A stretch of 61,104 nucleotides of DNA from Bdellovibrionales bacterium CG10_big_fil_rev_8_21_14_0_10_45_34 (GTDB lineage Bacteria > Bdellovibrionota > Bdellovibrionia > Bdellovibrionales > 1-14-0-10-45-34): assembly GCA_002778785.1 (NCBI GenBank), contig PEZS01000004.1:27293-88396 (forward strand), read 5' to 3'. The number at the start of each line of letters is the position of its first letter. The stretch's first letter is position 1. Under the pieces are notes generated by a model. The model worked only from the letters and a program-made list of their open reading frames with translations, made no database searches and was not told where the DNA came from. The translations under genes and the position numbers were made by a program. Shown here in pieces: positions 1 through 61,104 of the stretch.

Positions 1-1538
1 CCGAATTGTATCAAAGAGACCCAGGGTACACCGAAGGGTCCGGCTGCTGTGGGACTACTGAAGGTCATTGAGCCGCCAACTATGAGGGCTCCAATAATGA
101 GCGAAAGAAAAAGTAGATTTGAACCTGTTTCTATTGTTCTTTTTAAATCTCCAAATCCTTCTATGCGAATTTTGTGAGCGTAGCTAGGATTGTTCCATCG
201 CCTCAAAGCCTGCTTGAGCTGCCGAGGTAGTTGAGCAGCGAGGCTCGCCGAATCCTTCGCGATTTGAACAAAGTCTTTTGTGATTCTTTCGGGGTCATAG
301 CGAGTCTTTGCAATATCTTGCGCAAACTCTAACGAGCTTTGAAGCAGATCAAAATCGTCTATAATCAAACGACCCATTCCTTCTACTGTCACCATCGACT
401 TCAAAAACAACATAAGATCCGAAGGAACCTGCACTCCATTGGCCGCCGCTACAGAAGTGGAATCCATCAGAAGCCGCCCAAGATTTACTTGTTTAAAACT
501 CAATCCAAAATAAGGGCCGATAAGATCCCGCAGCTGTTTGGCGAATTTATCAGGATCTATATTTTCAGAGTACGGAGCTATGTCTACCAACGTGTTTGCA
601 AAAAGCTCGTAATCCTCATACGCAAGGCCCATTAACATATCAGCTATAGAGTCTCGAGTGCGCTCTGTGAGCCTGCCGACAACTCCAAAGTCAATCAAGC
701 CGATGCGACCATCTGGCAAAAGAAATAGATTTCCGGCATGAAGATCACCATGAAAAAATCGATCTTCAAAGACCATCTGAAAGAATGCACGAAGCCCCGT
801 TTTGACGACGTTTTCCGGCTGAAAACCCGCCGGCTCTTGACCTTCTAAATGCGATAGCGGGATACCCTCGATTTTTTCCATCACCAGAACTTCTGCGCTT
901 GAGAACTCCGAAAACACGTGAGGAATCTTTATGTTTGGTCGGTGAGCAAAATTTTGCCGAAACCGCCGAATATTGTTCGCCTCAATAATAAAGTTCGTTT
1001 CAAGTTGAAGCGTGCTAAAAAACTCATCGACGATGGTCTCTGGATTAAACACTCTTATTTCAGGAATGTAGCGATTAAGCAGACCGGCGATAGTATAAAG
1101 TGCATTAAGATCGTTCTCGATGATCTGAGTTATTCCGGGCCGCTGAACCTTAATCACAACTTTGTGCCCACCAATCAAAGTTGCTTCGTGAACTTGAGCA
1201 ATGCTTGCCGATGCTAGCGGGGTTTCATTAATTTCTTGAAAAACCTTTGTGTAATTGCCGTAGGCTTTGTTAAGTACACGCTCAACAGCTCGGAACTCTA
1301 TGGGCTGCACTTGGTCATGAAATCTTTTGAATTCTTCAACAACCTCTTTCGGCACCAAGTCGGGGCGCGTAGCTAGTAGCTGTCCTAGTTTAACAAAGGT
1401 GGGGCCGAGTTGTTCAAAGGCTAACCTAAGTCTCTCAGCAACTGAAAGATGCTCAAGCTTTTGGTCTGATTTTTTAAAAAGGAATCGTCCTAGCTCAACT
1501 CGCTCAATGATATTCTGAAAGCCGTGGCTAGCGAACAC
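1..1538 (-). CDS. ABC1/UbiB (AarF) family kinase-like protein, C-terminus cut by window edge
   Basis: About 512 codons are visible and the frame stays open to base 1. The translation shows the family's KxGQ motif (FVKLGQLLATRPD), the alanine-rich loop ASIAQVH, the lysine strand VVIKVQRP, the catalytic loop FFHGDLHAGN and the metal-binding GLIDFG. The last visible part (LLFLSLIIGALIVGGSM) is the hydrophobic C-terminal segment typical of UbiB. Family members are atypical kinases or ATPases supporting quinone or lipid metabolism at the inner membrane; the substrate is not visible here. I chose GTG at 1538, which overlaps the rnr stop by 11 bases and implies coupled translation. No clear Shine-Dalgarno sequence precedes it, so the start is uncertain. 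Confidence 0.9.
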   Translation of the reverse strand, partial: MFASHGFQNIIERVELGRFLFKKSDQKLEHLSVAERLRLAFEQLGPTFVKLGQLLATRPDLVPKEVVEEFKRFHDQVQPIEFRAVERVLNKAYGNYTKVFQEINETPLASASIAQVHEATLIGGHKVVIKVQRPGITQIIENDLNALYTIAGLLNRYIPEIRVFNPETIVDEFFSTLQLETNFIIEANNIRRFRQNFAHRPNIKIPHVFSEFSSAEVLVMEKIEGIPLSHLEGQEPAGFQPENVVKTGLRAFFQMVFEDRFFHGDLHAGNLFLLPDGRIGLIDFGVVGRLTERTRDSIADMLMGLAYEDYELFANTLVDIAPYSENIDPDKFAKQLRDLIGPYFGLSFKQVNLGRLLMDSTSVAAANGVQVPSDLMLFLKSMVTVEGMGRLIIDDFDLLQSSLEFAQDIAKTRYDPERITKDFVQIAKDSASLAAQLPRQLKQALRRWNNPSYAHKIRIEGFGDLKRTIETGSNLLFLSLIIGALIVGGSMTFSSPTAAGPFGVPWVSLIQF

Positions 1539-4011
1539 GGCGACGATTTTTCGGAGTCTTGCGGCTCCCCTTATCGTCTGACCTAGTTGTTTTCCCACGG
1601 TGTATATTGCCACTTTTCGCCTTCTTTGGTTGATCTAACTTCCGGAGTATTTCAGCTCGGCGTTCGGCCTCGGTAAGAGGCTTATCATTAGGTTTCGAAT
1701 CTTTAAGCTTTTCTCGATAGCGCTTTCCCTGGTTTCGGGCGCTCTGGCTGCGATCATTCTGGTCGCCATCACGATCACTTTGGCTTCGATCGCTCTGATT
1801 GCGATCACCCTGGTTTCGGTTTCCTGAGCTCCGCGCCTTCTTATCGCGATCACTCTTTGTTGATCGATGCTTCTTAGCATGGTTTGCAGTATCGCGTTTA
1901 TCTTTATGACTAACGCTTTGCCTTGCCCCACCACCAAAAGAGGAGTCAGCCAAAACAAAATCAACCTGTCCTGTGTCGACATCCGCTTTTGACACAATAA
2001 TCTTGAGCGGATCCCCGAGGGAGTAAGTCTTTCGGGATCGTTTTCCAACCAAGGAAAGAGTTTGCTCATCAAATTCAAAACTTTCACTTCCTAAATCTTC
2101 GGCTCGCACAAGCCCATCAATATCAACGCTTCTTAATAAAACAAATACCCCAAACTTAGTAACCGAGCTGATGAATCCTTCATACTCTTCGCCGAGGTGC
2201 ATGCTCATGTAGCGTGCCTTCTTTATAGACTTAAAAAGTCGTTCGGCCTTCACAGATCTCTGCTCGGATGCACTCAACAAAGGTCCGGCACTTTCGAGAT
2301 ACTCAGACACCTTGTCCCAGTTTTGATCGGAATCCTTAAGGGCCTGCTTTAAAAGGCGGTGAACAATCAGGTCTGGATATCTTCTGATAGGTGAAGTGAA
2401 GTGCAAATAGTCAGAAAAACCTAGGCCAAAGTGCCCTCTGTTATCTGAAGAATACTGAGCTTGCTTCATGCTTCTTAAGGTTAAAATGCTCAAAATTTCG
2501 TGCTGAGGAGTGGCCTCAAATTGCTGTAACGCTTGAGTAAGTTTTTTCTGCAGGCTGCCTCCTGCGACTTTCTTCTTAGCACCAAAGGTGTCCAAAAAAC
2601 TGTTAAGCATTTCAAGGCTATCAGCCGCCGGTTCATCATGAATTCGGTAAAGTGAAGGCACTTCTTTCTTTGAAAAATATTCCGCTACGGCGACATTAGC
2701 GGCAAGCATCATTTCTTCGATCAATCTATGAGCGAAAAGCCTTTCAGATCGAATCATATCGATTGGTGTGCCTGAGTCATCAAGTAGTATTTCTGTCTCA
2801 GGGATATCTAAATCGAGTGAGCCACTTGCCATTCTTTTGGCAAGAAGTAGCTTTGCTAAGTCGTTGGCACGAAGAACACAATTTATGACTTCAGGGTTCA
2901 ATTGATCTCGCAGATTTTTCTCAAGCTCGTTTGCGGATGTTTGCGCACCGGTGCGATCGCTTGATGCCACTCGGTCGCTCGCTCCGTTGGGGCTTCGCGT
3001 TTGTAGTGCGCCAACGTCAAACTCTCCGTCTACTATTTCTTGCGCAATTCCGTAAGTTAGTCTCGCCTTAGACTCGATAACACATTCGTAAAAGGTTTCG
3101 CTTGTTCGCTCGCCCCTGAAATCAAAAAGCATATCAGCAGCAAACGCCAGGCGAGGTACGTTTGGTTTTAAAGAGCAGAGTTCGTTGCTCAACACTTCAG
3201 GTAACATGGGGGCAACAAATCTAGGGAAGTAAGTGGAGGTACCTCTTTTGTAGGCGTCTTTGTCTATTGCAGAACCGTCTTTTACATAGTGAGAGACGTC
3301 GGCAATAGCAACAATGAGCCGGAAGCCCTTTGCTGTTTGCTCAACATAAATGGCGTCGTCAAAATCTTTTGCTGTCGCGCCGTCTATCGTAATAAGACAA
3401 GTCTTTCGAAGATCTTTTCGATTTGGCACTTCACTGAGATCTGGGTCGCGTTTGAGATGTCGAGATTCTGCGATAGCACCTTCTGAAAACTCATTGGGGA
3501 TGCCATGCTGAAACAAACACCGTTTTGCATCAAGTAAAGGGTCTTGAGCTGATCCTAGCACCTCAATAACATTTCCAGTTAACCGTTCCGTGTCGCTCGG
3601 GTACGTCGTAATTCGCACTCGAACTAGTTCGCTGTCTTTGGCATTTTTCGTATTGTCAGCTGAGATGTAAAGACTCTGCCCCCAGGTAGACTCATTATCG
3701 TAAATTCTTCCAGAGCCGTCGGGGCGAGAGTGAAACTGCCCAAGCACCTCGGTAATGCTTCTGCTCAAGATCTCGACGATTTCACCGTTATAGCGCCCGT
3801 CGCCCTGCTTAAAGGCTCGAATCTTTACTTGGTCTGTCGTCATTACATGGCCCATGGAGTGGCGTGGAATGTAAACGTCTGGATGCTCTCGGTCATCAGG
3901 AACAAAAAAGCCAAAGCCATCTTGATGGCGTTTAATTATTCCTTCAAGTAGTTGAGGCTGTTTTGTGTGAACTTTTGGTTTGTTGTTTTTGATAGATTTT
4001 GACTTACTCAA
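1528..4011 (-). CDS. rnr: ribonuclease R (3'-5' exoribonuclease)
   Basis: 827 residues. A cold-shock-like domain lies near residues 20-75 (IIKRHQDGFGFFVPDD). The RNB catalytic domain carries the metal-binding acidic cluster KDFDDAIYVE, and an S1 domain (YEGFISSVTKFGVFV) follows near residues 630-710. RNase R degrades structured RNA from the 3' end. The last 110 residues are a strongly basic tail with degenerate repeats of the type [GS]DRxQ, encoded by imperfect GATCnCT-type DNA repeats around 1735-1835. A low-complexity insert (RSPNGASDRVASSDRTGAQT) interrupts the RNB domain. The start is TTG: an in-frame TGA lies 12 bases upstream and the next ATG would remove the cold-shock domain. The gene overlaps the following UbiB-like gene. 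Confidence 0.93.
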   Translation of the reverse strand: MSKSKSIKNNKPKVHTKQPQLLEGIIKRHQDGFGFFVPDDREHPDVYIPRHSMGHVMTTDQVKIRAFKQGDGRYNGEIVEILSRSITEVLGQFHSRPDGSGRIYDNESTWGQSLYISADNTKNAKDSELVRVRITTYPSDTERLTGNVIEVLGSAQDPLLDAKRCLFQHGIPNEFSEGAIAESRHLKRDPDLSEVPNRKDLRKTCLITIDGATAKDFDDAIYVEQTAKGFRLIVAIADVSHYVKDGSAIDKDAYKRGTSTYFPRFVAPMLPEVLSNELCSLKPNVPRLAFAADMLFDFRGERTSETFYECVIESKARLTYGIAQEIVDGEFDVGALQTRSPNGASDRVASSDRTGAQTSANELEKNLRDQLNPEVINCVLRANDLAKLLLAKRMASGSLDLDIPETEILLDDSGTPIDMIRSERLFAHRLIEEMMLAANVAVAEYFSKKEVPSLYRIHDEPAADSLEMLNSFLDTFGAKKKVAGGSLQKKLTQALQQFEATPQHEILSILTLRSMKQAQYSSDNRGHFGLGFSDYLHFTSPIRRYPDLIVHRLLKQALKDSDQNWDKVSEYLESAGPLLSASEQRSVKAERLFKSIKKARYMSMHLGEEYEGFISSVTKFGVFVLLRSVDIDGLVRAEDLGSESFEFDEQTLSLVGKRSRKTYSLGDPLKIIVSKADVDTGQVDFVLADSSFGGGARQSVSHKDKRDTANHAKKHRSTKSDRDKKARSSGNRNQGDRNQSDRSQSDRDGDQNDRSQSARNQGKRYREKLKDSKPNDKPLTEAERRAEILRKLDQPKKAKSGNIHRGKTTRSDDKGSRKTPKNRRRVR

Positions 4012-4230
4012 TTTTGGCTTTCACTTTGGTTCTAGACCAGTAAAAACAATTCCTAGTCTGCAGGGGTTGTCACTTCCAAAGCCAACAAACTGCAGCCGAC
4101 GAATTGGTCATTCAGCGTGTTCTGTACATTTAAAAGTACCGCATTTGGCAGCGGTTTTTCTTTTGGCTGAATATTCCTCAAGGTTAACTTTCTTGTTGCC
4201 CAAGTCAAGAGGCTGCAAGCAAGGGCCGCA

Positions 4231-4560
4231 TTAACTGCCGATTACGTACAAAATAAGCGCTCCTAAAGACAAAAAAGCCAACATCGCCATGATTTGGTTG
4301 GTTTGTATTTTTGAAACGTAATCTGAAATCAGCGGATCTTTAGACGAGGTCCCTGAGCCGTCGAGCCATTTCAAAAGAATATTAACGCTGGCTAGCTTCG
4401 TGAGTTGATCTTGATGCAAGGCTGTGTCTTTAGAGGCAGCGGGAAGGTGCTGCCGTGAAGCTGCTAAAAGAGCTTTGTGTAGTTTTGCTTGCCTAAAGAC
4501 AATGGCAGCTAATCCAAGTGTGCAAACAAAAATGCCCGCGTTTTCAATTGTGAGAAACAT
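4231..4560 (-). CDS. small protein with two membrane segments, unknown function
   Basis: 109 residues. There is one hydrophobic segment at the N-terminus (GIFVCTLGLAAIVF) and one at the very C-terminus (IMAMLAFLSLGALILYVIG). Between them is a polar, mostly helical stretch of about 65 residues. No family is recognised. It lies downstream of the lytic transglycosylase gene on the same strand, 38 bases away. The space between contains a 12-bp perfect palindrome and a TATTATAAAT box only a few bases before the ATG, with no obvious Shine-Dalgarno sequence, so a short-leader or leaderless transcript is possible. Confidence 0.65.
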   Translation of the reverse strand: MFLTIENAGIFVCTLGLAAIVFRQAKLHKALLAASRQHLPAASKDTALHQDQLTKLASVNILLKWLDGSGTSSKDPLISDYVSKIQTNQIMAMLAFLSLGALILYVIGS

Positions 4561-4574
4561 CGCTATTTATAATA

Positions 4575-4586
4575 AGACAATTGTCT
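4575..4586. promoter_or_regulatory. 12-bp perfect palindrome in a short intergenic gap
   Basis: AGACAATTGTCT is self-complementary over all 12 bases. It sits between the stop of the transglycosylase gene and the start of the small membrane protein gene, beside the AT-rich box preceding that start. It could be an operator; the binding protein is unknown. Confidence 0.4.
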
Positions 4587-4598
4587 GGTGGCGTCTAT

Positions 4599-6392
4599 TC
4601 AACTTTGACTACCCGCAGGCATCACTTCTCGAGGAGGCGGTGGTTCGCATTTTTGAGCCATTTCTTTCGTTGCTCCCGGAGGCTGTGAGAAATCCCCTCT
4701 AAGCATGCATTTTGTAATGTATTTGACATGACCCTGAGTTTCAACGAAGCCAGACTTTTCCCAAGCACCAGTAAACTGCCACGGAAACCTACCAACCTTC
4801 GATACGAACCTTCCTTCGCCCGCGTTATAACTGGCAACTATGATCTTCCAAAAATCACTTTCGTAAGTAAGTTTGAAATGGAGCCTGCGAGCTAGCTCAG
4901 TACTTTCCAATACACGTCGCCCAGATTCAATAACCGTCATGCGTTCACGAAACTGCTTGTCTAATCTTACCATCAAATATCTAAAATATATTGCGCTATA
5001 GGCTACGGCCTTCTCAGGATCCATCATCATTTCTTTCGTCAAACGGTTTGGAGTTGCATACTTTTGGGCTGCAATTTTTTTAAGCTTGGCAACTCGGTGG
5101 CGTTCTTTCAAATCTTCAGACTGCTCGACATTTTCAATTTGACTTTTGCATTCTGCCAAAGCCAGTTGAACGGCGTCTTCCTTGGCATCACCAAATCGAG
5201 AGGTTAGATCTGAAAAATAATACGGATTACTGGTACTCAGGTTTTCGCAAATGTAGGTTTCTCGCTTTGCACTAAAGTAGTCTTCTAAACCTTGTTGAAA
5301 AAAAGTGCTGTACCCCGTGGTTTCATACTGTCTAATTTCATCTTCAATAACTGAGAGTTCCTGCCATAGAAGGCTGACCGATGGGTCGGTGGCCACCCAT
5401 TCGTCCTTTATAATCGACCCAATAGATCGGGTCCACTGGATCTTGGCATAAAGCGTATTAGTTTTTTGAGGGTCTTTGGACTTAGACAGCTGATCTTCAA
5501 GATCAGAAATTCTTTCCTCTAAAAGGGTACCTATATCAGAATCTGTATCAGTCCCTCCAATAGCAAAGTCCTTAAGAAGCTCTGACAGCTCTTTGGTAAA
5601 CTCCTGGTTCTTCACATTTTCCATCGAAGGTGGTAAAGTAGTTCCGCTAGTTTGTTGAATGAGGGGTGCGAAAAATTTATCGAAAAAGCTTAAACTCTTA
5701 TTGTCAATTCGCTCATCTAGCTGATCCGCTAGTTTTTGGGCGTTGGTTTGCCAGTTTTTATAAGATTCAACTCTGCTGAGAACACGATCGTTGATGAGTT
5801 TTAGTATTAACTCTTGGCGATTTGCTAGTGAGCTGAGCTTTCGCTTTCGCTGCTCCTTGGTTTCGCCGCGATCAAGGTGATAAGTATTGTATATGAATTT
5901 GTTAATTTCAGGCACAGTATCTGGCATGAACTGAGCGATGCCAAATGCCCCCGCGCGACTAAATTCTTTGCCATATACATATTTTGGTTCGAAGCCACCC
6001 GACTCTCTTGTTAGCAGACAAGAGAACGCAGTGAATGGAACTTTAAAATACTCCGATGCCAGTAAGATGTCCCGCTTATAGGTTCTTCTATACTCCTCTA
6101 AACGCTGCCTAGCTACATTGCCATCTGCGCCTTGCGGTAAATAGCAGCTCATCCAGTGCTCAAGTTCTTGAGGTGATTTAAGAGATTGCGCAATAGATGC
6201 TATCTTTTCTCCTCTTCCTCGAATTTCGTAGACTCCGGATTTTGAGTTTATACTGAGCCCGATTTGTGAAGCAAGAAATGGTGAAAAAACCACGAGATCT
6301 TTGGCCCAACTAGTGGAGCCCATGTAGGCGTTTGCGTTAATTGTTATGCTTACCAAGAGTGAAGACAATCCAAATGCAAAAAATTTGTTCAT
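4599..6392 (-). CDS. secreted lytic-transglycosylase-like protein with a large insert in the SLT domain
   Basis: 597 residues with a signal peptide (MNKFFAFGLSSLLVSITINANA). The catalytic glutamate motif is LTRESGGFEPK (Glu about residue 130), followed by GAFGIAQFMPDT, the usual G(L/I)xQ helix. The YNAGEGR motif that completes the active site appears only near residue 522. In ordinary family-1 enzymes these motifs are about 80-90 residues apart, so roughly 300 residues of mainly helical sequence are inserted between them. Predicted role: cleavage of peptidoglycan glycan strands in the periplasm. The gene starts 12 bases after valS ends and is probably co-transcribed with it. A GGAGG-type ribosome site precedes the ATG. 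Confidence 0.85.
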   Translation of the reverse strand: MNKFFAFGLSSLLVSITINANAYMGSTSWAKDLVVFSPFLASQIGLSINSKSGVYEIRGRGEKIASIAQSLKSPQELEHWMSCYLPQGADGNVARQRLEEYRRTYKRDILLASEYFKVPFTAFSCLLTRESGGFEPKYVYGKEFSRAGAFGIAQFMPDTVPEINKFIYNTYHLDRGETKEQRKRKLSSLANRQELILKLINDRVLSRVESYKNWQTNAQKLADQLDERIDNKSLSFFDKFFAPLIQQTSGTTLPPSMENVKNQEFTKELSELLKDFAIGGTDTDSDIGTLLEERISDLEDQLSKSKDPQKTNTLYAKIQWTRSIGSIIKDEWVATDPSVSLLWQELSVIEDEIRQYETTGYSTFFQQGLEDYFSAKRETYICENLSTSNPYYFSDLTSRFGDAKEDAVQLALAECKSQIENVEQSEDLKERHRVAKLKKIAAQKYATPNRLTKEMMMDPEKAVAYSAIYFRYLMVRLDKQFRERMTVIESGRRVLESTELARRLHFKLTYESDFWKIIVASYNAGEGRFVSKVGRFPWQFTGAWEKSGFVETQGHVKYITKCMLRGDFSQPPGATKEMAQKCEPPPPREVMPAGSQS

Positions 6393-6404
6393 CTTCGCCT
6401 CCTT

Positions 6405-9080
6405 TTATCCTCGTAAACGTCCAAGTGATTCATTCATTTTAAGCACCTGCTCATCAATTTGAACAAGACGCTGTTTATCTTGATTAACAAGCTCCTCAGG
6501 AGCATTTGCCAAATACTTTTCGTTATCTAGTTTGCCGCGAATGACAGACTGTTCTTTTTGAATTTTTTCGATCTGCTTTTCGACGCGCTTAATCTCTTCA
6601 TTAAAATCAACAAGGCCTTCTAGTGGTACTGCTACCTGCAATGTCTCTTCTTGAACTGAAAGAGTTGCTACAGCGCACTTTGCAAGATTTGCTGAAGGTT
6701 GCACAGCAAGGTCGCCAACTCGTGCTAACCTTTTAATTAGATCGGAGTGATTACCTAAAAGCTTCTGAACCTTACCAGTTTGAGGAACAAGCACAACATT
6801 CAGCTCTATTGCGGGGCTAATGCGATTCTCTCCGCGGATATTCCTCACGGCTGTGATGACATCCTTGACGACAGCGATTTCCTCACTCACATCGGTAGCA
6901 GCAAGGTCAAAAAGATCTTTCTCGCTCGCAATGCCCGGGTAAGTCTTATTTGCAAGAATGCCACTCGTAAAGGGCAGTCGCTGATAGATTTCTTCTGTAA
7001 CAAAAGGAGCAAACGGGTGCAATAAACGCAAGGCACGCTCTAGCACCTGGCAAAAAATCCAAAGTGCTGAGCCCTTTTCCGTCACTATGTTACCGTATAT
7101 TGCAGCTTTACTCATCTCAACGTACCAGTCGCAGAAATCATGCCATATAAAATCATAAATTGTATTTGCCGCGTCGGATAAACGAAATTCATTCAAATTT
7201 CTATCAACGGATTCACATGTGACCTTTAGTCTCTGCAAAATCCACTGATCCACATTTGAAAGCATTCCTCTTGTGGGAGTTGATAATTCGAGGTCTTTGT
7301 TTTCCTCGAGAGCCGACAGCAAAAAGCGCGCCGCATTCCACACTTTCGTGATGAAGTTTCGGTGGCCTTCTAGGCGTTGTTCAGAAAATTTCAGGTCTCT
7401 ACCTGCCATGAGTGAAGCAATTAAAGTGAACCTCAGTGCATCGGCTCCGTACTTTTCTATCATCTCAAGTGGGTCGACCGTGTTGCCAATCGATTTAGAC
7501 ATCTTCTTGCCTTGGGAATCCCGAATGAGGCCATGTATGTACACAGTTCTAAATGGCACATCCTCAATAAAGTAGAGCCCCTGCATAATCATTCGTGCGA
7601 CCCAAAAAAATATAATGTCGTGTCCAGTAACAAGCACAGATGTTGGGTAAAAAGTCTTGAACGATTCCGTTTTTTCTGGCCACCCAAGGGTACCAAACGG
7701 CCAAAGACCCGAGCTAAACCAAGTGTCTAAGACATCTTCATCTTGTTTAATGTTCGAATCGCCGCATTTTTCACACTGCGTGGGATCTTTCTCTGAAATG
7801 GTAACATGCTGGCAGCCTTGGCAGTACCAAGCGGGAATGCGGTGGCCCCACCATAGCTGCCGCGAGATGCACCAGTCCTGAATGTTGTTCATCCAATGAA
7901 GATAAGTTTTTGTCCAAAGGTCAGGAACAAAGCGAACTGTTCCGCTCTCGACAACTCTCTTTGCGCCAGTTGCGAGGGCGTCAATCCTGACAAACCACTG
8001 TTTAGACAAGAAAGGCTCGACTCGCACGCCCGATCTTTCAGAAACCGGAACTGACACTTGGTGGGTTTCTTCTTTAACAAGAAGACCCTGCGAGGTTAAG
8101 TCTTCGACGATTTTCTTTCTGGCAGCATCGATCTTTAGACCCTTGTAGGGGCCAGCATTTTCATTAAGAGTGCCTTCGATGTTAAGAATATTTATCATCG
8201 GTAAGTCGTGTCGCTTGCCCACTTCGTAGTCGGTGAAGTCGTGCGCAGGAGTTATTTTTACAGCTCCAGAGCCAAAGCTCTTGTCGACAAAGCTGTCCTG
8301 TAAGATGGGAATTTTCTTATTAAGTAGCGGCAAAATGACGTTTTTGCCTGCAAATTTCTGATAGCGCTCATCATCTGGGTGGACACAAACTGCCGTATCG
8401 CCCAATAGCGTCTCTGGCCGTGTTGTAGCGATCGTCAAAAACTCTTTACTTCCCTCGATGGGGTACTTGATATGCCAAAGCGAACCCTTTTCTTGACGAT
8501 GTTCGACTTCTAAATCCGACACGGCTGTTTCTAACTGAACATCCCAGTTTACAAGTCGCTCACCTCGATAGATGAGTTGTTTTTTATAAAGATCTACAAA
8601 AACTTTACGAACCGCCGCAGAAAACCCCTCGTCAAGCGTGAACCTTTCGCGGCTCCAGTCAAAAGATCCCCCAAGTCTCCTCATTTGGCTGCGAATTCTG
8701 TCGGCGTAGGTTTCCTTCCACTTCCAAATTTCTGTTTCAAATTCGACACGCCCTAGCGCCTTTCGAGTCTTGCCTTCTTTTTTCAGATTCTTTTCAACAA
8801 CGCTCTGAGTGGCGATGCCCGCATGGTCGGTGCCAGGCAAATAAAGCGTGTTAAATCCGCTCATTCGCTTCCAGCGAATCAGTACATCTTGAATTGACTG
8901 ATCAAGTGCGTGGCCCAAATGCAGTGAGCCAGTTACGTTAGGCGGCGGCAAAACGATGCAGTAGGGTGGCTTGGTTGACTTATCCTCAGATGTAAACGAC
9001 TTGCTATCGATCCAAAATTTATAAATGCGTTCTTCAAAATCTTTAGGATCAAAGCGTGTCGGAAATTCACTGTTAGCCAT
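6405..9080 (-). CDS. valS: valyl-tRNA synthetase
   Basis: 891 residues, normal length for the family. The class I HIGH motif appears as LHLGHALDQ near residue 55 and the KMSKS loop as GKKMSKSIGNTVDP. The family zinc-site sequence CQGCQHV with CEKCGDS is present. The protein ends in the ValRS C-terminal coiled coil (about the last 65 residues, IKRVEKQIEKIQKEQ). It charges tRNA-Val in the cytoplasm. A strong ribosome site (GGGGGAG) lies just upstream of the ATG. No T-box-like leader is evident in the 160 bases upstream. Confidence 0.97.
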   Translation of the reverse strand: MANSEFPTRFDPKDFEERIYKFWIDSKSFTSEDKSTKPPYCIVLPPPNVTGSLHLGHALDQSIQDVLIRWKRMSGFNTLYLPGTDHAGIATQSVVEKNLKKEGKTRKALGRVEFETEIWKWKETYADRIRSQMRRLGGSFDWSRERFTLDEGFSAAVRKVFVDLYKKQLIYRGERLVNWDVQLETAVSDLEVEHRQEKGSLWHIKYPIEGSKEFLTIATTRPETLLGDTAVCVHPDDERYQKFAGKNVILPLLNKKIPILQDSFVDKSFGSGAVKITPAHDFTDYEVGKRHDLPMINILNIEGTLNENAGPYKGLKIDAARKKIVEDLTSQGLLVKEETHQVSVPVSERSGVRVEPFLSKQWFVRIDALATGAKRVVESGTVRFVPDLWTKTYLHWMNNIQDWCISRQLWWGHRIPAWYCQGCQHVTISEKDPTQCEKCGDSNIKQDEDVLDTWFSSGLWPFGTLGWPEKTESFKTFYPTSVLVTGHDIIFFWVARMIMQGLYFIEDVPFRTVYIHGLIRDSQGKKMSKSIGNTVDPLEMIEKYGADALRFTLIASLMAGRDLKFSEQRLEGHRNFITKVWNAARFLLSALEENKDLELSTPTRGMLSNVDQWILQRLKVTCESVDRNLNEFRLSDAANTIYDFIWHDFCDWYVEMSKAAIYGNIVTEKGSALWIFCQVLERALRLLHPFAPFVTEEIYQRLPFTSGILANKTYPGIASEKDLFDLAATDVSEEIAVVKDVITAVRNIRGENRISPAIELNVVLVPQTGKVQKLLGNHSDLIKRLARVGDLAVQPSANLAKCAVATLSVQEETLQVAVPLEGLVDFNEEIKRVEKQIEKIQKEQSVIRGKLDNEKYLANAPEELVNQDKQRLVQIDEQVLKMNESLGRLRG

Positions 9081-9242
9081 CGCAGCTCCCCCTTTTGAAA
9101 GGATAGAAAAATGCTAAAGAAGCCCAGTATAGTGGTGTCCTGAATCGGAATCCAGCATTTGGGCATGTTTTAAATGTGTACTGGTTCATTTTCGGCGTCA
9201 CAACTATCGACGACTCAAGCTCTTCTTTTTGGTTGCCGAAAT

Positions 9243-9506
9243 TTACTTCGATCCCTTAGAAAATTCATGCTCCACAGAGTCATTCGCACCTCTGACCCAA
9301 GATGTCGAAAAGGTAAATGGCTGGGCTTTGTTGATACCTTCGGCGGATTGCATTTGATGAATGGCGCGAATCATGGCAGCCAACTGAGTGCCCTTCGGTG
9401 CACTTGTCTTGTCAGGCGCATCCGACATAGCGACGGCTCCCACCAGCCCGAGTACAAGAGATAACCAATAAAGAGCAGAAAAGATTTTGCTTCTTAGTTT
9501 CTTCAT
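9243..9506 (-). CDS. small secreted protein, unknown function
   Basis: 87 residues. The first 25-30 residues are a signal peptide or single N-terminal anchor (IFSALYWLSLVLGLVGAVAM). The mature part is polar and without cysteine pairs. I recognise no family. The start is supported by a strong GAGGAGG ribosome site seven bases before the ATG. It lies alone between valS and the divergent plus-strand lipoprotein gene. Confidence 0.6.
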   Translation of the reverse strand: MKKLRSKIFSALYWLSLVLGLVGAVAMSDAPDKTSAPKGTQLAAMIRAIHQMQSAEGINKAQPFTFSTSWVRGANDSVEHEFSKGSK

Positions 9507-9714
9507 TCGTGCCTCCTCTCAGGCTCAACTCTCTAATTTGTACTTTTGCAATCTAAAAGCCAGATATTGGCGCGTTGTCTAAGAGTTAGACATAGCTTGC
9601 CTAGATAATTTACTTTTGATGGGCCGTTAACTGTCACTCGGGGGAGTTCAAAGTCGATTCACAGTAACTTCATAAGGCATAAATATTGAACACAGGTAAT
9701 GTGTGGAGGACCGT

Positions 9715-12498
9715 TTGAGGAAAGCAAATTCAAATTATATAAGCTTAGTGGTAGTTTTGGCGTTACTCGCCGCGTGCGCGCCTCAAAGAGATCCTAACTA
9801 CAAGGCTCCCGAAGATTTTCAGGGTTTAGTCGACCAAGGCGTGAGCCCAAAACTGTCAGACTCTGGGCTAAACTACATCGATAACCCCGAGATTAGCCGA
9901 GTTTTGCAAGATCACTTTTCTACCGAGACGTCATCTTCTGAAGACTCCACAAGGATGCGAAATGAGGACCTTTATTTTGCCCAGAGGATTTCGGGCATCA
10001 ATCTTTCAGACTCTGTTGTTTTAGAAGGAGAGATTCTAGCCGGACAACCAGTGGCCATGAAAGTGGCCTTCGAACCAATGAGTGAAGACTCCGATAGTGA
10101 AATCATATTGGAGGGTGTATGGCGCACGTCCGCAAAGGCCCAAGAATTTACGGCGGAATTAAAATCCTCGAACGGTTATACGGCGGAGGTCACTGCCAAA
10201 ACCAATACAAACAATGCCTCAAAACTTATCGTCGGAAAACTCAGGGAGCCTGTTAAGAGCAGAGCTAAAGACTCTTCCAAAAATGATTTACCACCAACTG
10301 TTTCGTTTGGTCATAGGATAGAATCGAAAGAGTTGGTGCGTAGAACTGCCAATGATGATGGCGGTAAAGAAAGTGTTTGGCCGGTGACTGAAGTGACGGC
10401 TCAAGTTTATGGTGGTGTCGCAAAAAGCGATTTGTATGAAGATAAATTTGCAGGAGGCAATTCCGAAAATAATTCTCAAGAGAGCCGCTCAGGTAACCAA
10501 GTTGTCCAATCACCTAGTAGGGGTGGTGAGTCATCCCTAAAACCTCGTTTTTCAAGGCCGATTGCAACAATTCCCTTAGTTGCAGCAAAAGAAACGGGAA
10601 CTCTCGTAGAAGTCAACACTGATAGGTTTGGGCAGGTTTACGTAGCTCCTTACAGTCAAGAGGAACTAGTTCCAACTTCTAACGATGAGAATGAAGAGTC
10701 TCCTGATTCAAGACTTGGCAATGTGACGTTCTTGGTTGGATCGGGCGTGGGTTCGGGCGACGACGATGATTCAGACATAGATTCTGATAGCAGTGCAGGT
10801 TTGAACGAAAATGACGATCAAAGCCAAGCGACTAATCCTTCTGCGTCTTCAGAGGAGTCGAGAAGCTCTCAGCAGAGTCTTGAAAATATTTTTGGAACAT
10901 TTGAAATCATCGGTAAAAAGAAACCCGAGAATGCTAAACAGAATGGAAGCGCCACAAAGGAGCCTTCAACCCAAACTGGCAGTGAGAGGCAAGGCCGTCC
11001 TTCAAAAGGTTCGCATACTCAAACGGGCGTCCCGCCGAAAGATGGAACGCCAGCCAACTCTCAGCCTTTGAAGTCAGACGGAACTCCGTCTAATTCAAAG
11101 TCAGACGGTGCTCCAAATAAACAGAGTGCTTCTTCACCATCGGGAGTATCACAACCAACCAGTGCGGCTGTCCAACCTCCGAGGGCTTCTAGCGTGGCTA
11201 GTCCACCGACGACTAAATCACCGACCACGGCAGCTTCACCAGCTACGTCACCAAGTGCCGTTGCTCAACCTCCTAAAACTTCTAACAGTGCGGCTTCGCC
11301 GGCAAGTTCTTCCGGTTCACAAACAACCGCCGCCACTGCGGGGTCTGATCAGAGACGCAGTGCCACCAATGGTACGAGTAGAAGGCAGGCACCAGCGATT
11401 TACGTAGTTCGAGATCGAACCTCTAAAGATAAAAATTCGTGTCCGCTTAGGATGATGGGTGATTTAAAAGATCCAGTGATCAAAGAGCTTTGGGAAGATT
11501 GCGCCGACCCGAGAGTGAGAAAGCGAGCTCTCGATTTGGTTGCAAATGATTCGCACGCTAAGAGTATACTTTCGCATCTCAGTGACGGTTCTGAGCCGTC
11601 TATTTCAGGGTTTGCCATCGATTTCTCGTCTTTTAAAAATCCTAAATCAAGGAGTCTTTACCAGGTGCATTCGGCATTGAACCGAGTATATCGATCTGAA
11701 ATGAAGGGCTCCGCCTGCCACCCAGGGTTGATCTCCGTAGTGGCGCGAGAGTCAGCTTTTCAAAACTGTGCTTTAGCACTAGATAAAGCTGGGCGAACAA
11801 CTGATACAGGCCTCTGGCAGTTTGTCGACACCACAGCTAAAGGCTTCACGAACTATCTCGGAAAAATTACTTTAGGTAGCAATAAGTATGTAAAAAGGCC
11901 TCTTGTAACTAGCCCCTACTACTGCCCGACGTTACAAGACGGCAGAACAAATCCTTTGTTGTCAACACGAGCTGCCTGCGCACTTTACGAAAGTAATCGA
12001 GGTATGCCAGAGCTCAAGATTATGCGTCTGGGATCCCACGATTTGTTTAAGTATCTTCAAATGTATTTTGCTTTGGGTGGTGGAACATTTAGAAGTGCAG
12101 TGAATGGATCTGATACTTTACGTACAGAGTACGAACGTCTGCCAGAGTCCGAGAGACGTGGTAACCAAAGAGCAACTATTCTTATTTCTAAGTACTACGG
12201 CAATCGGTTTTATGATCTTTTTGAAGACCGATTGCTACCACAAAAAATCGGTCGCCTCGATGTCTACAGAAGAAGAGACTATGTGTTGATGGTAAATATT
12301 GGGTTCTGGGCCATGCTTGATCCGGCGGGCTTTGAGGTAATGGTGGCAAATCACCTGCGCGAAAAAATAAATGCTGCACGAACTCCCGCAGAAAAGAAAA
12401 AGCTCGAGGCAACTCAGGCATGGTTCTCGAAGATTGCCGACAAACTTCCGCATATGGATCAATACGGAAACTTCATAGCAACAGACGGCCCAAGCTAG
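9715..12498 (+). CDS. lipoprotein with C-terminal lytic-transglycosylase-like domain
   Basis: 927 residues. The TTG at 9715 is preferred because GGAGG lies five bases upstream. It gives a clean lipoprotein signal (MRKANSNYISLVVVLALLAAC) with lipobox LLAAC, so the mature protein should be membrane-anchored. Residues about 20-330 are of unknown fold. About 330-560 is low-complexity, first acidic (GSGDDDDSDIDSDSS), then Ser/Pro/Ala-rich. The C-terminal part contains VVARESAFQNC (candidate catalytic Glu, about residue 679), TGLWQFVDTTAKGF and YFALGGGTF, a plausible version of the YxxG motif. Predicted role is peptidoglycan cleavage at the envelope; activity is an inference because the motifs are divergent. 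The gene is monocistronic. Confidence 0.8.
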   Translation: MRKANSNYISLVVVLALLAACAPQRDPNYKAPEDFQGLVDQGVSPKLSDSGLNYIDNPEISRVLQDHFSTETSSSEDSTRMRNEDLYFAQRISGINLSDSVVLEGEILAGQPVAMKVAFEPMSEDSDSEIILEGVWRTSAKAQEFTAELKSSNGYTAEVTAKTNTNNASKLIVGKLREPVKSRAKDSSKNDLPPTVSFGHRIESKELVRRTANDDGGKESVWPVTEVTAQVYGGVAKSDLYEDKFAGGNSENNSQESRSGNQVVQSPSRGGESSLKPRFSRPIATIPLVAAKETGTLVEVNTDRFGQVYVAPYSQEELVPTSNDENEESPDSRLGNVTFLVGSGVGSGDDDDSDIDSDSSAGLNENDDQSQATNPSASSEESRSSQQSLENIFGTFEIIGKKKPENAKQNGSATKEPSTQTGSERQGRPSKGSHTQTGVPPKDGTPANSQPLKSDGTPSNSKSDGAPNKQSASSPSGVSQPTSAAVQPPRASSVASPPTTKSPTTAASPATSPSAVAQPPKTSNSAASPASSSGSQTTAATAGSDQRRSATNGTSRRQAPAIYVVRDRTSKDKNSCPLRMMGDLKDPVIKELWEDCADPRVRKRALDLVANDSHAKSILSHLSDGSEPSISGFAIDFSSFKNPKSRSLYQVHSALNRVYRSEMKGSACHPGLISVVARESAFQNCALALDKAGRTTDTGLWQFVDTTAKGFTNYLGKITLGSNKYVKRPLVTSPYYCPTLQDGRTNPLLSTRAACALYESNRGMPELKIMRLGSHDLFKYLQMYFALGGGTFRSAVNGSDTLRTEYERLPESERRGNQRATILISKYYGNRFYDLFEDRLLPQKIGRLDVYRRRDYVLMVNIGFWAMLDPAGFEVMVANHLREKINAARTPAEKKKLEATQAWFSKIADKLPHMDQYGNFIATDGPS

Positions 12499-12520
12499 CC
12501 TCAGCTGAGTAATCGCACCT

Positions 12521-12546
12521 AGTGATTCTACGCGACGGGAATCGCT
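12521..12546. terminator. hairpin between convergent genes
   Basis: AGTGATTC and GAATCGCT can pair (eight pairs including one wobble) around a 10-base loop. It lies between the stop codons of the convergent lipoprotein and gcdH genes, beside a second palindrome CTCAGCTGAG at 12500-12509. No T-run follows on either strand, so termination is only suggested by position. Confidence 0.3.
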
Positions 12547-12604
12547 GCACCCACATGAACAAACGAGGCTTTCGCTGCTCTGAAAAAAGATGGTTAGATT
12601 TTCA

Positions 12605-13771
12605 TCAACGAAACGCTTGAATGCCGGTGATGTAGTTACCCAGAATCAAACGATGGATGTCTTCTGTACCTTCGTAAGTGTTGACGCTCTCAAGGTTAGC
12701 CATATGGCGACCACACTGATATTCGTCGGTAATGCCGGAAGCGCCAAGAATATCTCGGGCGATTCGCGCAATTTCTAGCGCCTTTGAAACGTTGTTCATT
12801 TTTGCCATAGATACGTGCTCTGGCTTGACTTTATTTTCGTCTTTCAAACGACCTAAATGAAGAGCAAGCAGCTGACCCTTCGTGATCTCGGTGAACATGT
12901 AAACCAGCTTCGCTTGTACCAACTGAAAAGACGCTATTGGTTTATCAAACTGTATTCTTGTTTTTGCGTAGTTAAGCGCTTCTTCGTAACAAGCCATGGC
13001 TGAGCCAAGAGCGCCCCACGATATTCCATACCGAGCATTGTTAAGGCAAGCGAAAGGCCCACGCAATCCCTCGACATTGAGCTGCTGAGACACTGGCACC
13101 TTGCAATCTTCAAAAATCAATTCAGAAGTGACGCTAGCTCGAAGACTAAACTTGTTGTGAACATCGTTTGTTCTAAAGCCGGCGGAATCGCGATCAACAA
13201 TCAAACCTATGATCTTGCCGTCATCGTTTTTTGCCCAAACAATGGCAAGGTCACAAATTCCGCCGTTTGTGATCCACATTTTAGAACCATTGAGAATATA
13301 ATGATCGCCGTTTTTTTTCGCTCGCGTGATCAATCCACCAGGATTTGACCCGAAATCTGGCTCTGTGAGTCCAAAGCTGCCAATGAGTTCGCCCTTCGCC
13401 ATTTTTGGTAAATACTTTTTCTTGTGCTCCTCTGTTCCGAACGCGTAGATAGGGAACATACAAAGCGCCCCTTGCACACTGACAAAGCTACGAAGGCCGC
13501 TGTCACCTCTTTCGAGCTCCTGCATGATAAGACCATAGCTTGTGTAATTTAGGCCTGCGCATTCATAGCCTTGAATTGTTGCGCCGAGCGTGCCGAGTTC
13601 CGCAAGTTGAGGGATCAACTCTTTGGGGAACCTGCCTTCTCTATGATTCTTTTCGATAATCGGAATGATCTCGCGGCTAACAAAATTCCTTACAGTATCG
13701 CGAACCATGCGTTCGTCTTCGCTCAGGTGGCTGTTGATATCAAAAAAGTCGGTTCCTTCAAAGGGTTTCAT
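12605..13771 (-). CDS. gcdH: glutaryl-CoA dehydrogenase-like acyl-CoA dehydrogenase
   Basis: 388 residues, the usual acyl-CoA dehydrogenase length. The FAD and substrate-binding motif is GSFGLTEPDFGSNPGG, and WITNGG is present. The C-terminal NTYEGTEDIHRLILG carries the catalytic-base glutamate and matches the glutaryl-CoA dehydrogenase subgroup better than the general acyl-CoA dehydrogenases. The reaction is oxidation of glutaryl-CoA to crotonyl-CoA with CO2 release, in lysine or tryptophan breakdown. Assignment to the subgroup rests on motif resemblance only. A GGGGGAG ribosome site precedes the ATG and a palindromic operator candidate lies just upstream. Confidence 0.85.
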   Translation of the reverse strand: MKPFEGTDFFDINSHLSEDERMVRDTVRNFVSREIIPIIEKNHREGRFPKELIPQLAELGTLGATIQGYECAGLNYTSYGLIMQELERGDSGLRSFVSVQGALCMFPIYAFGTEEHKKKYLPKMAKGELIGSFGLTEPDFGSNPGGLITRAKKNGDHYILNGSKMWITNGGICDLAIVWAKNDDGKIIGLIVDRDSAGFRTNDVHNKFSLRASVTSELIFEDCKVPVSQQLNVEGLRGPFACLNNARYGISWGALGSAMACYEEALNYAKTRIQFDKPIASFQLVQAKLVYMFTEITKGQLLALHLGRLKDENKVKPEHVSMAKMNNVSKALEIARIARDILGASGITDEYQCGRHMANLESVNTYEGTEDIHRLILGNYITGIQAFR

Positions 13772-13785
13772 GGCTCCCCCACGTT

Positions 13786-13801
13786 GTTAAAAAGTTTTAA
13801 C
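13786..13801. promoter_or_regulatory. palindromic operator candidate upstream of gcdH
   Basis: GTTAAAA-AG-TTTTAAC is a perfect inverted repeat with 7-bp arms, 15 bases upstream of the gcdH start. The position fits a repressor site acting on gcdH. The regulator is not in the window as far as I can tell. Confidence 0.4.
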
Positions 13802-13949
13802 CGGATGACCTCGACAAAGGGTCAAATCAGTAGCCAACGAGGCCACGGACGGCCGGACATGTTCACGGATGAACACTTTCTTATAGCCCGCGGGGATGAG
13901 GGCTGGCAAGCCGCCGCTCAGGGGGTGAGCGGCGAGCGAAAGAGAGAAG

Positions 13950-15098
13950 TTAAGGAATTTCAAACAACTGTTTTAAACCTTTTTGCCAAGGTAGGATCTC
14001 AATGCCACCCTGCAGCTCTCTCGTTTCGGTGCCTAAGTAAAGAACCCAAGAGTTTAGTTTTTTGCCGAAGTAATTTTGAAAAGACTTGAGCCCCTTTAAG
14101 TCGTGCACTCCAACGTTCCGAGAGGCCTTGACTTCGATTGCATAAACATCGGTTTTTCTTTCAACGACAAAATCGACCTCAAGTTGGTCTTCAGTGCGGT
14201 ACGAGCTGATTCTCATATCAAAGCCCAAGTTTTTTTGTAAGGATCGAATTTGTTGAAAAATAAAGTGTTCAAACAGGTTGCCAATCCTATCTTGAGCAAG
14301 CGAATAGCTCCCGAGAATGGAATTTAAAACTCCTACGTCAAAGCAATAGAATTTTGGGTGTTGAACCAGTCGCCTGGTTGCGGATTTAGAAAACGGCAGA
14401 ACCTCTTCGACAACCAAGGTGTCAATGAGAATATCGAAGTATCTTCGAGCAGTTAATCTTTCGACCATCGCCTGACTGGCATATTTGGAAAAATCGATGT
14501 GTTGGCCCGACTTCGACAGTGTGACATCGAAAAATCGCGTGAAACCTTGAATATCCTTTGTGAGCGCCTCCGCCTGAATTTCTTCTTTGAGGTAAAGAGC
14601 TACGTAAGAGTTAAGTACGGCCTTCCAATCATTTGTTTCATCTAGGTGGATGCCTGGTAAGCATCCCCGTGAAAGTGCGCGCTTAAGTTCAAACTCTTCT
14701 TCGCCAAGCTCCAAAAACGTCAAAGGTCCTAACTCGAATCGAATGACTCTTCCGGGTAGTAGGTTAGCATTTCCCCTTCTCAGTTTTCTCGCGCTAGAGC
14801 CGGTTAAAAGAAATCTTTGTTTGGGGTTGTCATCAATAAGAACTTGGATGGTATTGAGCAAACTGGGGATACGCTGAATTTCATCAACGAGTATGATCTT
14901 CTTTTGAGTAGTAAGTTCCTTGATGAGTTCCGTGTTTCTAAGATGGTTGAAATACTGTATCTCATCCGCTAGGTTGATAACCAAATCAGGTGAGAGTCCC
15001 TTTAATAGGGTGGATTTCCCAGTTTGCCTGGGGCCCAAGAGCAAGATGGATTTCTTGGTTTCCTGAATAGTTTTAGATAGTTGCCTGTCTACAAGCAT
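13950..15098 (-). CDS. AAA ATPase with DUF4143 C-terminal domain
   Basis: 382 residues. The N-terminal AAA_14-type ATPase has Walker A GPRQTGKSTLL near residue 23, Walker B IILVDEIQRIP and the sensor LLTGSSARKLRRG. The C-terminal half is of the DUF4143 type and contains the nuclease-like segment LEVDFVVERKTDVYAIEVK. Proteins of this family are widespread, often mobile, and of unknown cellular role. The gene stands alone; a GC-rich hairpin (GCCGCTCA / TGAGCGGC, about 13913-13933) lies just after its stop. Confidence 0.85.
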   Translation of the reverse strand: MLVDRQLSKTIQETKKSILLLGPRQTGKSTLLKGLSPDLVINLADEIQYFNHLRNTELIKELTTQKKIILVDEIQRIPSLLNTIQVLIDDNPKQRFLLTGSSARKLRRGNANLLPGRVIRFELGPLTFLELGEEEFELKRALSRGCLPGIHLDETNDWKAVLNSYVALYLKEEIQAEALTKDIQGFTRFFDVTLSKSGQHIDFSKYASQAMVERLTARRYFDILIDTLVVEEVLPFSKSATRRLVQHPKFYCFDVGVLNSILGSYSLAQDRIGNLFEHFIFQQIRSLQKNLGFDMRISSYRTEDQLEVDFVVERKTDVYAIEVKASRNVGVHDLKGLKSFQNYFGKKLNSWVLYLGTETRELQGGIEILPWQKGLKQLFEIP

Positions 15099-15186
15099 AC
15101 GTTATCACTTTACGGCTGTTTTTGATCATGGTCAACCGACAGCGGCCAGGCAAATTTGGAGCTATCCGTACAGGACTTACGCCTGT

Positions 15187-15275
15187 GTTTGGACATAGGT
15201 TACTTCGAAGCCCTAGTACGAAACTAGGTTTGTGCTTATGTTTCGACTTAGGAGCTTTGAAGCCCTACAACGAAA
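15187..15275 (+). repeat. two direct repeats in the purD leader
   Basis: A unit of about 37 bases occurs twice, at 15187-15223 and 15240-15275. The core 21 bases (15203-15223 and 15255-15275) agree at 18 positions. The second copy ends just before the GGGAG ribosome site of purD. Tandem sites for a regulator or a structured leader are both possible. Confidence 0.6.
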
Positions 15276-15286
15276 GGGAGTTAGCT

Positions 15287-16681
15287 GTGGCTAACGTGCT
15301 CATAATTGGTAGTGGAGGCAGAGAGGCGGCTCTCGCAAGATCTCTCGCTTCAAAAAACACCCACGTTTTTGGCGGTGCCAGACTGAACGAGTCGCTTGAA
15401 TTTGTCGGAGTCTGCCCTTTGAGCGAAAAGACTCCAGATCTCCTCGCAGACTGGTGTCACAGCAGCGGAATAGATCTCGTCGTTATCGGGCCCGAAACAC
15501 CACTTTGCGATGGCCTTTCAGATAGGTTGCGTGAAAAAGGCCTAGCCGTTTTCGGAGCCTCTCAGAAGGCCGCTCAACTTGAGGGCTCAAAAATTTTTGC
15601 TAAAGAATTTATGAAAAGACACCAGCTTCCAACCGCCAAATATGAATCAAGCTCAAAATATGATGAGGCTTGCCGATTGCTAGAGGATTTTCAAATTCCT
15701 GTTGTGATCAAAGCAGATGGTTTAGCGGCGGGTAAGGGAGTGTACATTTGTCAGAGCAGGTTAGAAGCTCAAACAGCCCTACGCGAAATAATGCTCGATA
15801 AAAAATTCGGTAGTCACACTACAAGCGTAGTTATTGAGGAGTTTCTTGAGGGAAAAGAAGTAAGTGTTCTCGTTTTAACAAACGGAACAGATTTCGAGCT
15901 TCTGCCGCTTGCGCAAGATCACAAGCGGCTACTTGATGATGATCAGGGGCCAAACACGGGCGGCATGGGAGTCGTTGCACCGGTTAAGTTAGAGTCAGCT
16001 CTTATGGCGCAAATTCACAAAGATATTTTGCAGCCGACGATTCGAGCGATATCAAGAGAAGCATTCGACTACCGAGGTATTTTGTATTTTGGCTTAATGC
16101 TGACGGCTAACGGCCCAAAAATTTTAGAGTTCAATGTAAGATTTGGTGACCCAGAAGCGCAGGCCATTCTCCCTTTGCTAGAAGGAAACCTCTTTGAAAC
16201 ATTGCTTGCTGTCGCAAAAGGCGAGCTACCGAAAGTTAGGACAAACGGCAAGTGTTCATCTGTCATTGTCCTTGCCGCTGAAGGCTATCCCGAAAACCCA
16301 ATTAAAGGAGTTAATCTGGGCGACCTTCGAGGTAAAGATAAAGACTCTGACAAAGAAGCAAGCCCGGCAAATGTTGGCGGTAAAAATGGGCCTGCTGCTT
16401 CGCAAGTCAATGAAGCAAACACTGAAGCTGACTTAAAACAGAGTTTCGAAAGCTTGCTCGAAGACGCTCGCAGCGAGCTTTACTGGATTCATGCGGGAAC
16501 AAAAAAGTTAGAAGATGGAACTTATGTTAGTGATGGCGGACGCGTTCTCAACTTAGTTGCTGTTGATGACTCTATCGAAACTGCACTTCAAAAATCGTAT
16601 GAGTATTTGGACCGGCAAAATATTCCCTTACATTATAGAAAAGATATCGGATCCCGCCGTGATGAGAGCGCCCGACAGTGA
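15287..16681 (+). CDS. purD: phosphoribosylamine-glycine ligase
   Basis: 464 residues from the GTG at 15287. This start is chosen because the conserved PurD N-terminus (NVLIIGSGGREAALA) begins there and AAGGGAG lies seven bases upstream. An open frame extends 55 codons further 5' but has no PurD similarity. ATP-grasp features are visible: VVIKADGLAAGKGVYI, DHKRLLDDDQGPNTGGMG and EFNVRFGDPEAQ. The enzyme makes glycinamide ribonucleotide in de novo purine synthesis. The protein is about 40 residues longer than usual owing to a polar insert in the C-terminal domain (about residues 347-385). The gene is monocistronic here. Confidence 0.94.
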   Translation: MANVLIIGSGGREAALARSLASKNTHVFGGARLNESLEFVGVCPLSEKTPDLLADWCHSSGIDLVVIGPETPLCDGLSDRLREKGLAVFGASQKAAQLEGSKIFAKEFMKRHQLPTAKYESSSKYDEACRLLEDFQIPVVIKADGLAAGKGVYICQSRLEAQTALREIMLDKKFGSHTTSVVIEEFLEGKEVSVLVLTNGTDFELLPLAQDHKRLLDDDQGPNTGGMGVVAPVKLESALMAQIHKDILQPTIRAISREAFDYRGILYFGLMLTANGPKILEFNVRFGDPEAQAILPLLEGNLFETLLAVAKGELPKVRTNGKCSSVIVLAAEGYPENPIKGVNLGDLRGKDKDSDKEASPANVGGKNGPAASQVNEANTEADLKQSFESLLEDARSELYWIHAGTKKLEDGTYVSDGGRVLNLVAVDDSIETALQKSYEYLDRQNIPLHYRKDIGSRRDESARQ

Positions 16682-16817
16682 TTGGATCGATATCCTGAGT
16701 TTGATTAAAGATGTGATTTTATGCTAACTGCTTAATGCGATATAATCTATTATATGACTTTCCGACCACTGGGGCATCGCTCGCGTCGTACCAAATGATC
16801 GTAGTAATGATAGTCGA

Positions 16818-17552
16818 CTAGTTCCAGTCGAAATGAAGATTGAGCATGCTCGTAGAGGTTGCCGATTCATGGTTGATCAAAACCTTTGAGGTGTCGCTCA
16901 GTTGCTCGGTGAGAGCCATTTGAAAGTTGGAGTTGGCTGCGTTGTAGTCCATGCTCGCATCAAAGAATCCCTTGTAATCGAGCTTTGCTCGTTGCTCAAA
17001 GGCCAAAACTTGCATACCAAACGAATGTGATACGGAACCCGGCTCGCGGCCACCGAGGCTTACCTCAGTTTTTAGTTTTTGTTCAATTTCTTTCGCGGCT
17101 CTTGCTAGTTCTGGATTATTGAAATAGCGACCTTCAACTAATGACTGAAGGCCTTTGTTCATAACACGCTGGCCAACGTCCCTGCCGTCAGCATGATTAG
17201 GAATGTCCGTAGGAATCGTGTTGGTTATTGAATTCTTATTAAAAACAGGATTAGGCCTCGCCTCGACGCCATCAAATTTATCCCAATCTAGTCCGGCGGC
17301 AAGGCCGGGGACAGATAGTTCTGACTTACGGCGCTTATCGTTTTTTACACGCCCTTCAGCGAGAGAATCTATGAAGTTTGGTCCAACAAATAGAGTTGAC
17401 GACCTTGAGGTGGAAGTTTTCGTGGTTTCAGACTGAGAGCTCGTATCCGAAGACGCAATCGTTAGGTTTTGTGAGCTGAATTCCGATGGGGCAGAGTGAC
17501 CGTAGACTGGAGCCAATAGACTGAGGCTAATAAAAAGTTTCGAAATTTTCAT
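16818..17552 (-). CDS. secreted protein of unknown function
   Basis: About 244 residues if translation begins at the ATG at 17552, which gives a good signal peptide (MKISKLFISLSLLAPVYGHSA). A GTG at 17672 would add 40 residues in frame, and neither start has a strong Shine-Dalgarno sequence. The mature protein begins with a Ser/Thr-rich stretch. Its C-terminal half ends in alternating hydrophobic segments with a final aromatic (LNLHFDWN), reminiscent of an outer-membrane beta signal, but no family is recognised. Confidence 0.6.
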   Translation of the reverse strand: MKISKLFISLSLLAPVYGHSAPSEFSSQNLTIASSDTSSQSETTKTSTSRSSTLFVGPNFIDSLAEGRVKNDKRRKSELSVPGLAAGLDWDKFDGVEARPNPVFNKNSITNTIPTDIPNHADGRDVGQRVMNKGLQSLVEGRYFNNPELARAAKEIEQKLKTEVSLGGREPGSVSHSFGMQVLAFEQRAKLDYKGFFDASMDYNAANSNFQMALTEQLSDTSKVLINHESATSTSMLNLHFDWN

Positions 17553-17971
17553 CTCAAACTGAGATGCCCTGGCGACCGGTGTCGTCGCAGGATTCTCCTT
17601 AGTAAGGGTTAGCTTTGTTTGTACGCTCTTAGCTAAATTCATATAAATTAATAACGCAAATACTGTGCCCACCTAAGCCATGTGGGTTAGGTATAGAGTA
17701 AGTATGCTGATTACCACGTTATCAGGTGATCAATTTGAGCTCAGCCTGTCAAATCAAGAGGCAGTTAGGGTAGCGGCCTGACTAAAGTTTGGTCATTTAG
17801 GTAAATCTTCCATGGTATGGGGCTTATTGAGGTCCTTGCACACCCCCGAATTCTTCGAGAATCTAGGAGGATCGGCGGTGCTTTTCTGTAAGGTCGCAGA
17901 TTTTTCATAAGGTCGCTGTAGCTCTCGTTTGAGGGGAGGGGGGGGCGAGCGCCTCCCGCGACGACGTGTCG
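17553..17971. other. gene-free stretch with G-run and short hairpin
   Basis: No convincing gene is seen in about 420 bases. A plus-strand run of twelve G interrupted by one A (about 17934-17947) is followed by GCGAGCGCCTCCC. On the minus strand this can form a GGGAGGC/GCCCCCC hairpin just after the sigma-54 regulator stop, a possible terminator without a T-run. The octamer AAGGTCGC occurs twice (about 17889 and 17910). Confidence 0.4.
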
Positions 17972-19480
17972 TTACATGCTTGTGGAGTAAATCCTAGATG
18001 CAAGTGGCGGCACGCCCTCAAAACTGCTATTCAGGGCGGAGTCTGCATTTTCCGTTATAAGGCTTCGCGGGTCCTTAGCGGGTTGAGACTTTTCCTTACC
18101 AAAAACCTGAAGCCCTTTCTTTTTAATCTTTTCTACAAGCGTTGTGCGATTCAAACCTAGCAACATAGCGGCCTGATTTCGGTTTCCGTCAGTTCTTTTT
18201 AGTGCCTCAAGGATGAGATCGTTTTCAAACTTATCAACGAGGTGATTGAAGTCTATTCCAGAAAAAGGAAATTCAACTACTCCGATCGCTGGTAGCATAG
18301 CTTTATTGGCTCGATACTTCGGCGGTAGATCTTCGAGCGTAATTGCACCACTTCCTTTTAGAATCGAAAGCCGCTCGACCAAGTTCTCAAGTTCGCGCAC
18401 GTTACCGGGCCACGCGTACTGGCTCAAGACATCTGTGACTTCGCGAGAATAACTGCCTACCATACGACCCTTTGTGCGGTTGAAAAAATCTCTGAAATGT
18501 TCAAGCAAAATAGCGATGTCGGCTCTTCTTTCTCGAAGCGCGGGGATATGAATAGGGATAACATTGAGTCGATAATAAAGATCTTCGCGAAAAGTACCGC
18601 GCTCAATCATATCTTCTAGGTTTCTGTTGGTCGCCGCAATAATTCGAACGTTAACTTCTACGCTTTTGGTAGACCCAAGCGGTTCAAAGCGCTGATTTTG
18701 AAGTACTCTTAAAAGCTTAACTTGAAGACTTGGTGAGAGCTCGCCAATCTCATCCAAGAAAAGGGTGCCGTTATCAGCAAGTTCAAACCTTCCCACGCGA
18801 TTTTGGGTTGCACCCGTAAATGCCCCCTTAATATGACCGAAGAGCTCACTTTCTAAAAGCTCAGCGGGTATGGCGCCACAATTCACTGGTATTAGTAGCT
18901 CATTTCGCCGACTCGAGTTTTGGTGAATGGCCTGCGCCACTAATTCTTTGCCTGTTCCACTTTCACCCGTCACAAGTACAGTTGCATCGGTGTCACAGAC
19001 TCTCTCGATGAGCGATAACACTGACTTGATCTCTTTGCTTTCACCGATGATATTTGAAAACTTATACCGATGACTTATATGCTGCTTAAGAGCAGTGTTT
19101 TCTGTTTTAAGCTTTTTTTGCTCGATGGCCCTGTCAATCACAACGGCAACTTCTTCTAGATTAAAGGGCTTTGTGATAAAATGGAACGCTCCCCGCTGCG
19201 TGGCCTCAATAGCATTTTGAACAGTGCCAAATCCCGAAAGCACGACGACTTGAGTTTGTGGGTTCTGGCTCCTGATTTCTGTCAAAAACTCTATGCCGTT
19301 TCCGTCAGGTAATCTGAGATCCAAAAGTACAACATCAATCTCGGAGTTTTTGCTAAGTAGTTCTCGAGCTACAAGTAGTGATCCTGCGCTGAACACTTGA
19401 AAGCTGCGCGATTCAAGAAATCTTGTGATGGAAATCCGAATTGACGATTCGTCATCTATAACTAGAACTTGCCCTCTCAT
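17972..19480 (-). CDS. NtrC-family sigma-54-dependent response regulator
   Basis: 502 residues. The receiver domain (1-120) has the acidic pocket VIDDE and phosphoacceptor Asp54 ([11 protein letters not shown]). The AAA+ domain has Walker A GESGTGKE and the sigma-54 contact loop GAFTGA, followed by [15 protein letters not shown] and the arginine-finger region [20 protein letters not shown] Fis-type helix-turn-helix ([16 protein letters not shown]) is followed by a short disordered tail of about 45 residues. It should activate sigma-54 promoters when phosphorylated. It is the last gene of an operon with a kinase-like protein, a HAD phosphatase and MpaA, with a 121-base gap after the kinase-like gene. 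The operator sites are unknown; one sigma-54 promoter candidate in the window is at 43454. Confidence 0.93.
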
Positions 19481-19601
19481 TGAATCCCCTTCCTAGGAAA
19501 ACTTTTTTGCCTTCTTGGCATATTTAATGAGCGGCCGGAAGATCGACGTTCAAGGGGCCGTCCGGCGATTGGCGGCTTGGGTATAATCAGGTTAAGTGAG
19601 C

Positions 19602-21488
19602 TTAATTGACGGTGTCAATTTTAGCTGTCAAAGATTTGGACCTGGATATGCTGTTCCGGTCTATCGGCAAGGAAATACTAAGAAGAAATTGCCCAATATC
19701 GTCGAGTCCTGATGAAACCATGACGTCGAGCTCGGCAAGTATTTGGCGAGCGGCCCCCCAAAGCGGGCCTTGAGGTGCCTCCCTCAAGGCCAACTCTGAC
19801 GGTAAACAAATCGTAATCACTAGACTCATCTCAACAGAAGAAATTTCAATTCTAGGAGGCACTGCCAAACCCGCCTGAGCAATAAGTCGAAACGCCTCTT
19901 GCAAGAAACCAAGCAGAGCTTGAAAGATAAGGGCTTCTATTCCGAAGACAGGGGGGTGCTCATCAGATTGTTCGAGTTGTATGTTCAGCCCTAGAGCTCG
20001 TGTTTGTAACTCTAAGATCTCTAGTACAGCCATAGTGGTGTTCGATAAATCAAAGGATGATTCAGCGATTTCTTCAGGTCGTCTTGTGAAGCTCAATAAC
20101 TTTTCAACCATTGATTTGCATCTGAGCGCGCCTTCATTCATCAGCTGTACATCTGCTTGAATCTCGCTTGGCAAATTTTTATCGGCCATTAGCAGGTGCA
20201 AAAAAGTTAACATGCCGGCAAGGGGATTATTTATCTCATGGGCTATACTAGATCCAATAATTCCTAACTCAGCCATGCGCGCATTTTGGATTTGCTTTCT
20301 TTTTGAGATCTCTCGCTTTGTTACGTCTTTATAAATGTTTACATAGATCGACTGCTTCGACGAAAAGTTAACACGCTGGCTGGAAACTTCTAAATACGCC
20401 CTTTTACTATCGGTATCAGATTCCGTGAGTAAGAAGCGCGAACCCAGACGACAGTTTGGGCATGGCTCATCTCGGTTGAACAGCTTAGCGTAGCATTTAA
20501 CGTTATCCTCAGGCGAAGCAGAAAAGCTCTTGTTAAATCTCACAACACTGTAGTCGCTATCTATAAGTGCAATGGGCTCGTCGAATGCATCAAAAGTAGT
20601 CTTCCACTGAAACTCAATTTCTTCTACTTGCTTCATACTTTCTATTCTTTCAACTGATATATTCACCGCGGGTAGAGTGAGTTGAATCTTCTTGCTTTGA
20701 TCGGCAGAAATTTTGTTAGAAGAAGTTGCCACCAGAACGTAGGCTTCCGCTTTTGCCACAAAATGCAGAATGCGCTGATGGGGCTGAGTCTTTTCTATGT
20801 GGTTAAGCTGAGCCTCGGGCAAAATTCGAATACGAGCCTTTTCTTTCGGGTCGAATATGAGACTGGTGAGTAAGTTTTCGATCTGAAATATCGAACTTGC
20901 TGCCTCTAGGTTTGCTAAAAGTTTGCTGAGAAACTCTAGTTTTTCAAGCTGTCCCTCAATGCGGCGATTAGTCCTTTGAATAGATTCTTCACGTTCATGA
21001 ACTGCGGCTTCGAGAATTTCGTACTGTTGGCTTAGGAGCTCGTTTTGTTCTTCGAAGAGCTGCATAAGAGTTCTATTTTGAATGATTTCTCCGTAGGTTT
21101 CTATGGCCTCGCGAATAGCCACTTCTGCCTCCTCTTGACTGGGGCCGATAAGAAGATGGCTTACTGAAACAGAATTGCAAAGCTGAATGAGTTCGGTGTC
21201 GGGCAATAGAGGGTCAATGAGAATGAACTGAACGTTTTCATAGCTTTTTGTAAACTCCTTGAAAATAAGAATCTGTTCGCTGAGCGGTTGATTTGATCCA
21301 AATAATATTAGCACCTTTAAATTGGCGAGATGTTCAAGTTGGCTTCGCCAAGCGCTTAGCGGCGAGTACATGATGCTATCAAGAGTCCCATACGAAGGCA
21401 AAGCGCCAAGCCAGAGTGTCTCCGCATTCACCCTGTCAGCCGACCCACTTTTTCGCTTTTCTTGCTGATACTTGGATGATTTTGTCAA
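19602..21488 (-). CDS. histidine-kinase-like protein with degenerate ATP-binding domain
   Basis: 628 residues, no membrane segment. An N-terminal receiver-like fold without obvious acidic pocket (about 35-130) is followed by a long coiled coil (about 140-190). A GAF-like region (about 195-295) comes next, then a PAS-like domain with four cysteines including CPNC (about 300-390). The dimerisation helix keeps its histidine (SSIAHEINNPL, His417). The catalytic domain is eroded: the N-box is LGFLQEAFRLI, with Glu where the magnesium-binding Asn should be. DxGxG, the F-box and GxGLGL are absent. It probably cannot autophosphorylate but could act as phosphatase, phosphotransfer partner or sensor scaffold. 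It starts one base after the HAD gene and precedes the NtrC-type regulator. Confidence 0.85.
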   Translation of the reverse strand: MTKSSKYQQEKRKSGSADRVNAETLWLGALPSYGTLDSIMYSPLSAWRSQLEHLANLKVLILFGSNQPLSEQILIFKEFTKSYENVQFILIDPLLPDTELIQLCNSVSVSHLLIGPSQEEAEVAIREAIETYGEIIQNRTLMQLFEEQNELLSQQYEILEAAVHEREESIQRTNRRIEGQLEKLEFLSKLLANLEAASSIFQIENLLTSLIFDPKEKARIRILPEAQLNHIEKTQPHQRILHFVAKAEAYVLVATSSNKISADQSKKIQLTLPAVNISVERIESMKQVEEIEFQWKTTFDAFDEPIALIDSDYSVVRFNKSFSASPEDNVKCYAKLFNRDEPCPNCRLGSRFLLTESDTDSKRAYLEVSSQRVNFSSKQSIYVNIYKDVTKREISKRKQIQNARMAELGIIGSSIAHEINNPLAGMLTFLHLLMADKNLPSEIQADVQLMNEGALRCKSMVEKLLSFTRRPEEIAESSFDLSNTTMAVLEILELQTRALGLNIQLEQSDEHPPVFGIEALIFQALLGFLQEAFRLIAQAGLAVPPRIEISSVEMSLVITICLPSELALREAPQGPLWGAARQILAELDVMVSSGLDDIGQFLLSISLPIDRNSISRSKSLTAKIDTVN

Positions 21489-21489
21489 G

Positions 21490-22194
21490 CTAAGAACTCT
21501 CCAAGTTATCGAAGTAAGCAGCTCGCGTGAGGAGTTGAGGAATCTCTTTGAGGTCTTCTACGACAACGTCAGGTTTTTCGTTGAATTGAGATTCTACCTC
21601 GTGTGCATGTTCTCCGTACCGGACCCAGATTCCCTTTAGCCCATTGAGTTTCGCAGGAACAATGTCTGTGCTCATTCGGTTTCCAATGCTTACCACTCGA
21701 GACGGCGCGGAATAAATGGAAGCTATTCTTGAAAAATGTTGTGCCTTTGAATTAGCGCCTCTTTTGCATATATTAACTGTAGCAAAAAGTTCAGCAATAC
21801 CGAGTGCTGCAACCTTCTTTTCTTGGGTTTCGAAGTTTCCGGATGTTAATAAATGCAAATCGAAACGTCCGTGAAGGTCACTAAGAACTTCTTTAGCATG
21901 AGCTTTTAACTTCACCGTTGAAGAATCAAAAAAGGTAAAGAATAAGTTTTCAGATCGTTCAATCTGCGAATCGGAAAGTGAGAGCCTGTGAGCCAAAAAT
22001 TCTAAGAGATTTTGCAAGGTACCAGTAGTTCGATACTCTGTGTGTAACTGCGCAAACGATTTAAAGCTATCGATCTTTCCTGCTTCGATCAAAAAGTTGC
22101 AGACGACCTTGTGAGCTTCAGGAAGAATATATTTTGTCGTATCTAGCAATGTATCGTCTAAGTCAAAAATGAGAGCAGAAGCAGAGAGTTTCAT
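21490..22194 (-). CDS. HAD-superfamily phosphatase
   Basis: 234 residues. Motif I is LIFDLDDTLLDTTKY, motif II LLTSGNFETQ, and motif III and IV are read in KRGANSKAQHF and VSIGNRMSTDIVPAKLNGL. The cap is a helical insert of the phosphoglycolate-phosphatase type. The substrate cannot be told from sequence. The start overlaps the mpaA stop by four bases and the stop lies one base before the kinase-like gene, so it is inside an operon. Confidence 0.88.
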   Translation of the reverse strand: MKLSASALIFDLDDTLLDTTKYILPEAHKVVCNFLIEAGKIDSFKSFAQLHTEYRTTGTLQNLLEFLAHRLSLSDSQIERSENLFFTFFDSSTVKLKAHAKEVLSDLHGRFDLHLLTSGNFETQEKKVAALGIAELFATVNICKRGANSKAQHFSRIASIYSAPSRVVSIGNRMSTDIVPAKLNGLKGIWVRYGEHAHEVESQFNEKPDVVVEDLKEIPQLLTRAAYFDNLESS

Positions 22195-22880
22195 AGAAGC
22201 TCTCCTTCTAGCAATTGGCCTAGTGCTCGAAATGCATTTTTAGCATTTGATCTCACCTCGGTAAGAGAGCGGCCCTCGAGTTCTTCGACGCAGACAACCG
22301 GAATTCCAAGGCCAAGACCCGCCCACTGCCCCAAGCTGCCAGGAGTGGCATACCCAATATCCTCTTTAAAGGGAGTATTTGTGGCTTTTGCCAAACACTC
22401 AGCCCATTCGTTTGGTGCATTTGACGTCAATATTACACACGCTTCAGAATGACTATGGAAGTGGATGATCAAATTGAACTTATGCTGCTCAATTAAGGAG
22501 CTCAGGGCGTCCACTTCTGGAGCGCACCTCGGTTTAGTGCCTGGATTGTATCTGGGACCTCGGGAATCACGGGTCCAGTCCGAGGAGCTGAAGTTTCGGT
22601 TCAAATCGACTCCCTGAGAGTTCGTCCGGCTACGTGGACTAGCGTAGTAGCCGTCGGGGTTGAGGCAAGGTATGGCAAACCAATCTATCTTTTGCTTAGG
22701 AAGTGAGTCTAAAAGAGTGATCCACTCTTCGGCCCAGGTGACGCCTTCGGGTTCGTCTCCATGCATTCCCCCAAGAATGAGAATTTTTAGCTGGGGGTCA
22801 TCACAAAGAAACTTGTGGAGCTCAATGGTCCTACCCTTTGGGGAGCGTTGCCAGGCCTTCTGGTTCTCAATGTGACTCAT
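22191..22880 (-). CDS. mpaA: M14 carboxypeptidase, murein peptide amidase A type
   Basis: 229 residues, close to MpaA length. The zinc site HxxE is in GGMHGDEPEG, the third ligand in IIHFHSHSE, and the arginine/asparagine substrate motif in GVDLNRNFSS. The catalytic glutamate is probably in VVCVEELEGR. MpaA removes meso-diaminopimelate from murein tripeptide during wall recycling in the cytoplasm. No signal peptide is present, which fits. It is the first gene of the mpaA-HAD-kinase-regulator operon and is divergent from glmU across 57 bases. Confidence 0.8.
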   Translation of the reverse strand: MSHIENQKAWQRSPKGRTIELHKFLCDDPQLKILILGGMHGDEPEGVTWAEEWITLLDSLPKQKIDWFAIPCLNPDGYYASPRSRTNSQGVDLNRNFSSSDWTRDSRGPRYNPGTKPRCAPEVDALSSLIEQHKFNLIIHFHSHSEACVILTSNAPNEWAECLAKATNTPFKEDIGYATPGSLGQWAGLGLGIPVVCVEELEGRSLTEVRSNAKNAFRALGQLLEGELL

Positions 22881-22937
22881 ATTTGCAATTGTAGGGGATA
22901 GTTGACGGGTATGTCGATCAATCGTTAGTTTTGTCGG

Positions 22938-24320
22938 ATGTCAATATACAAAAAAACGGCCATTATTCTAGCTGCCGGTAAAGGCTCGCGTATGAAATCG
23001 CCACTACCCAAGGTGCTGCATCCTGTGGCCGGGCGACCCATGATTAATTATAGTATCCGAGCCGCTAAAGAGGCGGGTTTTGACGAGGTTCGCGTTGTCA
23101 TTGGGCATGGTCGGCAGCTCATTGAACCTCACGTAGTCTCACAAGGAGCAATTCCGAAGATTCAAGACCAACAATTAGGAACGGGACATGCTGTTAAATC
23201 AGCAGGTGTTGAAGATCTCGATGGAATTGTTCTTATTATGAATGGCGATCATCCGCTTGTAACCGGCCAGGACATAGGAACTATTTTAGATGAGTATCGT
23301 GGATTAGATTCCCCCGATATAGCTGTCGTTACAGCTTTATTGAAGCGTCCGGGCGATATGGGGCGAATTATCCGGCTAAAAGGCGACTTGAGCGCCATTG
23401 TCGAAGCCAAAGATGCTTCGCCGCAGGTACTCGATATTCGCGAGGTGAATACGGGATTTTATATCCTTCGAGCCGAAACTCTTAAAAAGTTTTTGCCCCA
23501 ATTATCGAATCAAAATGCGCAGGGTGAATTTTATCTTACAGATTTAGTGAGTCTTATAAAAACGTCGGGGCTGGCAGTTAAAGCGATCAAAGGTGCGGGA
23601 AGATTTTCTGTCGGAGTCAATTCGCAGGCGCAGCTAGCTCATGCTACGAAAAACATTTTTTTGAAGGAAGCTAGACTCCAAATGCAAGAAGGGGTCGTAA
23701 TTTTGGATCCCCTTGCGACCTACATAGAACCGGGTGTTAAAATAGGCCAAGGTTCAGTAATATATCCGGGAGTCTTCTTAAAAGGGAAAACTCAAATTGG
23801 TGCTTTCTGTGTTGTCGAACCAAACTGCATGATCATAGACAGTAACATTGGGCCATCGAGCCAGATTCGGGCGATGAGTTATCTTGAAGAGTGCAAAGTT
23901 GGCGAGAAGTCAGTCGTTGGGCCCGTAGCTAGATTGCGGCCCGGCGCAGATTTAGGTGCCGAAGTAAAAATAGGTAATTTTGTAGAAATAAAAAACACCA
24001 AATTTGGAAACCGCTCAAAAGCTTCTCACCTTGCTTACATCGGCGATGCAGAAATCGGCGAAGATGTTAATATGGGCTGCGGAGTAATTACAGTAAACCT
24101 CGCAACAGACGGAAAGAAGCACAAAACAAAAGTTGGAGATCGCTCTTTTGTTGGAAGTGATGTTCAGCTGATTGCGCCCGTCGAAATAGAAAGTGATGCG
24201 TTTGTGGCGGCTGGTTCCACGATCACAAAAAATGTTCCCAGCGGAGCGTTGGCGGTTGGTCGGGCTGAGGTAAAAATTAAAACGGGATATGCTGATCGAA
24301 TTAAATCTCGAAAAAAATAG
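22938..24320 (+). CDS. glmU: bifunctional GlcN-1-P acetyltransferase / GlcNAc-1-P uridyltransferase
   Basis: 460 residues, full length. The N-terminal nucleotidyltransferase motif is ILAAGKGSRMKSPLPKVLHP, with NGDHPLVT and QLGTGHAV. The C-terminal half is a left-handed beta helix of hexapeptide repeats with the acetyltransferase segment ASHLAYIGDAEIGEDVNMGC. It makes UDP-GlcNAc for peptidoglycan and lipopolysaccharide. It forms an operon with glmS, 30 bases downstream. No strong ribosome site is seen before the ATG. Confidence 0.97.
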   Translation: MSIYKKTAIILAAGKGSRMKSPLPKVLHPVAGRPMINYSIRAAKEAGFDEVRVVIGHGRQLIEPHVVSQGAIPKIQDQQLGTGHAVKSAGVEDLDGIVLIMNGDHPLVTGQDIGTILDEYRGLDSPDIAVVTALLKRPGDMGRIIRLKGDLSAIVEAKDASPQVLDIREVNTGFYILRAETLKKFLPQLSNQNAQGEFYLTDLVSLIKTSGLAVKAIKGAGRFSVGVNSQAQLAHATKNIFLKEARLQMQEGVVILDPLATYIEPGVKIGQGSVIYPGVFLKGKTQIGAFCVVEPNCMIIDSNIGPSSQIRAMSYLEECKVGEKSVVGPVARLRPGADLGAEVKIGNFVEIKNTKFGNRSKASHLAYIGDAEIGEDVNMGCGVITVNLATDGKKHKTKVGDRSFVGSDVQLIAPVEIESDAFVAAGSTITKNVPSGALAVGRAEVKIKTGYADRIKSRKK

Positions 24321-24350
24321 AGCGATCAATTTGATTGAAAGAGAAAAAAC

Positions 24351-26195
24351 ATGTGCGGAATTGTTGGTTATTTAGGAGAGCGAGATCCGAAAGAAGTAAT
24401 CATGACCGGCCTGAAGCGCCTTGAGTACCGCGGTTACGATAGTGCGGGAGTTAGTATTTGGGATAAGGGCCACTTCAAGCGAGTCAGAGCAGAGGGTAAA
24501 CTGGTCAATCTCGAAAAGAAACTGGAGTTTGAATCCTTCGACGGACATATCGGTATAGGACATACAAGGTGGGCAACTCATGGAATTCCCAATGAAGCAA
24601 ATGCGCACCCTCATACGTTCCGAGGCGTCAGCATAGTGCACAACGGAATAATTGAAAACTACTCTGAAATCAGAATAGAGCTAGGGAAACGAGGCCATAC
24701 ATTTGAGTCAGAGACCGACTCAGAACTCATCGCACACCTCATTTCTTCCTTCTTAGAGGGGGCGCAAGACTTTCATTCGGCGTGCTTAAAGGCAAAGGAG
24801 AAGTTACAAGGTGCCTACTCAGTCGTCGCCGTGACCGAACATAATCCTGACCAAATATGTGCCTTTAAAAATGGACCACCTTTGATCTTGGGAATTGGAG
24901 AAAAGGAATTTGTAGTAGCTAGTGACATTCAAGCTATCGTCCCTTGGACAAAGAACATCATTCACATCGAAGATGGTGAGTTTTTACTTGTGAACAAAGA
25001 TAGCTACTCCCTCTTTTCAAGCGATGGAAAACTTGCAAAGAAAAATATTATTACTATTGACTGGAGCGAAGAGGTTGCGGAGAAGCGTGGTTTTCCTTTC
25101 TTTATGCTTAAAGAAATCTTTGAGCAGCCCCGAGCAGTTGCTCAAGCCATCAAACCCTTTTTGACAACCGATGCTGAGCCGACCATTTCGCTAAGTGCAA
25201 TTCAGTGGGATAATCCGGCCGATCTTAAGAGACTTGTTGAGTCTGAGCGCTTGTTTATTGTTGCCTGCGGTACAAGCTATTACGCGGGGATGGTTGGCGA
25301 GTACCTTGTGGAGAAGTTTGCTGGAATTCCAGTTGAAGTTGATCTGGCGAGTGAGTTTCGCTACAGAGATCCCATAATCCCCAAGAACACAACCGTGCTT
25401 TTTATCTCCCAGAGTGGAGAAACCGCCGACACGCTTGCTGCGTTGAGGCTGGCGAAAGAATACGGTGCTTTGATTGTAAGCTTAGTGAACGTTAAAGGAT
25501 CTTCTATTGACCGCGAAAGCCAAGGGCGAATTGCTATGAAGGCCGATGTTGAAGTTGGTGTAGCTTCGACAAAGGCCTATACGTCTACGCTTGCCATTTT
25601 AAACTGCTTAGCTATTGGTTTAGGTCTTCAAAGAGGGCGAGTGACGCCTGCAGAAGCTCAAGAACAGGTACGCTCGTTACAAGCACTTCCGAGTCTTCTT
25701 GAAAAAGCTTTGAACTATTCTAGCTTTTTTCAGGAGTCGGCAGAATTTTTGAGTAATTTTAACGGCATACTCTACATTGGCCGCGGGGTCAGTTACCCAG
25801 TCGCTCTAGAAGGTGCTTTAAAACTTAAAGAGTTAGCCTATATGCACGCAGAAGGCTACGCAGCCGGAGAACTCAAGCACGGCCCCATTGCACTTATAGA
25901 TAACAAAATGGGAATTGTAGTAATCGCTCCCAAAGATCACGTTTATGAAAAGTCTGTCAGCAACTTAGAAGAAGTGCGAGCTCGAGGCGGTATCATCATA
26001 AGCATCGGAAGCGGAGATGATGAACACCTCCAAAGGCTCTCAAAATTTTATATTTCAATTCCTCAAGTTACCTGGAATTTGAGTCCGATTCTATCGGTAG
26101 TTGCAACGCAGCTTCTGGCTTACCATGTGGCCGTCGTGAAAGGGCTGGATGTGGATCAGCCACGTAATCTTGCTAAAAGCGTCACCGTCGAGTGA
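24351..26195 (+). CDS. glmS: glutamine-fructose-6-phosphate aminotransferase
   Basis: 614 residues. The N-terminal nucleophile Cys2 is in MCGIVGYLGERD, the glutaminase domain has GIGHTRWATHG, and two SIS domains follow (ACGTSYYAGMVGEYLVEKF and GRGVSYPVALEGALKLKE). The C-terminus DQPRNLAKSVTVE is canonical. It produces glucosamine-6-phosphate for the GlmU branch. No glmS ribozyme is expected in the 30-base gap to glmU. The stop codon lies inside the left arm of a 129-bp inverted repeat. Confidence 0.97.
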   Translation: MCGIVGYLGERDPKEVIMTGLKRLEYRGYDSAGVSIWDKGHFKRVRAEGKLVNLEKKLEFESFDGHIGIGHTRWATHGIPNEANAHPHTFRGVSIVHNGIIENYSEIRIELGKRGHTFESETDSELIAHLISSFLEGAQDFHSACLKAKEKLQGAYSVVAVTEHNPDQICAFKNGPPLILGIGEKEFVVASDIQAIVPWTKNIIHIEDGEFLLVNKDSYSLFSSDGKLAKKNIITIDWSEEVAEKRGFPFFMLKEIFEQPRAVAQAIKPFLTTDAEPTISLSAIQWDNPADLKRLVESERLFIVACGTSYYAGMVGEYLVEKFAGIPVEVDLASEFRYRDPIIPKNTTVLFISQSGETADTLAALRLAKEYGALIVSLVNVKGSSIDRESQGRIAMKADVEVGVASTKAYTSTLAILNCLAIGLGLQRGRVTPAEAQEQVRSLQALPSLLEKALNYSSFFQESAEFLSNFNGILYIGRGVSYPVALEGALKLKELAYMHAEGYAAGELKHGPIALIDNKMGIVVIAPKDHVYEKSVSNLEEVRARGGIIISIGSGDDEHLQRLSKFYISIPQVTWNLSPILSVVATQLLAYHVAVVKGLDVDQPRNLAKSVTVE

Positions 26196-26320
26196 AGAGC
26201 TGAAAAGTTCGCATCTGCTGCGTTGTCGGCTCAAAAATCTCACTTCGACGTAGTGGCTGACTACGCCTTCGCTCGATTTTGAACCTCCGCCTTGCATCTA
26301 CGAACTTTTGAGCTCTTCAC
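26192..26320. repeat. 129-bp imperfect inverted repeat at the glmS stop codon
   Basis: The outer 20 bases are complementary with one mismatch (GTGAAGAGCTGAAAAGTTCG against CGAACTTTTGAGCTCTTCAC). The middle pairs imperfectly, and the centre is perfect again (CGTAGT-GGCTG-ACTACG). The whole can fold as one long hairpin containing the glmS TGA. It may be a terminator, an mRNA 3' stabiliser or a small mobile palindromic element. Confidence 0.75.
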
Positions 26321-26421
26321 AAATTGATAACTTCGTGATTACGACAATGCTTGCTGGATTGACTTTGATATAAATGGGGTCAGCATTAAATCTTGTTCGG
26401 CATTTCTATAAAGGAGCTTTT

Positions 26422-26961
26422 ATGTTTTCAAAGATTCTGATTGGTTTAGTTGTCGTTGTGGGTCTGTTTCTTGTGTATGTGAGCTTTCAACCTTCTCGCT
26501 ACACGATCGCAAGGGAGATCACTGTACATGCTCCGCCCGAAGTAGTTTTTCCTTATATAAACAATTCTCAAAAAGCCAATGATTGGATGCCTTGGCAAGA
26601 CGAAGACCCAACAGTTGTCATGCAATACGAGGGTGTCGAAGAAGGCGTCGGCTCAATTTCTACATGGAATTCCGAGGGTAAAATGGGAGTTGGGAAGGCT
26701 GAAGTTGTCGAAAGTATTGAAAACGAAAAGGTGACAACACAATTGACCTACACCAAACCAATGCAAATGTCGCAACAAGCCGTTGTAAGTTTAACGCCGG
26801 TGGATGTTGGAACTCTCGTAAAATGGGAAGTCACCGGTGAAAACAATTTTATGGGTAAGGTGTTCTGCATTTTTGTGAATATGGACAAAATGGTTGGCGA
26901 TCAGTTTGAAAAAGGCCTCCAAACCCTTAAGCAAAGGCTAGAGAGCCGGATAACTGAGTAA
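26422..26961 (+). CDS. membrane-anchored SRPBCC (polyketide-cyclase-like) protein
   Basis: 179 residues from the ATG at 26422, chosen because AAGGAG lies eight bases upstream and it begins the hydrophobic anchor (MFSKILIGLVVVVGLFLVYV). The rest fits the START/SRPBCC fold: ITVHAPPEVVFPYINN, WMPWQDEDP, then a string of beta strands and the C-terminal helix FEKGLQTLKQRLES. Such proteins bind hydrophobic ligands; the ligand is unknown. It follows the inverted repeat after glmS and converges on trmFO. Confidence 0.8.
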   Translation: MFSKILIGLVVVVGLFLVYVSFQPSRYTIAREITVHAPPEVVFPYINNSQKANDWMPWQDEDPTVVMQYEGVEEGVGSISTWNSEGKMGVGKAEVVESIENEKVTTQLTYTKPMQMSQQAVVSLTPVDVGTLVKWEVTGENNFMGKVFCIFVNMDKMVGDQFEKGLQTLKQRLESRITE

Positions 26962-26979
26962 GCTGAGCAATATTTTGGT

Positions 26980-28353
26980 TCAAAAAGTAGTTGGACGGCT
27001 TTCGATCCAGCGGAGGAATTCGGACTTAGCCCTCTCGATCTGTGTTTGTTTGCGCACACTTTTGTCGCGAATGTTGTTGTCAGCCTTCGGAAGCAGCCCA
27101 AAGTTGATATTAGTAGGCTGAAATCTTTCATTCTGTATCGTCGTTATCGCCGTAAGCAGGCTCCCAAGTGCCGTGGCAAGAGGTGGTGGGTCAAACTTCT
27201 GATGGCGATATTTTTGCTTGATAAAATTTGCCACCAGAAGCCCGATACATGTCGATTCAAAGTAACCTTCAACGCCGGTAATCTGCCCTGCAAAAAATAA
27301 TTCTTCATCCTTTTTGCTCGACAAGTTTGGGCTCAATAGCTTGGGCGAATTGATATAAAGATTTCGGTGAATGCTCCCGAGTTTGTAAAATTCGGCATTT
27401 TCAAGCCCAGGTATCATTCTAAAAACTCGCTGCTGTTCTGGGTACGCCATCTTCGTTTGAAATCCGACCATGTTGTAGGCAGTTGCCTCTAGGTTATCTT
27501 GTCTTAACTGCACGACGGCATAAGGCCTTGTGCCGGTATGTGGGTTTGTAAGGCCAACTGGCTTTAGCGGCCCAAACCTCAAAGTGTCTTTGCCCCGCTC
27601 AGCAAGAACTTCAACTGGCAAACAGCTTTCAAAATAGGGGGTTTTTTCAAAGTCCTTTTCAAACTCTTTGGGTTCGACTTTGCGAGCGGTGTTGATCGAC
27701 TCCACCAAATTGTAATATTCGTCTTTAGTAAGTGGGCAATTGATATAGTCGCTTGACCCCTTATCCCAACGTGATTGCATCCAAGTTTTTGAAGTGTCGA
27801 TGGAGTCAGCTGCAATAATGGGCGCGATTGCATCAAAAAAATAGAGGAAGTCATCTCCACCAAAATGTTCGAGCAAAGACTTCGAGAGAGCATCGCTTGT
27901 AAGTGGACCAGTGCAAATTACGGAGGGCCTCGGAATTTGATCAATCGACTCTATTTCGTCAGCTACGATTTCAATGTTAGGTTGATCCAATAGGACTTGA
28001 GTTACTCGAGCTGAAAATTTCTCTCGATCAATACCGAGTGCTTGCCCGGCAGGCACGGAAAACTCTTTGGCTACTTTGAGAATAATTGAATCTAATTGTT
28101 CGGCCTCCCATTTAAGAAGAGCCGGAGCCGAACCTTCTGTGAGGCTTCCAAAGGAGTTCGAGCAAACGAGTTCTGCAAAGTTCTGCGTTTTGTGGGCTGC
28201 CGTGAGCTTGCCGGTAAGTCTCATTTCAATCAGGCGCACCTTAAAACCAAACTGCGCCAATTGATAGGCGCATTCACTACCAGTTAGTCCTGCGCCGATG
28301 ACAGTGATAGTCGGCGGCTCATTGAGATTATTCGTAGACTTTTTAGCAATCAT
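26980..28353 (-). CDS. trmFO: folate/FAD-dependent tRNA (uracil-54-C5) methyltransferase
   Basis: 457 residues. The FAD motif is ITVIGAGLTGSECAYQLA; family blocks include FAELVCSNSFGS, ICTGPLTSD, TLRFGPLKPVGLTNPHTG and YNMVGFQTKMAYPEQ. The enzyme methylates U54 of tRNA using methylenetetrahydrofolate. It is slightly longer than average at the C-terminus. It is convergent with the SRPBCC gene and divergent from the DciA-like gene; the 162-base divergent region contains a hairpin ATCGTG/CACGAT at about 28370-28390. Confidence 0.95.
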   Translation of the reverse strand: MIAKKSTNNLNEPPTITVIGAGLTGSECAYQLAQFGFKVRLIEMRLTGKLTAAHKTQNFAELVCSNSFGSLTEGSAPALLKWEAEQLDSIILKVAKEFSVPAGQALGIDREKFSARVTQVLLDQPNIEIVADEIESIDQIPRPSVICTGPLTSDALSKSLLEHFGGDDFLYFFDAIAPIIAADSIDTSKTWMQSRWDKGSSDYINCPLTKDEYYNLVESINTARKVEPKEFEKDFEKTPYFESCLPVEVLAERGKDTLRFGPLKPVGLTNPHTGTRPYAVVQLRQDNLEATAYNMVGFQTKMAYPEQQRVFRMIPGLENAEFYKLGSIHRNLYINSPKLLSPNLSSKKDEELFFAGQITGVEGYFESTCIGLLVANFIKQKYRHQKFDPPPLATALGSLLTAITTIQNERFQPTNINFGLLPKADNNIRDKSVRKQTQIERAKSEFLRWIESRPTTF

Positions 28354-28515
28354 TAACTCATACCTTCTATATCGTGATTTAAGGCACGATACCCATATCC
28401 CTACTTTCAGTTTAGGTCGAGCACTCTCTTTAAACGCGCCTGTCTCGAGGTTAGCCTACAAAGGCAAAAAAGTTCCCGTTTGTCGGCTATTTGGGTAATG
28501 TGTTAGGCTTCTAGT

Positions 28516-28818
28516 GTGCATTCAGCATCTCAAATCCTACAAAGTCTTCTCGAAGACGGCAAATCACCCCTAGCAGATTCTTATCTCTGCTATCGTTTGC
28601 GTTTTGAATGGACGCAGGTCATAGGTGAAAAGCTAGCGCCTTTTTGTAGCCCAAGAGAAGTTCGAAAAGGTGTACTCTACTTGAATGTCCCTAGCAGTGC
28701 TTGGGCGCAGCAAATAAGATGGATAGAACACGAGCTCATTCATAAATTAAACACACATGTCCGGCGCACTTGGGTGAAAGAGATCCGAGCTGTTGTTGTC
28801 GCTAACCCTCATCGGTGA
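28516..28818 (+). CDS. DUF721 / DciA-like protein
   Basis: 100 residues from GTG. The pattern matches the DUF721 core: a helical start, FEWTQVIGEKLAPFCSPREVRKG, LYLNVPSSAWAQQIRW and a final helix NTHVRRTWVKEI. DciA family proteins load the replicative helicase in bacteria without DnaC; many DUF721 proteins have not been tested. It is a single gene, 15 bases from the convergent secreted-protein gene. Confidence 0.65.
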   Translation: MHSASQILQSLLEDGKSPLADSYLCYRLRFEWTQVIGEKLAPFCSPREVRKGVLYLNVPSSAWAQQIRWIEHELIHKLNTHVRRTWVKEIRAVVVANPHR

Positions 28819-28833
28819 TCTTAAATAGCGAAG

Positions 28834-29820
28834 TCAAATTTCGATAGCAGAAAAAATATTAAGGGATATTTGCCCAGTTAAGAACCCTTGTTTGAGGAGT
28901 TCAATCCACTTCCGTCTGATCTCTAGTGAAACGATCTTGGCCTTGATCATGGAACTTTGAGGAGAGGTCTCTGAAGTGTTTGCAAAGTCTACTCTCAATG
29001 GCTCCATTTCTAACTCCAACAACGTCGAAATATCGCTAAACAGAGAGGACTCCCCAGAGGGGCCGTTTTGGACAAGCTCATTTCTCAATCGACCGTTGAG
29101 TCGCTCCAATGAAGTCGAAGGCTCGATGGAGTTAATTTGCGGCGCAGGTGTCTGGCGAGCCGCAATTGTTGGTATGAGTGCGCCGGCTCGCTCAACAACC
29201 AGATTACCCAGCATTTCAATGAGCGGATAACTCTGTGCTACGTATTCTGGCCGAATTTTGCTGTAGTCGTCGACCACTTTGAGAATTTTTTGAAAGTTTT
29301 GAGTCGCCGGCCCATCTGTAGCGAACTTAAGAGATACAATAGAGCTGTCACGTCGAAACTGTAACCCTCTTGATACTGTGTCGATAGAGAATAGTTGAAA
29401 GGGGTTAATCCCAAGCTGTGCAAACGCCTCGTCAAGACTTTTGAAATTGAATGACCCCAATATAAGCTCGATCGAATGGCCACCTGGCTGCGGATTTTGC
29501 GGCTGCAGAGCAGGGCCGGAGACTTTCACAGGGTAAGAAGAAAAAGTTGAAAGAGCTTTTGCATACGTGATCGCCGCGCCTGAAAGCAAATTCGCATTCG
29601 GAGATGTTGTTTCACCTCGAATGTAAATGGCAGAAACAAGTGGAGTCTTCGGATCAGGATCTGTGGGAGCCACTTGATTAAGAATCTGATCACATGCCGG
29701 AATTTTTTCTAGGTTTTCTGGCAAATTGGGATTCTGCCTATCGAGATCATTTGCAGAAACATCTTGAAAAAAAGAAACAACTAAAAGTGTGATTACCAAA
29801 GGGGCAAAATTCATAAGCAT
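28834..29820 (-). CDS. secreted protein of unknown function
   Basis: 328 residues with a signal peptide (MNFAPLVITLLVVSFFQDVSA). The mature part has one cysteine near its start (PACDQIL), a central section with strand-like sequence (HSIELILGSFNFKSLDEAF), and a helical C-terminal third. No family is recognised. It lies just upstream of, and divergent from, flagellin 1, beside another secreted protein of unknown family (31175). The location suggests but does not prove a link to the flagellum or cell surface. Confidence 0.7.
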   Translation of the reverse strand: MLMNFAPLVITLLVVSFFQDVSANDLDRQNPNLPENLEKIPACDQILNQVAPTDPDPKTPLVSAIYIRGETTSPNANLLSGAAITYAKALSTFSSYPVKVSGPALQPQNPQPGGHSIELILGSFNFKSLDEAFAQLGINPFQLFSIDTVSRGLQFRRDSSIVSLKFATDGPATQNFQKILKVVDDYSKIRPEYVAQSYPLIEMLGNLVVERAGALIPTIAARQTPAPQINSIEPSTSLERLNGRLRNELVQNGPSGESSLFSDISTLLELEMEPLRVDFANTSETSPQSSMIKAKIVSLEIRRKWIELLKQGFLTGQISLNIFSAIEI

Positions 29821-30069
29821 GTTGGCTCCGTACGACTCTATTTAAGATTTTGGGACGTCGACCAAACTAGGGCCGATCGAGGCGCACCTCAACCGGTAGG
29901 GCTCCAATCTGAAAACTTTTCATCTCAAAAATAGACAGTTTGATCAAATACTTAACATGTTGCATCAAGATTGTGGCGCAAGGCGTCGATAGTTCCTTTG
30001 TCTGTGGCGATGGCTCTTAAAATGGCTCGCGACTTCTGGGTAGAAGAAGCAAGTAAACTAGGAGCGTTT

Positions 30070-30906
30070 ATGGCTTTAAGAATTAACACAAATGTCGCCT
30101 CCATCAGTGCCCAGAGACATCTGGGTAGATCGGAAGAGAGAACCGATCATGCACTCAAGGCATTAGCGTCTGGTCAACGTATAGTACGACCGGCAGACGA
30201 TGCCGCGGGGCTTGCTATCAGCGAAAATCTGCGGGGGCAGGTTCGGGGTTTAAGACAATCTAAAATGAACGCAGAGAACGCTATTTCTCTGATTCAGGTT
30301 GCTGAAGGTGGGCTCAACGAACAAAGCAACATACTGATTCGGTTGCGTGAGCTCGCTATTCAGGCAGCAAGCGACACGGTATCCGACACAGAAAGAGATT
30401 TTTTGAACTTAGAGTTTGATCAACTTACTCAAGAACTTGATCGAATAGCGCTAACAACAACATACGGTAACAAAAAGCTGCTCGAGGGGTCTGGTGAGCA
30501 GTTTGAATTCCAACTTGGGGCGGGCGGTGGTGAAGAAAACGTGGTTAGCTATTCTTTGAATGCGGATTCTCGTGCGGGAACCTTGGGTGTTGATGGAATG
30601 GCTATCGACGATCAAGATGATGCTCGCGACAATCTGGATGGAATTGACGAAGCACTTCAGCAAATTGGTGCTATGAGAGCAGATTTTGGCGCGATTCAGA
30701 GCAGGCTGTCATCCGCGCAAAGTAATTTAGACATTCAGTACGAGAATCTATCAGAGGCGAAGGCCCGTATTTCAGATGCAGACGTCGCGTATGAAACCTC
30801 AGAGTTGGTGCAAGCTCGAGTACTCCAGCAAATGGGAACCGCAGTGCTCGCACAGGCGGGAGACCTACCAAAGAGAGCTGAAATCTTACTACGAAATGTA
30901 TTTTGA
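30070..30906 (+). CDS. fliC: flagellin (copy 1, apart from the other two)
   Basis: 278 residues from the ATG at 30070, with AGGAG six bases upstream. The N-terminal D0/D1 domain is typical (ALRINTNVASISAQRHL, SGQRIVRPADDAAGLAISE, ERDFLNLEFDQL). The C-terminal D1/D0 domain is also recognisable (SNLDIQYENLSEAKARISDADVA). There is no variable D2/D3 domain, as in Bdellovibrio flagellins. The extreme C-terminus is unusual: LPKRAEILLRNVF replaces the normal LPQxALxLLG end. It lies seven kilobases from flagellins 2 and 3 and has its own leader of about 250 bases. Whether it is a major filament subunit is unclear. Confidence 0.93.
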   Translation: MALRINTNVASISAQRHLGRSEERTDHALKALASGQRIVRPADDAAGLAISENLRGQVRGLRQSKMNAENAISLIQVAEGGLNEQSNILIRLRELAIQAASDTVSDTERDFLNLEFDQLTQELDRIALTTTYGNKKLLEGSGEQFEFQLGAGGGEENVVSYSLNADSRAGTLGVDGMAIDDQDDARDNLDGIDEALQQIGAMRADFGAIQSRLSSAQSNLDIQYENLSEAKARISDADVAYETSELVQARVLQQMGTAVLAQAGDLPKRAEILLRNVF

Positions 30907-31174
30907 TGAGCTTAGGAGCGAAGGCTCGCACTCCTTGGCGGCTCAGCTCTCAGCACGCCCTATTGTCGACTCTTTAATTTCTAGTAAGGGGCCCAGTTCC
31001 CATGGGATAGGCAGGAGAGGGGCCGCCATAGGGCTTTTATCGGGCCTCCTTTCCTTAAAGGGCCAATCATCAATGAAAATCTTCCAGGGCGGCAGGGCAA
31101 GCTGGTAAAAACCCGTCACTTTTGCGAAGATGGACTATCTAAATTTTCAACCCACTTTGAGATGGTGCCAGTCA

Positions 31175-32566
31175 ATGAAGCTATACCTAGGCAATCTTAT
31201 CTTCGCTTTTGCACCTATTACTAGTGCAGACGATCGGATTCGCAACTGCGATGTGTTCGACCTTAGCGGGTCAGGCGACGTTGTGAGCGATACAAGCGAT
31301 CGTGTCACGACCCCTAAGCTGCTATCGTTGGACGCCGTTGTAGCCGAACTACGTCAAAATGTTTTCTCGACAGCGAGTATGATAGATATGCTGTTTGATC
31401 AAACTCACTTCGCCCAACAGGCAGGCGAAAGCTCTGATAGGCAAGAGCAAGTGAACGCCGAGCTGGATTTGGTGCCTGAAATCGAAAAAGTGAGTCGCGA
31501 AGGTGCAGCACCTAAGCAAATCGCAGACGTAGTTCACAACAATACGGCCCTATTGACGGAATTATTTATTAACGCCTCTTCTGAAGGTCGAGATATTCCG
31601 ACTGATATTATCGACATTATCGGAGATGATGACTTATTCGTTTTAGATGCTTCCAGTTTTGAAGATCAGTTTGCTCGTTTGTATCCGCTTGCGGAGGCGT
31701 CAAAAGACAGCGAACTTTCTGGAGTATTAAAAAATGAGATTCTAGAGGTATCGAAGAATAGGCGGTTTATCGAAAGCGTCTATTCTTTTGCTCGACCTTT
31801 AACGGCAGCTCTTCTAAAAGTGCTTCAGGAGCGCCAAGAAGAGTTGAAAAGCCTCAACAAGTCTCAGCTCTTGTTAATGGATCAACTTTCAGATCATTTG
31901 AATAGCGCCAACTCTCTTGGTCTGCATGACAATACTGGCCTCACAGGTGTCGGCGAACTGAAAACGACTTTAAAGTGGCTCGCTCGCAGCCTGTTGTTCA
32001 AGCGAGTGCTAATTCCTCGTCAAGGCCCTTCTTATAAACCAGCATTTTCTAGAATTGGCCGACAATCTTTTTTTGAAGAACTCAAGGAACTATTTTTCAA
32101 CACGTCTTTTTCGAAGTTAAGAGTGATCGAACCGTTCGATATAGCTGCTGAAGAACTGACTGATTCATTTAAGAGAAAAGAAGAAATGATTTTGGCACAT
32201 GCTATTGAGGTTTTAGAGCAGAGTTACCTCGTATGGCGAATAAATCCTGAGTTGCTTTTTCAAGACGATGTTAGAAGTCTTGGCATTGTAAGTGCTCGCT
32301 TTGTCGAAAACCGAGAGCCCGATGTCTCAACTTTTTTCAAGCACAGTCCCGTATCAATTCCTTTATCGATAAGATTTCTAGCTATAGCTTCGCGGTTGGA
32401 TAACTTGTTTTACCTTCCGGTCTATGTGCAGCAGACAAACCCTACAGGAGTGCTGAGTTTTGAAATTCCAAATGGCGGTGCAACAGACTCACCTGTATTT
32501 GAAACGCCAGACGCAGGTGAGGTAGATATTTTGGATTCATTGCCACTTCGACGTGTTGTGAACTAG
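31175..32566 (+). CDS. secreted protein of unknown function
   Basis: 463 residues if it begins at the ATG at 31175, which yields a short signal peptide (MKLYLGNLIFAFAPITSA). An ATG at 31130 would add 15 residues. The sequence is mostly helical and acidic, with long polar helices (LKVLQERQEELKSLNKSQL) and no cysteine pairs in the mature part beyond one near the start. No family is recognised. It follows flagellin 1 on the same strand after 268 bases. Its stop shares the CTAG palindrome with the stop of the convergent lgt gene. Confidence 0.7.
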   Translation: MKLYLGNLIFAFAPITSADDRIRNCDVFDLSGSGDVVSDTSDRVTTPKLLSLDAVVAELRQNVFSTASMIDMLFDQTHFAQQAGESSDRQEQVNAELDLVPEIEKVSREGAAPKQIADVVHNNTALLTELFINASSEGRDIPTDIIDIIGDDDLFVLDASSFEDQFARLYPLAEASKDSELSGVLKNEILEVSKNRRFIESVYSFARPLTAALLKVLQERQEELKSLNKSQLLLMDQLSDHLNSANSLGLHDNTGLTGVGELKTTLKWLARSLLFKRVLIPRQGPSYKPAFSRIGRQSFFEELKELFFNTSFSKLRVIEPFDIAAEELTDSFKRKEEMILAHAIEVLEQSYLVWRINPELLFQDDVRSLGIVSARFVENREPDVSTFFKHSPVSIPLSIRFLAIASRLDNLFYLPVYVQQTNPTGVLSFEIPNGGATDSPVFETPDAGEVDILDSLPLRRVVN

Positions 32567-33345
32567 GGGGCGCTCTTTACGAAGGAGTTTGTCTTTTGCC
32601 AAGCATGATAGAGCAGCGGTGCCACTAAGCAAAAGAGAACCACACTCAGCCATTGCCCCAATGTGAATTTAAAAACAAGGTAACCAATTTGAACATCTGG
32701 TGCTCGAAAAAACTCAACGGCAAAGCGCAAAACTGAGTAGAGTGCCACAAACACGAGGGCCATAATCTTACTGCCATTTCCAGTGCCCAATTCTGATGCG
32801 TGCAGCCTCTTGCTGAGAAAGCTCATAAGAAAAAATAAAATGAGGCCTTCTGCAACTGCTTCATAGAGCTGAGAGGGGTGCCGGTTTTCGAGAGTCCCTG
32901 ATTTTGGAAAAGCCATGCCCCACGGAACATCGGTTACCCTACCCCAGAGTTCACCATTTAAAAAATTGCCAATACGACCTACAAAAATCGCAATAGGGGC
33001 GACGATCGTCGACTCTGCCAAAAAGGGCCAGGGGCTCCTACCTTTGATTTTTGCGACAACCAGACTGGCAGTGAAAAACCCGAGTATTGCCCCATGAAAG
33101 CTCATGCCGCCCCACCAGATATCCCAAAGGAGTGTCGGATCAGAAAACAAAGTCTCTCGGTTGTAAAAAATAAAATAGCCGAGTCGTCCCCCGGCGAGTA
33201 ATCCCACCCATCCCCAGGCAATAAAGTCGACAACGTCGACCGCTTTATACTCGAAAGTCGACAACCAAACTAAACGGAACTTCAATAAGTACCAAGAAAA
33301 AACCAAAGCAAGGATTGGGTAGGTCAGCCAATAGATTGTGTTCAC
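32563..33345 (-). CDS. lgt: prolipoprotein diacylglyceryl transferase
   Basis: 260 residues with about seven membrane segments. The Lgt signature is complete (FVGRIGNFLNGELWGRVTD), followed by RHPSQLYEAVAEG and RFAVEFFRAPD. It transfers diacylglycerol to the lipobox cysteine of prelipoproteins, such as the lipoprotein at 9715. The start, near 33345, is preceded by a possible AGTGAAC-poor leader, so the exact start is moderately certain. Confidence 0.95.
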   Translation of the reverse strand: MNTIYWLTYPILALVFSWYLLKFRLVWLSTFEYKAVDVVDFIAWGWVGLLAGGRLGYFIFYNRETLFSDPTLLWDIWWGGMSFHGAILGFFTASLVVAKIKGRSPWPFLAESTIVAPIAIFVGRIGNFLNGELWGRVTDVPWGMAFPKSGTLENRHPSQLYEAVAEGLILFFLMSFLSKRLHASELGTGNGSKIMALVFVALYSVLRFAVEFFRAPDVQIGYLVFKFTLGQWLSVVLFCLVAPLLYHAWQKTNSFVKSAP

Positions 33346-33661
33346 TTCGTGAAGTAGTTTAATAGGTTCGTTTTGGCAAAGATACTTTTTTAGAGGTTAA
33401 AATTAGGGCTCGAAATTCAAAGGTCAGCCCGCTTTGAAACTGAATGCCAAAATCCGCCCCGGGAGGGGAGAGTTTTTGCAATTCGCCGGGCATAGGATAA
33501 GGGAAAGTTATTAGAGTAACCCTTTCTTGAAGCTGGCTCGTGTAATCCCGACAAAGCACTGTAATTCAACTTGAATTTCGAACCCAGTTAGAATAAAAAT
33601 CGGCGATTCAATGATCTCCTGGGGTTGGAGAAAGACAAATAAGGGGGCGAGGGGGAGAACC
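33346..33661 (+). promoter_or_regulatory. divergent control region with 15-bp palindrome
   Basis: This 316-base stretch separates lgt from the large membrane-protein gene. It contains a perfect palindrome AATTCAA-C-TTGAATT at 33563-33577 and a TAGAAT box at 33589-33594, with TTCAAC 18 bases upstream as a weak -35. A hairpin GGGCT/AGCCC (about 33402-33436) and a run of purine-rich ribosome-site-like sequence (33640-33657) are also present. I read it as a probable promoter with an overlapping operator for the plus-strand gene. Confidence 0.4.
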
Positions 33662-36600
33662 TTGCCATCTAGAAAAAATCTTTTTCGGCTATTCAAGAAT
33701 ACAGCAAATTCTTTACTAATATACGCCATTTGTTTTTCTTTAGCTGTTCCTTGCAGAGGTGCAGATTTACCTACTGATCTCGTAATCTCTTCTGTTGGCG
33801 ATGGCATCATAGATGCTATCACTCAGTTAGTTCCCCAAAGTGATACCGGCAATAATGGCCACGGGGGTCTCGGAGAATCTCGAGATCCAGAAAATCTCGT
33901 AGTCGCGTCTACGGATACTGATGAGTCCAAAGTTCAAGAGGATGTCGACTTACTCGAACGTGCTTTCGTTGATCCAACTATAATTGTCTCTTTAGACAGA
34001 TTCCATCTTCTTAACTGGCGATTTACTTCTGGCGTGAATTTTTTAGCAAGAGATTGGCCATCGGTTCAGTTGGTCGCTGAATACGAAGTTGAGAGAAACG
34101 GATTCAAATTTATCGAACATACCCGTGATCTTTGGGGTGTTAGTGAAACTCGAGGCTACGAATCTGAGAACGGAAAGCCTTTTCATCTCGCGCTAAAGAT
34201 TGCTGGGCAAACAGTAGCAACCCTGTATCTTCCTATGCGCTCTGTTTGGACGGCGAACGGCAAGGTATTCTTTAGCCGAGTTCCGACGGAAGAAGAATTA
34301 CAAGCACGACGTATCGAAGCGACCGATGGTATCAGCGAAGAAGAACTTGTAAACGGTGACATTGTCGAGTTCGTAGATCTAAAGCTCTACCGAAAGCTCC
34401 TAGGCACAAAACTCCCACTTCCAGTTTATACTTTGATCGGCGCTCCATTGATGAGGCCTGGCCAAGTAAGCAAAGTCAGCGCGGGTGAAAATGGCGGGTT
34501 TCGAGTTCCAGGTGAGCTGGAACTCGATGGATTGAGCGTGCAGCGGATCAACGAGCTCAATACAGCTCTCTTCAACACTATGGCGGGTCTTACGAACGAA
34601 AAAATGCTAATAAGGACTGAGCCGATTGTAAGAGAACTTGTAGACGAATTTTACTTGGCAGCTGAGGAGGGTGCCGACGCGTCGGCCCAGAAGGTCGACA
34701 ACTTACTTAATAAGAATTCTCTCTCTCAATTTGGCGCAAATGCGAAGTCTTGGCTTGAAAGTGTGAAGGCCAAACTGAACGCAAAATCGCCGCAGGCTAA
34801 CCGCAATAGTGAGACTGTAGAAGAGGGTGAGATTGACGTTCATGCTTTGTTAAAAGAAGCCTCTCAAACACCAGAAAAAACCATCTACGACACTAGGAGT
34901 GAATTGATTGCCGGCATAGTGAGTACGGCCAAGTCTTCACTTTCGAAAAACACATCACAGCGAAAGTTTTTGTCTAGATTAGATCTCTTGCTGACGTCAA
35001 TTTCTCTACCGCAACCGGAAGCTGTACCAAATGTGCTTAAGGCCTTTGGTTTGGTGGTCTCTGGAGTAAAGCAAAAAAGTAAGACTGACATAAAGGAGGC
35101 TACTAAGCATATACTTAACTCTCGATCAGCCGCAGTTTCGGCTTTCTTGGTTTTGGGAATGGGTCTAGGTGCTATCTACCCCGATCAAGTGGCGCAATTT
35201 TACTATCAAAGTATAGATGTAGCGAACGCGGCACTTAAGATGTCGTTTTCGATGATGAAGGGTCTTTGGTACCTCGGCAAAGAGACCTCTTCCGCGACTG
35301 CAACGGGATTTTTAAATCCCAGCGCCGTTTACGCAGCCTACTGGGAGGGCGATGCTAAGGAGCATACCCTAATCGGTTTAACTGCCCTCGTTACGACAAT
35401 CTACTCCATTATCGTAGTCCCTCACTTAGCGACCAACACGTTTTTGTTGGTCCGTGACCTTAAAAAAATGGATCTGCGCCTGAGGAAGGAGCAGGAAGGG
35501 TCTTGGTACAAGGCCTTTCGCTCAGCTTTTATTGAGAGGCAAAGAAGACTTGAAGCTGATTATTTAGCTTCACTGTCAGAAGATTCTCAATCCGCCAAAG
35601 ACAAATCAAAAAAAGATAGGCGGGTTTTTACCGCTAGAGAAAATTTAGAAACCAAAGCGATAGTAGATTATGTATCTGAACAGGGCCGAAGCAGGATTGG
35701 AGACTGGATAGAATCCCTGAATAATCGCTTCATCGCATCTAAAGAGAAAACGAAAAAAGAGATTAGTAGTCTGAGAGCCGCTTTGACGCATTTTCTAGTC
35801 AGCTACGCATCTTTCACTCAGTCGGGTAAGTTTTACGTCACTTTTTGGAACCTTTGGTTTGGTTTTCGGTCATTCGTGCTAATGCCAGTTTCATCGCTCG
35901 CGCTGGGGGTTTTTCCGGGAATTTGGAATTTGGGCCAGAAGTCTTTGATGCCTGCTGACAATAATGGCGGCACAAGAAACATATTGTCGACATTGAAGCA
36001 ATTTCTAACAGACCGAGATGGTTTGAAGAAACTAAAGGCTTCCGAAGAATTTCTTATAGATTTGGAAAAGGCGATTCAGCCTCTGGCTTTGTCAGCAGCT
36101 TTATCTGAGACGATGAAAGATATGACGGATGAAGCGAAAAGAATGAAAGTGATTATGGCAGGGGTTCCGACCGGCTTTACGGATCGAAATATCGACAAAG
36201 CCTTTGGTAGTCGCTCAGGTAGATTTCTTAATCTTTATCAAGAAATTCTTAATGCCACGGTTAGGGCATTCCTGAATGAAAATTCTTCGCTCGATTTAGC
36301 GGCTCTGGAAGGGACTGTTCGGAAAGGCTTGCTATCTGAGGCGAATGTTTCTGGCCTTTTTGCTAGAGTGGATTTACATGAGGTCAAACGAGAGATCCGC
36401 GATCAGGAAGACTCCGTAAGGAGTGCCCGTGAAAAGCACATTATGCGAATCAGAAAGTACGTGCAGAAATTTGATCCGGCAATTAATGGGCAAGTGGAGA
36501 GGATCACAAAAGTTAATGTTCAAAAAAATAAACCACAGGCGATGGCCCGCGCGGTTCGCGCCATGATTGCTTCTAACATTGTTGATAAGCCCATGGAGTT

Positions 36601-37435
36601 GTTTCTGGCATTTTTGTGCTTGGCGGGTATCCAAAGTGGAATCATGGACCCTATTCAAAGTGAAATGTTTAGCGAAAATTCGTGGTTTCACCTTTCAAGG
36701 TATGTATTTGCGACAGGTTTTATCTACGGGGTTTTTAGCGGGGTTTTTGCTGACCCTTGGATGAAGCTACAACAGGATGAGCTTCATGAAGGTAAATTCG
36801 AGGATGCCCCCCCGCGCGGTAAGTTCAAATCTTTTTTAGAAGCCTATCGCTATCATATGTTTAAAAATCCAGAGAACTCATTGAACGCAAATCAATGGCA
36901 CTACATTAAGATCATTTGGAAGAATATGAGGGCGGCGCTTGTAACTACAATGGTTCTAAATTTGATGACGCTACAAAGATTCGACCTAGACTTTTATATA
37001 CTGGGTTATATGTTGTCTTACTTGGTTCCGACGAGTGGGTTAGCCTTCAAAATGGAGCAGGCATTTGAATTGGCTTCTTCACATGTTCTGAGTGCATTTC
37101 CGAAAAGGCTTCAGGCGCACCCGTTGGCACAAGCATATGCGAACAAAGAGGTGGGTGGTAAGCGCGTGAAGTTCAATATGCTCTATAAGCTTTACGAGAA
37201 CGTTCTTGGCTATTTCATCGGAAACTTTGTAGGCATGGAGACTACGCGTTTTGGATCTCGCACCCTCTCTCGCGTTTTGCTTGAAGGCGATACATTTACA
37301 TCAAAGGCAGTAGATGGAATTCGAGCTGCCGCCGAAACAGCCAGTGGTATACCCGGAGTTAATCAAGCGGCCTCGGCCTGCGAGCATCTCATAACCAATA
37401 AGTTTTCGGATTATCCTTATACCCCTCCAAAATAG
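33662..37435 (+). CDS. very large multi-pass membrane protein, unknown function
   Basis: About 1257 residues from the TTG at 33662, chosen because GGGGGAG lies five bases upstream and a signal-like segment follows (LLIYAICFSLAVPC). An ATG at 33611 would add 17 residues without a ribosome site. The N-terminal 450 residues are soluble-looking. A hydrophobic pair lies near residues 515-610 (VSAFLVLGMGLGAIYP; LTALVTTIYSIIVVPHLA). Another set lies near 720-780, and four more near 1000-1150 (MELFLAFLCLAGIQSGI; YILGYMLSYLVPTSG). Long charged helices separate them. No family is recognised. It sits between lgt and flagellin 2, in the flagellin neighbourhood. Confidence 0.8.
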   Translation: MPSRKNLFRLFKNTANSLLIYAICFSLAVPCRGADLPTDLVISSVGDGIIDAITQLVPQSDTGNNGHGGLGESRDPENLVVASTDTDESKVQEDVDLLERAFVDPTIIVSLDRFHLLNWRFTSGVNFLARDWPSVQLVAEYEVERNGFKFIEHTRDLWGVSETRGYESENGKPFHLALKIAGQTVATLYLPMRSVWTANGKVFFSRVPTEEELQARRIEATDGISEEELVNGDIVEFVDLKLYRKLLGTKLPLPVYTLIGAPLMRPGQVSKVSAGENGGFRVPGELELDGLSVQRINELNTALFNTMAGLTNEKMLIRTEPIVRELVDEFYLAAEEGADASAQKVDNLLNKNSLSQFGANAKSWLESVKAKLNAKSPQANRNSETVEEGEIDVHALLKEASQTPEKTIYDTRSELIAGIVSTAKSSLSKNTSQRKFLSRLDLLLTSISLPQPEAVPNVLKAFGLVVSGVKQKSKTDIKEATKHILNSRSAAVSAFLVLGMGLGAIYPDQVAQFYYQSIDVANAALKMSFSMMKGLWYLGKETSSATATGFLNPSAVYAAYWEGDAKEHTLIGLTALVTTIYSIIVVPHLATNTFLLVRDLKKMDLRLRKEQEGSWYKAFRSAFIERQRRLEADYLASLSEDSQSAKDKSKKDRRVFTARENLETKAIVDYVSEQGRSRIGDWIESLNNRFIASKEKTKKEISSLRAALTHFLVSYASFTQSGKFYVTFWNLWFGFRSFVLMPVSSLALGVFPGIWNLGQKSLMPADNNGGTRNILSTLKQFLTDRDGLKKLKASEEFLIDLEKAIQPLALSAALSETMKDMTDEAKRMKVIMAGVPTGFTDRNIDKAFGSRSGRFLNLYQEILNATVRAFLNENSSLDLAALEGTVRKGLLSEANVSGLFARVDLHEVKREIRDQEDSVRSAREKHIMRIRKYVQKFDPAINGQVERITKVNVQKNKPQAMARAVRAMIASNIVDKPMELFLAFLCLAGIQSGIMDPIQSEMFSENSWFHLSRYVFATGFIYGVFSGVFADPWMKLQQDELHEGKFEDAPPRGKFKSFLEAYRYHMFKNPENSLNANQWHYIKIIWKNMRAALVTTMVLNLMTLQRFDLDFYILGYMLSYLVPTSGLAFKMEQAFELASSHVLSAFPKRLQAHPLAQAYANKEVGGKRVKFNMLYKLYENVLGYFIGNFVGMETTRFGSRTLSRVLLEGDTFTSKAVDGIRAAAETASGIPGVNQAASACEHLITNKFSDYPYTPPK

Positions 37436-37472
37436 CTCACACAAAAACCATTTTCCGAAGCAACGAACAAAA

Positions 37473-37499
37473 GCTCCTGTAATTACGGTTACCGGGAGC
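37473..37499. terminator. hairpin after the large membrane-protein gene
   Basis: GCTCC and GGAGC pair, then GTAA and TTAC, with a small internal loop between. It starts 37 bases after the stop codon. There is no T-run, so it may end transcription only weakly or protect the mRNA 3' end. Confidence 0.4.
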
Positions 37500-37664
37500 A
37501 TCATCCTGTAGCTATAGTGGTACGGACAGAATGTTGCGCAATCGCCACCCTACGACAGTAAAAAGCTTCTGAAATTCTCTCGTGCAGTAAAATAACGCAC
37601 AAAATCAAACCCAATGATTTCAGCAACTAGACGCGACGCGCACATTTTGCCTGGACCAAAGGCT

Positions 37665-37691
37665 TAATGCTACCTAGACCAAAGCCGAGAA
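37665..37691 (+). promoter_or_regulatory. sigma-28-like (FliA) promoter for flagellin 2
   Basis: TAATGCTA-N11-GCCGAGAA. The -10 half matches GCCGATAA at seven of eight positions and the -35 half matches TAAAGTTT at five of eight, with the standard 11-base spacer. A transcript would have a leader of about 225 bases before the flagellin start. The rest of the 487-base gene-free stretch (37436-37922) holds two hairpins and no gene. Confidence 0.5.
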
Positions 37692-37783
37692 GTTAGATGA
37701 ACACGTTGGAGACTTGAAAGAAGCTCCATTAGGTCGGCAAAAAGAAGTGCTCATCTAATGCTTTTCTCCTTTCTAAAGTTTTT

Positions 37784-37813
37784 GCTAAAAAAAGGGCGTC
37801 ACCCCTTTTTAGC
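37784..37813 (+). promoter_or_regulatory. hairpin in the flagellin 2 leader
   Basis: GCTAAAAA pairs with TTTTTAGC and GGG with CCC around a small loop, with two unpaired A. It lies about 90 bases into the predicted leader. The shape resembles an attenuator or an mRNA-stabilising structure. Confidence 0.45.
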
Positions 37814-37922
37814 AGAAACACCTCCAACACAACATTTTAACAAAGCAAGGATGCAAACAGGTCTTCGTGGGGAAGCTTGTTATTAATCGACTTAAGGAAG
37901 AGCTGTTTGGAGGAATTAAGTC

Positions 37923-38750
37923 ATGGGCTTAAGGATCAACACTAACGTTGCCTCGATCAACGCACAAAGGCAACTCAGCACACAACAGAAGAGGTCGGAG
38001 CACGCACTCTCGGCTCTCTCTTCAGGTAGCAGAATCGTCAATGCTTCTGACGATGCGGCAGGACTCGCAATATCAGAAAATATCAAAGCACAAACACGCG
38101 GTATCAGAATGGCCAGACAGAACGCCTACAACGCGCAGTCACTGATTCAAGTGAGTGAAGGCGGACTGAATGAAATCAGTAACATCTTGATTCGTATTCG
38201 AGAATTGGGTGTTCAAGCAGCGAGTGATAACGTCTCAGATGTAGAACGGGACTTTCTCAACCAAGAAGTTGTTCAGTTAGTTGAGGAGGCGGATCGTATC
38301 GCAAAAACCACAAAATTTGGTAATAAGGCTTTACTCGATGGTTCAGGCGAAGAACTAGAGTTCCATGTTGGACCATTTGCTGGTGATGAGAACATCATTA
38401 AATATCAAATTTCCGCAGATGCTCAAGGAGACGCTCTTGGCTATTCCGGAATAACCGTAGAGTCTCGCGATACAGCCCGAGACAGTTTGGCGCAGGTTGA
38501 TGAAACTCTCACTCAATTAGGTAAGCTTCGCGCAGACTTTGGAGCTGTTCAGTCTCGAATGGGAATGACAGTGAGCAACTTAGACATTCAGTATGAAAAC
38601 TTGTCAGCGGCGGGCTCTCGCATTCGTGATGCAGACGTAGCGTTCGAAGCATCAGAGGCTGCATCTGCACAGGTTTTACAGAGTGCAGCCGTAGGCGTGT
38701 TAGCGCAAGCTAACTCAATGCCTCAGCAAGCATTGAGACTATTAGCATAA
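37923..38750 (+). CDS. fliC: flagellin (copy 2)
   Basis: 275 residues. The start has GGAGGA ten bases upstream. The N-terminus GLRINTNVASINAQRQLS and SGSRIVNASDDAAGLAISE, and the C-terminus SNLDIQYENLSAAGSRIRD with the canonical end SMPQQALRLLA, make it a standard short flagellin consisting only of D0/D1. The subunit is exported by the flagellar type III system and polymerises into the filament; in sheathed predators it lies beneath a membrane. It is followed by a strong terminator and then flagellin 3. Confidence 0.97.
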   Translation: MGLRINTNVASINAQRQLSTQQKRSEHALSALSSGSRIVNASDDAAGLAISENIKAQTRGIRMARQNAYNAQSLIQVSEGGLNEISNILIRIRELGVQAASDNVSDVERDFLNQEVVQLVEEADRIAKTTKFGNKALLDGSGEELEFHVGPFAGDENIIKYQISADAQGDALGYSGITVESRDTARDSLAQVDETLTQLGKLRADFGAVQSRMGMTVSNLDIQYENLSAAGSRIRDADVAFEASEAASAQVLQSAAVGVLAQANSMPQQALRLLA

Positions 38751-38810
38751 TTATTTAGACATTTATTTAGGTTCACTTTGGAGTCGTTGCCACAGACCAC
38801 GACTCTTAAG

Positions 38811-38849
38811 CCCGCCCCGAGGGAATACCCACTCCTCGGGGTTTTTTTA
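38811..38849 (+). terminator. rho-independent terminator of flagellin 2
   Basis: CCCCGAGG and CCTCGGGG form an 8-bp GC-rich stem around an 11-base loop, followed directly by TTTTTTTA. It is the clearest intrinsic terminator in the window and makes flagellin 2 a single-gene transcript. Confidence 0.9.
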
Positions 38850-39216
38850 TTTCACCCATTCCTTCAACGACCAAATACCAGTAAACACCTGACCTATGTC
38901 TAGCTCCTAAATAACAATAACCTAATTTCACAATACCAAAGGCTAGTTCGAACGTGACGAACGTCTAGTTAGACTCGACTCGACTCATGTCGGCCCAGAC
39001 CTGGCCGAAAGGTTTGGTGAGTACAACGTGCGACACTAGATCCGAGACCAAGGTTGAGTGTGACGACAAGACCAAAGTCGCTTGAGGTTCGGGCGAATGC
39101 AAGGTTGTTCTCCAACGTGTTCAACCCATGCATGGATGCATCCGGCGCAACAAAGACTGAGTGAGTTCAGTTCTGGCGCCGGTAAAAGAAGGATTTTCAA
39201 AAAAAGGAGAAAGACA
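38850..39216 (+). promoter_or_regulatory. long flagellin 3 leader with repeats
   Basis: No gene is seen. The stretch holds a near-palindrome CTAGTTCG/CGAAC(gt)CTAG (38943-38968) and three tandem copies of ACTC(G) near 38973-38988. GACCAAR occurs twice as part of longer imperfect direct repeats (about 39046 and 39069), and a CATGCATGGATGCAT stretch is near 39125. No standard sigma-28 or sigma-54 promoter was found. The start codon has AAGGAG upstream. Confidence 0.4.
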
Positions 39217-40050
39217 ATGGGCTTAAGAGTATCTACTAACGTGTCGTCAATCAACGCACAGAGAAACCTAGCAGCGAGTCAGGTGGCCGTACAAAAGTCA
39301 TTTGCTCAGCTGGCATCAGGAAGCCGAATTACAAAGGCAGCAGACGATGCCGCCGGATTAGCAATCAGTGAAAACATGAATGCACAGATCCGCGGTCTAA
39401 GGCAGGCAGATCGCAACGCAAATGATGCCATCTCGTTGGTTCAAGTGGCAGAAGGCGGTCTCGTCGAAGTGAGCAACATTCTTACGCGCTTGAGAGAGCT
39501 TGGAATCCAAGCCGCATCAGACAATATCAGCAACACGGAAAGAGGGTTTCTCGATCTTGAGGTGCAGCAGCTAAAAGATGAAATGCAGCGTATTTCTGAG
39601 AGTACGAGATTCGGTGGACAAAATCTTCTTGATGGAACCGGTGGGGAATTCGGTTTTCAGGTGAATATTAACAATAACGATTTTCAGGATAGGATTTACT
39701 TTGATGCCGCTCAGATTAATGCAACCAACGACAATTTAGGTGTGTCCGACTTGTCTTTTATCTCGAAAGAGGGTGCACGTGACGCTTTGTCGACGATAGA
39801 CGCCGCACAATCTCAAGTGAATGGGCATCGTGCAACACTCGGTTCGGTACAAAGCCGATTGATGTCGACATCGAGTAACCTCAACGTTGCAGTTGAAAAC
39901 TTATCTGCCGCGAACTCTCGTATTCGTGATACGGATATCGCCGCTAGTTCAGCAGAGGTCGCCAAAAACAATATTCTTCTCAATGCTTCGACTTCGGTGT
40001 TAGCTCAAGCCAATCAGTTTCCTCAAGTGGCTCTCAAGTTGGTGGGATAG
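39217..40050 (+). CDS. fliC: flagellin (copy 3)
   Basis: 277 residues from the ATG at 39217, preceded by AAAAGGAGA. N-terminal blocks GLRVSTNVSSINAQRNL and SGSRITKAADDAAGLAISE, and the C-terminal end ANSRIRDTDIA with FPQVALKLVG, are typical. The middle differs from copies 1 and 2 (VNINNNDFQDRIYFDAAQ), so the three are clearly diverged paralogues rather than recent duplicates. It has its own long leader and a hairpin downstream. Confidence 0.97.
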   Translation: MGLRVSTNVSSINAQRNLAASQVAVQKSFAQLASGSRITKAADDAAGLAISENMNAQIRGLRQADRNANDAISLVQVAEGGLVEVSNILTRLRELGIQAASDNISNTERGFLDLEVQQLKDEMQRISESTRFGGQNLLDGTGGEFGFQVNINNNDFQDRIYFDAAQINATNDNLGVSDLSFISKEGARDALSTIDAAQSQVNGHRATLGSVQSRLMSTSSNLNVAVENLSAANSRIRDTDIAASSAEVAKNNILLNASTSVLAQANQFPQVALKLVG

Positions 40051-40172
40051 CAAGAACTAAGCATAAAGGCGCGCTCCAAGAAGCACTTTGAAAAAGTATC
40101 TTTGATGGAGCCCGCATTAAATATAAGCAAACAATTGGGTGGGATTCTCCTTTCTTACCCAAGTGCCAACTC

Positions 40173-40194
40173 ACCCGGAGGTAGACTCCGGGGT
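40173..40194 (+). terminator. hairpin after flagellin 3
   Basis: CCCGGAG-GTAGA-CTCCGGG is a perfect 7-bp stem with five-base loop about 120 bases after the stop, followed by TACTTTC. The short T content makes it a weak intrinsic terminator at best. The 289 bases between flagellin 3 and flaG contain no convincing gene. Confidence 0.5.
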
Positions 40195-40339
40195 ACTTTC
40201 GAGCACCACAAGCAGGACGCGCTCACGATATTGGGAGAATTCGAGTCTCAAAAAAACGCGACAAAAGCAAGGGCACCAGTTAGGTCTAGTTTTTAGGGGG
40301 CCGCGAAAGGTATAGGCAAATTGTACCGATTAAAGACAT

Positions 40340-40699
40340 ATGAATATCCGTGGCCTATCACAAATCATAGCTCTGCCACTATTGGATCGAAAAAAAGAAA
40401 GCCGATCTACTGACGCCGATAAAGATCCAAACGGTAGGCAAGATCCCAGTCAAGGGGAGCAAACTAAAAGAAAGTTAACAGAAGAAGAATTGCTTCAGGC
40501 CATAGAAAATCTCAAGCAAAACAAGGGTGTTTTAGACAATCACCTACAGGTAAGGCTTGTAGAACACGATGGCGTAAAAAACGTTTTTGTTGAAGACATA
40601 AGCGGAAAAGTAATACGCCGAATCCCCGAGTCTCAATTGAGTTCTCTGCTGGTTTCCCCCGCCCAATCTAAAGGGCAGCTGCTCAACCGAAAACTTTAG
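40340..40699 (+). CDS. flaG: FlaG family protein
   Basis: 119 residues. A polar, lysine-rich N-terminal half is followed by the FlaG core: LLQAIENLKQNKGVLDNHLQ, VRLVEHDGVKNVFVEDISG and the end VIRRIPESQL. FlaG proteins affect filament length or filament-cap assembly in other bacteria. It is placed between flagellin 3 and fliD, as usual. The ribosome site is weak. Confidence 0.85.
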   Translation: MNIRGLSQIIALPLLDRKKESRSTDADKDPNGRQDPSQGEQTKRKLTEEELLQAIENLKQNKGVLDNHLQVRLVEHDGVKNVFVEDISGKVIRRIPESQLSSLLVSPAQSKGQLLNRKL

Positions 40700-40966
40700 A
40701 ATCGATGCGAAGTGTATTCAACTGTAGTCCCGTTTGACTGGTAAACGGTAAGAGCCATAGCACCGCTACGGCGCCGGCGAGCAACGTTGATCTCGCACTA
40801 AATTGACTTTCGCAGCAGTTCGACAAAACGAGGAGACACACTATCAGCCCATGTTAAGGGCTAGTTCGTGGTCTAGTACCCTTAAGTTGAGTGCCGGATT
40901 ATTGACTCACTTTAATATGGATCTATCTGCCAAACTAGAGCCTAAGACTAAGAAGGGAAATCCGTC

Positions 40967-42376
40967 GTGGCTATATCGTTTGGAGGCATTAATACTGGGC
41001 TACCACCAAACTTGGTAGATCAACTTGTCGAAGCCGAACGAATACCAATTAAAAACATCGAAACCAAAAAGGCAAAAGCGAGTGAGAAGTTGGGATTGGT
41101 CAACCAACTTGATGAGAAACTTCGGGCCATCAATGAAAACATGTCTTCTCTTGCAGATAGTGGTGGTTTTAGAGACATGCTTTTGAAATCTGGAGATCCT
41201 ACGATCGTGGATGGATCCGTTGATCCTGAAAAGGCCGACACAGGACGATGGAATCTCGAAATTGTGAAGCTGGCAGAAAAAGCCGGCGCGATGTCAAACC
41301 TTCTGCCGGACACTAACTCGACAGAACTTGGTGTTGGATATCTTCGGTTTGAGACAGAAGACGGTGACAAAGAAGTATTTATAAACGGAGAAAACAATAC
41401 TCTAGAGAATGTGGCAAAAGCCATTAACCGTGCTCCTATCAATATGAGAGCTACAATCGTTCAAGAAAAAGGTGGTGATGAAAAAGGGTATAGACTTCTC
41501 ATCACACACAAAGAGATCGGTGAAGAGCATCCCATCGACTTTCCGACTGTCTATATGCTTGATGGCGATCAGGATTTCTTTTTTGATATTAAGCGAGAGG
41601 CCAGCAACGGAAAAATAAAACTCGATGGTTTTGAAATGGAGATTCAAGATAATGTTATCAGGGATCTTATACCGGGGGTCACACTCGACATAAAAAAGCA
41701 AGCACCAGGGGAAGTGATCACTCTAGGTATTACGGAAGATTTTGAAGTGATTGCCGGAAAAGTAAAGGCTTTTGTCGATACGATGAACGAAGTGCTGTCA
41801 TTCATTCAGTCGCAGAGTAAAATTGACGGAAATACTGACACCTCCAGAACTCTCGGCGGCGACAACCTACTCCGCACGGTTGAAAACCGGCTTAGAAGCT
41901 TGATTCAAAATCCAGTTGTTGGAATTCAAGGAAACTACAAACGCCTCAGCGAAGTTGGCGTTGAGTTTAACCGCAATGGTACGTTAAGTTACAACGATGA
42001 AAAATTTCAATCAGCACTACAGTCGAACCCATACGACGTTCACGCGCTTTTTGTTGGTGACGGGCTTTCGGTAGGAATTATTCCAACCACCAAAAGGACT
42101 GTGGGAACTCTCATCGATAGCTCATTTGGAGTGATTCCAAATAGAAAACGGGGACTACAAACCAATATAGATCAAATGGATCGCAGAATTGAGGGGATGG
42201 AAAGAAGGGTCTCTCAACGTGAACAGACCTTAAAGCGACAATTTGCGAACCTCGAATCGACCATGTCGCGACTCAAACAACAAGGTGCATTGGTTCAGGC
42301 CAAAATGGGCGGCGCCGGCGGAGGAATCGGTGGACTGAACTTTGGAGGGTCAAGTGGAGGAGATAGTGGGAGTTAA
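40967..42376 (+). CDS. fliD: flagellar filament cap protein
   Basis: 469 residues from a GTG that has AAGGGA upstream. The N-terminal FliD domain (ISFGGINTGLPPNLVDQLVE) leads into a coiled coil; the C-terminal FliD domain includes GTLSYNDEKFQSAL and a long coiled coil (IDQMDRRIEGMERRVSQRE). It ends in a glycine-rich tail (GGAGGGIGGLNFGGSSGGDS), which is unusual. FliD caps the growing filament and helps fold exported flagellin. It is the first gene of a fliD-fliS-fliT cluster. Confidence 0.93.
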   Translation: MAISFGGINTGLPPNLVDQLVEAERIPIKNIETKKAKASEKLGLVNQLDEKLRAINENMSSLADSGGFRDMLLKSGDPTIVDGSVDPEKADTGRWNLEIVKLAEKAGAMSNLLPDTNSTELGVGYLRFETEDGDKEVFINGENNTLENVAKAINRAPINMRATIVQEKGGDEKGYRLLITHKEIGEEHPIDFPTVYMLDGDQDFFFDIKREASNGKIKLDGFEMEIQDNVIRDLIPGVTLDIKKQAPGEVITLGITEDFEVIAGKVKAFVDTMNEVLSFIQSQSKIDGNTDTSRTLGGDNLLRTVENRLRSLIQNPVVGIQGNYKRLSEVGVEFNRNGTLSYNDEKFQSALQSNPYDVHALFVGDGLSVGIIPTTKRTVGTLIDSSFGVIPNRKRGLQTNIDQMDRRIEGMERRVSQREQTLKRQFANLESTMSRLKQQGALVQAKMGGAGGGIGGLNFGGSSGGDSGS

Positions 42377-42399
42377 AATAGTGTTAGAGGGAGGTCCGC

Positions 42400-42828
42400 A
42401 TGAGTGGTAAGGCGGCTTTTAACAAATACAAGCAAACGTCGGTGCTGAGTGCATCCCGCGAAAAACTACTACTGATGCTTTATGATGGTGCTATCAAGTT
42501 TCTCAAAAGAGCGATTGTGGCAGCAGAAGAAAAGAAGATCGCTGAGCGAGCAACTTACATTGGCAAGGTCTATGACATTATTCTTGAGCTAAATAATTCG
42601 TTGGATCACAAAGTTGGAGGAGAAGTCGCACTCCAACTAGAGCAGCTTTATAACTTTATGACGGAACAACTTGGCAAGGCCAATGTCAGCGGTGAGTCGG
42701 AGCCTCTCAAAAACGTTTTACGGGTGCTTGAAACTTTGAACGAGGGTTGGGTTCAGGCAGTAGAGGAAATTAAGACTCAGGGTAAGTCGGAGATCGTTTT
42801 CGAGAACAAAAGATCGGGGGAAAAATGA
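42400..42828 (+). CDS. fliS: flagellin export chaperone
   Basis: 142 residues. Matches FliS: NKYKQTSVLSASREKLLLMLYDGAIKFL at the N-terminus and the helical core ERATYIGKVYDIILELNNSLD. It binds the C-terminal D0 of flagellin and keeps it unfolded for export. A GGGAGGT ribosome site precedes the ATG. Its stop overlaps the start of the next gene by four bases. Confidence 0.93.
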   Translation: MSGKAAFNKYKQTSVLSASREKLLLMLYDGAIKFLKRAIVAAEEKKIAERATYIGKVYDIILELNNSLDHKVGGEVALQLEQLYNFMTEQLGKANVSGESEPLKNVLRVLETLNEGWVQAVEEIKTQGKSEIVFENKRSGEK

Positions 42829-43250
42829 ACACTGTTTTGCAGCTTATGAAAGACAGAAATGATCTGCTAGGTAAATTTCACTGTATGAATGAGATCGAGA
42901 TCGAAAAGATAAAAAATCGAGACTTTCAAACAATTGAACCCTTCTACTCCGGAAGGCAAACTCTCCTCGAAATGATTGATCGTGTAGAGAAAAAACTTGT
43001 AAATGAAATTCAGTTCACCCTTTCTGGTCATGACCTTGATTTTACAACACGGCAGTTGGTCGGAGACTTCTTAGAAGAAAGAGATCACCTCGTTACTGAA
43101 ATCCTCGATCAAGATCTGCAGATTCTCGGATTTATTGAAGAAGAGAAATCCCGAATAATTCGAGATCTTAAAGAAGTCGTTGAAAAAAAAGCTAAGGTAG
43201 GCAAATTTCAGTCGGGGATGAAAAAATACAAATTCGACGAAGAAGCGTAG
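42825..43250 (+). CDS. FliT-like coiled-coil protein
   Basis: 141 residues, almost entirely helical and charged, with coiled-coil character (IEIEKIKNRDFQTIEPFYSG; LDQDLQILGFIEEEKSRII). Size, position right after fliS and translational coupling (ATGA) suggest a FliT or FlgN-like chaperone, but the sequence itself is not diagnostic. Confidence 0.6.
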   Translation: MNTVLQLMKDRNDLLGKFHCMNEIEIEKIKNRDFQTIEPFYSGRQTLLEMIDRVEKKLVNEIQFTLSGHDLDFTTRQLVGDFLEERDHLVTEILDQDLQILGFIEEEKSRIIRDLKEVVEKKAKVGKFQSGMKKYKFDEEA

Positions 43251-43453
43251 ATTATGCAGACTTCGAATTGCTTTGGTTAACAAAAGCTGTTCGTCATCAA
43301 TTAGTCAGATAGCCTCTTTATAGAGTAATAAATCAAAAAGGTCATGCGCTGAAGAGCTACTTCAGTGCCGCCAAAAGAATATCTTTAACACTGACTCTTC
43401 CGTCAAAATGGTGACACTTTAAATGTTGAACCATGCTGATTGCCACTTTGAGT

Positions 43454-43469
43454 TGGCATCGATGTTGCT
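43454..43469 (+). promoter_or_regulatory. sigma-54 promoter candidate for the TPR/glycosyltransferase/kinase operon
   Basis: TGGCAT-CGATG-TTGCT matches the sigma-54 consensus TGGCAC-N5-TTGCA/T, with the GG and GC dinucleotides exactly ten bases apart. It lies 22 bases before the TPR gene start, leaving a leader of about 10 bases that contains GGGGGG as ribosome site. This is the only good sigma-54 match I found in the gene-free regions of the window. The 240 bases from fliT-like to here contain no gene. Confidence 0.7.
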
Positions 43470-43490
43470 CTTCTCATCAGTGGGGGGCGT

Positions 43491-44279
43491 ATGTCAGAAC
43501 TAGACGTTTCAGAATTTCAATCGCAGGCGCGCGATGTTAACTCCAACTCAATAACAGAATTGGTTAAAAGTTATGAGGAGTCGGGCGAGTTGAGTCTGGT
43601 GCTTACAATCGGACAAAGACTTTACGACTCCAATCAGCTCGCTGAAGCTAGATACTACCTTAAGTCGGGACTAGCAAAGACAGAGAGAGAGTCGTTTGAG
43701 AGCGCGGTCATTTACAGACTCCTGGGCAATATTGCACTGAAGGAGTCAGACTTCTCGGAGGCGGAATCTTACTACAATCGGGCCCTTGAGTTTGATCCTC
43801 TTAGCGAAACTCTTCACGTAAACTTAGGAAGTCTGTTTGTCCAAAACCAAAAATACAATCAGGCTATGTACTATTATACCAAAGCGATTCAAATCAACTC
43901 TTCATGTGTGAAAGCATGGATTGGCCTGGCAATAGTAAATAGAGGTAAAGGAGAGCAAGACTTAGCATGGGCCAACCTCAATCGGGCCTTAGATCTAGAC
44001 TCAGATAGTCTGACAGCAATTCACATATGTGTTGATTGGGCTATTCAAGAAGAGAACTACTATCGAGCGCTTCCCTGGGTAATGAAGTATGTGGCGAACA
44101 ATCCATCCAATATAGAGATCAAGTACACTCTTGCGGGTATGTTGTTCCACTTGCGCCGTTTCTCCGAAGCAAGAAAAAATTTGCACGAAATTCTGGAGTT
44201 TTCACCCGGTTGGTTGAAGGCAATCGAACTCATCGAACTAATTAGGCTAGAGGGGGTTGCAATTGATAAAATGGATTAA
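43491..44279 (+). CDS. tetratricopeptide-repeat protein
   Basis: 262 residues with about five TPR units (for example YRLLGNIALKESDFSEAESY and HVNLGSLFVQNQKYNQAMYY). No signal peptide or membrane segment is present, so it should be cytoplasmic and act as a protein-interaction scaffold. It is the first gene after the sigma-54 promoter and overlaps the next gene by about 20 bases. Confidence 0.85.
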   Translation: MSELDVSEFQSQARDVNSNSITELVKSYEESGELSLVLTIGQRLYDSNQLAEARYYLKSGLAKTERESFESAVIYRLLGNIALKESDFSEAESYYNRALEFDPLSETLHVNLGSLFVQNQKYNQAMYYYTKAIQINSSCVKAWIGLAIVNRGKGEQDLAWANLNRALDLDSDSLTAIHICVDWAIQEENYYRALPWVMKYVANNPSNIEIKYTLAGMLFHLRRFSEARKNLHEILEFSPGWLKAIELIELIRLEGVAIDKMD

Positions 44280-44859
44280 GAGTGAAGATGGGTACTGGAT
44301 TCCTGAAGTAAGCGGACGAACGTATGGAAGTTTGAGAAACCATACGAAAGAGTGCGAAGCCTTTGTCGAAACAATCAGACCTAAGCTGCACGCCTCGAGT
44401 GGACTAATACTTCTTGGTGGTGGGTCAAGTCTTGTCATCAACATGTTAGAGTCAATTTTTGATGGCAGGATAGTTGTTGTTGAGGAAGTTAGTACTTTTA
44501 CGGATTCTGTAATTAGGAACGGGATCAAGACAAGTCCGAGAACATCTATTTGTCAGGCCCACGATGTTGAAGCCGTTCTTGGCGACTTTTCAGTCCGACG
44601 AATTCTTATGTCCCCTTATTCAGTGTTGAACTCACCATCAGCGGTGGCAGCCAAGTCTCCGGTTCTCACTCGAATTTATAAAGTGCTTCTGGCACGCAAC
44701 GAAAAGTTTTTAAGTAGAATGAACGATGTTCGCAAGGGGCTCCAGAAGGCGGGAATTGTCAAAATCGGACCCGGCCACGAGCTAAAGGACTTTGATCTCT
44801 CAGATGGCGTAAAGTCGGGAACAAATGAGTGGCGATTACTAGAGGAATTAACTAGGTGA
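44257..44859 (+). CDS. Rossmann-like protein, possibly related to the flagellar Maf N-terminal domain
   Basis: 200 residues from TTG at 44257, just after AGGGGG; a second TTG six bases on is also possible. A glycine-rich loop (LILLGGGSSLVINMLES) followed by an acidic strand end (IVVVEEV) indicates a nucleotide-binding Rossmann-like fold. Motility accessory factor proteins (DUF115) have a comparable domain, but similarity is by pattern only. It sits between the TPR protein and a GT9 glycosyltransferase, which would suit a glycan-modification role. Confidence 0.55.
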   Translation: MQLIKWIKSEDGYWIPEVSGRTYGSLRNHTKECEAFVETIRPKLHASSGLILLGGGSSLVINMLESIFDGRIVVVEEVSTFTDSVIRNGIKTSPRTSICQAHDVEAVLGDFSVRRILMSPYSVLNSPSAVAAKSPVLTRIYKVLLARNEKFLSRMNDVRKGLQKAGIVKIGPGHELKDFDLSDGVKSGTNEWRLLEELTR

Positions 44860-46547
44860 CAGAGCTCGCTCACAATTTTTCGAAGACAAAGGTACTCATT
44901 TTGAGTCTTCAGAGGCTAGGCGACGTTCTTCAGCAGGTGCCTGTCTTAAATGCACTCGCCGTTGCAGCTCCCCACTGCGAGATAACTCTCGTTTTGGATC
45001 GCTCCTCAATGAAAGCCGCTGCGTTTCTAAGCTCGAGCATTGTCGTCACTCCGTTTGACAGAGATCTCTATCTGGAACGACTCAAAGATGATGAAATTCC
45101 AATCTACTGGTCGTTGGACGCACTGAGTTCCTGGCTGGCACCTCTTCGGCTCAGACAATTTGACGTGATTGCGAATTTAACTCACACAAAAGCATCGGCC
45201 CACTTGGCAACACTCATCGGAGGCTCAAGTTATTTAGGGGCCTATGTTCAAACAGATGGATCTCTGACGGTGGCGGGAGAAGCATTCAAATTGCTTGAAG
45301 CGCTTTATAGTTTTAGAGAAGAAGCGTGGCCAAGTCTGACAGAGTTTCATAAATCTGCTCTTCGCTTACTTGTTAGGCCAGATCGCTACCGGGATTTTGA
45401 CAAATTTTGCGCAAAAGCTGACAGCTTCTGTAGAGGCTCTTCCTGCGTAGACGCAGAAAAGTATGACGTAGTCATACAGGCTTTTGCGTCTGATGAAAAG
45501 AAAACGTGGCCGCTGGAGAACACTCTTGAGTTGCTAGATCTCATAAAAAATCGAGTTCCTCGCGTTAAAGTAGCGATACTTTTGGCGCCAGCGGAAGAGG
45601 AGAAAATTCCAGAGGAAAGATTGCAAAAAGACAACTTCATAGTCTGTGATCTAACCCGGGCTCGAGACCTAATTGAAGGTGCTAGTGTTTTAGTTACTCC
45701 TGACACTTCGATCAAGCACTTGGCCTCGATGACACGTACTCCGGTTATTGAGCTGGCATTAGGGGCTTCAAGTTTCTATAAGTATGGAACAAAAAATAAA
45801 GGCAGCTATATTCTCGCCCCAACGGTCGATTGCTACCCATGTAAGCCGCGGGAGAAGTGTGCTAATGGATTCGCGTGTGCAAGTCAGATCTCTGTTGAAG
45901 TCGTCTTTTCGTTGGTTATGCAGATCCTATCGAACAACGACTTACAGGTGTGGGATGATTCCACTCTCTACGGAACTGAAATCTATGAGTGTATTAACGG
46001 GATGTTTCACGATGTCTGGTATAAGTCGCATTCAAGATCGAAGCAGAGTGTGGAAGCCTATCTTTCGAAATCTTTGCTGCTTTGGAATTTGCGAGGAGAT
46101 CAGGAGTCAAACTTAAGCGATAGAATCATTCAGGATGTTGCAGATGATTGGGTAAAAATAAGCGGCACACACCTCGGAGCTGCGAGAGAGGACCTGATAG
46201 AAATATTCGATCAAGCGAGCCTTGTCGCACGGTGGCTCGATAAGCTGAGGTGGTCGATTGCTGGCGCCTTTGACTCCCAGGTGCTCAAGCTCATTAGTGA
46301 TATTGGCGCTGAGGCTGAAGCTTCCTTTCTGCTTAGAAATATTTTGCTCGAAAGAGTGAAGCTAGTTGAGCTATCAGACAACACATTTGCTTTTAGAAGA
46401 CGTGTGGCAGTTTTGATTGATGAAATTGAAGAAGGAATTCAGTTCACAAAAAAAGTAGCACAGAGAATAGAGAGTACGCTTATACACAGAGGTGAAAATG
46501 ATGAAGTTAGAAGCAGAGGCCTTGAAGAAGGCGCTGAAAAAACTTGA
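44856..46547 (+). CDS. GT9 (heptosyltransferase family) glycosyltransferase with C-terminal extension
   Basis: 563 residues from GTG, overlapping the previous stop (GTGA). The N-terminal Rossmann half has KVLILSLQRLGDVLQQVPVL. The C-terminal half has the donor-site segment LVTPDTSIKHLASMTRTPVIEL and the cysteine cluster DCYPCKPREKCANGFAC seen in many GT9 enzymes. About 190 further residues of helical sequence follow. GT9 enzymes transfer heptose or related sugars from ADP-linked donors, normally to LPS core. Here the neighbours are flagellar and regulatory, so flagellin or sheath glycosylation is a reasonable guess. Confidence 0.85.
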   Translation: MTELAHNFSKTKVLILSLQRLGDVLQQVPVLNALAVAAPHCEITLVLDRSSMKAAAFLSSSIVVTPFDRDLYLERLKDDEIPIYWSLDALSSWLAPLRLRQFDVIANLTHTKASAHLATLIGGSSYLGAYVQTDGSLTVAGEAFKLLEALYSFREEAWPSLTEFHKSALRLLVRPDRYRDFDKFCAKADSFCRGSSCVDAEKYDVVIQAFASDEKKTWPLENTLELLDLIKNRVPRVKVAILLAPAEEEKIPEERLQKDNFIVCDLTRARDLIEGASVLVTPDTSIKHLASMTRTPVIELALGASSFYKYGTKNKGSYILAPTVDCYPCKPREKCANGFACASQISVEVVFSLVMQILSNNDLQVWDDSTLYGTEIYECINGMFHDVWYKSHSRSKQSVEAYLSKSLLLWNLRGDQESNLSDRIIQDVADDWVKISGTHLGAAREDLIEIFDQASLVARWLDKLRWSIAGAFDSQVLKLISDIGAEAEASFLLRNILLERVKLVELSDNTFAFRRRVAVLIDEIEEGIQFTKKVAQRIESTLIHRGENDEVRSRGLEEGAEKT

Positions 46548-46680
46548 GATGATCCAAAAGAAGATTGATGGCAATCAGATCATGAAAAGATCGGATATAG
46601 TTGGCTTAGTGCTATACGAGTGCTTAAAGGAGCAGGTTAGAGATGAAAATACTCGCCCTACAACTCGCCAGATATGGTGA
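46498..46680 (+). CDS. tiny helical protein overlapping both neighbours
   Basis: 60 residues from ATG at 46498 (a second ATG follows directly), with AGAGG just upstream. The start lies 50 bases inside the end of the first GT9 gene, and the stop 38 bases inside the second. The sequence is a lysine-rich amphipathic helix (LEAEALKKALKKLEMIQKKI) followed by a short ordered-looking part (DIVGLVLYECLKEQV). I recognise no family. Coupling signals at both ends favour a real gene. Confidence 0.5.
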   Translation: MMKLEAEALKKALKKLEMIQKKIDGNQIMKRSDIVGLVLYECLKEQVRDENTRPTTRQIW

Positions 46681-48118
46681 CATTGTACTAACTTTAAGAA
46701 GTATTGAAAAGCGTTTTGCGGCTGATCCTTCTTTTGAAGTCGATTTGCTAGTTCGAACTGGGTTTGCAGACATTGTTCCTTCAAGTAACCCTCGACTAAA
46801 AGTTAAGACACTTGATCCACGAGCTTTTCTACAGCCTATCTCAAGTGGGGATGAGTCCGGGATGGACGCCTCACTAAAGACGGTAGAGGAGTGGCTAGAT
46901 CAACTGGCAAAGTGCGATTATGACGGCGTTATAAATTTTAGTTTTTCTCCACTGAGTAGCTTCATCTGTCTCTTTCTGGAAGAGGCGGGGCATTCTGTTA
47001 TTGGTTATTCAAGGCACAGAGACGGAACCTTTAGCGCAAGGGGATTTACTTCTCGCTACTTCTTTTCACAAGTGGGGGTTCTTAAGCCAAATACTACTCA
47101 TTTAACGTGTATCTTTGATCGAATGTTGAATGTAGAGGATGAGATTTGTCGAGATCCAGTGCTTGAGAGAAGTCCTTTTCCGCGGACGCCGGCGAGCTAC
47201 GCGTTGATTCACGTCGGCGCATCAGAAGAATCAAAGCTCTTAAGTGTCGGACAGTATTTTAGAATTGTCGAAGGGTTGACGAGATGGCTGAGTCTTCCAA
47301 TTATTCTTGTTGGCTCAAAAAGAGAATCTTGGCGCTCAGAAGTTTTAACTTGTGGTTTACAAGATAAAAATCTGATTGACCTTGTCGGCAAAACTTCGAT
47401 AACCGAGCTGACTGAGGTTGTCTCTAGAGCAACCGTCGTGATTGGGTGCGATAGCTTGGTGTTGCAATTATCCTCATACTTCAACCGGCCCACTTTTATT
47501 GCAGTGAATTCTCAAGTGAATCCATTTGAAACGGGGCCCACGGCTGAAGCTGGTTTTGTCTATTATGCTACGGACATGTCTGCACTATGCATTCAGGAAA
47601 TCGTATCTGATATTGTACGACACTTGAAGGGATTTGCCCCCAAAAACCATACTCTCAGTTGGTGTAAATCAACTTCGCAACTTGAGCCGACTCCCGAGGG
47701 GATCGGTTTTGAGACATCGAAACAGATCTGGAATGGCCAGTTCGGAGCCTTGATTTTAAGTCGGCCACCTGACCTTCCGGTTGAGTCTTTAAGAGAGCTC
47801 ATTGAGACGGCGTTGACTCAGCTGTACTCTATCAAGAGAAACGGATTCAGCACCGCATCGAGGGGGATTTTAACAAGTGTCGATGAACTTTTTGATATTA
47901 TTGAACGGCAGCATTTAGACTGGATGCCGTGGATCCGTTGGTTCAATATGCTTCGAACTCAAATTGGACCTGGTAACGAAACAGAGACAATCGATAGAAC
48001 GATTAGTTGCTTCCGATTAGCAGATCTTAGTTTGAAAAATCTGACAATTAGGCGAGATGACACACTGGTGGAAGTCAAAAAAGAAGTAAGAGACGATCAA
48101 AACGTTTTACAAATTTGA
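46643..48118 (+). CDS. second GT9-family glycosyltransferase
   Basis: 491 residues; ATG preceded by AAAGGAGC. N-terminus KILALQLARYGDIVLTLRSI matches the GT9 start. The C-terminal half has VGKTSITELTEVVSRATVVI followed by GCDSLVLQLSSYFNRPTFIA, where the usual NDSGPMHLA is altered to CDSLVLQLS. A helical tail of about 120 residues resembles in length that of the first GT9. The pair looks like an old duplication. Substrate is unknown. Confidence 0.8.
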   Translation: MKILALQLARYGDIVLTLRSIEKRFAADPSFEVDLLVRTGFADIVPSSNPRLKVKTLDPRAFLQPISSGDESGMDASLKTVEEWLDQLAKCDYDGVINFSFSPLSSFICLFLEEAGHSVIGYSRHRDGTFSARGFTSRYFFSQVGVLKPNTTHLTCIFDRMLNVEDEICRDPVLERSPFPRTPASYALIHVGASEESKLLSVGQYFRIVEGLTRWLSLPIILVGSKRESWRSEVLTCGLQDKNLIDLVGKTSITELTEVVSRATVVIGCDSLVLQLSSYFNRPTFIAVNSQVNPFETGPTAEAGFVYYATDMSALCIQEIVSDIVRHLKGFAPKNHTLSWCKSTSQLEPTPEGIGFETSKQIWNGQFGALILSRPPDLPVESLRELIETALTQLYSIKRNGFSTASRGILTSVDELFDIIERQHLDWMPWIRWFNMLRTQIGPGNETETIDRTISCFRLADLSLKNLTIRRDDTLVEVKKEVRDDQNVLQI

Positions 48119-48129
48119 CGGAGGTTGAG

Positions 48130-48759
48130 ATGGAGATTCGACATCTCACGCGAAATGAACTTGAAAAAGAGAAGAAGAGTGGGCGGTCAATTGGTGAACT
48201 TCTTTCATCTATCGAAGACGGTTTGATAACTCAGAAACTCTATTTGGTAGCGGTCACCGTTAATGAACAAAAAATCTTTGATCTGGAGGAGGATTCCTTT
48301 CGAGCGCTTTCTCTCGAGGGTGTGTATTCACTTGAAATAACCGTGCAGACGTTATCTGAAATAATTAAAGACACAAGCTCATCTGGCATCCACATGTGTG
48401 AGGAAATCGGCAGAGATATTGAGGTTGTTGCTAAACAGATACAGACAAAAGGCTTGAACGAGCAGAGCGCCCAGACTGTTTCTCGAATTAGCAATGCGCT
48501 CAAAGATTTGTTTGATTTGTGCGATCACTTGGCATCTGCTGCAGAGCCGTTAAAAGTTCATTGGAACTCTGAAGAACCCGGCGGCTTTGGTTTTTTTTCA
48601 CAGACCGTAAATCGAATGGTCGACGAACTGGAGGGTGGCGAATTTGTCCTTCTTTGCGACACGCTATCTTATGATCTTCTTGAGGGGATACTGGCACTAA
48701 AGTATTCTCTTGAAGAGGTGAATCACGATGCGCGTGGAGAGGTCGGTCGCAGAGTCTAG
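48130..48759 (+). CDS. helical protein of unknown function
   Basis: 209 residues from ATG at 48130, chosen because ACGGAGG lies five bases upstream; a TTG at 48115 would add five residues. The protein is acidic and helical throughout, with no signal peptide. It overlaps the start of the kinase gene by 32 bases. Being locked in the operon between a glycosyltransferase and a kinase is the only functional hint. Confidence 0.65.
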   Translation: MEIRHLTRNELEKEKKSGRSIGELLSSIEDGLITQKLYLVAVTVNEQKIFDLEEDSFRALSLEGVYSLEITVQTLSEIIKDTSSSGIHMCEEIGRDIEVVAKQIQTKGLNEQSAQTVSRISNALKDLFDLCDHLASAAEPLKVHWNSEEPGGFGFFSQTVNRMVDELEGGEFVLLCDTLSYDLLEGILALKYSLEEVNHDARGEVGRRV

Positions 48760-50728
48760 CAAAAGAATCGGTTGTCACGGCTTAGGTTCGCGATTGATAG
48801 CTAAGCTTTCGAAGGGCCACTGGCAAATTTCCCACGAGAGCGACATCTCGAAGTTGAAGAATGGTAGCTTTGACCTTTTGATTGTTGATTGGTCTTTCCT
48901 TAAAAAATCAGAAATCCAGGATCAAGAATCCATTCTATATAAGAACAATATCATTTTTAGTGCTCCAACCTGGAACAAACAAGATCTCGGATTAGTGTTT
49001 GCTCAATCTAAATCTACAGTAACCCACAAATTTGTATGCGAAGAAGACCCACAAGAAGTGATTGACAGTTGTTTGCTAAAAGGCTTTCACCAAATGGAGA
49101 TTGCTGAAATTGACAGGGAACTAAAAAAAACGATTCAGATCCAGTTTAAGGAGCTTCAATCTATTACTGGCAATCTTAATACTATCGTCGACTCGCGCAC
49201 CCAAGTATTGAAAGAGAGCTTGAAGAAACTTGAAGATTCGAAGAGTCGACTGCGCATGCGAACGCAAACGTTAGAGCGGTTGTTTGAAACAGAAGATCTT
49301 GAGAAGTGGATTTGGACCCTCAAGAGTCAGCTAACCCCCGCGGATCCAATGCGTGGTCCCATCGTTTTGATAAAGACAGATAAGCTTAACTATATCGCTC
49401 ACAGTCTTGGTCCGAGGGTGCAAGAAAACTTCGTAGGAGACCTTGGTTTTAGTTTGAATAGAGACGTGAAACTGTTGAGCGAACAGGCGCAAAGTAAGCT
49501 AGCGGCGACCATCCAGCGGCCGTTGGGGCGAGTTGCGGGTTGGGCGCTTCCGACGGAAGAGGTAGAGGGCGTTGACTTGCCCGGATTTGGGAAGACGTTA
49601 CAAATCTACCTACTGTTCGAGATCGTTCGCACAAATTTAACTTCACAGAAAGCAAGCCAGAAGGCTCTTTCCAATTGGGTGCTTCCACTGAGTCTTTCTT
49701 TGATGAGAGTCTTAGTTAGGGAGCGCTGGGCAAGCCAACTGGTTCTGTGGGAAAAAACATTCGAATCAATTAAGGAGCCGATTGCACTACTGCAATCAGA
49801 CTTTCAGATTATTCGTTGTAACTCAGCCTTTCAACGACACCTCTCTGAAGAAAAACGATGTTTCGAAATGTTCTTTGGCAAAGCGGCTCCCTGTGATGAC
49901 TGTCCGATGATGGGTTCAAGCACTTCGACTCAAATTAAATCATTGAACTCAATCTTCGAGGTCGAATCGTTTTTTTTGAAGGAACTTTCAAGCAAAAATC
50001 AGAATGTTTTTATTCATCGATACATTGACATAGCTCAAGAGCGTCAACAGCACTCCCAAGATCTTCAATCAGAGAAAATGGCTTCACTAGGTCTTTTGGC
50101 GGGAAACATCGCTCACGAATTAAATAATCCACTTGGAGGAATATCTTCTTTGTGTCAGTTAGTACTATTAGAACCCAATCTATCTGCAGGGTCTCGAGAA
50201 GATGTGACGGAGGTTTTAGAAAGTGCGATTCGGTGTCAGAACATCGTGAAAGATCTGCTGGAATTTGTAAAGACCGACCCAGAACAAGGCGTGCGGACTT
50301 TTGACTGCGGTGAGCTCATAGATAAGACGCTCCCCTTTTTAAAAGTAGTTCTTCGTGAGCACCTCGTTCGAATAGAGAGGCATGATCAAGGCGCACTACT
50401 AACAGGGCCCTTCTCAATGTACCAGCAGGTTCTTTTTAATTTGCTTCACAACGCCGTTCAGGCGACGGAAAGTGGTGGGGAGATCGCTTTACATACGAAG
50501 GTGAACGAGGCAGGGAAAATAGCACTGCAAGTGAGAGACGACGGGAGGGGTGTGGACGAACAGAGTTTGCCTAAAATCTTTGAAGCCTTTTTCACGACAA
50601 AACCCGTGGGCCAAGGGACCGGCCTAGGACTTAGCCTAAGTCGTGCAATTATGCGTAGGCATGGAGGGGAACTTGTTTTCATTCCGACAGAAGGCAAGGG
50701 TGCTTGCTTTGAAATGCAGTTCAAATAG
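48728..50728 (+). CDS. soluble sensor histidine kinase with Cys-containing PAS-like domain
   Basis: 666 residues, no membrane segment; GAGGTG lies eight bases before the ATG. A short receiver-like N-terminal domain (to about 120) is followed by a coiled coil (about 135-190), a GAF-like region, and a PAS-like domain with CDDC (about residues 345-430). The HisKA helix is NIAHELNNPLGG (His463). The ATP-binding domain is complete: VLFNLLHNAVQA, DDGRGVDE, FEAFFTTK and GTGLGLSLS. The architecture parallels the degenerate kinase at 19602-21488. The probable partner is the receiver protein 20 bases downstream. Confidence 0.92.
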   Translation: MRVERSVAESSKRIGCHGLGSRLIAKLSKGHWQISHESDISKLKNGSFDLLIVDWSFLKKSEIQDQESILYKNNIIFSAPTWNKQDLGLVFAQSKSTVTHKFVCEEDPQEVIDSCLLKGFHQMEIAEIDRELKKTIQIQFKELQSITGNLNTIVDSRTQVLKESLKKLEDSKSRLRMRTQTLERLFETEDLEKWIWTLKSQLTPADPMRGPIVLIKTDKLNYIAHSLGPRVQENFVGDLGFSLNRDVKLLSEQAQSKLAATIQRPLGRVAGWALPTEEVEGVDLPGFGKTLQIYLLFEIVRTNLTSQKASQKALSNWVLPLSLSLMRVLVRERWASQLVLWEKTFESIKEPIALLQSDFQIIRCNSAFQRHLSEEKRCFEMFFGKAAPCDDCPMMGSSTSTQIKSLNSIFEVESFFLKELSSKNQNVFIHRYIDIAQERQQHSQDLQSEKMASLGLLAGNIAHELNNPLGGISSLCQLVLLEPNLSAGSREDVTEVLESAIRCQNIVKDLLEFVKTDPEQGVRTFDCGELIDKTLPFLKVVLREHLVRIERHDQGALLTGPFSMYQQVLFNLLHNAVQATESGGEIALHTKVNEAGKIALQVRDDGRGVDEQSLPKIFEAFFTTKPVGQGTGLGLSLSRAIMRRHGGELVFIPTEGKGACFEMQFK

Positions 50729-50747
50729 AATGTTTTACTAGGTGGCT

Positions 50748-51113
50748 ATGAAGATTTTAATTGTCGACGACGAACCTCTAATAAGACGACCGTTAAGAAA
50801 GCTGTTCGAGGGCCGCGGACATACAGTTATGGAAGCTGCTAATGGGTTAGAGGGACTGGATGCGCTGCAAAGCTTTTTTCCGGACATTGTCTTTTTGGAC
50901 GTTGTCATGCCTGGATTGACTGGCCCACAAGTGGTTGAGCAGATTCCCGGCAATTGTGAGGCAAGAGTGTTCTTGATGTCTGCATTTTCTGAGAACAAGC
51001 TTGATTCGCTCATTCAGTCAAAGAAAATTGAGGCTTTTATCAAGAAGCCATTTGAAAATATTGTTAATCTATTGTCTTTGATTGAAGGCGAGTCTCCCAA
51101 GGAGTGTTTATGA
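50748..51113 (+). CDS. single-domain response regulator
   Basis: 121 residues from ATG at 50748 (a GTG two codons upstream is also possible). Receiver features are complete: acidic pocket IVDDEP, phosphoacceptor Asp51 (IVFLDVVMPG), switch serine FLMSAFS and the conserved lysine FIKKPF. There is no output domain, so it should act by protein interaction like CheY or Spo0F. It lies 20 bases after the kinase gene and overlaps the next gene by four bases. Confidence 0.92.
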   Translation: MKILIVDDEPLIRRPLRKLFEGRGHTVMEAANGLEGLDALQSFFPDIVFLDVVMPGLTGPQVVEQIPGNCEARVFLMSAFSENKLDSLIQSKKIEAFIKKPFENIVNLLSLIEGESPKECL

Positions 51114-51475
51114 GCGAGGTCCCCGTACGAAAGAAGGTCGCGGCCTTTCCTTTTGAGATTCGCTTCCTATCAACCCGGCCATCATGCAAGGGGAGCGTTT
51201 TGAAGCTAACAAAAGTAGGACTTATTGTTGAAGCGCAATCGCTATTGTTGACGCCAAACGAACAGGTTGAAGTAGAATTCACCCTTCCGGTATTTAAGGA
51301 CACTATAAAGGCAATCTTGGTTTGTATTAAAACGTATGATCATTCCGACCCCAAGGCCTCCAGTCCCGACACGAAAGTGAGACGATTAACGGAGCTGCAT
51401 TTTAAAAGTATCTCGGCTGTAGCGGAATCAATATTGGATCGCTTTCTAGCCCAATTAAAGAGTGGCGCTCGTTGA
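51110..51475 (+). CDS. PilZ-like protein
   Basis: 121 residues; AAGGAG precedes the ATG. The strand pattern and the segments GSVLKLTKVGLIVEA, EQVEVEFTLPVFKD and LTELHFKSISAVAESILDRF follow the PilZ layout. The c-di-GMP-binding RxxxR and D/NxSxxG motifs are not well preserved (LTKVG replaces the second). It may bind weakly or not at all. It overlaps the response regulator (ATGA) and rsmD. Confidence 0.6.
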   Translation: MSEVPVRKKVAAFPFEIRFLSTRPSCKGSVLKLTKVGLIVEAQSLLLTPNEQVEVEFTLPVFKDTIKAILVCIKTYDHSDPKASSPDTKVRRLTELHFKSISAVAESILDRFLAQLKSGAR

Positions 51476-52026
51476 GAATTATCGGCGGAAAGTTTAAAGG
51501 TAGAAAATTAGTTACCTTTACAGCGGACCACATTCGTCCGACCTCAGATCGCGTTAAAGAGAGTCTATTCAACATTCTTATGACAGAATGGGAAGGCGCT
51601 CGCGTCTTAGATCTTTTTAGTGGAACAGGAAATCTTGCGTTAGAGGCGCTCTCTCGAGGAGCCTCTCAAGTGGTTGCAGTTGAAAGTCATAAAAAGTCTC
51701 TGGAGATCATCGAAAAGAACATATCGCATTTGGGTGTTAAAGGAAGTATCGAACTGAGAGGGCAAGATGTTTTTGCTTTTTTGCAAAAATACAGTGGCGT
51801 ACCTTTTGAGATAGTTCTGGTAGACCCCCCCTTTACCAAGGCGCTTGCAGATTCTGTCATGGTGAGCCTATCGACTTCGGCTACCTTGCACCCATCGACA
51901 ATTGTCGCTATTGAATCCTCTAGAAAAGAAAAACTGATTGATCAGTACGGAAGCCTTTACAGGTACGACCGACGAGAATACAGAGACAAAACATTATCTT
52001 TCTTTCGACAAGGAGATTCAACGTGA
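51472..52026 (+). CDS. rsmD: 16S rRNA (guanine-966-N2)-methyltransferase
   Basis: 184 residues from TTG overlapping the previous stop. Family blocks are present: RIIGGKFKGRKL, IRPTSDRVKESLFNIL, the SAM loop RVLDLFSGTGNLALEALSRGA and the catalytic VLVDPPF. It methylates G966 of 16S rRNA. rsmD-coaD is a common pairing; here it is fused to the end of the signalling operon by overlapping starts. Confidence 0.95.
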   Translation: MRIIGGKFKGRKLVTFTADHIRPTSDRVKESLFNILMTEWEGARVLDLFSGTGNLALEALSRGASQVVAVESHKKSLEIIEKNISHLGVKGSIELRGQDVFAFLQKYSGVPFEIVLVDPPFTKALADSVMVSLSTSATLHPSTIVAIESSRKEKLIDQYGSLYRYDRREYRDKTLSFFRQGDST

Positions 52027-52502
52027 AGGCAGTTTATCCAGGAACCTTTGACCCTCTTACTTTAGGGCATTTAGATATTATTGAGAGAGTAGCGGGGATA
52101 TTTAACGAATTGGTTATTCTTATTGCTCACTCTGTATCAAAGGACGCATGGTTCACTCCAGCTGAGCGCAAGTCATTGCTTGAAGAATCTCTAAAACACT
52201 TGAAGAATGTGACTGTTGATATTCACACGGGTCTGACTGTCGACTATTTAACCGAAAAAAAGGTGAGTGTTTTGGTCCGGGGCTTGAGAGTGATCTCAGA
52301 TTACGAGTATGAAATGTCTATGGCAAATATGAACCACAAGCTTGCAAAGGGTGTGGAAACTCTCATTATCTTTTCTAAGCCAGAGTTCAGTTTTTTATCT
52401 TCTAGAACAGTAAAAGAAGTGGCCTTTCATGGGGGGCCCGTAGAGGGGTTGGTTCCTCCACCCGTTGTTAAAGCGTTAAAAGAGAGGAGTCAGCGACGAT
52501 GA
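52023..52502 (+). CDS. coaD: phosphopantetheine adenylyltransferase
   Basis: 159 residues from GTG overlapping the rsmD stop. AVYPGTFDPLTLGHLDII contains the TxGH nucleotidyl-transfer motif; LVRGLRVISDYEYEMSMA and the final FLSSRTVKEVAFHGG are canonical. It carries out the fourth step of coenzyme A synthesis. Overlaps the aminotransferase start by four bases. Confidence 0.97.
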   Translation: MKAVYPGTFDPLTLGHLDIIERVAGIFNELVILIAHSVSKDAWFTPAERKSLLEESLKHLKNVTVDIHTGLTVDYLTEKKVSVLVRGLRVISDYEYEMSMANMNHKLAKGVETLIIFSKPEFSFLSSRTVKEVAFHGGPVEGLVPPPVVKALKERSQRR

Positions 52503-53701
52503 TTCAGCTTTCTCAAAGAGCTAAAAATTTAAAACCATCGCCCACGTTGGCTCTTGCGGCAAAAGCCCGCGAGCTCCAAGACAGGGGCGAAGATGTTATT
52601 TCGTTAACCGTAGGTGAGCCAGATTGGCCAACCTACGACTTCGTAATAGAAGCTGGAATCGAGGCCCTTTATCAAGGCCACACAAGGTATGTTCCTGCAA
52701 ATGGAATCCCTGAGCTGCGAAAAGTCATAGCTGATGCGTTTTCGAAAGAGACAGGCCTGACAGTTGATTTCAAAAGTCAGGTAACGGTTAGCGCAGGTGC
52801 GAAATTTGTATTGTTCTCAGCCATGCAGTCGCTGATTGACAGTGGTGATGAGGTTATTTGCCCTTCACCCTATTGGGTGAGCTACCCAGCAATGGTCGAG
52901 CTAGCAGAAGGTGTCCCGGTAATTGCTCACTGCTCGAAAGCAGATCAATTCAAACTGACACCAGAAATCTTGGAATCTAAGATTTCCGCTAAGACGAAAT
53001 TGCTGATTCTCAACTCGCCATCTAACCCAACCGGTATGGTGTATTCGGAGCCGGAGTTAAAGGCGCTTTCTGAGGTTCTTGTCACTTACCCAAAAATTAC
53101 TATTTTGAGTGACGATATTTATAATAGGCTCTACTTTTCTCAAAAAGTGGCTCCTCACATTTTGAAGGTGGCTCCGCAGTTAGCTGATCGAGTATTATGT
53201 GTAAACGGAGTTTCTAAGACTTACGCTATGACAGGCTGGCGCTTGGGTTGGGGCATAGGTCCTTCTCACATAATTAAAGCAATGTCTGACTACCAGTCTC
53301 AAAGTGTATCTTGTGCGCCGTCGTTTGCTCAAAGAGCAGCTATTACTGCGATACTCGGGGGCGACAATCGTGTTACCGAAAGTGTTCGTGTGCTCAAAGG
53401 GCGAATCAACAAAGCGGTAGATTGCGCTCAAAAAATCGCGGGACTTGAGCCCTTTGCACCGCAAGGCGCGTTTTATCTTTGGCTAGGAATAGAGCGCCTA
53501 CTTGGCAAAAATCATAATGGGAAGTTGCTGCGTAATTCTAGCGACTTTGCGATGGAGCTGATTGAGTCTGAAAAGGTTGTGACTGTACCCGGGCTCGACT
53601 TTGGTCAAGACGGATATTTACGGCTGAGTGTTGCGCTACCTGATCAACAAATCGTTGAAGCCTTCTCACGCATTGCCCGTTTTGTGTCGGAGCTAACTTA
53701 A
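52499..53701 (+). CDS. class I aminotransferase, probable aspartate aminotransferase
   Basis: 400 residues. ISLTVGEPDWPTYDFV, the substrate loop LNSPSNPTGMVYS, the DDIYNRLYF strand and the PLP lysine in NGVSKTYAMTGWRLGWG (Lys240) place it in subgroup I-beta aspartate/prephenate aminotransferases. Specificity between aspartate and prephenate is not resolved. It ends the long overlapping run that starts at 43491. Confidence 0.92.
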   Translation: MIQLSQRAKNLKPSPTLALAAKARELQDRGEDVISLTVGEPDWPTYDFVIEAGIEALYQGHTRYVPANGIPELRKVIADAFSKETGLTVDFKSQVTVSAGAKFVLFSAMQSLIDSGDEVICPSPYWVSYPAMVELAEGVPVIAHCSKADQFKLTPEILESKISAKTKLLILNSPSNPTGMVYSEPELKALSEVLVTYPKITILSDDIYNRLYFSQKVAPHILKVAPQLADRVLCVNGVSKTYAMTGWRLGWGIGPSHIIKAMSDYQSQSVSCAPSFAQRAAITAILGGDNRVTESVRVLKGRINKAVDCAQKIAGLEPFAPQGAFYLWLGIERLLGKNHNGKLLRNSSDFAMELIESEKVVTVPGLDFGQDGYLRLSVALPDQQIVEAFSRIARFVSELT

Positions 53702-53808
53702 GAACGCTCAGTTAAGATCACTTAGCGAGGTCTGGTCTCGGAAGAACCAACAAAAGAGACTTGGTACCTTGATGTAAACGATTTACTCTAGATCTTAGGA
53801 GGGGTTGC

Positions 53809-54399
53809 GTGGGTGCGTTTGGACTACTGCAAATTTTGATAGACATTGTTTTGTGCCTAAGTTTGTTAATACTGTGGAAGAAGTACTTTCGGCTAGCTGC
53901 AAAAGATGACCCGCGTTTAAGTAGAGGCCTACAAATACTTCAAAGTAAGATTGCGGTTCTCGAAGATTTGTCCGATCGAACAGAACATCAAGTTAGGCAG
54001 CTGAGCTTGCTACTTGATGAAAAGAGCAAAGAAGTCCAAGAGCGCATCGAGTCTGCTGACAGGCACATAGACGGCATTAGACGATCCATACAAAAGAGTC
54101 TTGAAGTCGCCAAAATATTTGAAGACAAGATTCCGCATGCGGAGGTCGTCGAGCGCCAAAATACCCAAAAGTATCTTGATGCAGCGAAGATGGCTCATGC
54201 AGGAGAATCAGTCGATGCGATAGCTGCGAAAGTCGCACTACCTAAAAATGAGATTGAGATAATCGTTAAGATCCACAAAGACCGGTCGATAGTAGGCGCA
54301 CATGAAAACACCGAAAATGATCCTGTCAGTCAGGAAAGATTTGTACTCAATCAACCAGACAACTCTTTTGTGGAAGATTCTAAGAGTCCAAACACTTGA
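53809..54399 (+). CDS. membrane-anchored coiled-coil protein, DUF2802-like
   Basis: 196 residues from GTG with TAGGAGGGG upstream. An N-terminal membrane anchor (LLQILIDIVLCLSLLILW) precedes a coiled coil (about 45-115). A short helical motif near residues 125-160 (AAKMAHAGESVDAIAAKVAL, then EIEIIVKIHKD) resembles the DUF2802 domain found near flagellar and motility genes in other bacteria. The C-terminal 35 residues are disordered. Coupled to the next gene by overlap. Confidence 0.6.
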   Translation: MGAFGLLQILIDIVLCLSLLILWKKYFRLAAKDDPRLSRGLQILQSKIAVLEDLSDRTEHQVRQLSLLLDEKSKEVQERIESADRHIDGIRRSIQKSLEVAKIFEDKIPHAEVVERQNTQKYLDAAKMAHAGESVDAIAAKVALPKNEIEIIVKIHKDRSIVGAHENTENDPVSQERFVLNQPDNSFVEDSKSPNT

Positions 54400-54626
54400 A
54401 AAGTTTGTTTCGGTTGAATGAAATAATCGAAACAAAAATAGTTGAGATGGTGTCCTCATCTATTTTTATCGTTAGTGTTCGGGGTAAACTGCTTCGGGTA
54501 ACAAACAGTTCACATTTGAATCTTAGGGCCGATGATGAGATCCGGCTCCGAGTTCAATCTTTAGATCCAGTGAAACTGAGCACAGATCTGAAAGGTGCAC
54601 ATCGTCAGCTAAATCGCACTGTCTAA
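54396..54626 (+). CDS. small protein of unknown function
   Basis: 76 residues from TTG overlapping the preceding stop. It begins with a helix (LNEIIETKIVEMVSSS) and then has a beta-strand pattern (IFIVSVRGKLLRVTN, DEIRLRVQSLDPV). The fold could be a small beta-barrel, but I recognise no family. It is three bases from the convergent TonB-like gene. Confidence 0.55.
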   Translation: MKSLFRLNEIIETKIVEMVSSSIFIVSVRGKLLRVTNSSHLNLRADDEIRLRVQSLDPVKLSTDLKGAHRQLNRTV

Positions 54627-54629
54627 GCG

Positions 54630-55529
54630 TCAAGCTTCGATGACGAAATCCCATCTTATGCGAATGCGACCATCAGACTCTACGATTCCCTCAGGAGGGT
54701 TCGGAAAGGGCGCAGCTTCTTTAAAGGCTTCGATGGCTGCATCGTCCAGATCAAGGACTCCTGACTGATCTAGTACTTGTACGCCAACAAGTGTTCCGTT
54801 TCTATCTAACAAGATTAATAGTTTGGTAATTCTGTCTTGCCGTGAGGCAAGCTGTCTGCCTTGACGGAACATCCTGCTGACTTTTTGTTTGATCTTCGGC
54901 TCCCAAAACAACCCAATTCGATCTTTAATTCTTTTGTAGTACGAAAAGTACACGAACTCTCTGGTGCTTAGCAGAGTTTGAACACCGACTTCGATTTCTT
55001 TTAGGTAGTCATCGTTGGCACTCGGCGTACCCAATTTCTGTCCTTTGGAGGCAGCTTTTAAGTCCCAATTGAACTTGGGAATTAAGTCTTTCATTTTCAC
55101 TGAGCCAGCTGATTTGACACCATCGCCAGATTCTTCTGCAAGAACACTTCCTTCATTCGCTGAATCGGGTTTGTTCTTGTCTTCAGCTTTTTCTTCGCTT
55201 CCCAATTGTCCTGCTTGATTGTTGAAGTCGCCCCTAAAGGGAGCCTTGGTTTCACGCACAACTCTTTGGTTGTTACGACTTAAGAACTTTGAGTCTTCCG
55301 GCACTTCGTCATTAACGGCCTGTTCACTTTGATCAACTATTTGCTTTTCTGCGCTGTTAAGTAACTTCGCAGCTTCACTGGGATCTTTTTCATCTAGATA
55401 AGTGACTTCGATTTCTTCGTTACTTGGAGGCATCGTTGAATAGGGCCGCTGAAGGAGCATTGCAATCAAGGCAACTATATGAAGCAGGAGAGAAAGGCTA
55501 AATGAGATTTTAGTTTTGTTTCTTATCAT
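54630..55529 (-). CDS. TonB-like protein (TonB C-terminal domain)
   Basis: 299 residues. A short cytoplasmic start, one membrane anchor (FSLSLLLHIVALIAMLL), then a long acidic and lysine-rich linker instead of the usual proline-rich one. The C-terminal domain (about 190-299) has YYKRIKDRIGLFWEPKI, LLILLDRNGTLVGVQVLDQSG and AAPFPNPPEG, which match the TonB/TolA C-terminal fold. TonB links inner-membrane energy to outer-membrane transporters; no exbBD is in the window. Divergent from the PP2C gene. Confidence 0.85.
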   Translation of the reverse strand: MIRNKTKISFSLSLLLHIVALIAMLLQRPYSTMPPSNEEIEVTYLDEKDPSEAAKLLNSAEKQIVDQSEQAVNDEVPEDSKFLSRNNQRVVRETKAPFRGDFNNQAGQLGSEEKAEDKNKPDSANEGSVLAEESGDGVKSAGSVKMKDLIPKFNWDLKAASKGQKLGTPSANDDYLKEIEVGVQTLLSTREFVYFSYYKRIKDRIGLFWEPKIKQKVSRMFRQGRQLASRQDRITKLLILLDRNGTLVGVQVLDQSGVLDLDDAAIEAFKEAAPFPNPPEGIVESDGRIRIRWDFVIEA

Positions 55530-55618
55530 TTATCCCTCTTAAATCTATTCGGATTCTGGTTGAGGCGGCTTTAGGCTTTTCACTTGGAGGCTTTGAAATT
55601 TGCTCTTAGACTAGTGTC

Positions 55619-56353
55619 ATGAAATACAGCGTCTGGGCGCAAACTGACCGCGGATTAAAGAGGCAAACCAACCAGGATACTTTCCTTATTGATAGGGAGC
55701 TGGCTCTATTTGCTGTAGCCGATGGAATGGGCGGGCATAAAGGGGGCGAGGTAGCTTCTGCGTTGGCAGTGCAAACAATTCGCGAGGTTGTATCAGAAAG
55801 TTTTGAAAAGGACGCGGGCAAACGTCCACTTGACCTTATTTCGGATGCATTTTTAGAGGCCAGTGATCGAATTTACCAAGTTGCACAAATGAAACCTTCC
55901 CTCACCGGCATGGGCACGACCATGGTCGCGATACTTCTTCGAGACAACATCGTCTATGTAGGAAATGTTGGAGATTCACGAGCTTATTTGTTTTCAGAAG
56001 GCCGCCTTTGGCAGGTGTCGGAGGATCACTCCCTTATGTGCGAGCAACTGAGAAGTGGCATACTTAAGGAAAGTGACGTTGCCGACTTCGCTTCAAAAAA
56101 CATTATCACTCGCAGCGTTGGCTTCGAGCCAAAGGTCCAGGCAGATTTGCTTTTTCGGCCAGCTAAGCCAGGTGAGATATACCTTCTTTGTTCGGACGGC
56201 GTATCTGGCATGTTGGAAGACACTGACATTGAACGAATTCTTACCCAAGCAAACGCCGATAGGATGGTCCCCGATCTCATCGAGCAGGCGAAGGATGCTG
56301 GTGGGGATGACAACATTACGGCTTTGCTCCTCTCTATAGAATCCCTCAGCTGA
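55619..56353 (+). CDS. PP2C-type serine/threonine protein phosphatase
   Basis: 244 residues. Metal-binding motifs are complete: DRGLKRQTNQDTF, AVADGMGGHKGGEVAS, MGTTMVAILL, VGNVGDSRAYL, LLCSDGVSGML and AGGDDNIT. It removes phosphate from Ser/Thr in partner proteins; a matching kinase is not in the window. Followed after 73 bases by the M23 peptidase gene. Confidence 0.94.
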   Translation: MKYSVWAQTDRGLKRQTNQDTFLIDRELALFAVADGMGGHKGGEVASALAVQTIREVVSESFEKDAGKRPLDLISDAFLEASDRIYQVAQMKPSLTGMGTTMVAILLRDNIVYVGNVGDSRAYLFSEGRLWQVSEDHSLMCEQLRSGILKESDVADFASKNIITRSVGFEPKVQADLLFRPAKPGEIYLLCSDGVSGMLEDTDIERILTQANADRMVPDLIEQAKDAGGDDNITALLLSIESLS

Positions 56354-56426
56354 AACGTGAATTGACGCATTCTGACACTGGAATTATCCTACATTTAGGG
56401 ATAGTGTTTCTTTCTAGAGGGGCGTT

Positions 56427-57419
56427 TTGGACCGAAAACACGTAACAATACTTTTGTTAACCGACCAAAAGGGCGTAGGAAGACGATTTGTTATTCCTGT
56501 AGGCTGGTTCCGGTTAGGCGTATTTGCCGCATCTTTGCTGGCGGTATTAATTGTTGCAGTTGCGGTCGATTACTCGGGACTCTTGCTTCAATCCGTTGAA
56601 AACAAAAAACTGCGCGGAGAAAACGCTCAGCTGAGATCTCAGTTTGAGGTTTTAGAAGAAAGAGTCGAGGGCTTAGAGGCAAGTCTCGAACGTGTTCGCG
56701 CTTTTACTGCAAAGCTCAAAGTAATTACTGATACCGACGATGAGGACCGTGCACTGACGCTCGCAATGGGACCCATCGACTCCTATGACGAAAACTTTGA
56801 AGAGACAGAAGATCGAGGACCCGCTTCGGTATTTTTAAAAGAAGACGCTTTGTTCTTAGATAAGCCCGTACTCGATGCAGAATCAGGGGAGCTCGCTATT
56901 GAAACCCAGCGCGGTTACAATAGTTTGTTGATTCGAGTCGAGCGAAATCTTAAAGAGTCGGCACTCAGAGAGCAGGGCACACTAGAGCTTCTTGAACTGC
57001 TGTCGAGTCGACAAAGTCTTTTGCGGTCCACTCCTTCTATCGCGCCGCTAAGAGGGTGGTTGAACTCGGAGTTTGGTTACAGAAAGCATCCCGTTACGGG
57101 ACGAGCCGTATTACATCAAGGTATCGACATCCGAGCTCCCATGGGCTCACCCGTTCGCGTTACTGCTGATGGAGTTATATCTTTTGCTGGCTACGACGGT
57201 GGTTACGGCAAGCTTGTGTCAGTCGACCATGGTTATGGTGTTGTCACACGTTACGGCCATAACTCCCAGCTGTTTGTTATCCCTGGGCAAAAGGTGAGCA
57301 GGGGTGATGTGATTTCGGCAGTCGGTGCTACCGGCCGCACAACTGGGCCCCACCTTCATTATGAAGTTCGTCTTAACGGCGTTGCCGTCGACCCCAAAAA
57401 TTACATTTTATCAGAGTAA
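56427..57419 (+). CDS. membrane-anchored M23 (LytM/NlpD-type) peptidase
   Basis: 330 residues from TTG, with AGAGGGG upstream. A short basic start, one membrane segment (LGVFAASLLAVLIVAVAVDY), a coiled coil (about 50-100), then a linker. The C-terminal M23 domain has the zinc ligands in HQGIDIRAPMG and HLHYEVRL and the strand RYGHNSQLFV. All metal ligands are present, so it may cut peptide cross-links in murein rather than act only as an amidase activator. Confidence 0.92.
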   Translation: MDRKHVTILLLTDQKGVGRRFVIPVGWFRLGVFAASLLAVLIVAVAVDYSGLLLQSVENKKLRGENAQLRSQFEVLEERVEGLEASLERVRAFTAKLKVITDTDDEDRALTLAMGPIDSYDENFEETEDRGPASVFLKEDALFLDKPVLDAESGELAIETQRGYNSLLIRVERNLKESALREQGTLELLELLSSRQSLLRSTPSIAPLRGWLNSEFGYRKHPVTGRAVLHQGIDIRAPMGSPVRVTADGVISFAGYDGGYGKLVSVDHGYGVVTRYGHNSQLFVIPGQKVSRGDVISAVGATGRTTGPHLHYEVRLNGVAVDPKNYILSE

Positions 57420-57513
57420 ATTTTCGGAATTCACAGTGCTTCAGGTTTTCAAATCTTCCATTTTTTTCAAATGAAAAATTTCTTCGAGCTACTCCCATTA
57501 ACGGGAGCAGTAA

Positions 57514-57906
57514 TTATCGCTTAGAGTATTGGAATCTAGCGCGTGCACCTTTTTGGCCGTATTTTTTACGCTCAACTTCTCTTGGGTCGCGAGTTAAAAA
57601 TCCAGCTTTCTTAAGTGCAGGCCTAAGGGTCTCATCAAGAGAACAAAGTGCACGAGCAACGCCGTGTCTGATAGCGCCAGCTTGACCGGCTTCGCCCCCG
57701 CCTCTTACTGAAATCATAAGGTCGACATCTGACCTCTTACCGGCAAGCTCTAAAGACTGCATGCTCACCTTTAGGGAAGTACTTCGCTTCAGGTATTCTT
57801 CGATGGGCCTTTTGTTAACGACGATTTTTCCTTTTCCGGGCTTAAGAAAAACTTTCGCTGAGGCTTCTTTTCTTCTTCCAGTCGCGTAGTATACCTTTTC
57901 AGCCAT
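57514..57906 (-). CDS. rpsI: 30S ribosomal protein S9
   Basis: 130 residues. [19 protein letters not shown] at the start, [19 protein letters not shown] in the middle and the conserved tail [17 protein letters not shown] are canonical. It is the last gene of the truA-rplM-rpsI run. A hairpin CTCCC/GGGAG (about 57490-57505) lies after the stop, without an adjacent T-run on the transcribed strand. Confidence 0.98.
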
Positions 57907-57920
57907 TGCGGCACTTCTCC

Positions 57921-58355
57921 TTAGTGTTTAATCTCAACCAATTGCGGCTTTTGAGCCACGTGAGGGTGCTCTCCGCCTGCGTAAATTTTTAGTTTCGTCA
58001 AAAGATGCCGAGAAAGTTTGTTCTTCGGAAGCATGCCCTTTACAGCATCATAGATGATGAAAGAGGGGTCTTTAACTAGCATTTCAGCAGCCGTCGTTTC
58101 TTTCATAGAACCAAAAAAACGAGAGTGTCTGTAATACTTCTTTGAATCCCATTTTCCGCCGGTTAATTCTACTTTGTCACAATTAATGACGACAACAAAA
58201 TCACCATTATCAACATGGCTGGTGAACGTGGGTTTGTTTTTTCCGCGCAAAAGTTCGGCAATTTGAGTCGCCAAACGACCTACTTTTTTGCTATTTGCAT
58301 CTACCAAAACCCAATTTCTTTCAGCGGTTTCGGCATTGGCCATGAACGTCGACAT
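57921..58355 (-). CDS. rplM: 50S ribosomal protein L13
   Basis: 144 residues, standard length. [45 protein letters not shown] and the C-terminal [11 protein letters not shown] are family hallmarks. Located 14 bases before rpsI and 27 after truA; these genes commonly form one operon with TruA. Confidence 0.98.
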
Positions 58356-58382
58356 GAGAAGCTCCTTACGAAGTCCTCGGTT

Positions 58383-59360
58383 TTAAATTTCCCGGCATTC
58401 TTTGTCAAGATCTTCAGGATAGTTAACTCTGACAAGATAGAGACCCCAGGCCGGGGCCGTCTTGAGGGCGGCCTTGCGATCTTTCGCCGCCAAGATGCGC
58501 CCGATCTCGTTAGAAGGGCGTTTGTGGACAGCCAACTGGATCTGGGTCCCCACGAGGTTACGAACCATTTGCTTCAAAAATCCATCTCCCACGATGGTAA
58601 AATCATAGAATCTGTCTTCTAACGGGATCTTTTCTACCAGGGAACTCCTGGCAAAGCTGGGCTCTTCATACGCCGCCATCGCGGCCGGCTCGCCTTGCCG
58701 CAGCGGGATGAGGGCGGCGCTTTCGCCACTGACGGCGTTCAAAGATCTAGCCTTGGTTTTCTCGTCAGCACACGCGGTTAAAGGTTTTTCAGGGAAGCTC
58801 TCAATGTGATTCCAGGCTGGCTGGCACGTCCATTTTGCGGAAAACACAGTTCTCACGTTGTGTTTAGTTTTTGTTCCCGAGTTTTTGAACGAGGTAAAAT
58901 CGTGCGTTCCTTCGATCTGGGCGGCCAATGCATTAAGTTCTGAGAGGTCGAGCGATGTTCGTACCCATTGAGCGACATTGCGAAAGAGGGGTGAGGGTCT
59001 GAGTGCGTTGTACACCCGGTAGCGGTATATCTTAGAGACGGCAGAGGCCATCGCATGAAAGTGAGGGGGTGCAATAAACGCCCGCCTGCAAATTATCGAG
59101 TCGGGTAAAAGGCTGTTCAGGCTGTAGCAAAAATCCGCTGTTTCTAAAAGTTTGAGCGATCGAAAATGAATGGTTTGCTCGATCGCGTGTACTCCCGCAT
59201 CGGTGCGCCCCGATGCAAGAACGGTGATTTTCGTACCAAAGAGGGAGCTCAAAGCATCTTCGATAACCTGCTGAATGCAAGGCTTTTGAAAGTTGCTTTG
59301 GCGCTGCCAACCCCCGTGAGGCGTGCCGTCGTAGCTAATCGTGAGACGGTATTTGATCAT
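58383..59360 (-). CDS. truA: tRNA pseudouridine synthase A
   Basis: 325 residues, about 60 longer than usual. The catalytic aspartate is in ASGRTDAGVHA, and SKIYRYRVYN, GTHDFTSFKNSGT and GDGFLKQMVRNLVG follow. The extra length is one polar, Ala/Pro-rich insert (about residues 185-250) between the forefinger region and the C-terminal strands, encoded by unusually GC-rich DNA (58660-58760). TruA modifies positions 38-40 of tRNA anticodon arms. Confidence 0.94.
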   Translation of the reverse strand: MIKYRLTISYDGTPHGGWQRQSNFQKPCIQQVIEDALSSLFGTKITVLASGRTDAGVHAIEQTIHFRSLKLLETADFCYSLNSLLPDSIICRRAFIAPPHFHAMASAVSKIYRYRVYNALRPSPLFRNVAQWVRTSLDLSELNALAAQIEGTHDFTSFKNSGTKTKHNVRTVFSAKWTCQPAWNHIESFPEKPLTACADEKTKARSLNAVSGESAALIPLRQGEPAAMAAYEEPSFARSSLVEKIPLEDRFYDFTIVGDGFLKQMVRNLVGTQIQLAVHKRPSNEIGRILAAKDRKAALKTAPAWGLYLVRVNYPEDLDKECREI

Positions 59361-59568
59361 GATTAGCTTTTACCTATACCTTGCAAGAAAGGCTAAAGGA
59401 ATTAGGGATACGTTTTGAAATCTACCGGGATGGCCTTGCGGTGGACCGAGTCCTTTGGGCGATAGCGCTGAAAGGCGCCCACCCACCGTAAAGCTTTGCC
59501 GGCCACATCGACCCACGCGTTTCCTAGCCTTTGTCTTTACGATCTCGGGGTGGCCGTCGGGGTAGGGT
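59361..59568 (-). other. gap upstream of truA with a protein-like but startless open stretch
   Basis: No complete gene. Between stop codons at 59537-59539 and 59402-59404 (minus strand) a 44-codon frame reads like real protein (WVDVAGKALRWVGAFQRYRP), but it lacks a good start and ribosome site. It may be a degraded 3' end of a former gene. An alternative 71-codon frame that overlaps it looks unconvincing. Confidence 0.25.
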
Positions 59569-60264
59569 TTATTTGCCAGAGACAAAGTTCAAGATGACTC
59601 GTTGAGGACCGGTTCCTAGTTTTGTAAGAGCGCGCCCGTTGCGAATTATTTCGAAAGTGAAATTTTCAAAAGTTGCTTCTCGTTTCTTGGATGGGTTCTG
59701 CCGACCTAAGCCAGTTTCCGAAAAATAATACCGATCCAAGTAATCAACGAATTGGTTATCATCCATTAGACGCATGAGTTGGTCGAATGCTAGTGGATCA
59801 CCTTGCTCCTGAATTCCAATCCTTAAAGGTTCATAAATTGTATTCATCAAATAATTTATCTTTATCACACGGCGCTTCGAATTTGAGTTTACAAGGATGT
59901 CTCTGACAGTTTCACTTGAGCACATCGAAAACTTTCCGCCGGAAACGTAAATTTCATCGGCTTCGACACACATTTGGTGGTCGCCTCCCTCCGAGGGGAC
60001 ATTCACATTTAGAAAACTTAGAAAATATAATGAGGGGCTATCAGCTAGCCTTTTAAGACGTATGACGGGAAGCCCTTCATTTGTGAATGATTCTGCGACC
60101 TCATTTATAGGCCCTTTGGTTACCTGCTGTCGGTCCCAAAGCGCGGAGGGATGAGTCACAAATAGAACCGCTTTTGCCTTTAAGGGTGTACACGGTTGTC
60201 CAAACGCGACAGAAAATGGCAATGTCCACGTAAGAATAACTACTAGGCAGCTCTGGATTCGCAT
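59569..60264 (-). CDS. secreted protein of unknown function
   Basis: 231 residues. Signal peptide (MRIQSCLVVILTWTLPFSVAFG) with cleavage before QPCTP. Three or four cysteines in the mature part (PCTPLK, MCVEADE, MCSSETV) could form disulphides. A C-terminal strand pair (FTFEIIRNGRALTKL, RVILNFVSG) closes the protein. No family is recognised. CAGGAG lies seven bases before the ATG. It is followed by truA after about 208 bases. Confidence 0.75.
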   Translation of the reverse strand: MRIQSCLVVILTWTLPFSVAFGQPCTPLKAKAVLFVTHPSALWDRQQVTKGPINEVAESFTNEGLPVIRLKRLADSPSLYFLSFLNVNVPSEGGDHQMCVEADEIYVSGGKFSMCSSETVRDILVNSNSKRRVIKINYLMNTIYEPLRIGIQEQGDPLAFDQLMRLMDDNQFVDYLDRYYFSETGLGRQNPSKKREATFENFTFEIIRNGRALTKLGTGPQRVILNFVSGK

Positions 60265-60885
60265 TTAATTTCTCCTGTCCTCATCAATGCAATTCGGGGG
60301 CCTGGCGCTTGTGATTCGGGTGGCACACAACTTAGTGCCGTAAATTTTAGTCCAAAACTCAATATTTAAAGGGGGCTGCTTGGCTGTAAAAGCGCGGGCT
60401 TTTCGTAAGTCTACCAAAATTAGGGCGCGGATCTTCGGCCGGGTTGCTTCTTGAGACGTAAGACTCATCCGTTACTTTTTTAGACATCGCGGGAGCTCAA
60501 CGTACTCGTTCGCTTTTTGTTTGTACTTCTACTTCTACTTCTACTTCTATTTGTATTTGCGTGGCACTGTCGCTTCGCAACTCTATGTAACCCATCAGTC
60601 ACTGTGGATGCTATAGACATTGAACTTTATTTCAAAACTTGTTGACTAGGTTTTCGCACTCTTAGTTGGCCATAGGTTTAGCGTGGGATGTCCGCCACGT
60701 TAGGGGATTCGTGTTTGTCTTGAACAGCCCACTACAGGCTAGGTTCCGTTCGTTTACATTTGAGTATTTGGCTCACTGAAGTGACACATCAATTTCAAGG
60801 AATCTTCGAAAATGCGCGTTTCAAAACCCGTGTTAGGGTGGCCAAAAGCAAAGAAAAACGATGAATGCGAAAGAAAGGAAGTGCA
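60265..60885. other. 620-bp gene-free stretch
   Basis: I see no convincing gene here. Contents are a hexanucleotide tandem repeat (60524-60559), a near-miss sigma-54 sequence at about 60561-60580 and a TTGACT box at about 60640. AAGGAAG lies just before the HNH-type gene. An open frame of 67 codons on the minus strand (60265-60468) lacks any protein-like signature. Confidence 0.5.
60524..60559 (+). repeat. hexanucleotide tandem repeat
   Basis: Four perfect TACTTC units are followed by two TATTTG units. The array is intergenic, about 330 bases upstream of the HNH-type gene. A six-base unit changes spacing rather than reading frame. Confidence 0.85.
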
Positions 60886-61104
60886 ATGAATCCAAAAGAT
60901 CTGAAAGACCAAGAACTCTTAAGTAAAACGAAGTCACTAGTGCAAAAAGAGCGAGAACTCCTTACCGAGGTTCTTCAACATATGCGCGAGATAGATCGGC
61001 GAAAACTCTACAGTGATCTCGGGTACCGCAGCCTTTTTGACTATGCCGTCAAAGAGCTCGGCTATTCTGAAGGACAAGCAGCAAGACGCATTCAAGCACT
61101 GCGG
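60886..61104 (+). CDS. N-terminal part of an HNH-endonuclease-type (DUF222-like) protein, cut by window edge
   Basis: 73 codons visible, open to the last base. The helical start (LLSKTKSLVQKERELLTEVL) and the block LYSDLGYRSLFDYAVKELGY with SEGQAARRIQALR are characteristic of the N-terminal region of HNH-endonuclease proteins that occur in several copies in Bdellovibrio genomes. The catalytic HNH part would lie beyond the window. AAGGAAG precedes the ATG. Confidence 0.7.
   Translation, partial: MNPKDLKDQELLSKTKSLVQKERELLTEVLQHMREIDRRKLYSDLGYRSLFDYAVKELGYSEGQAARRIQALR

Follow-up and report, generated by a model that had tools for sequence, protein, structure and literature searches.

Genes and features of the locus

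The window, namely the whole 61,104-nt stretch analysed here, contains two flagellin genes, a FlaG-like gene, fliD, fliS, and a FliT/FlgN-like gene assigned by weak family matches in relatives, in that order, followed by an intergenic stretch and an operon headed by the gene for a TPR protein (Table 1). The fliD-fliS order is also found in Bdellovibrio bacteriovorus (bd0611-bd0612; PMC9140294). A 1274-aa open reading frame with no Pfam match (33611-37435) lies just 5′ of the flagellins. In a search of 141 genomes, the gene order of the locus was retained in the majority of the sampled families belonging to the order; another order of the class has it as well.

Table 1. Positions of the promoter elements, the operon genes, and the candidate regulators in the window.
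Feature	Position	Strand	Basis
Candidate activator: receiver, AAA+ with GAFTGA, FleQ-type HTH (NRTTLVEK)	17972-19480	-	domain search, alignment
Histidine kinase, candidate partner of the activator	19602-21488	-	HisKA; beside the activator in relatives
Degenerate distal box GCCAAAAGAATATC, 6/10	43370-43383	+	lies where relatives carry a second box
Proximal FleQ-type enhancer box (putative) GTCAAAATGGTGAC, 9/10	43402-43415	+	consensus match
Sigma-54 -24/-12 core TGGCATCGATGTTGCT	43454-43469	+	pattern match; kept in 68/69 class loci
TPR protein, 262 aa	43491-44279	+	family search
Maf-N-like protein, 200 aa	44257-44859	+	PF20157 in aligned family members
GT9-family glycosyltransferase	44856-46547	+	PF01075
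Conserved ORF of 62 aa in the gap between the GT9 genes	46492-46680	+	counterparts in relatives
Second GT9-family glycosyltransferase	46643-48118	+	PF01075
214-aa protein	48115-48759	+	no Pfam/NCBIfam match; relatives have a counterpart in this position
Histidine kinase	48728-50728	+	domain search
Single-domain response regulator	50742-51113	+	domain search
PilZ-like protein	51104-51475	+	window protein without match; one relative above the PF07238 cut-off
RsmD-type methyltransferase	51472-52026	+	PF03602
Cytidylyltransferase-like protein, probably CoaD	52023-52502	+	domain search
Class I/II aminotransferase	52499-53701	+	domain search

The initial annotation described every gene up to 53701 as overlapping or nearly touching its neighbor. 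This description held throughout, except that an apparent 95-nt gap (46548-46642) is filled by the 62-aa ORF, which was missing from its gene list and has invariant E and EQ positions in eight aligned members. Class-wide, most gaps in the part running from the kinase gene through the aminotransferase gene do not exceed 30 nt. In two genomes the TPR genes lie away from fliS.

The two GT9 proteins scored 35.5 and 31.9 bits against PF01075, with a cut-off of 22, and the first weakly matched heptosyltransferase structures. The Maf N-terminal domain (PF20157) was detected in 10 of 12 aligned members of the Maf-N-like family at E-values up to 1 (best, 8.6e-6), and not in the window protein, which comprises 200 aa, has no Pfam match, and lacks a catalytic glycosyltransferase domain. 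Its structural model is Rossmann-like, and the best PDB matches were spermidine synthases with low TM-scores. A scan of genome contigs with the TPR protein returned one weak TPR match, in Nostoc.

In Caulobacter, flagellin is docked by the TPR of FlmG (PMC7591256). As in the FlmG and Maf glycosyltransferase systems (PMC4065374), the locus combines TPR, Maf-N-like, and glycosyltransferase functions beside flagellins, fliD, and fliS. In contrast to those systems, the functions here reside on separate proteins, and the transferases belong to the GT9 family. The parallel with the TPR docking of flagellin by FlmG, the Maf-type N-domain homology, and the two GT9 enzymes suggest that the TPR, Maf-N-like, and GT9 proteins may glycosylate flagellin.

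The sigma-54 core and its conservation across the class

The core in front of the TPR gene (TGGCAT-N5-TTGCT) had been proposed as a sigma-54 promoter with exact -24/-12 spacing, and as the sole strong match in the window. Both points were borne out: the GG-to-GC spacing is 10 bases, within the TGGCAY-N5-TTGCW pattern, the ATG of the TPR gene (43491) lies 21 nt beyond the last base of the motif, and there is no other zero-mismatch instance in the window. Across the genome (3.06 Mb, 16 contigs), which has one rpoN gene, we found 12 exact matches versus one for a reversed control pattern. The GC at -13/-12 places the predicted start site near 43480. Scans for sigma-70-like sites and terminators gave counts at chance level.

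A 16-mer in a single genome proves little by itself, and one-mismatch sites in the window were at chance level (four matches versus 3.66 expected). The motif could thus be a chance match or another conserved element, e.g., a fliS-operon terminator, rather than a promoter. The initial annotation had named loss of the motif in close relatives as a refutation, and the relatives speak for the promoter. Of 69 class loci that could be assessed, 68 carry the motif directly 5′ of the TPR gene, 66 of them in strict form. In the first set of relatives, TGGC-N7-TTGC precedes the TPR gene in all 38 loci with an intergenic stretch; in 36 the site is strict, and in the other two the -24 element is not. In each of these 36 loci it is the sole strict match in the whole stretch examined (up to 19 kb); taken together, 36 strict sites occur in 680 kb, all of them in the TPR intergenic stretch, versus 1.2 expected from base composition. 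The second set carries a strict site in 28 of 29 assessable loci, the exception being L159, where the promoter is absent and genome completeness is 83%. The motif was also present in both loci from another order of the class.

The flanks of the motif are nearly random in the alignment of the relatives, which was anchored on TGGC/TTGC. Among the 39 stretches (38 relatives plus the window), position 5 is A in 37 and position 6 is a pyrimidine in all; TGGC and TTGC were fixed by the search, whereas position 5, position 6, and the place before the gene were not. Most operon proteins are only ~25-40% identical among relatives, yet the motif is retained. L160 and L093 have their TPR cluster well away from fliS, and there the motif has relocated with the TPR gene. 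Retention amid otherwise random flanks, joint movement with the TPR gene, and recurrence of the same promoter pattern at fliL (see below) all argue against the two readings without a promoter: conservation across the class, together with the site and box counts, rules out a chance match, while the unconserved flanks and the travelling of the site with the TPR gene exclude a terminator part of the fliS operon. We therefore see hardly any room for a reading without a promoter, and conclude from the sequence comparisons that a genuine sigma-54 promoter very probably lies at 43454-43469.

The motif is also present in a genus without GT9 genes (L142-L148), which excludes a promoter tied to the glycosyltransferases. 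In the leaders between promoter and TPR gene in L142-L150 of this genus, hairpins were noted by eye; some of those in L149 and L150 have AAGGA loops similar to CsrA sites, and L142 and L147 show an attenuator-like hairpin with a T-run behind it.

In 18 loci/genomes from other classes, with fliD-fliS and related downstream genes, no such motif was found at the equivalent locus. Since rpoN was found throughout the phylum, its loss is excluded as the cause; in this sample, the sigma-54 wiring of the operon is thus specific to the class.

Among 58 class loci, 26 had a sigma-28-type match on the side of the flagellins and one had such a match in the TPR intergenic stretch; a sigma-28 site before the TPR gene was rejected on this basis. 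The window's own flagellins have no clear sigma-28 site beside them.

Three other exact sigma-54 sites, with no clear gene directly 3′, precede short C-rich sequences: L020 at ~1500 (G000:C11:281452), L010 on the reverse strand (G000:C1:279877), and L009 (G000:C1:19593). The L020 and L010 sequences terminate in strong hairpins that carry T-runs, their fold z-scores being -6.9 and -4.9, and no Rfam match was obtained. The sequences after these sites are candidate sigma-54-dependent small RNAs.

FleQ-type boxes and the candidate activator

The FleQ box has been reported as GTCaNTAAAtTGAC (PMC6120874) and as inverted GTCAAT/ATTGAC (PMC10723142). In relatives, imperfect copies of GTCAA-N4-TTGAC lie 5′ of the motif, ~52 and ~85 nt from its first base. 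Boxes scoring 8/10 or better are present in 32 of the 39 stretches versus 8.9% of windows drawn at random from these loci, those scoring 9/10 or better in 19 versus 0.7%, and the best of 60 permuted palindromes after GTCAA-N4-TTGAC reached 11 of 39, although these counts are not probabilities, because the box was noticed in these sequences before testing and related genomes are non-independent. The fliL loci provide an independent check. The fliL promoter of the same genome (L018/L198, G000:C9:58858) has a perfect 10/10 box, GTCAATACCTTGAC, 161 nt upstream, and among 30 genomes including this one, the fliL loci have a strict promoter in 28 and a box scoring 8/10 or better in 21. Of the genome's 12 exact sigma-54 sites, only the TPR and fliL promoters have a box scoring 9/10 or better no more than 300 nt away. 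An upstream site for an AAA+ activator is thus present by sequence in the form of putative FleQ-type boxes, which may act as an enhancer of the TPR promoter, and the combination of sigma-54 promoter and boxes would place the TPR operon in the same sigma-54 class as fliL.

The window was said to encode a sigma-54 activator at 17972-19480, and the domains found there agree: a receiver, an AAA+ domain with GAFTGA, and a Fis-type HTH, with the receiver Asp and GAFTGA present in the sequence. The HTH reads NRTTLVEK, versus RRTTLVEK in FleQ (helix RIRRTTLVEKMRKYG, PDB 8p53_C); of the FleQ arginine pair, the second is retained and the first is Asn. This helix is near-invariant in relatives across the order, most genomes of which have an orthologue (~47-62% identity), and, of 29 loci examined in relatives with short flanks, 22 have a related kinase gene next to that of the activator.

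The protein is homologous to FleQ in the AAA+ domain and HTH, but is not FleQ itself. Its receiver is a canonical Response_reg domain (1.6e-26), PF06490, the phosphorylation-incompetent receiver family of FleQ, was not found in the genome, and of the arginines with roles in c-di-GMP binding by FleQ (R144, R185, and R334; PMC10723142), the first two are replaced by S and Q and the third is R, in the alignment to 8p53_C. With the adjacent kinase, these features suggest that the protein reads DNA in a FleQ-like manner and appears to be under phosphorelay rather than direct c-di-GMP control. The receiver-AAA+ architecture is shared with the FlbD/FlgR-type activators of flagellar sigma-54 genes; the NCBIfam FlgR and FlbD models match 17972-19480 far below their cut-offs, so that it is not a member by cut-off, and it differs from that type in its FleQ-type HTH and box.

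The FleQ-type boxes at the promoter and the FleQ-type HTH make the promoter-activator link stronger than was known to the initial annotation, and the 17972-19480 protein is most likely the activator of the TPR promoter, judging from these sequence features. Another activator might instead work at the boxes of a real sigma-54 promoter, with 17972-19480 mainly serving other genes. The genome has at least 12 activators with intact GAFTGA, one of the two FleQ recognition-helix arginines is retained in 17972-19480, and its orthologue with the same HTH persists in genomes without a FliS match, suggesting that it is not purely flagellar and probably has further targets. However, of the 12 activators examined in the genome, 17972-19480 alone carries the TTLVEK HTH of FleQ, the boxes fit the FleQ consensus (PMC6120874, PMC10723142), and helix and boxes are conserved over the same class. 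We consider control by another activator unlikely.

Proposed control of the operon and its meaning

Our favored reading, a sigma-54 promoter at 43454-43469 with FleQ-type boxes, activated by the 17972-19480 protein and driving a flagellin-modification and two-component operon, is held as a whole with good confidence, as a proposal from sequence. RpoN-RNA polymerase would bind the core and start near 43480, and the AAA+ activator, bound at a FleQ-type box ~70 nt 5′ of the start, with a further box ~104 nt 5′ of it in the majority of relatives, would remodel the complex. The 17972-19480 protein would be this activator, with the kinase at 19602-21488 as its likely partner, placing the operon under phosphorelay control. 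The front of the transcript would encode the TPR protein, the Maf-N-like protein, and the two GT9 enzymes, a probable cytoplasmic flagellin-modifying set, followed by the kinase, the receiver, and the PilZ-like protein; judging from the tight packing, it would also extend over rsmD, coaD, and the aminotransferase. The flagellin-modification/signalling operon would thereby probably be switched on together with the flagellum.

The proposal that one promoter controls glycosylation, signalling, and three housekeeping genes stands overall, and its housekeeping clause rests on the tight, conserved packing, which suggests that rsmD, coaD, and the aminotransferase may be co-transcribed from the TPR promoter. 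Alternatively, the sigma-54 promoter may drive the genes from TPR to the receiver, with rsmD, coaD, and the aminotransferase transcribed chiefly from promoters of a different type within the operon. Such internal promoters are likely in the case of coaD, because this gene should be essential at every stage, and its sole control by the TPR promoter would be odd. In line with this alternative, gaps exceed 100 nt in some relatives (before rsmD, 6/33; before coaD, 2/50), and two genomes have their TPR genes away from fliS. On the other hand, median gaps in the rsmD-coaD-aminotransferase part are -8 to +5 nt, most being 30 nt or less, and sigma-70-like sites are at chance level. We regard the matter of internal promoters as evenly balanced.

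The sigma-54 flagellar promoters of the FleQ/FlrA systems (Pseudomonas, Vibrio) have the same -24/-12 core and an upstream 14-bp GTCAA...TTGAC box, and the fliL operon is among their targets, as here. In contrast, two boxes ~32 nt apart are found here in many relatives, and the target is a TPR/GT9/two-component/housekeeping operon. The attack-phase promoter map of B. bacteriovorus, probably a related organism, has flagellar gene control in common with this system; a FliA (sigma-28) motif was reported in two thirds of its promoters and no strong motif in the remainder, and sigma-54 appears there only in a reference title (PMC3627812). Our literature text search, which covered few subscription papers, found no report of sigma-54 flagellar gene control in Bdellovibrio.

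The individual parts, i.e., the promoter, the box, the activator, and the operon genes, are known in kind. As far as this search shows, what is new is the class-wide promoter-enhancer unit with the operon that it drives, and the likely link of this unit to a FleQ-like reader without the c-di-GMP site of FleQ. Tentatively, FleQ control may have been rewired across the class, with a FleQ-like reader, a phosphorelay receiver in place of c-di-GMP, and a sigma-54 regulon by which flagellin modification, the relay, rsmD, and coaD are tied to the building of the flagellum; we lean somewhat against so wide a claim. The class in question probably includes the predatory Bdellovibrio group.

With its defined box and a specific candidate for its activator, the sigma-54 promoter found across the class would provide a second tier of flagellar control beside FliA. 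Furthermore, a FleQ-type enhancer code is apparently used by a regulator without the c-di-GMP site of FleQ, and a likely flagellin-modification module, together with housekeeping genes, would be linked to the building of the flagellum.
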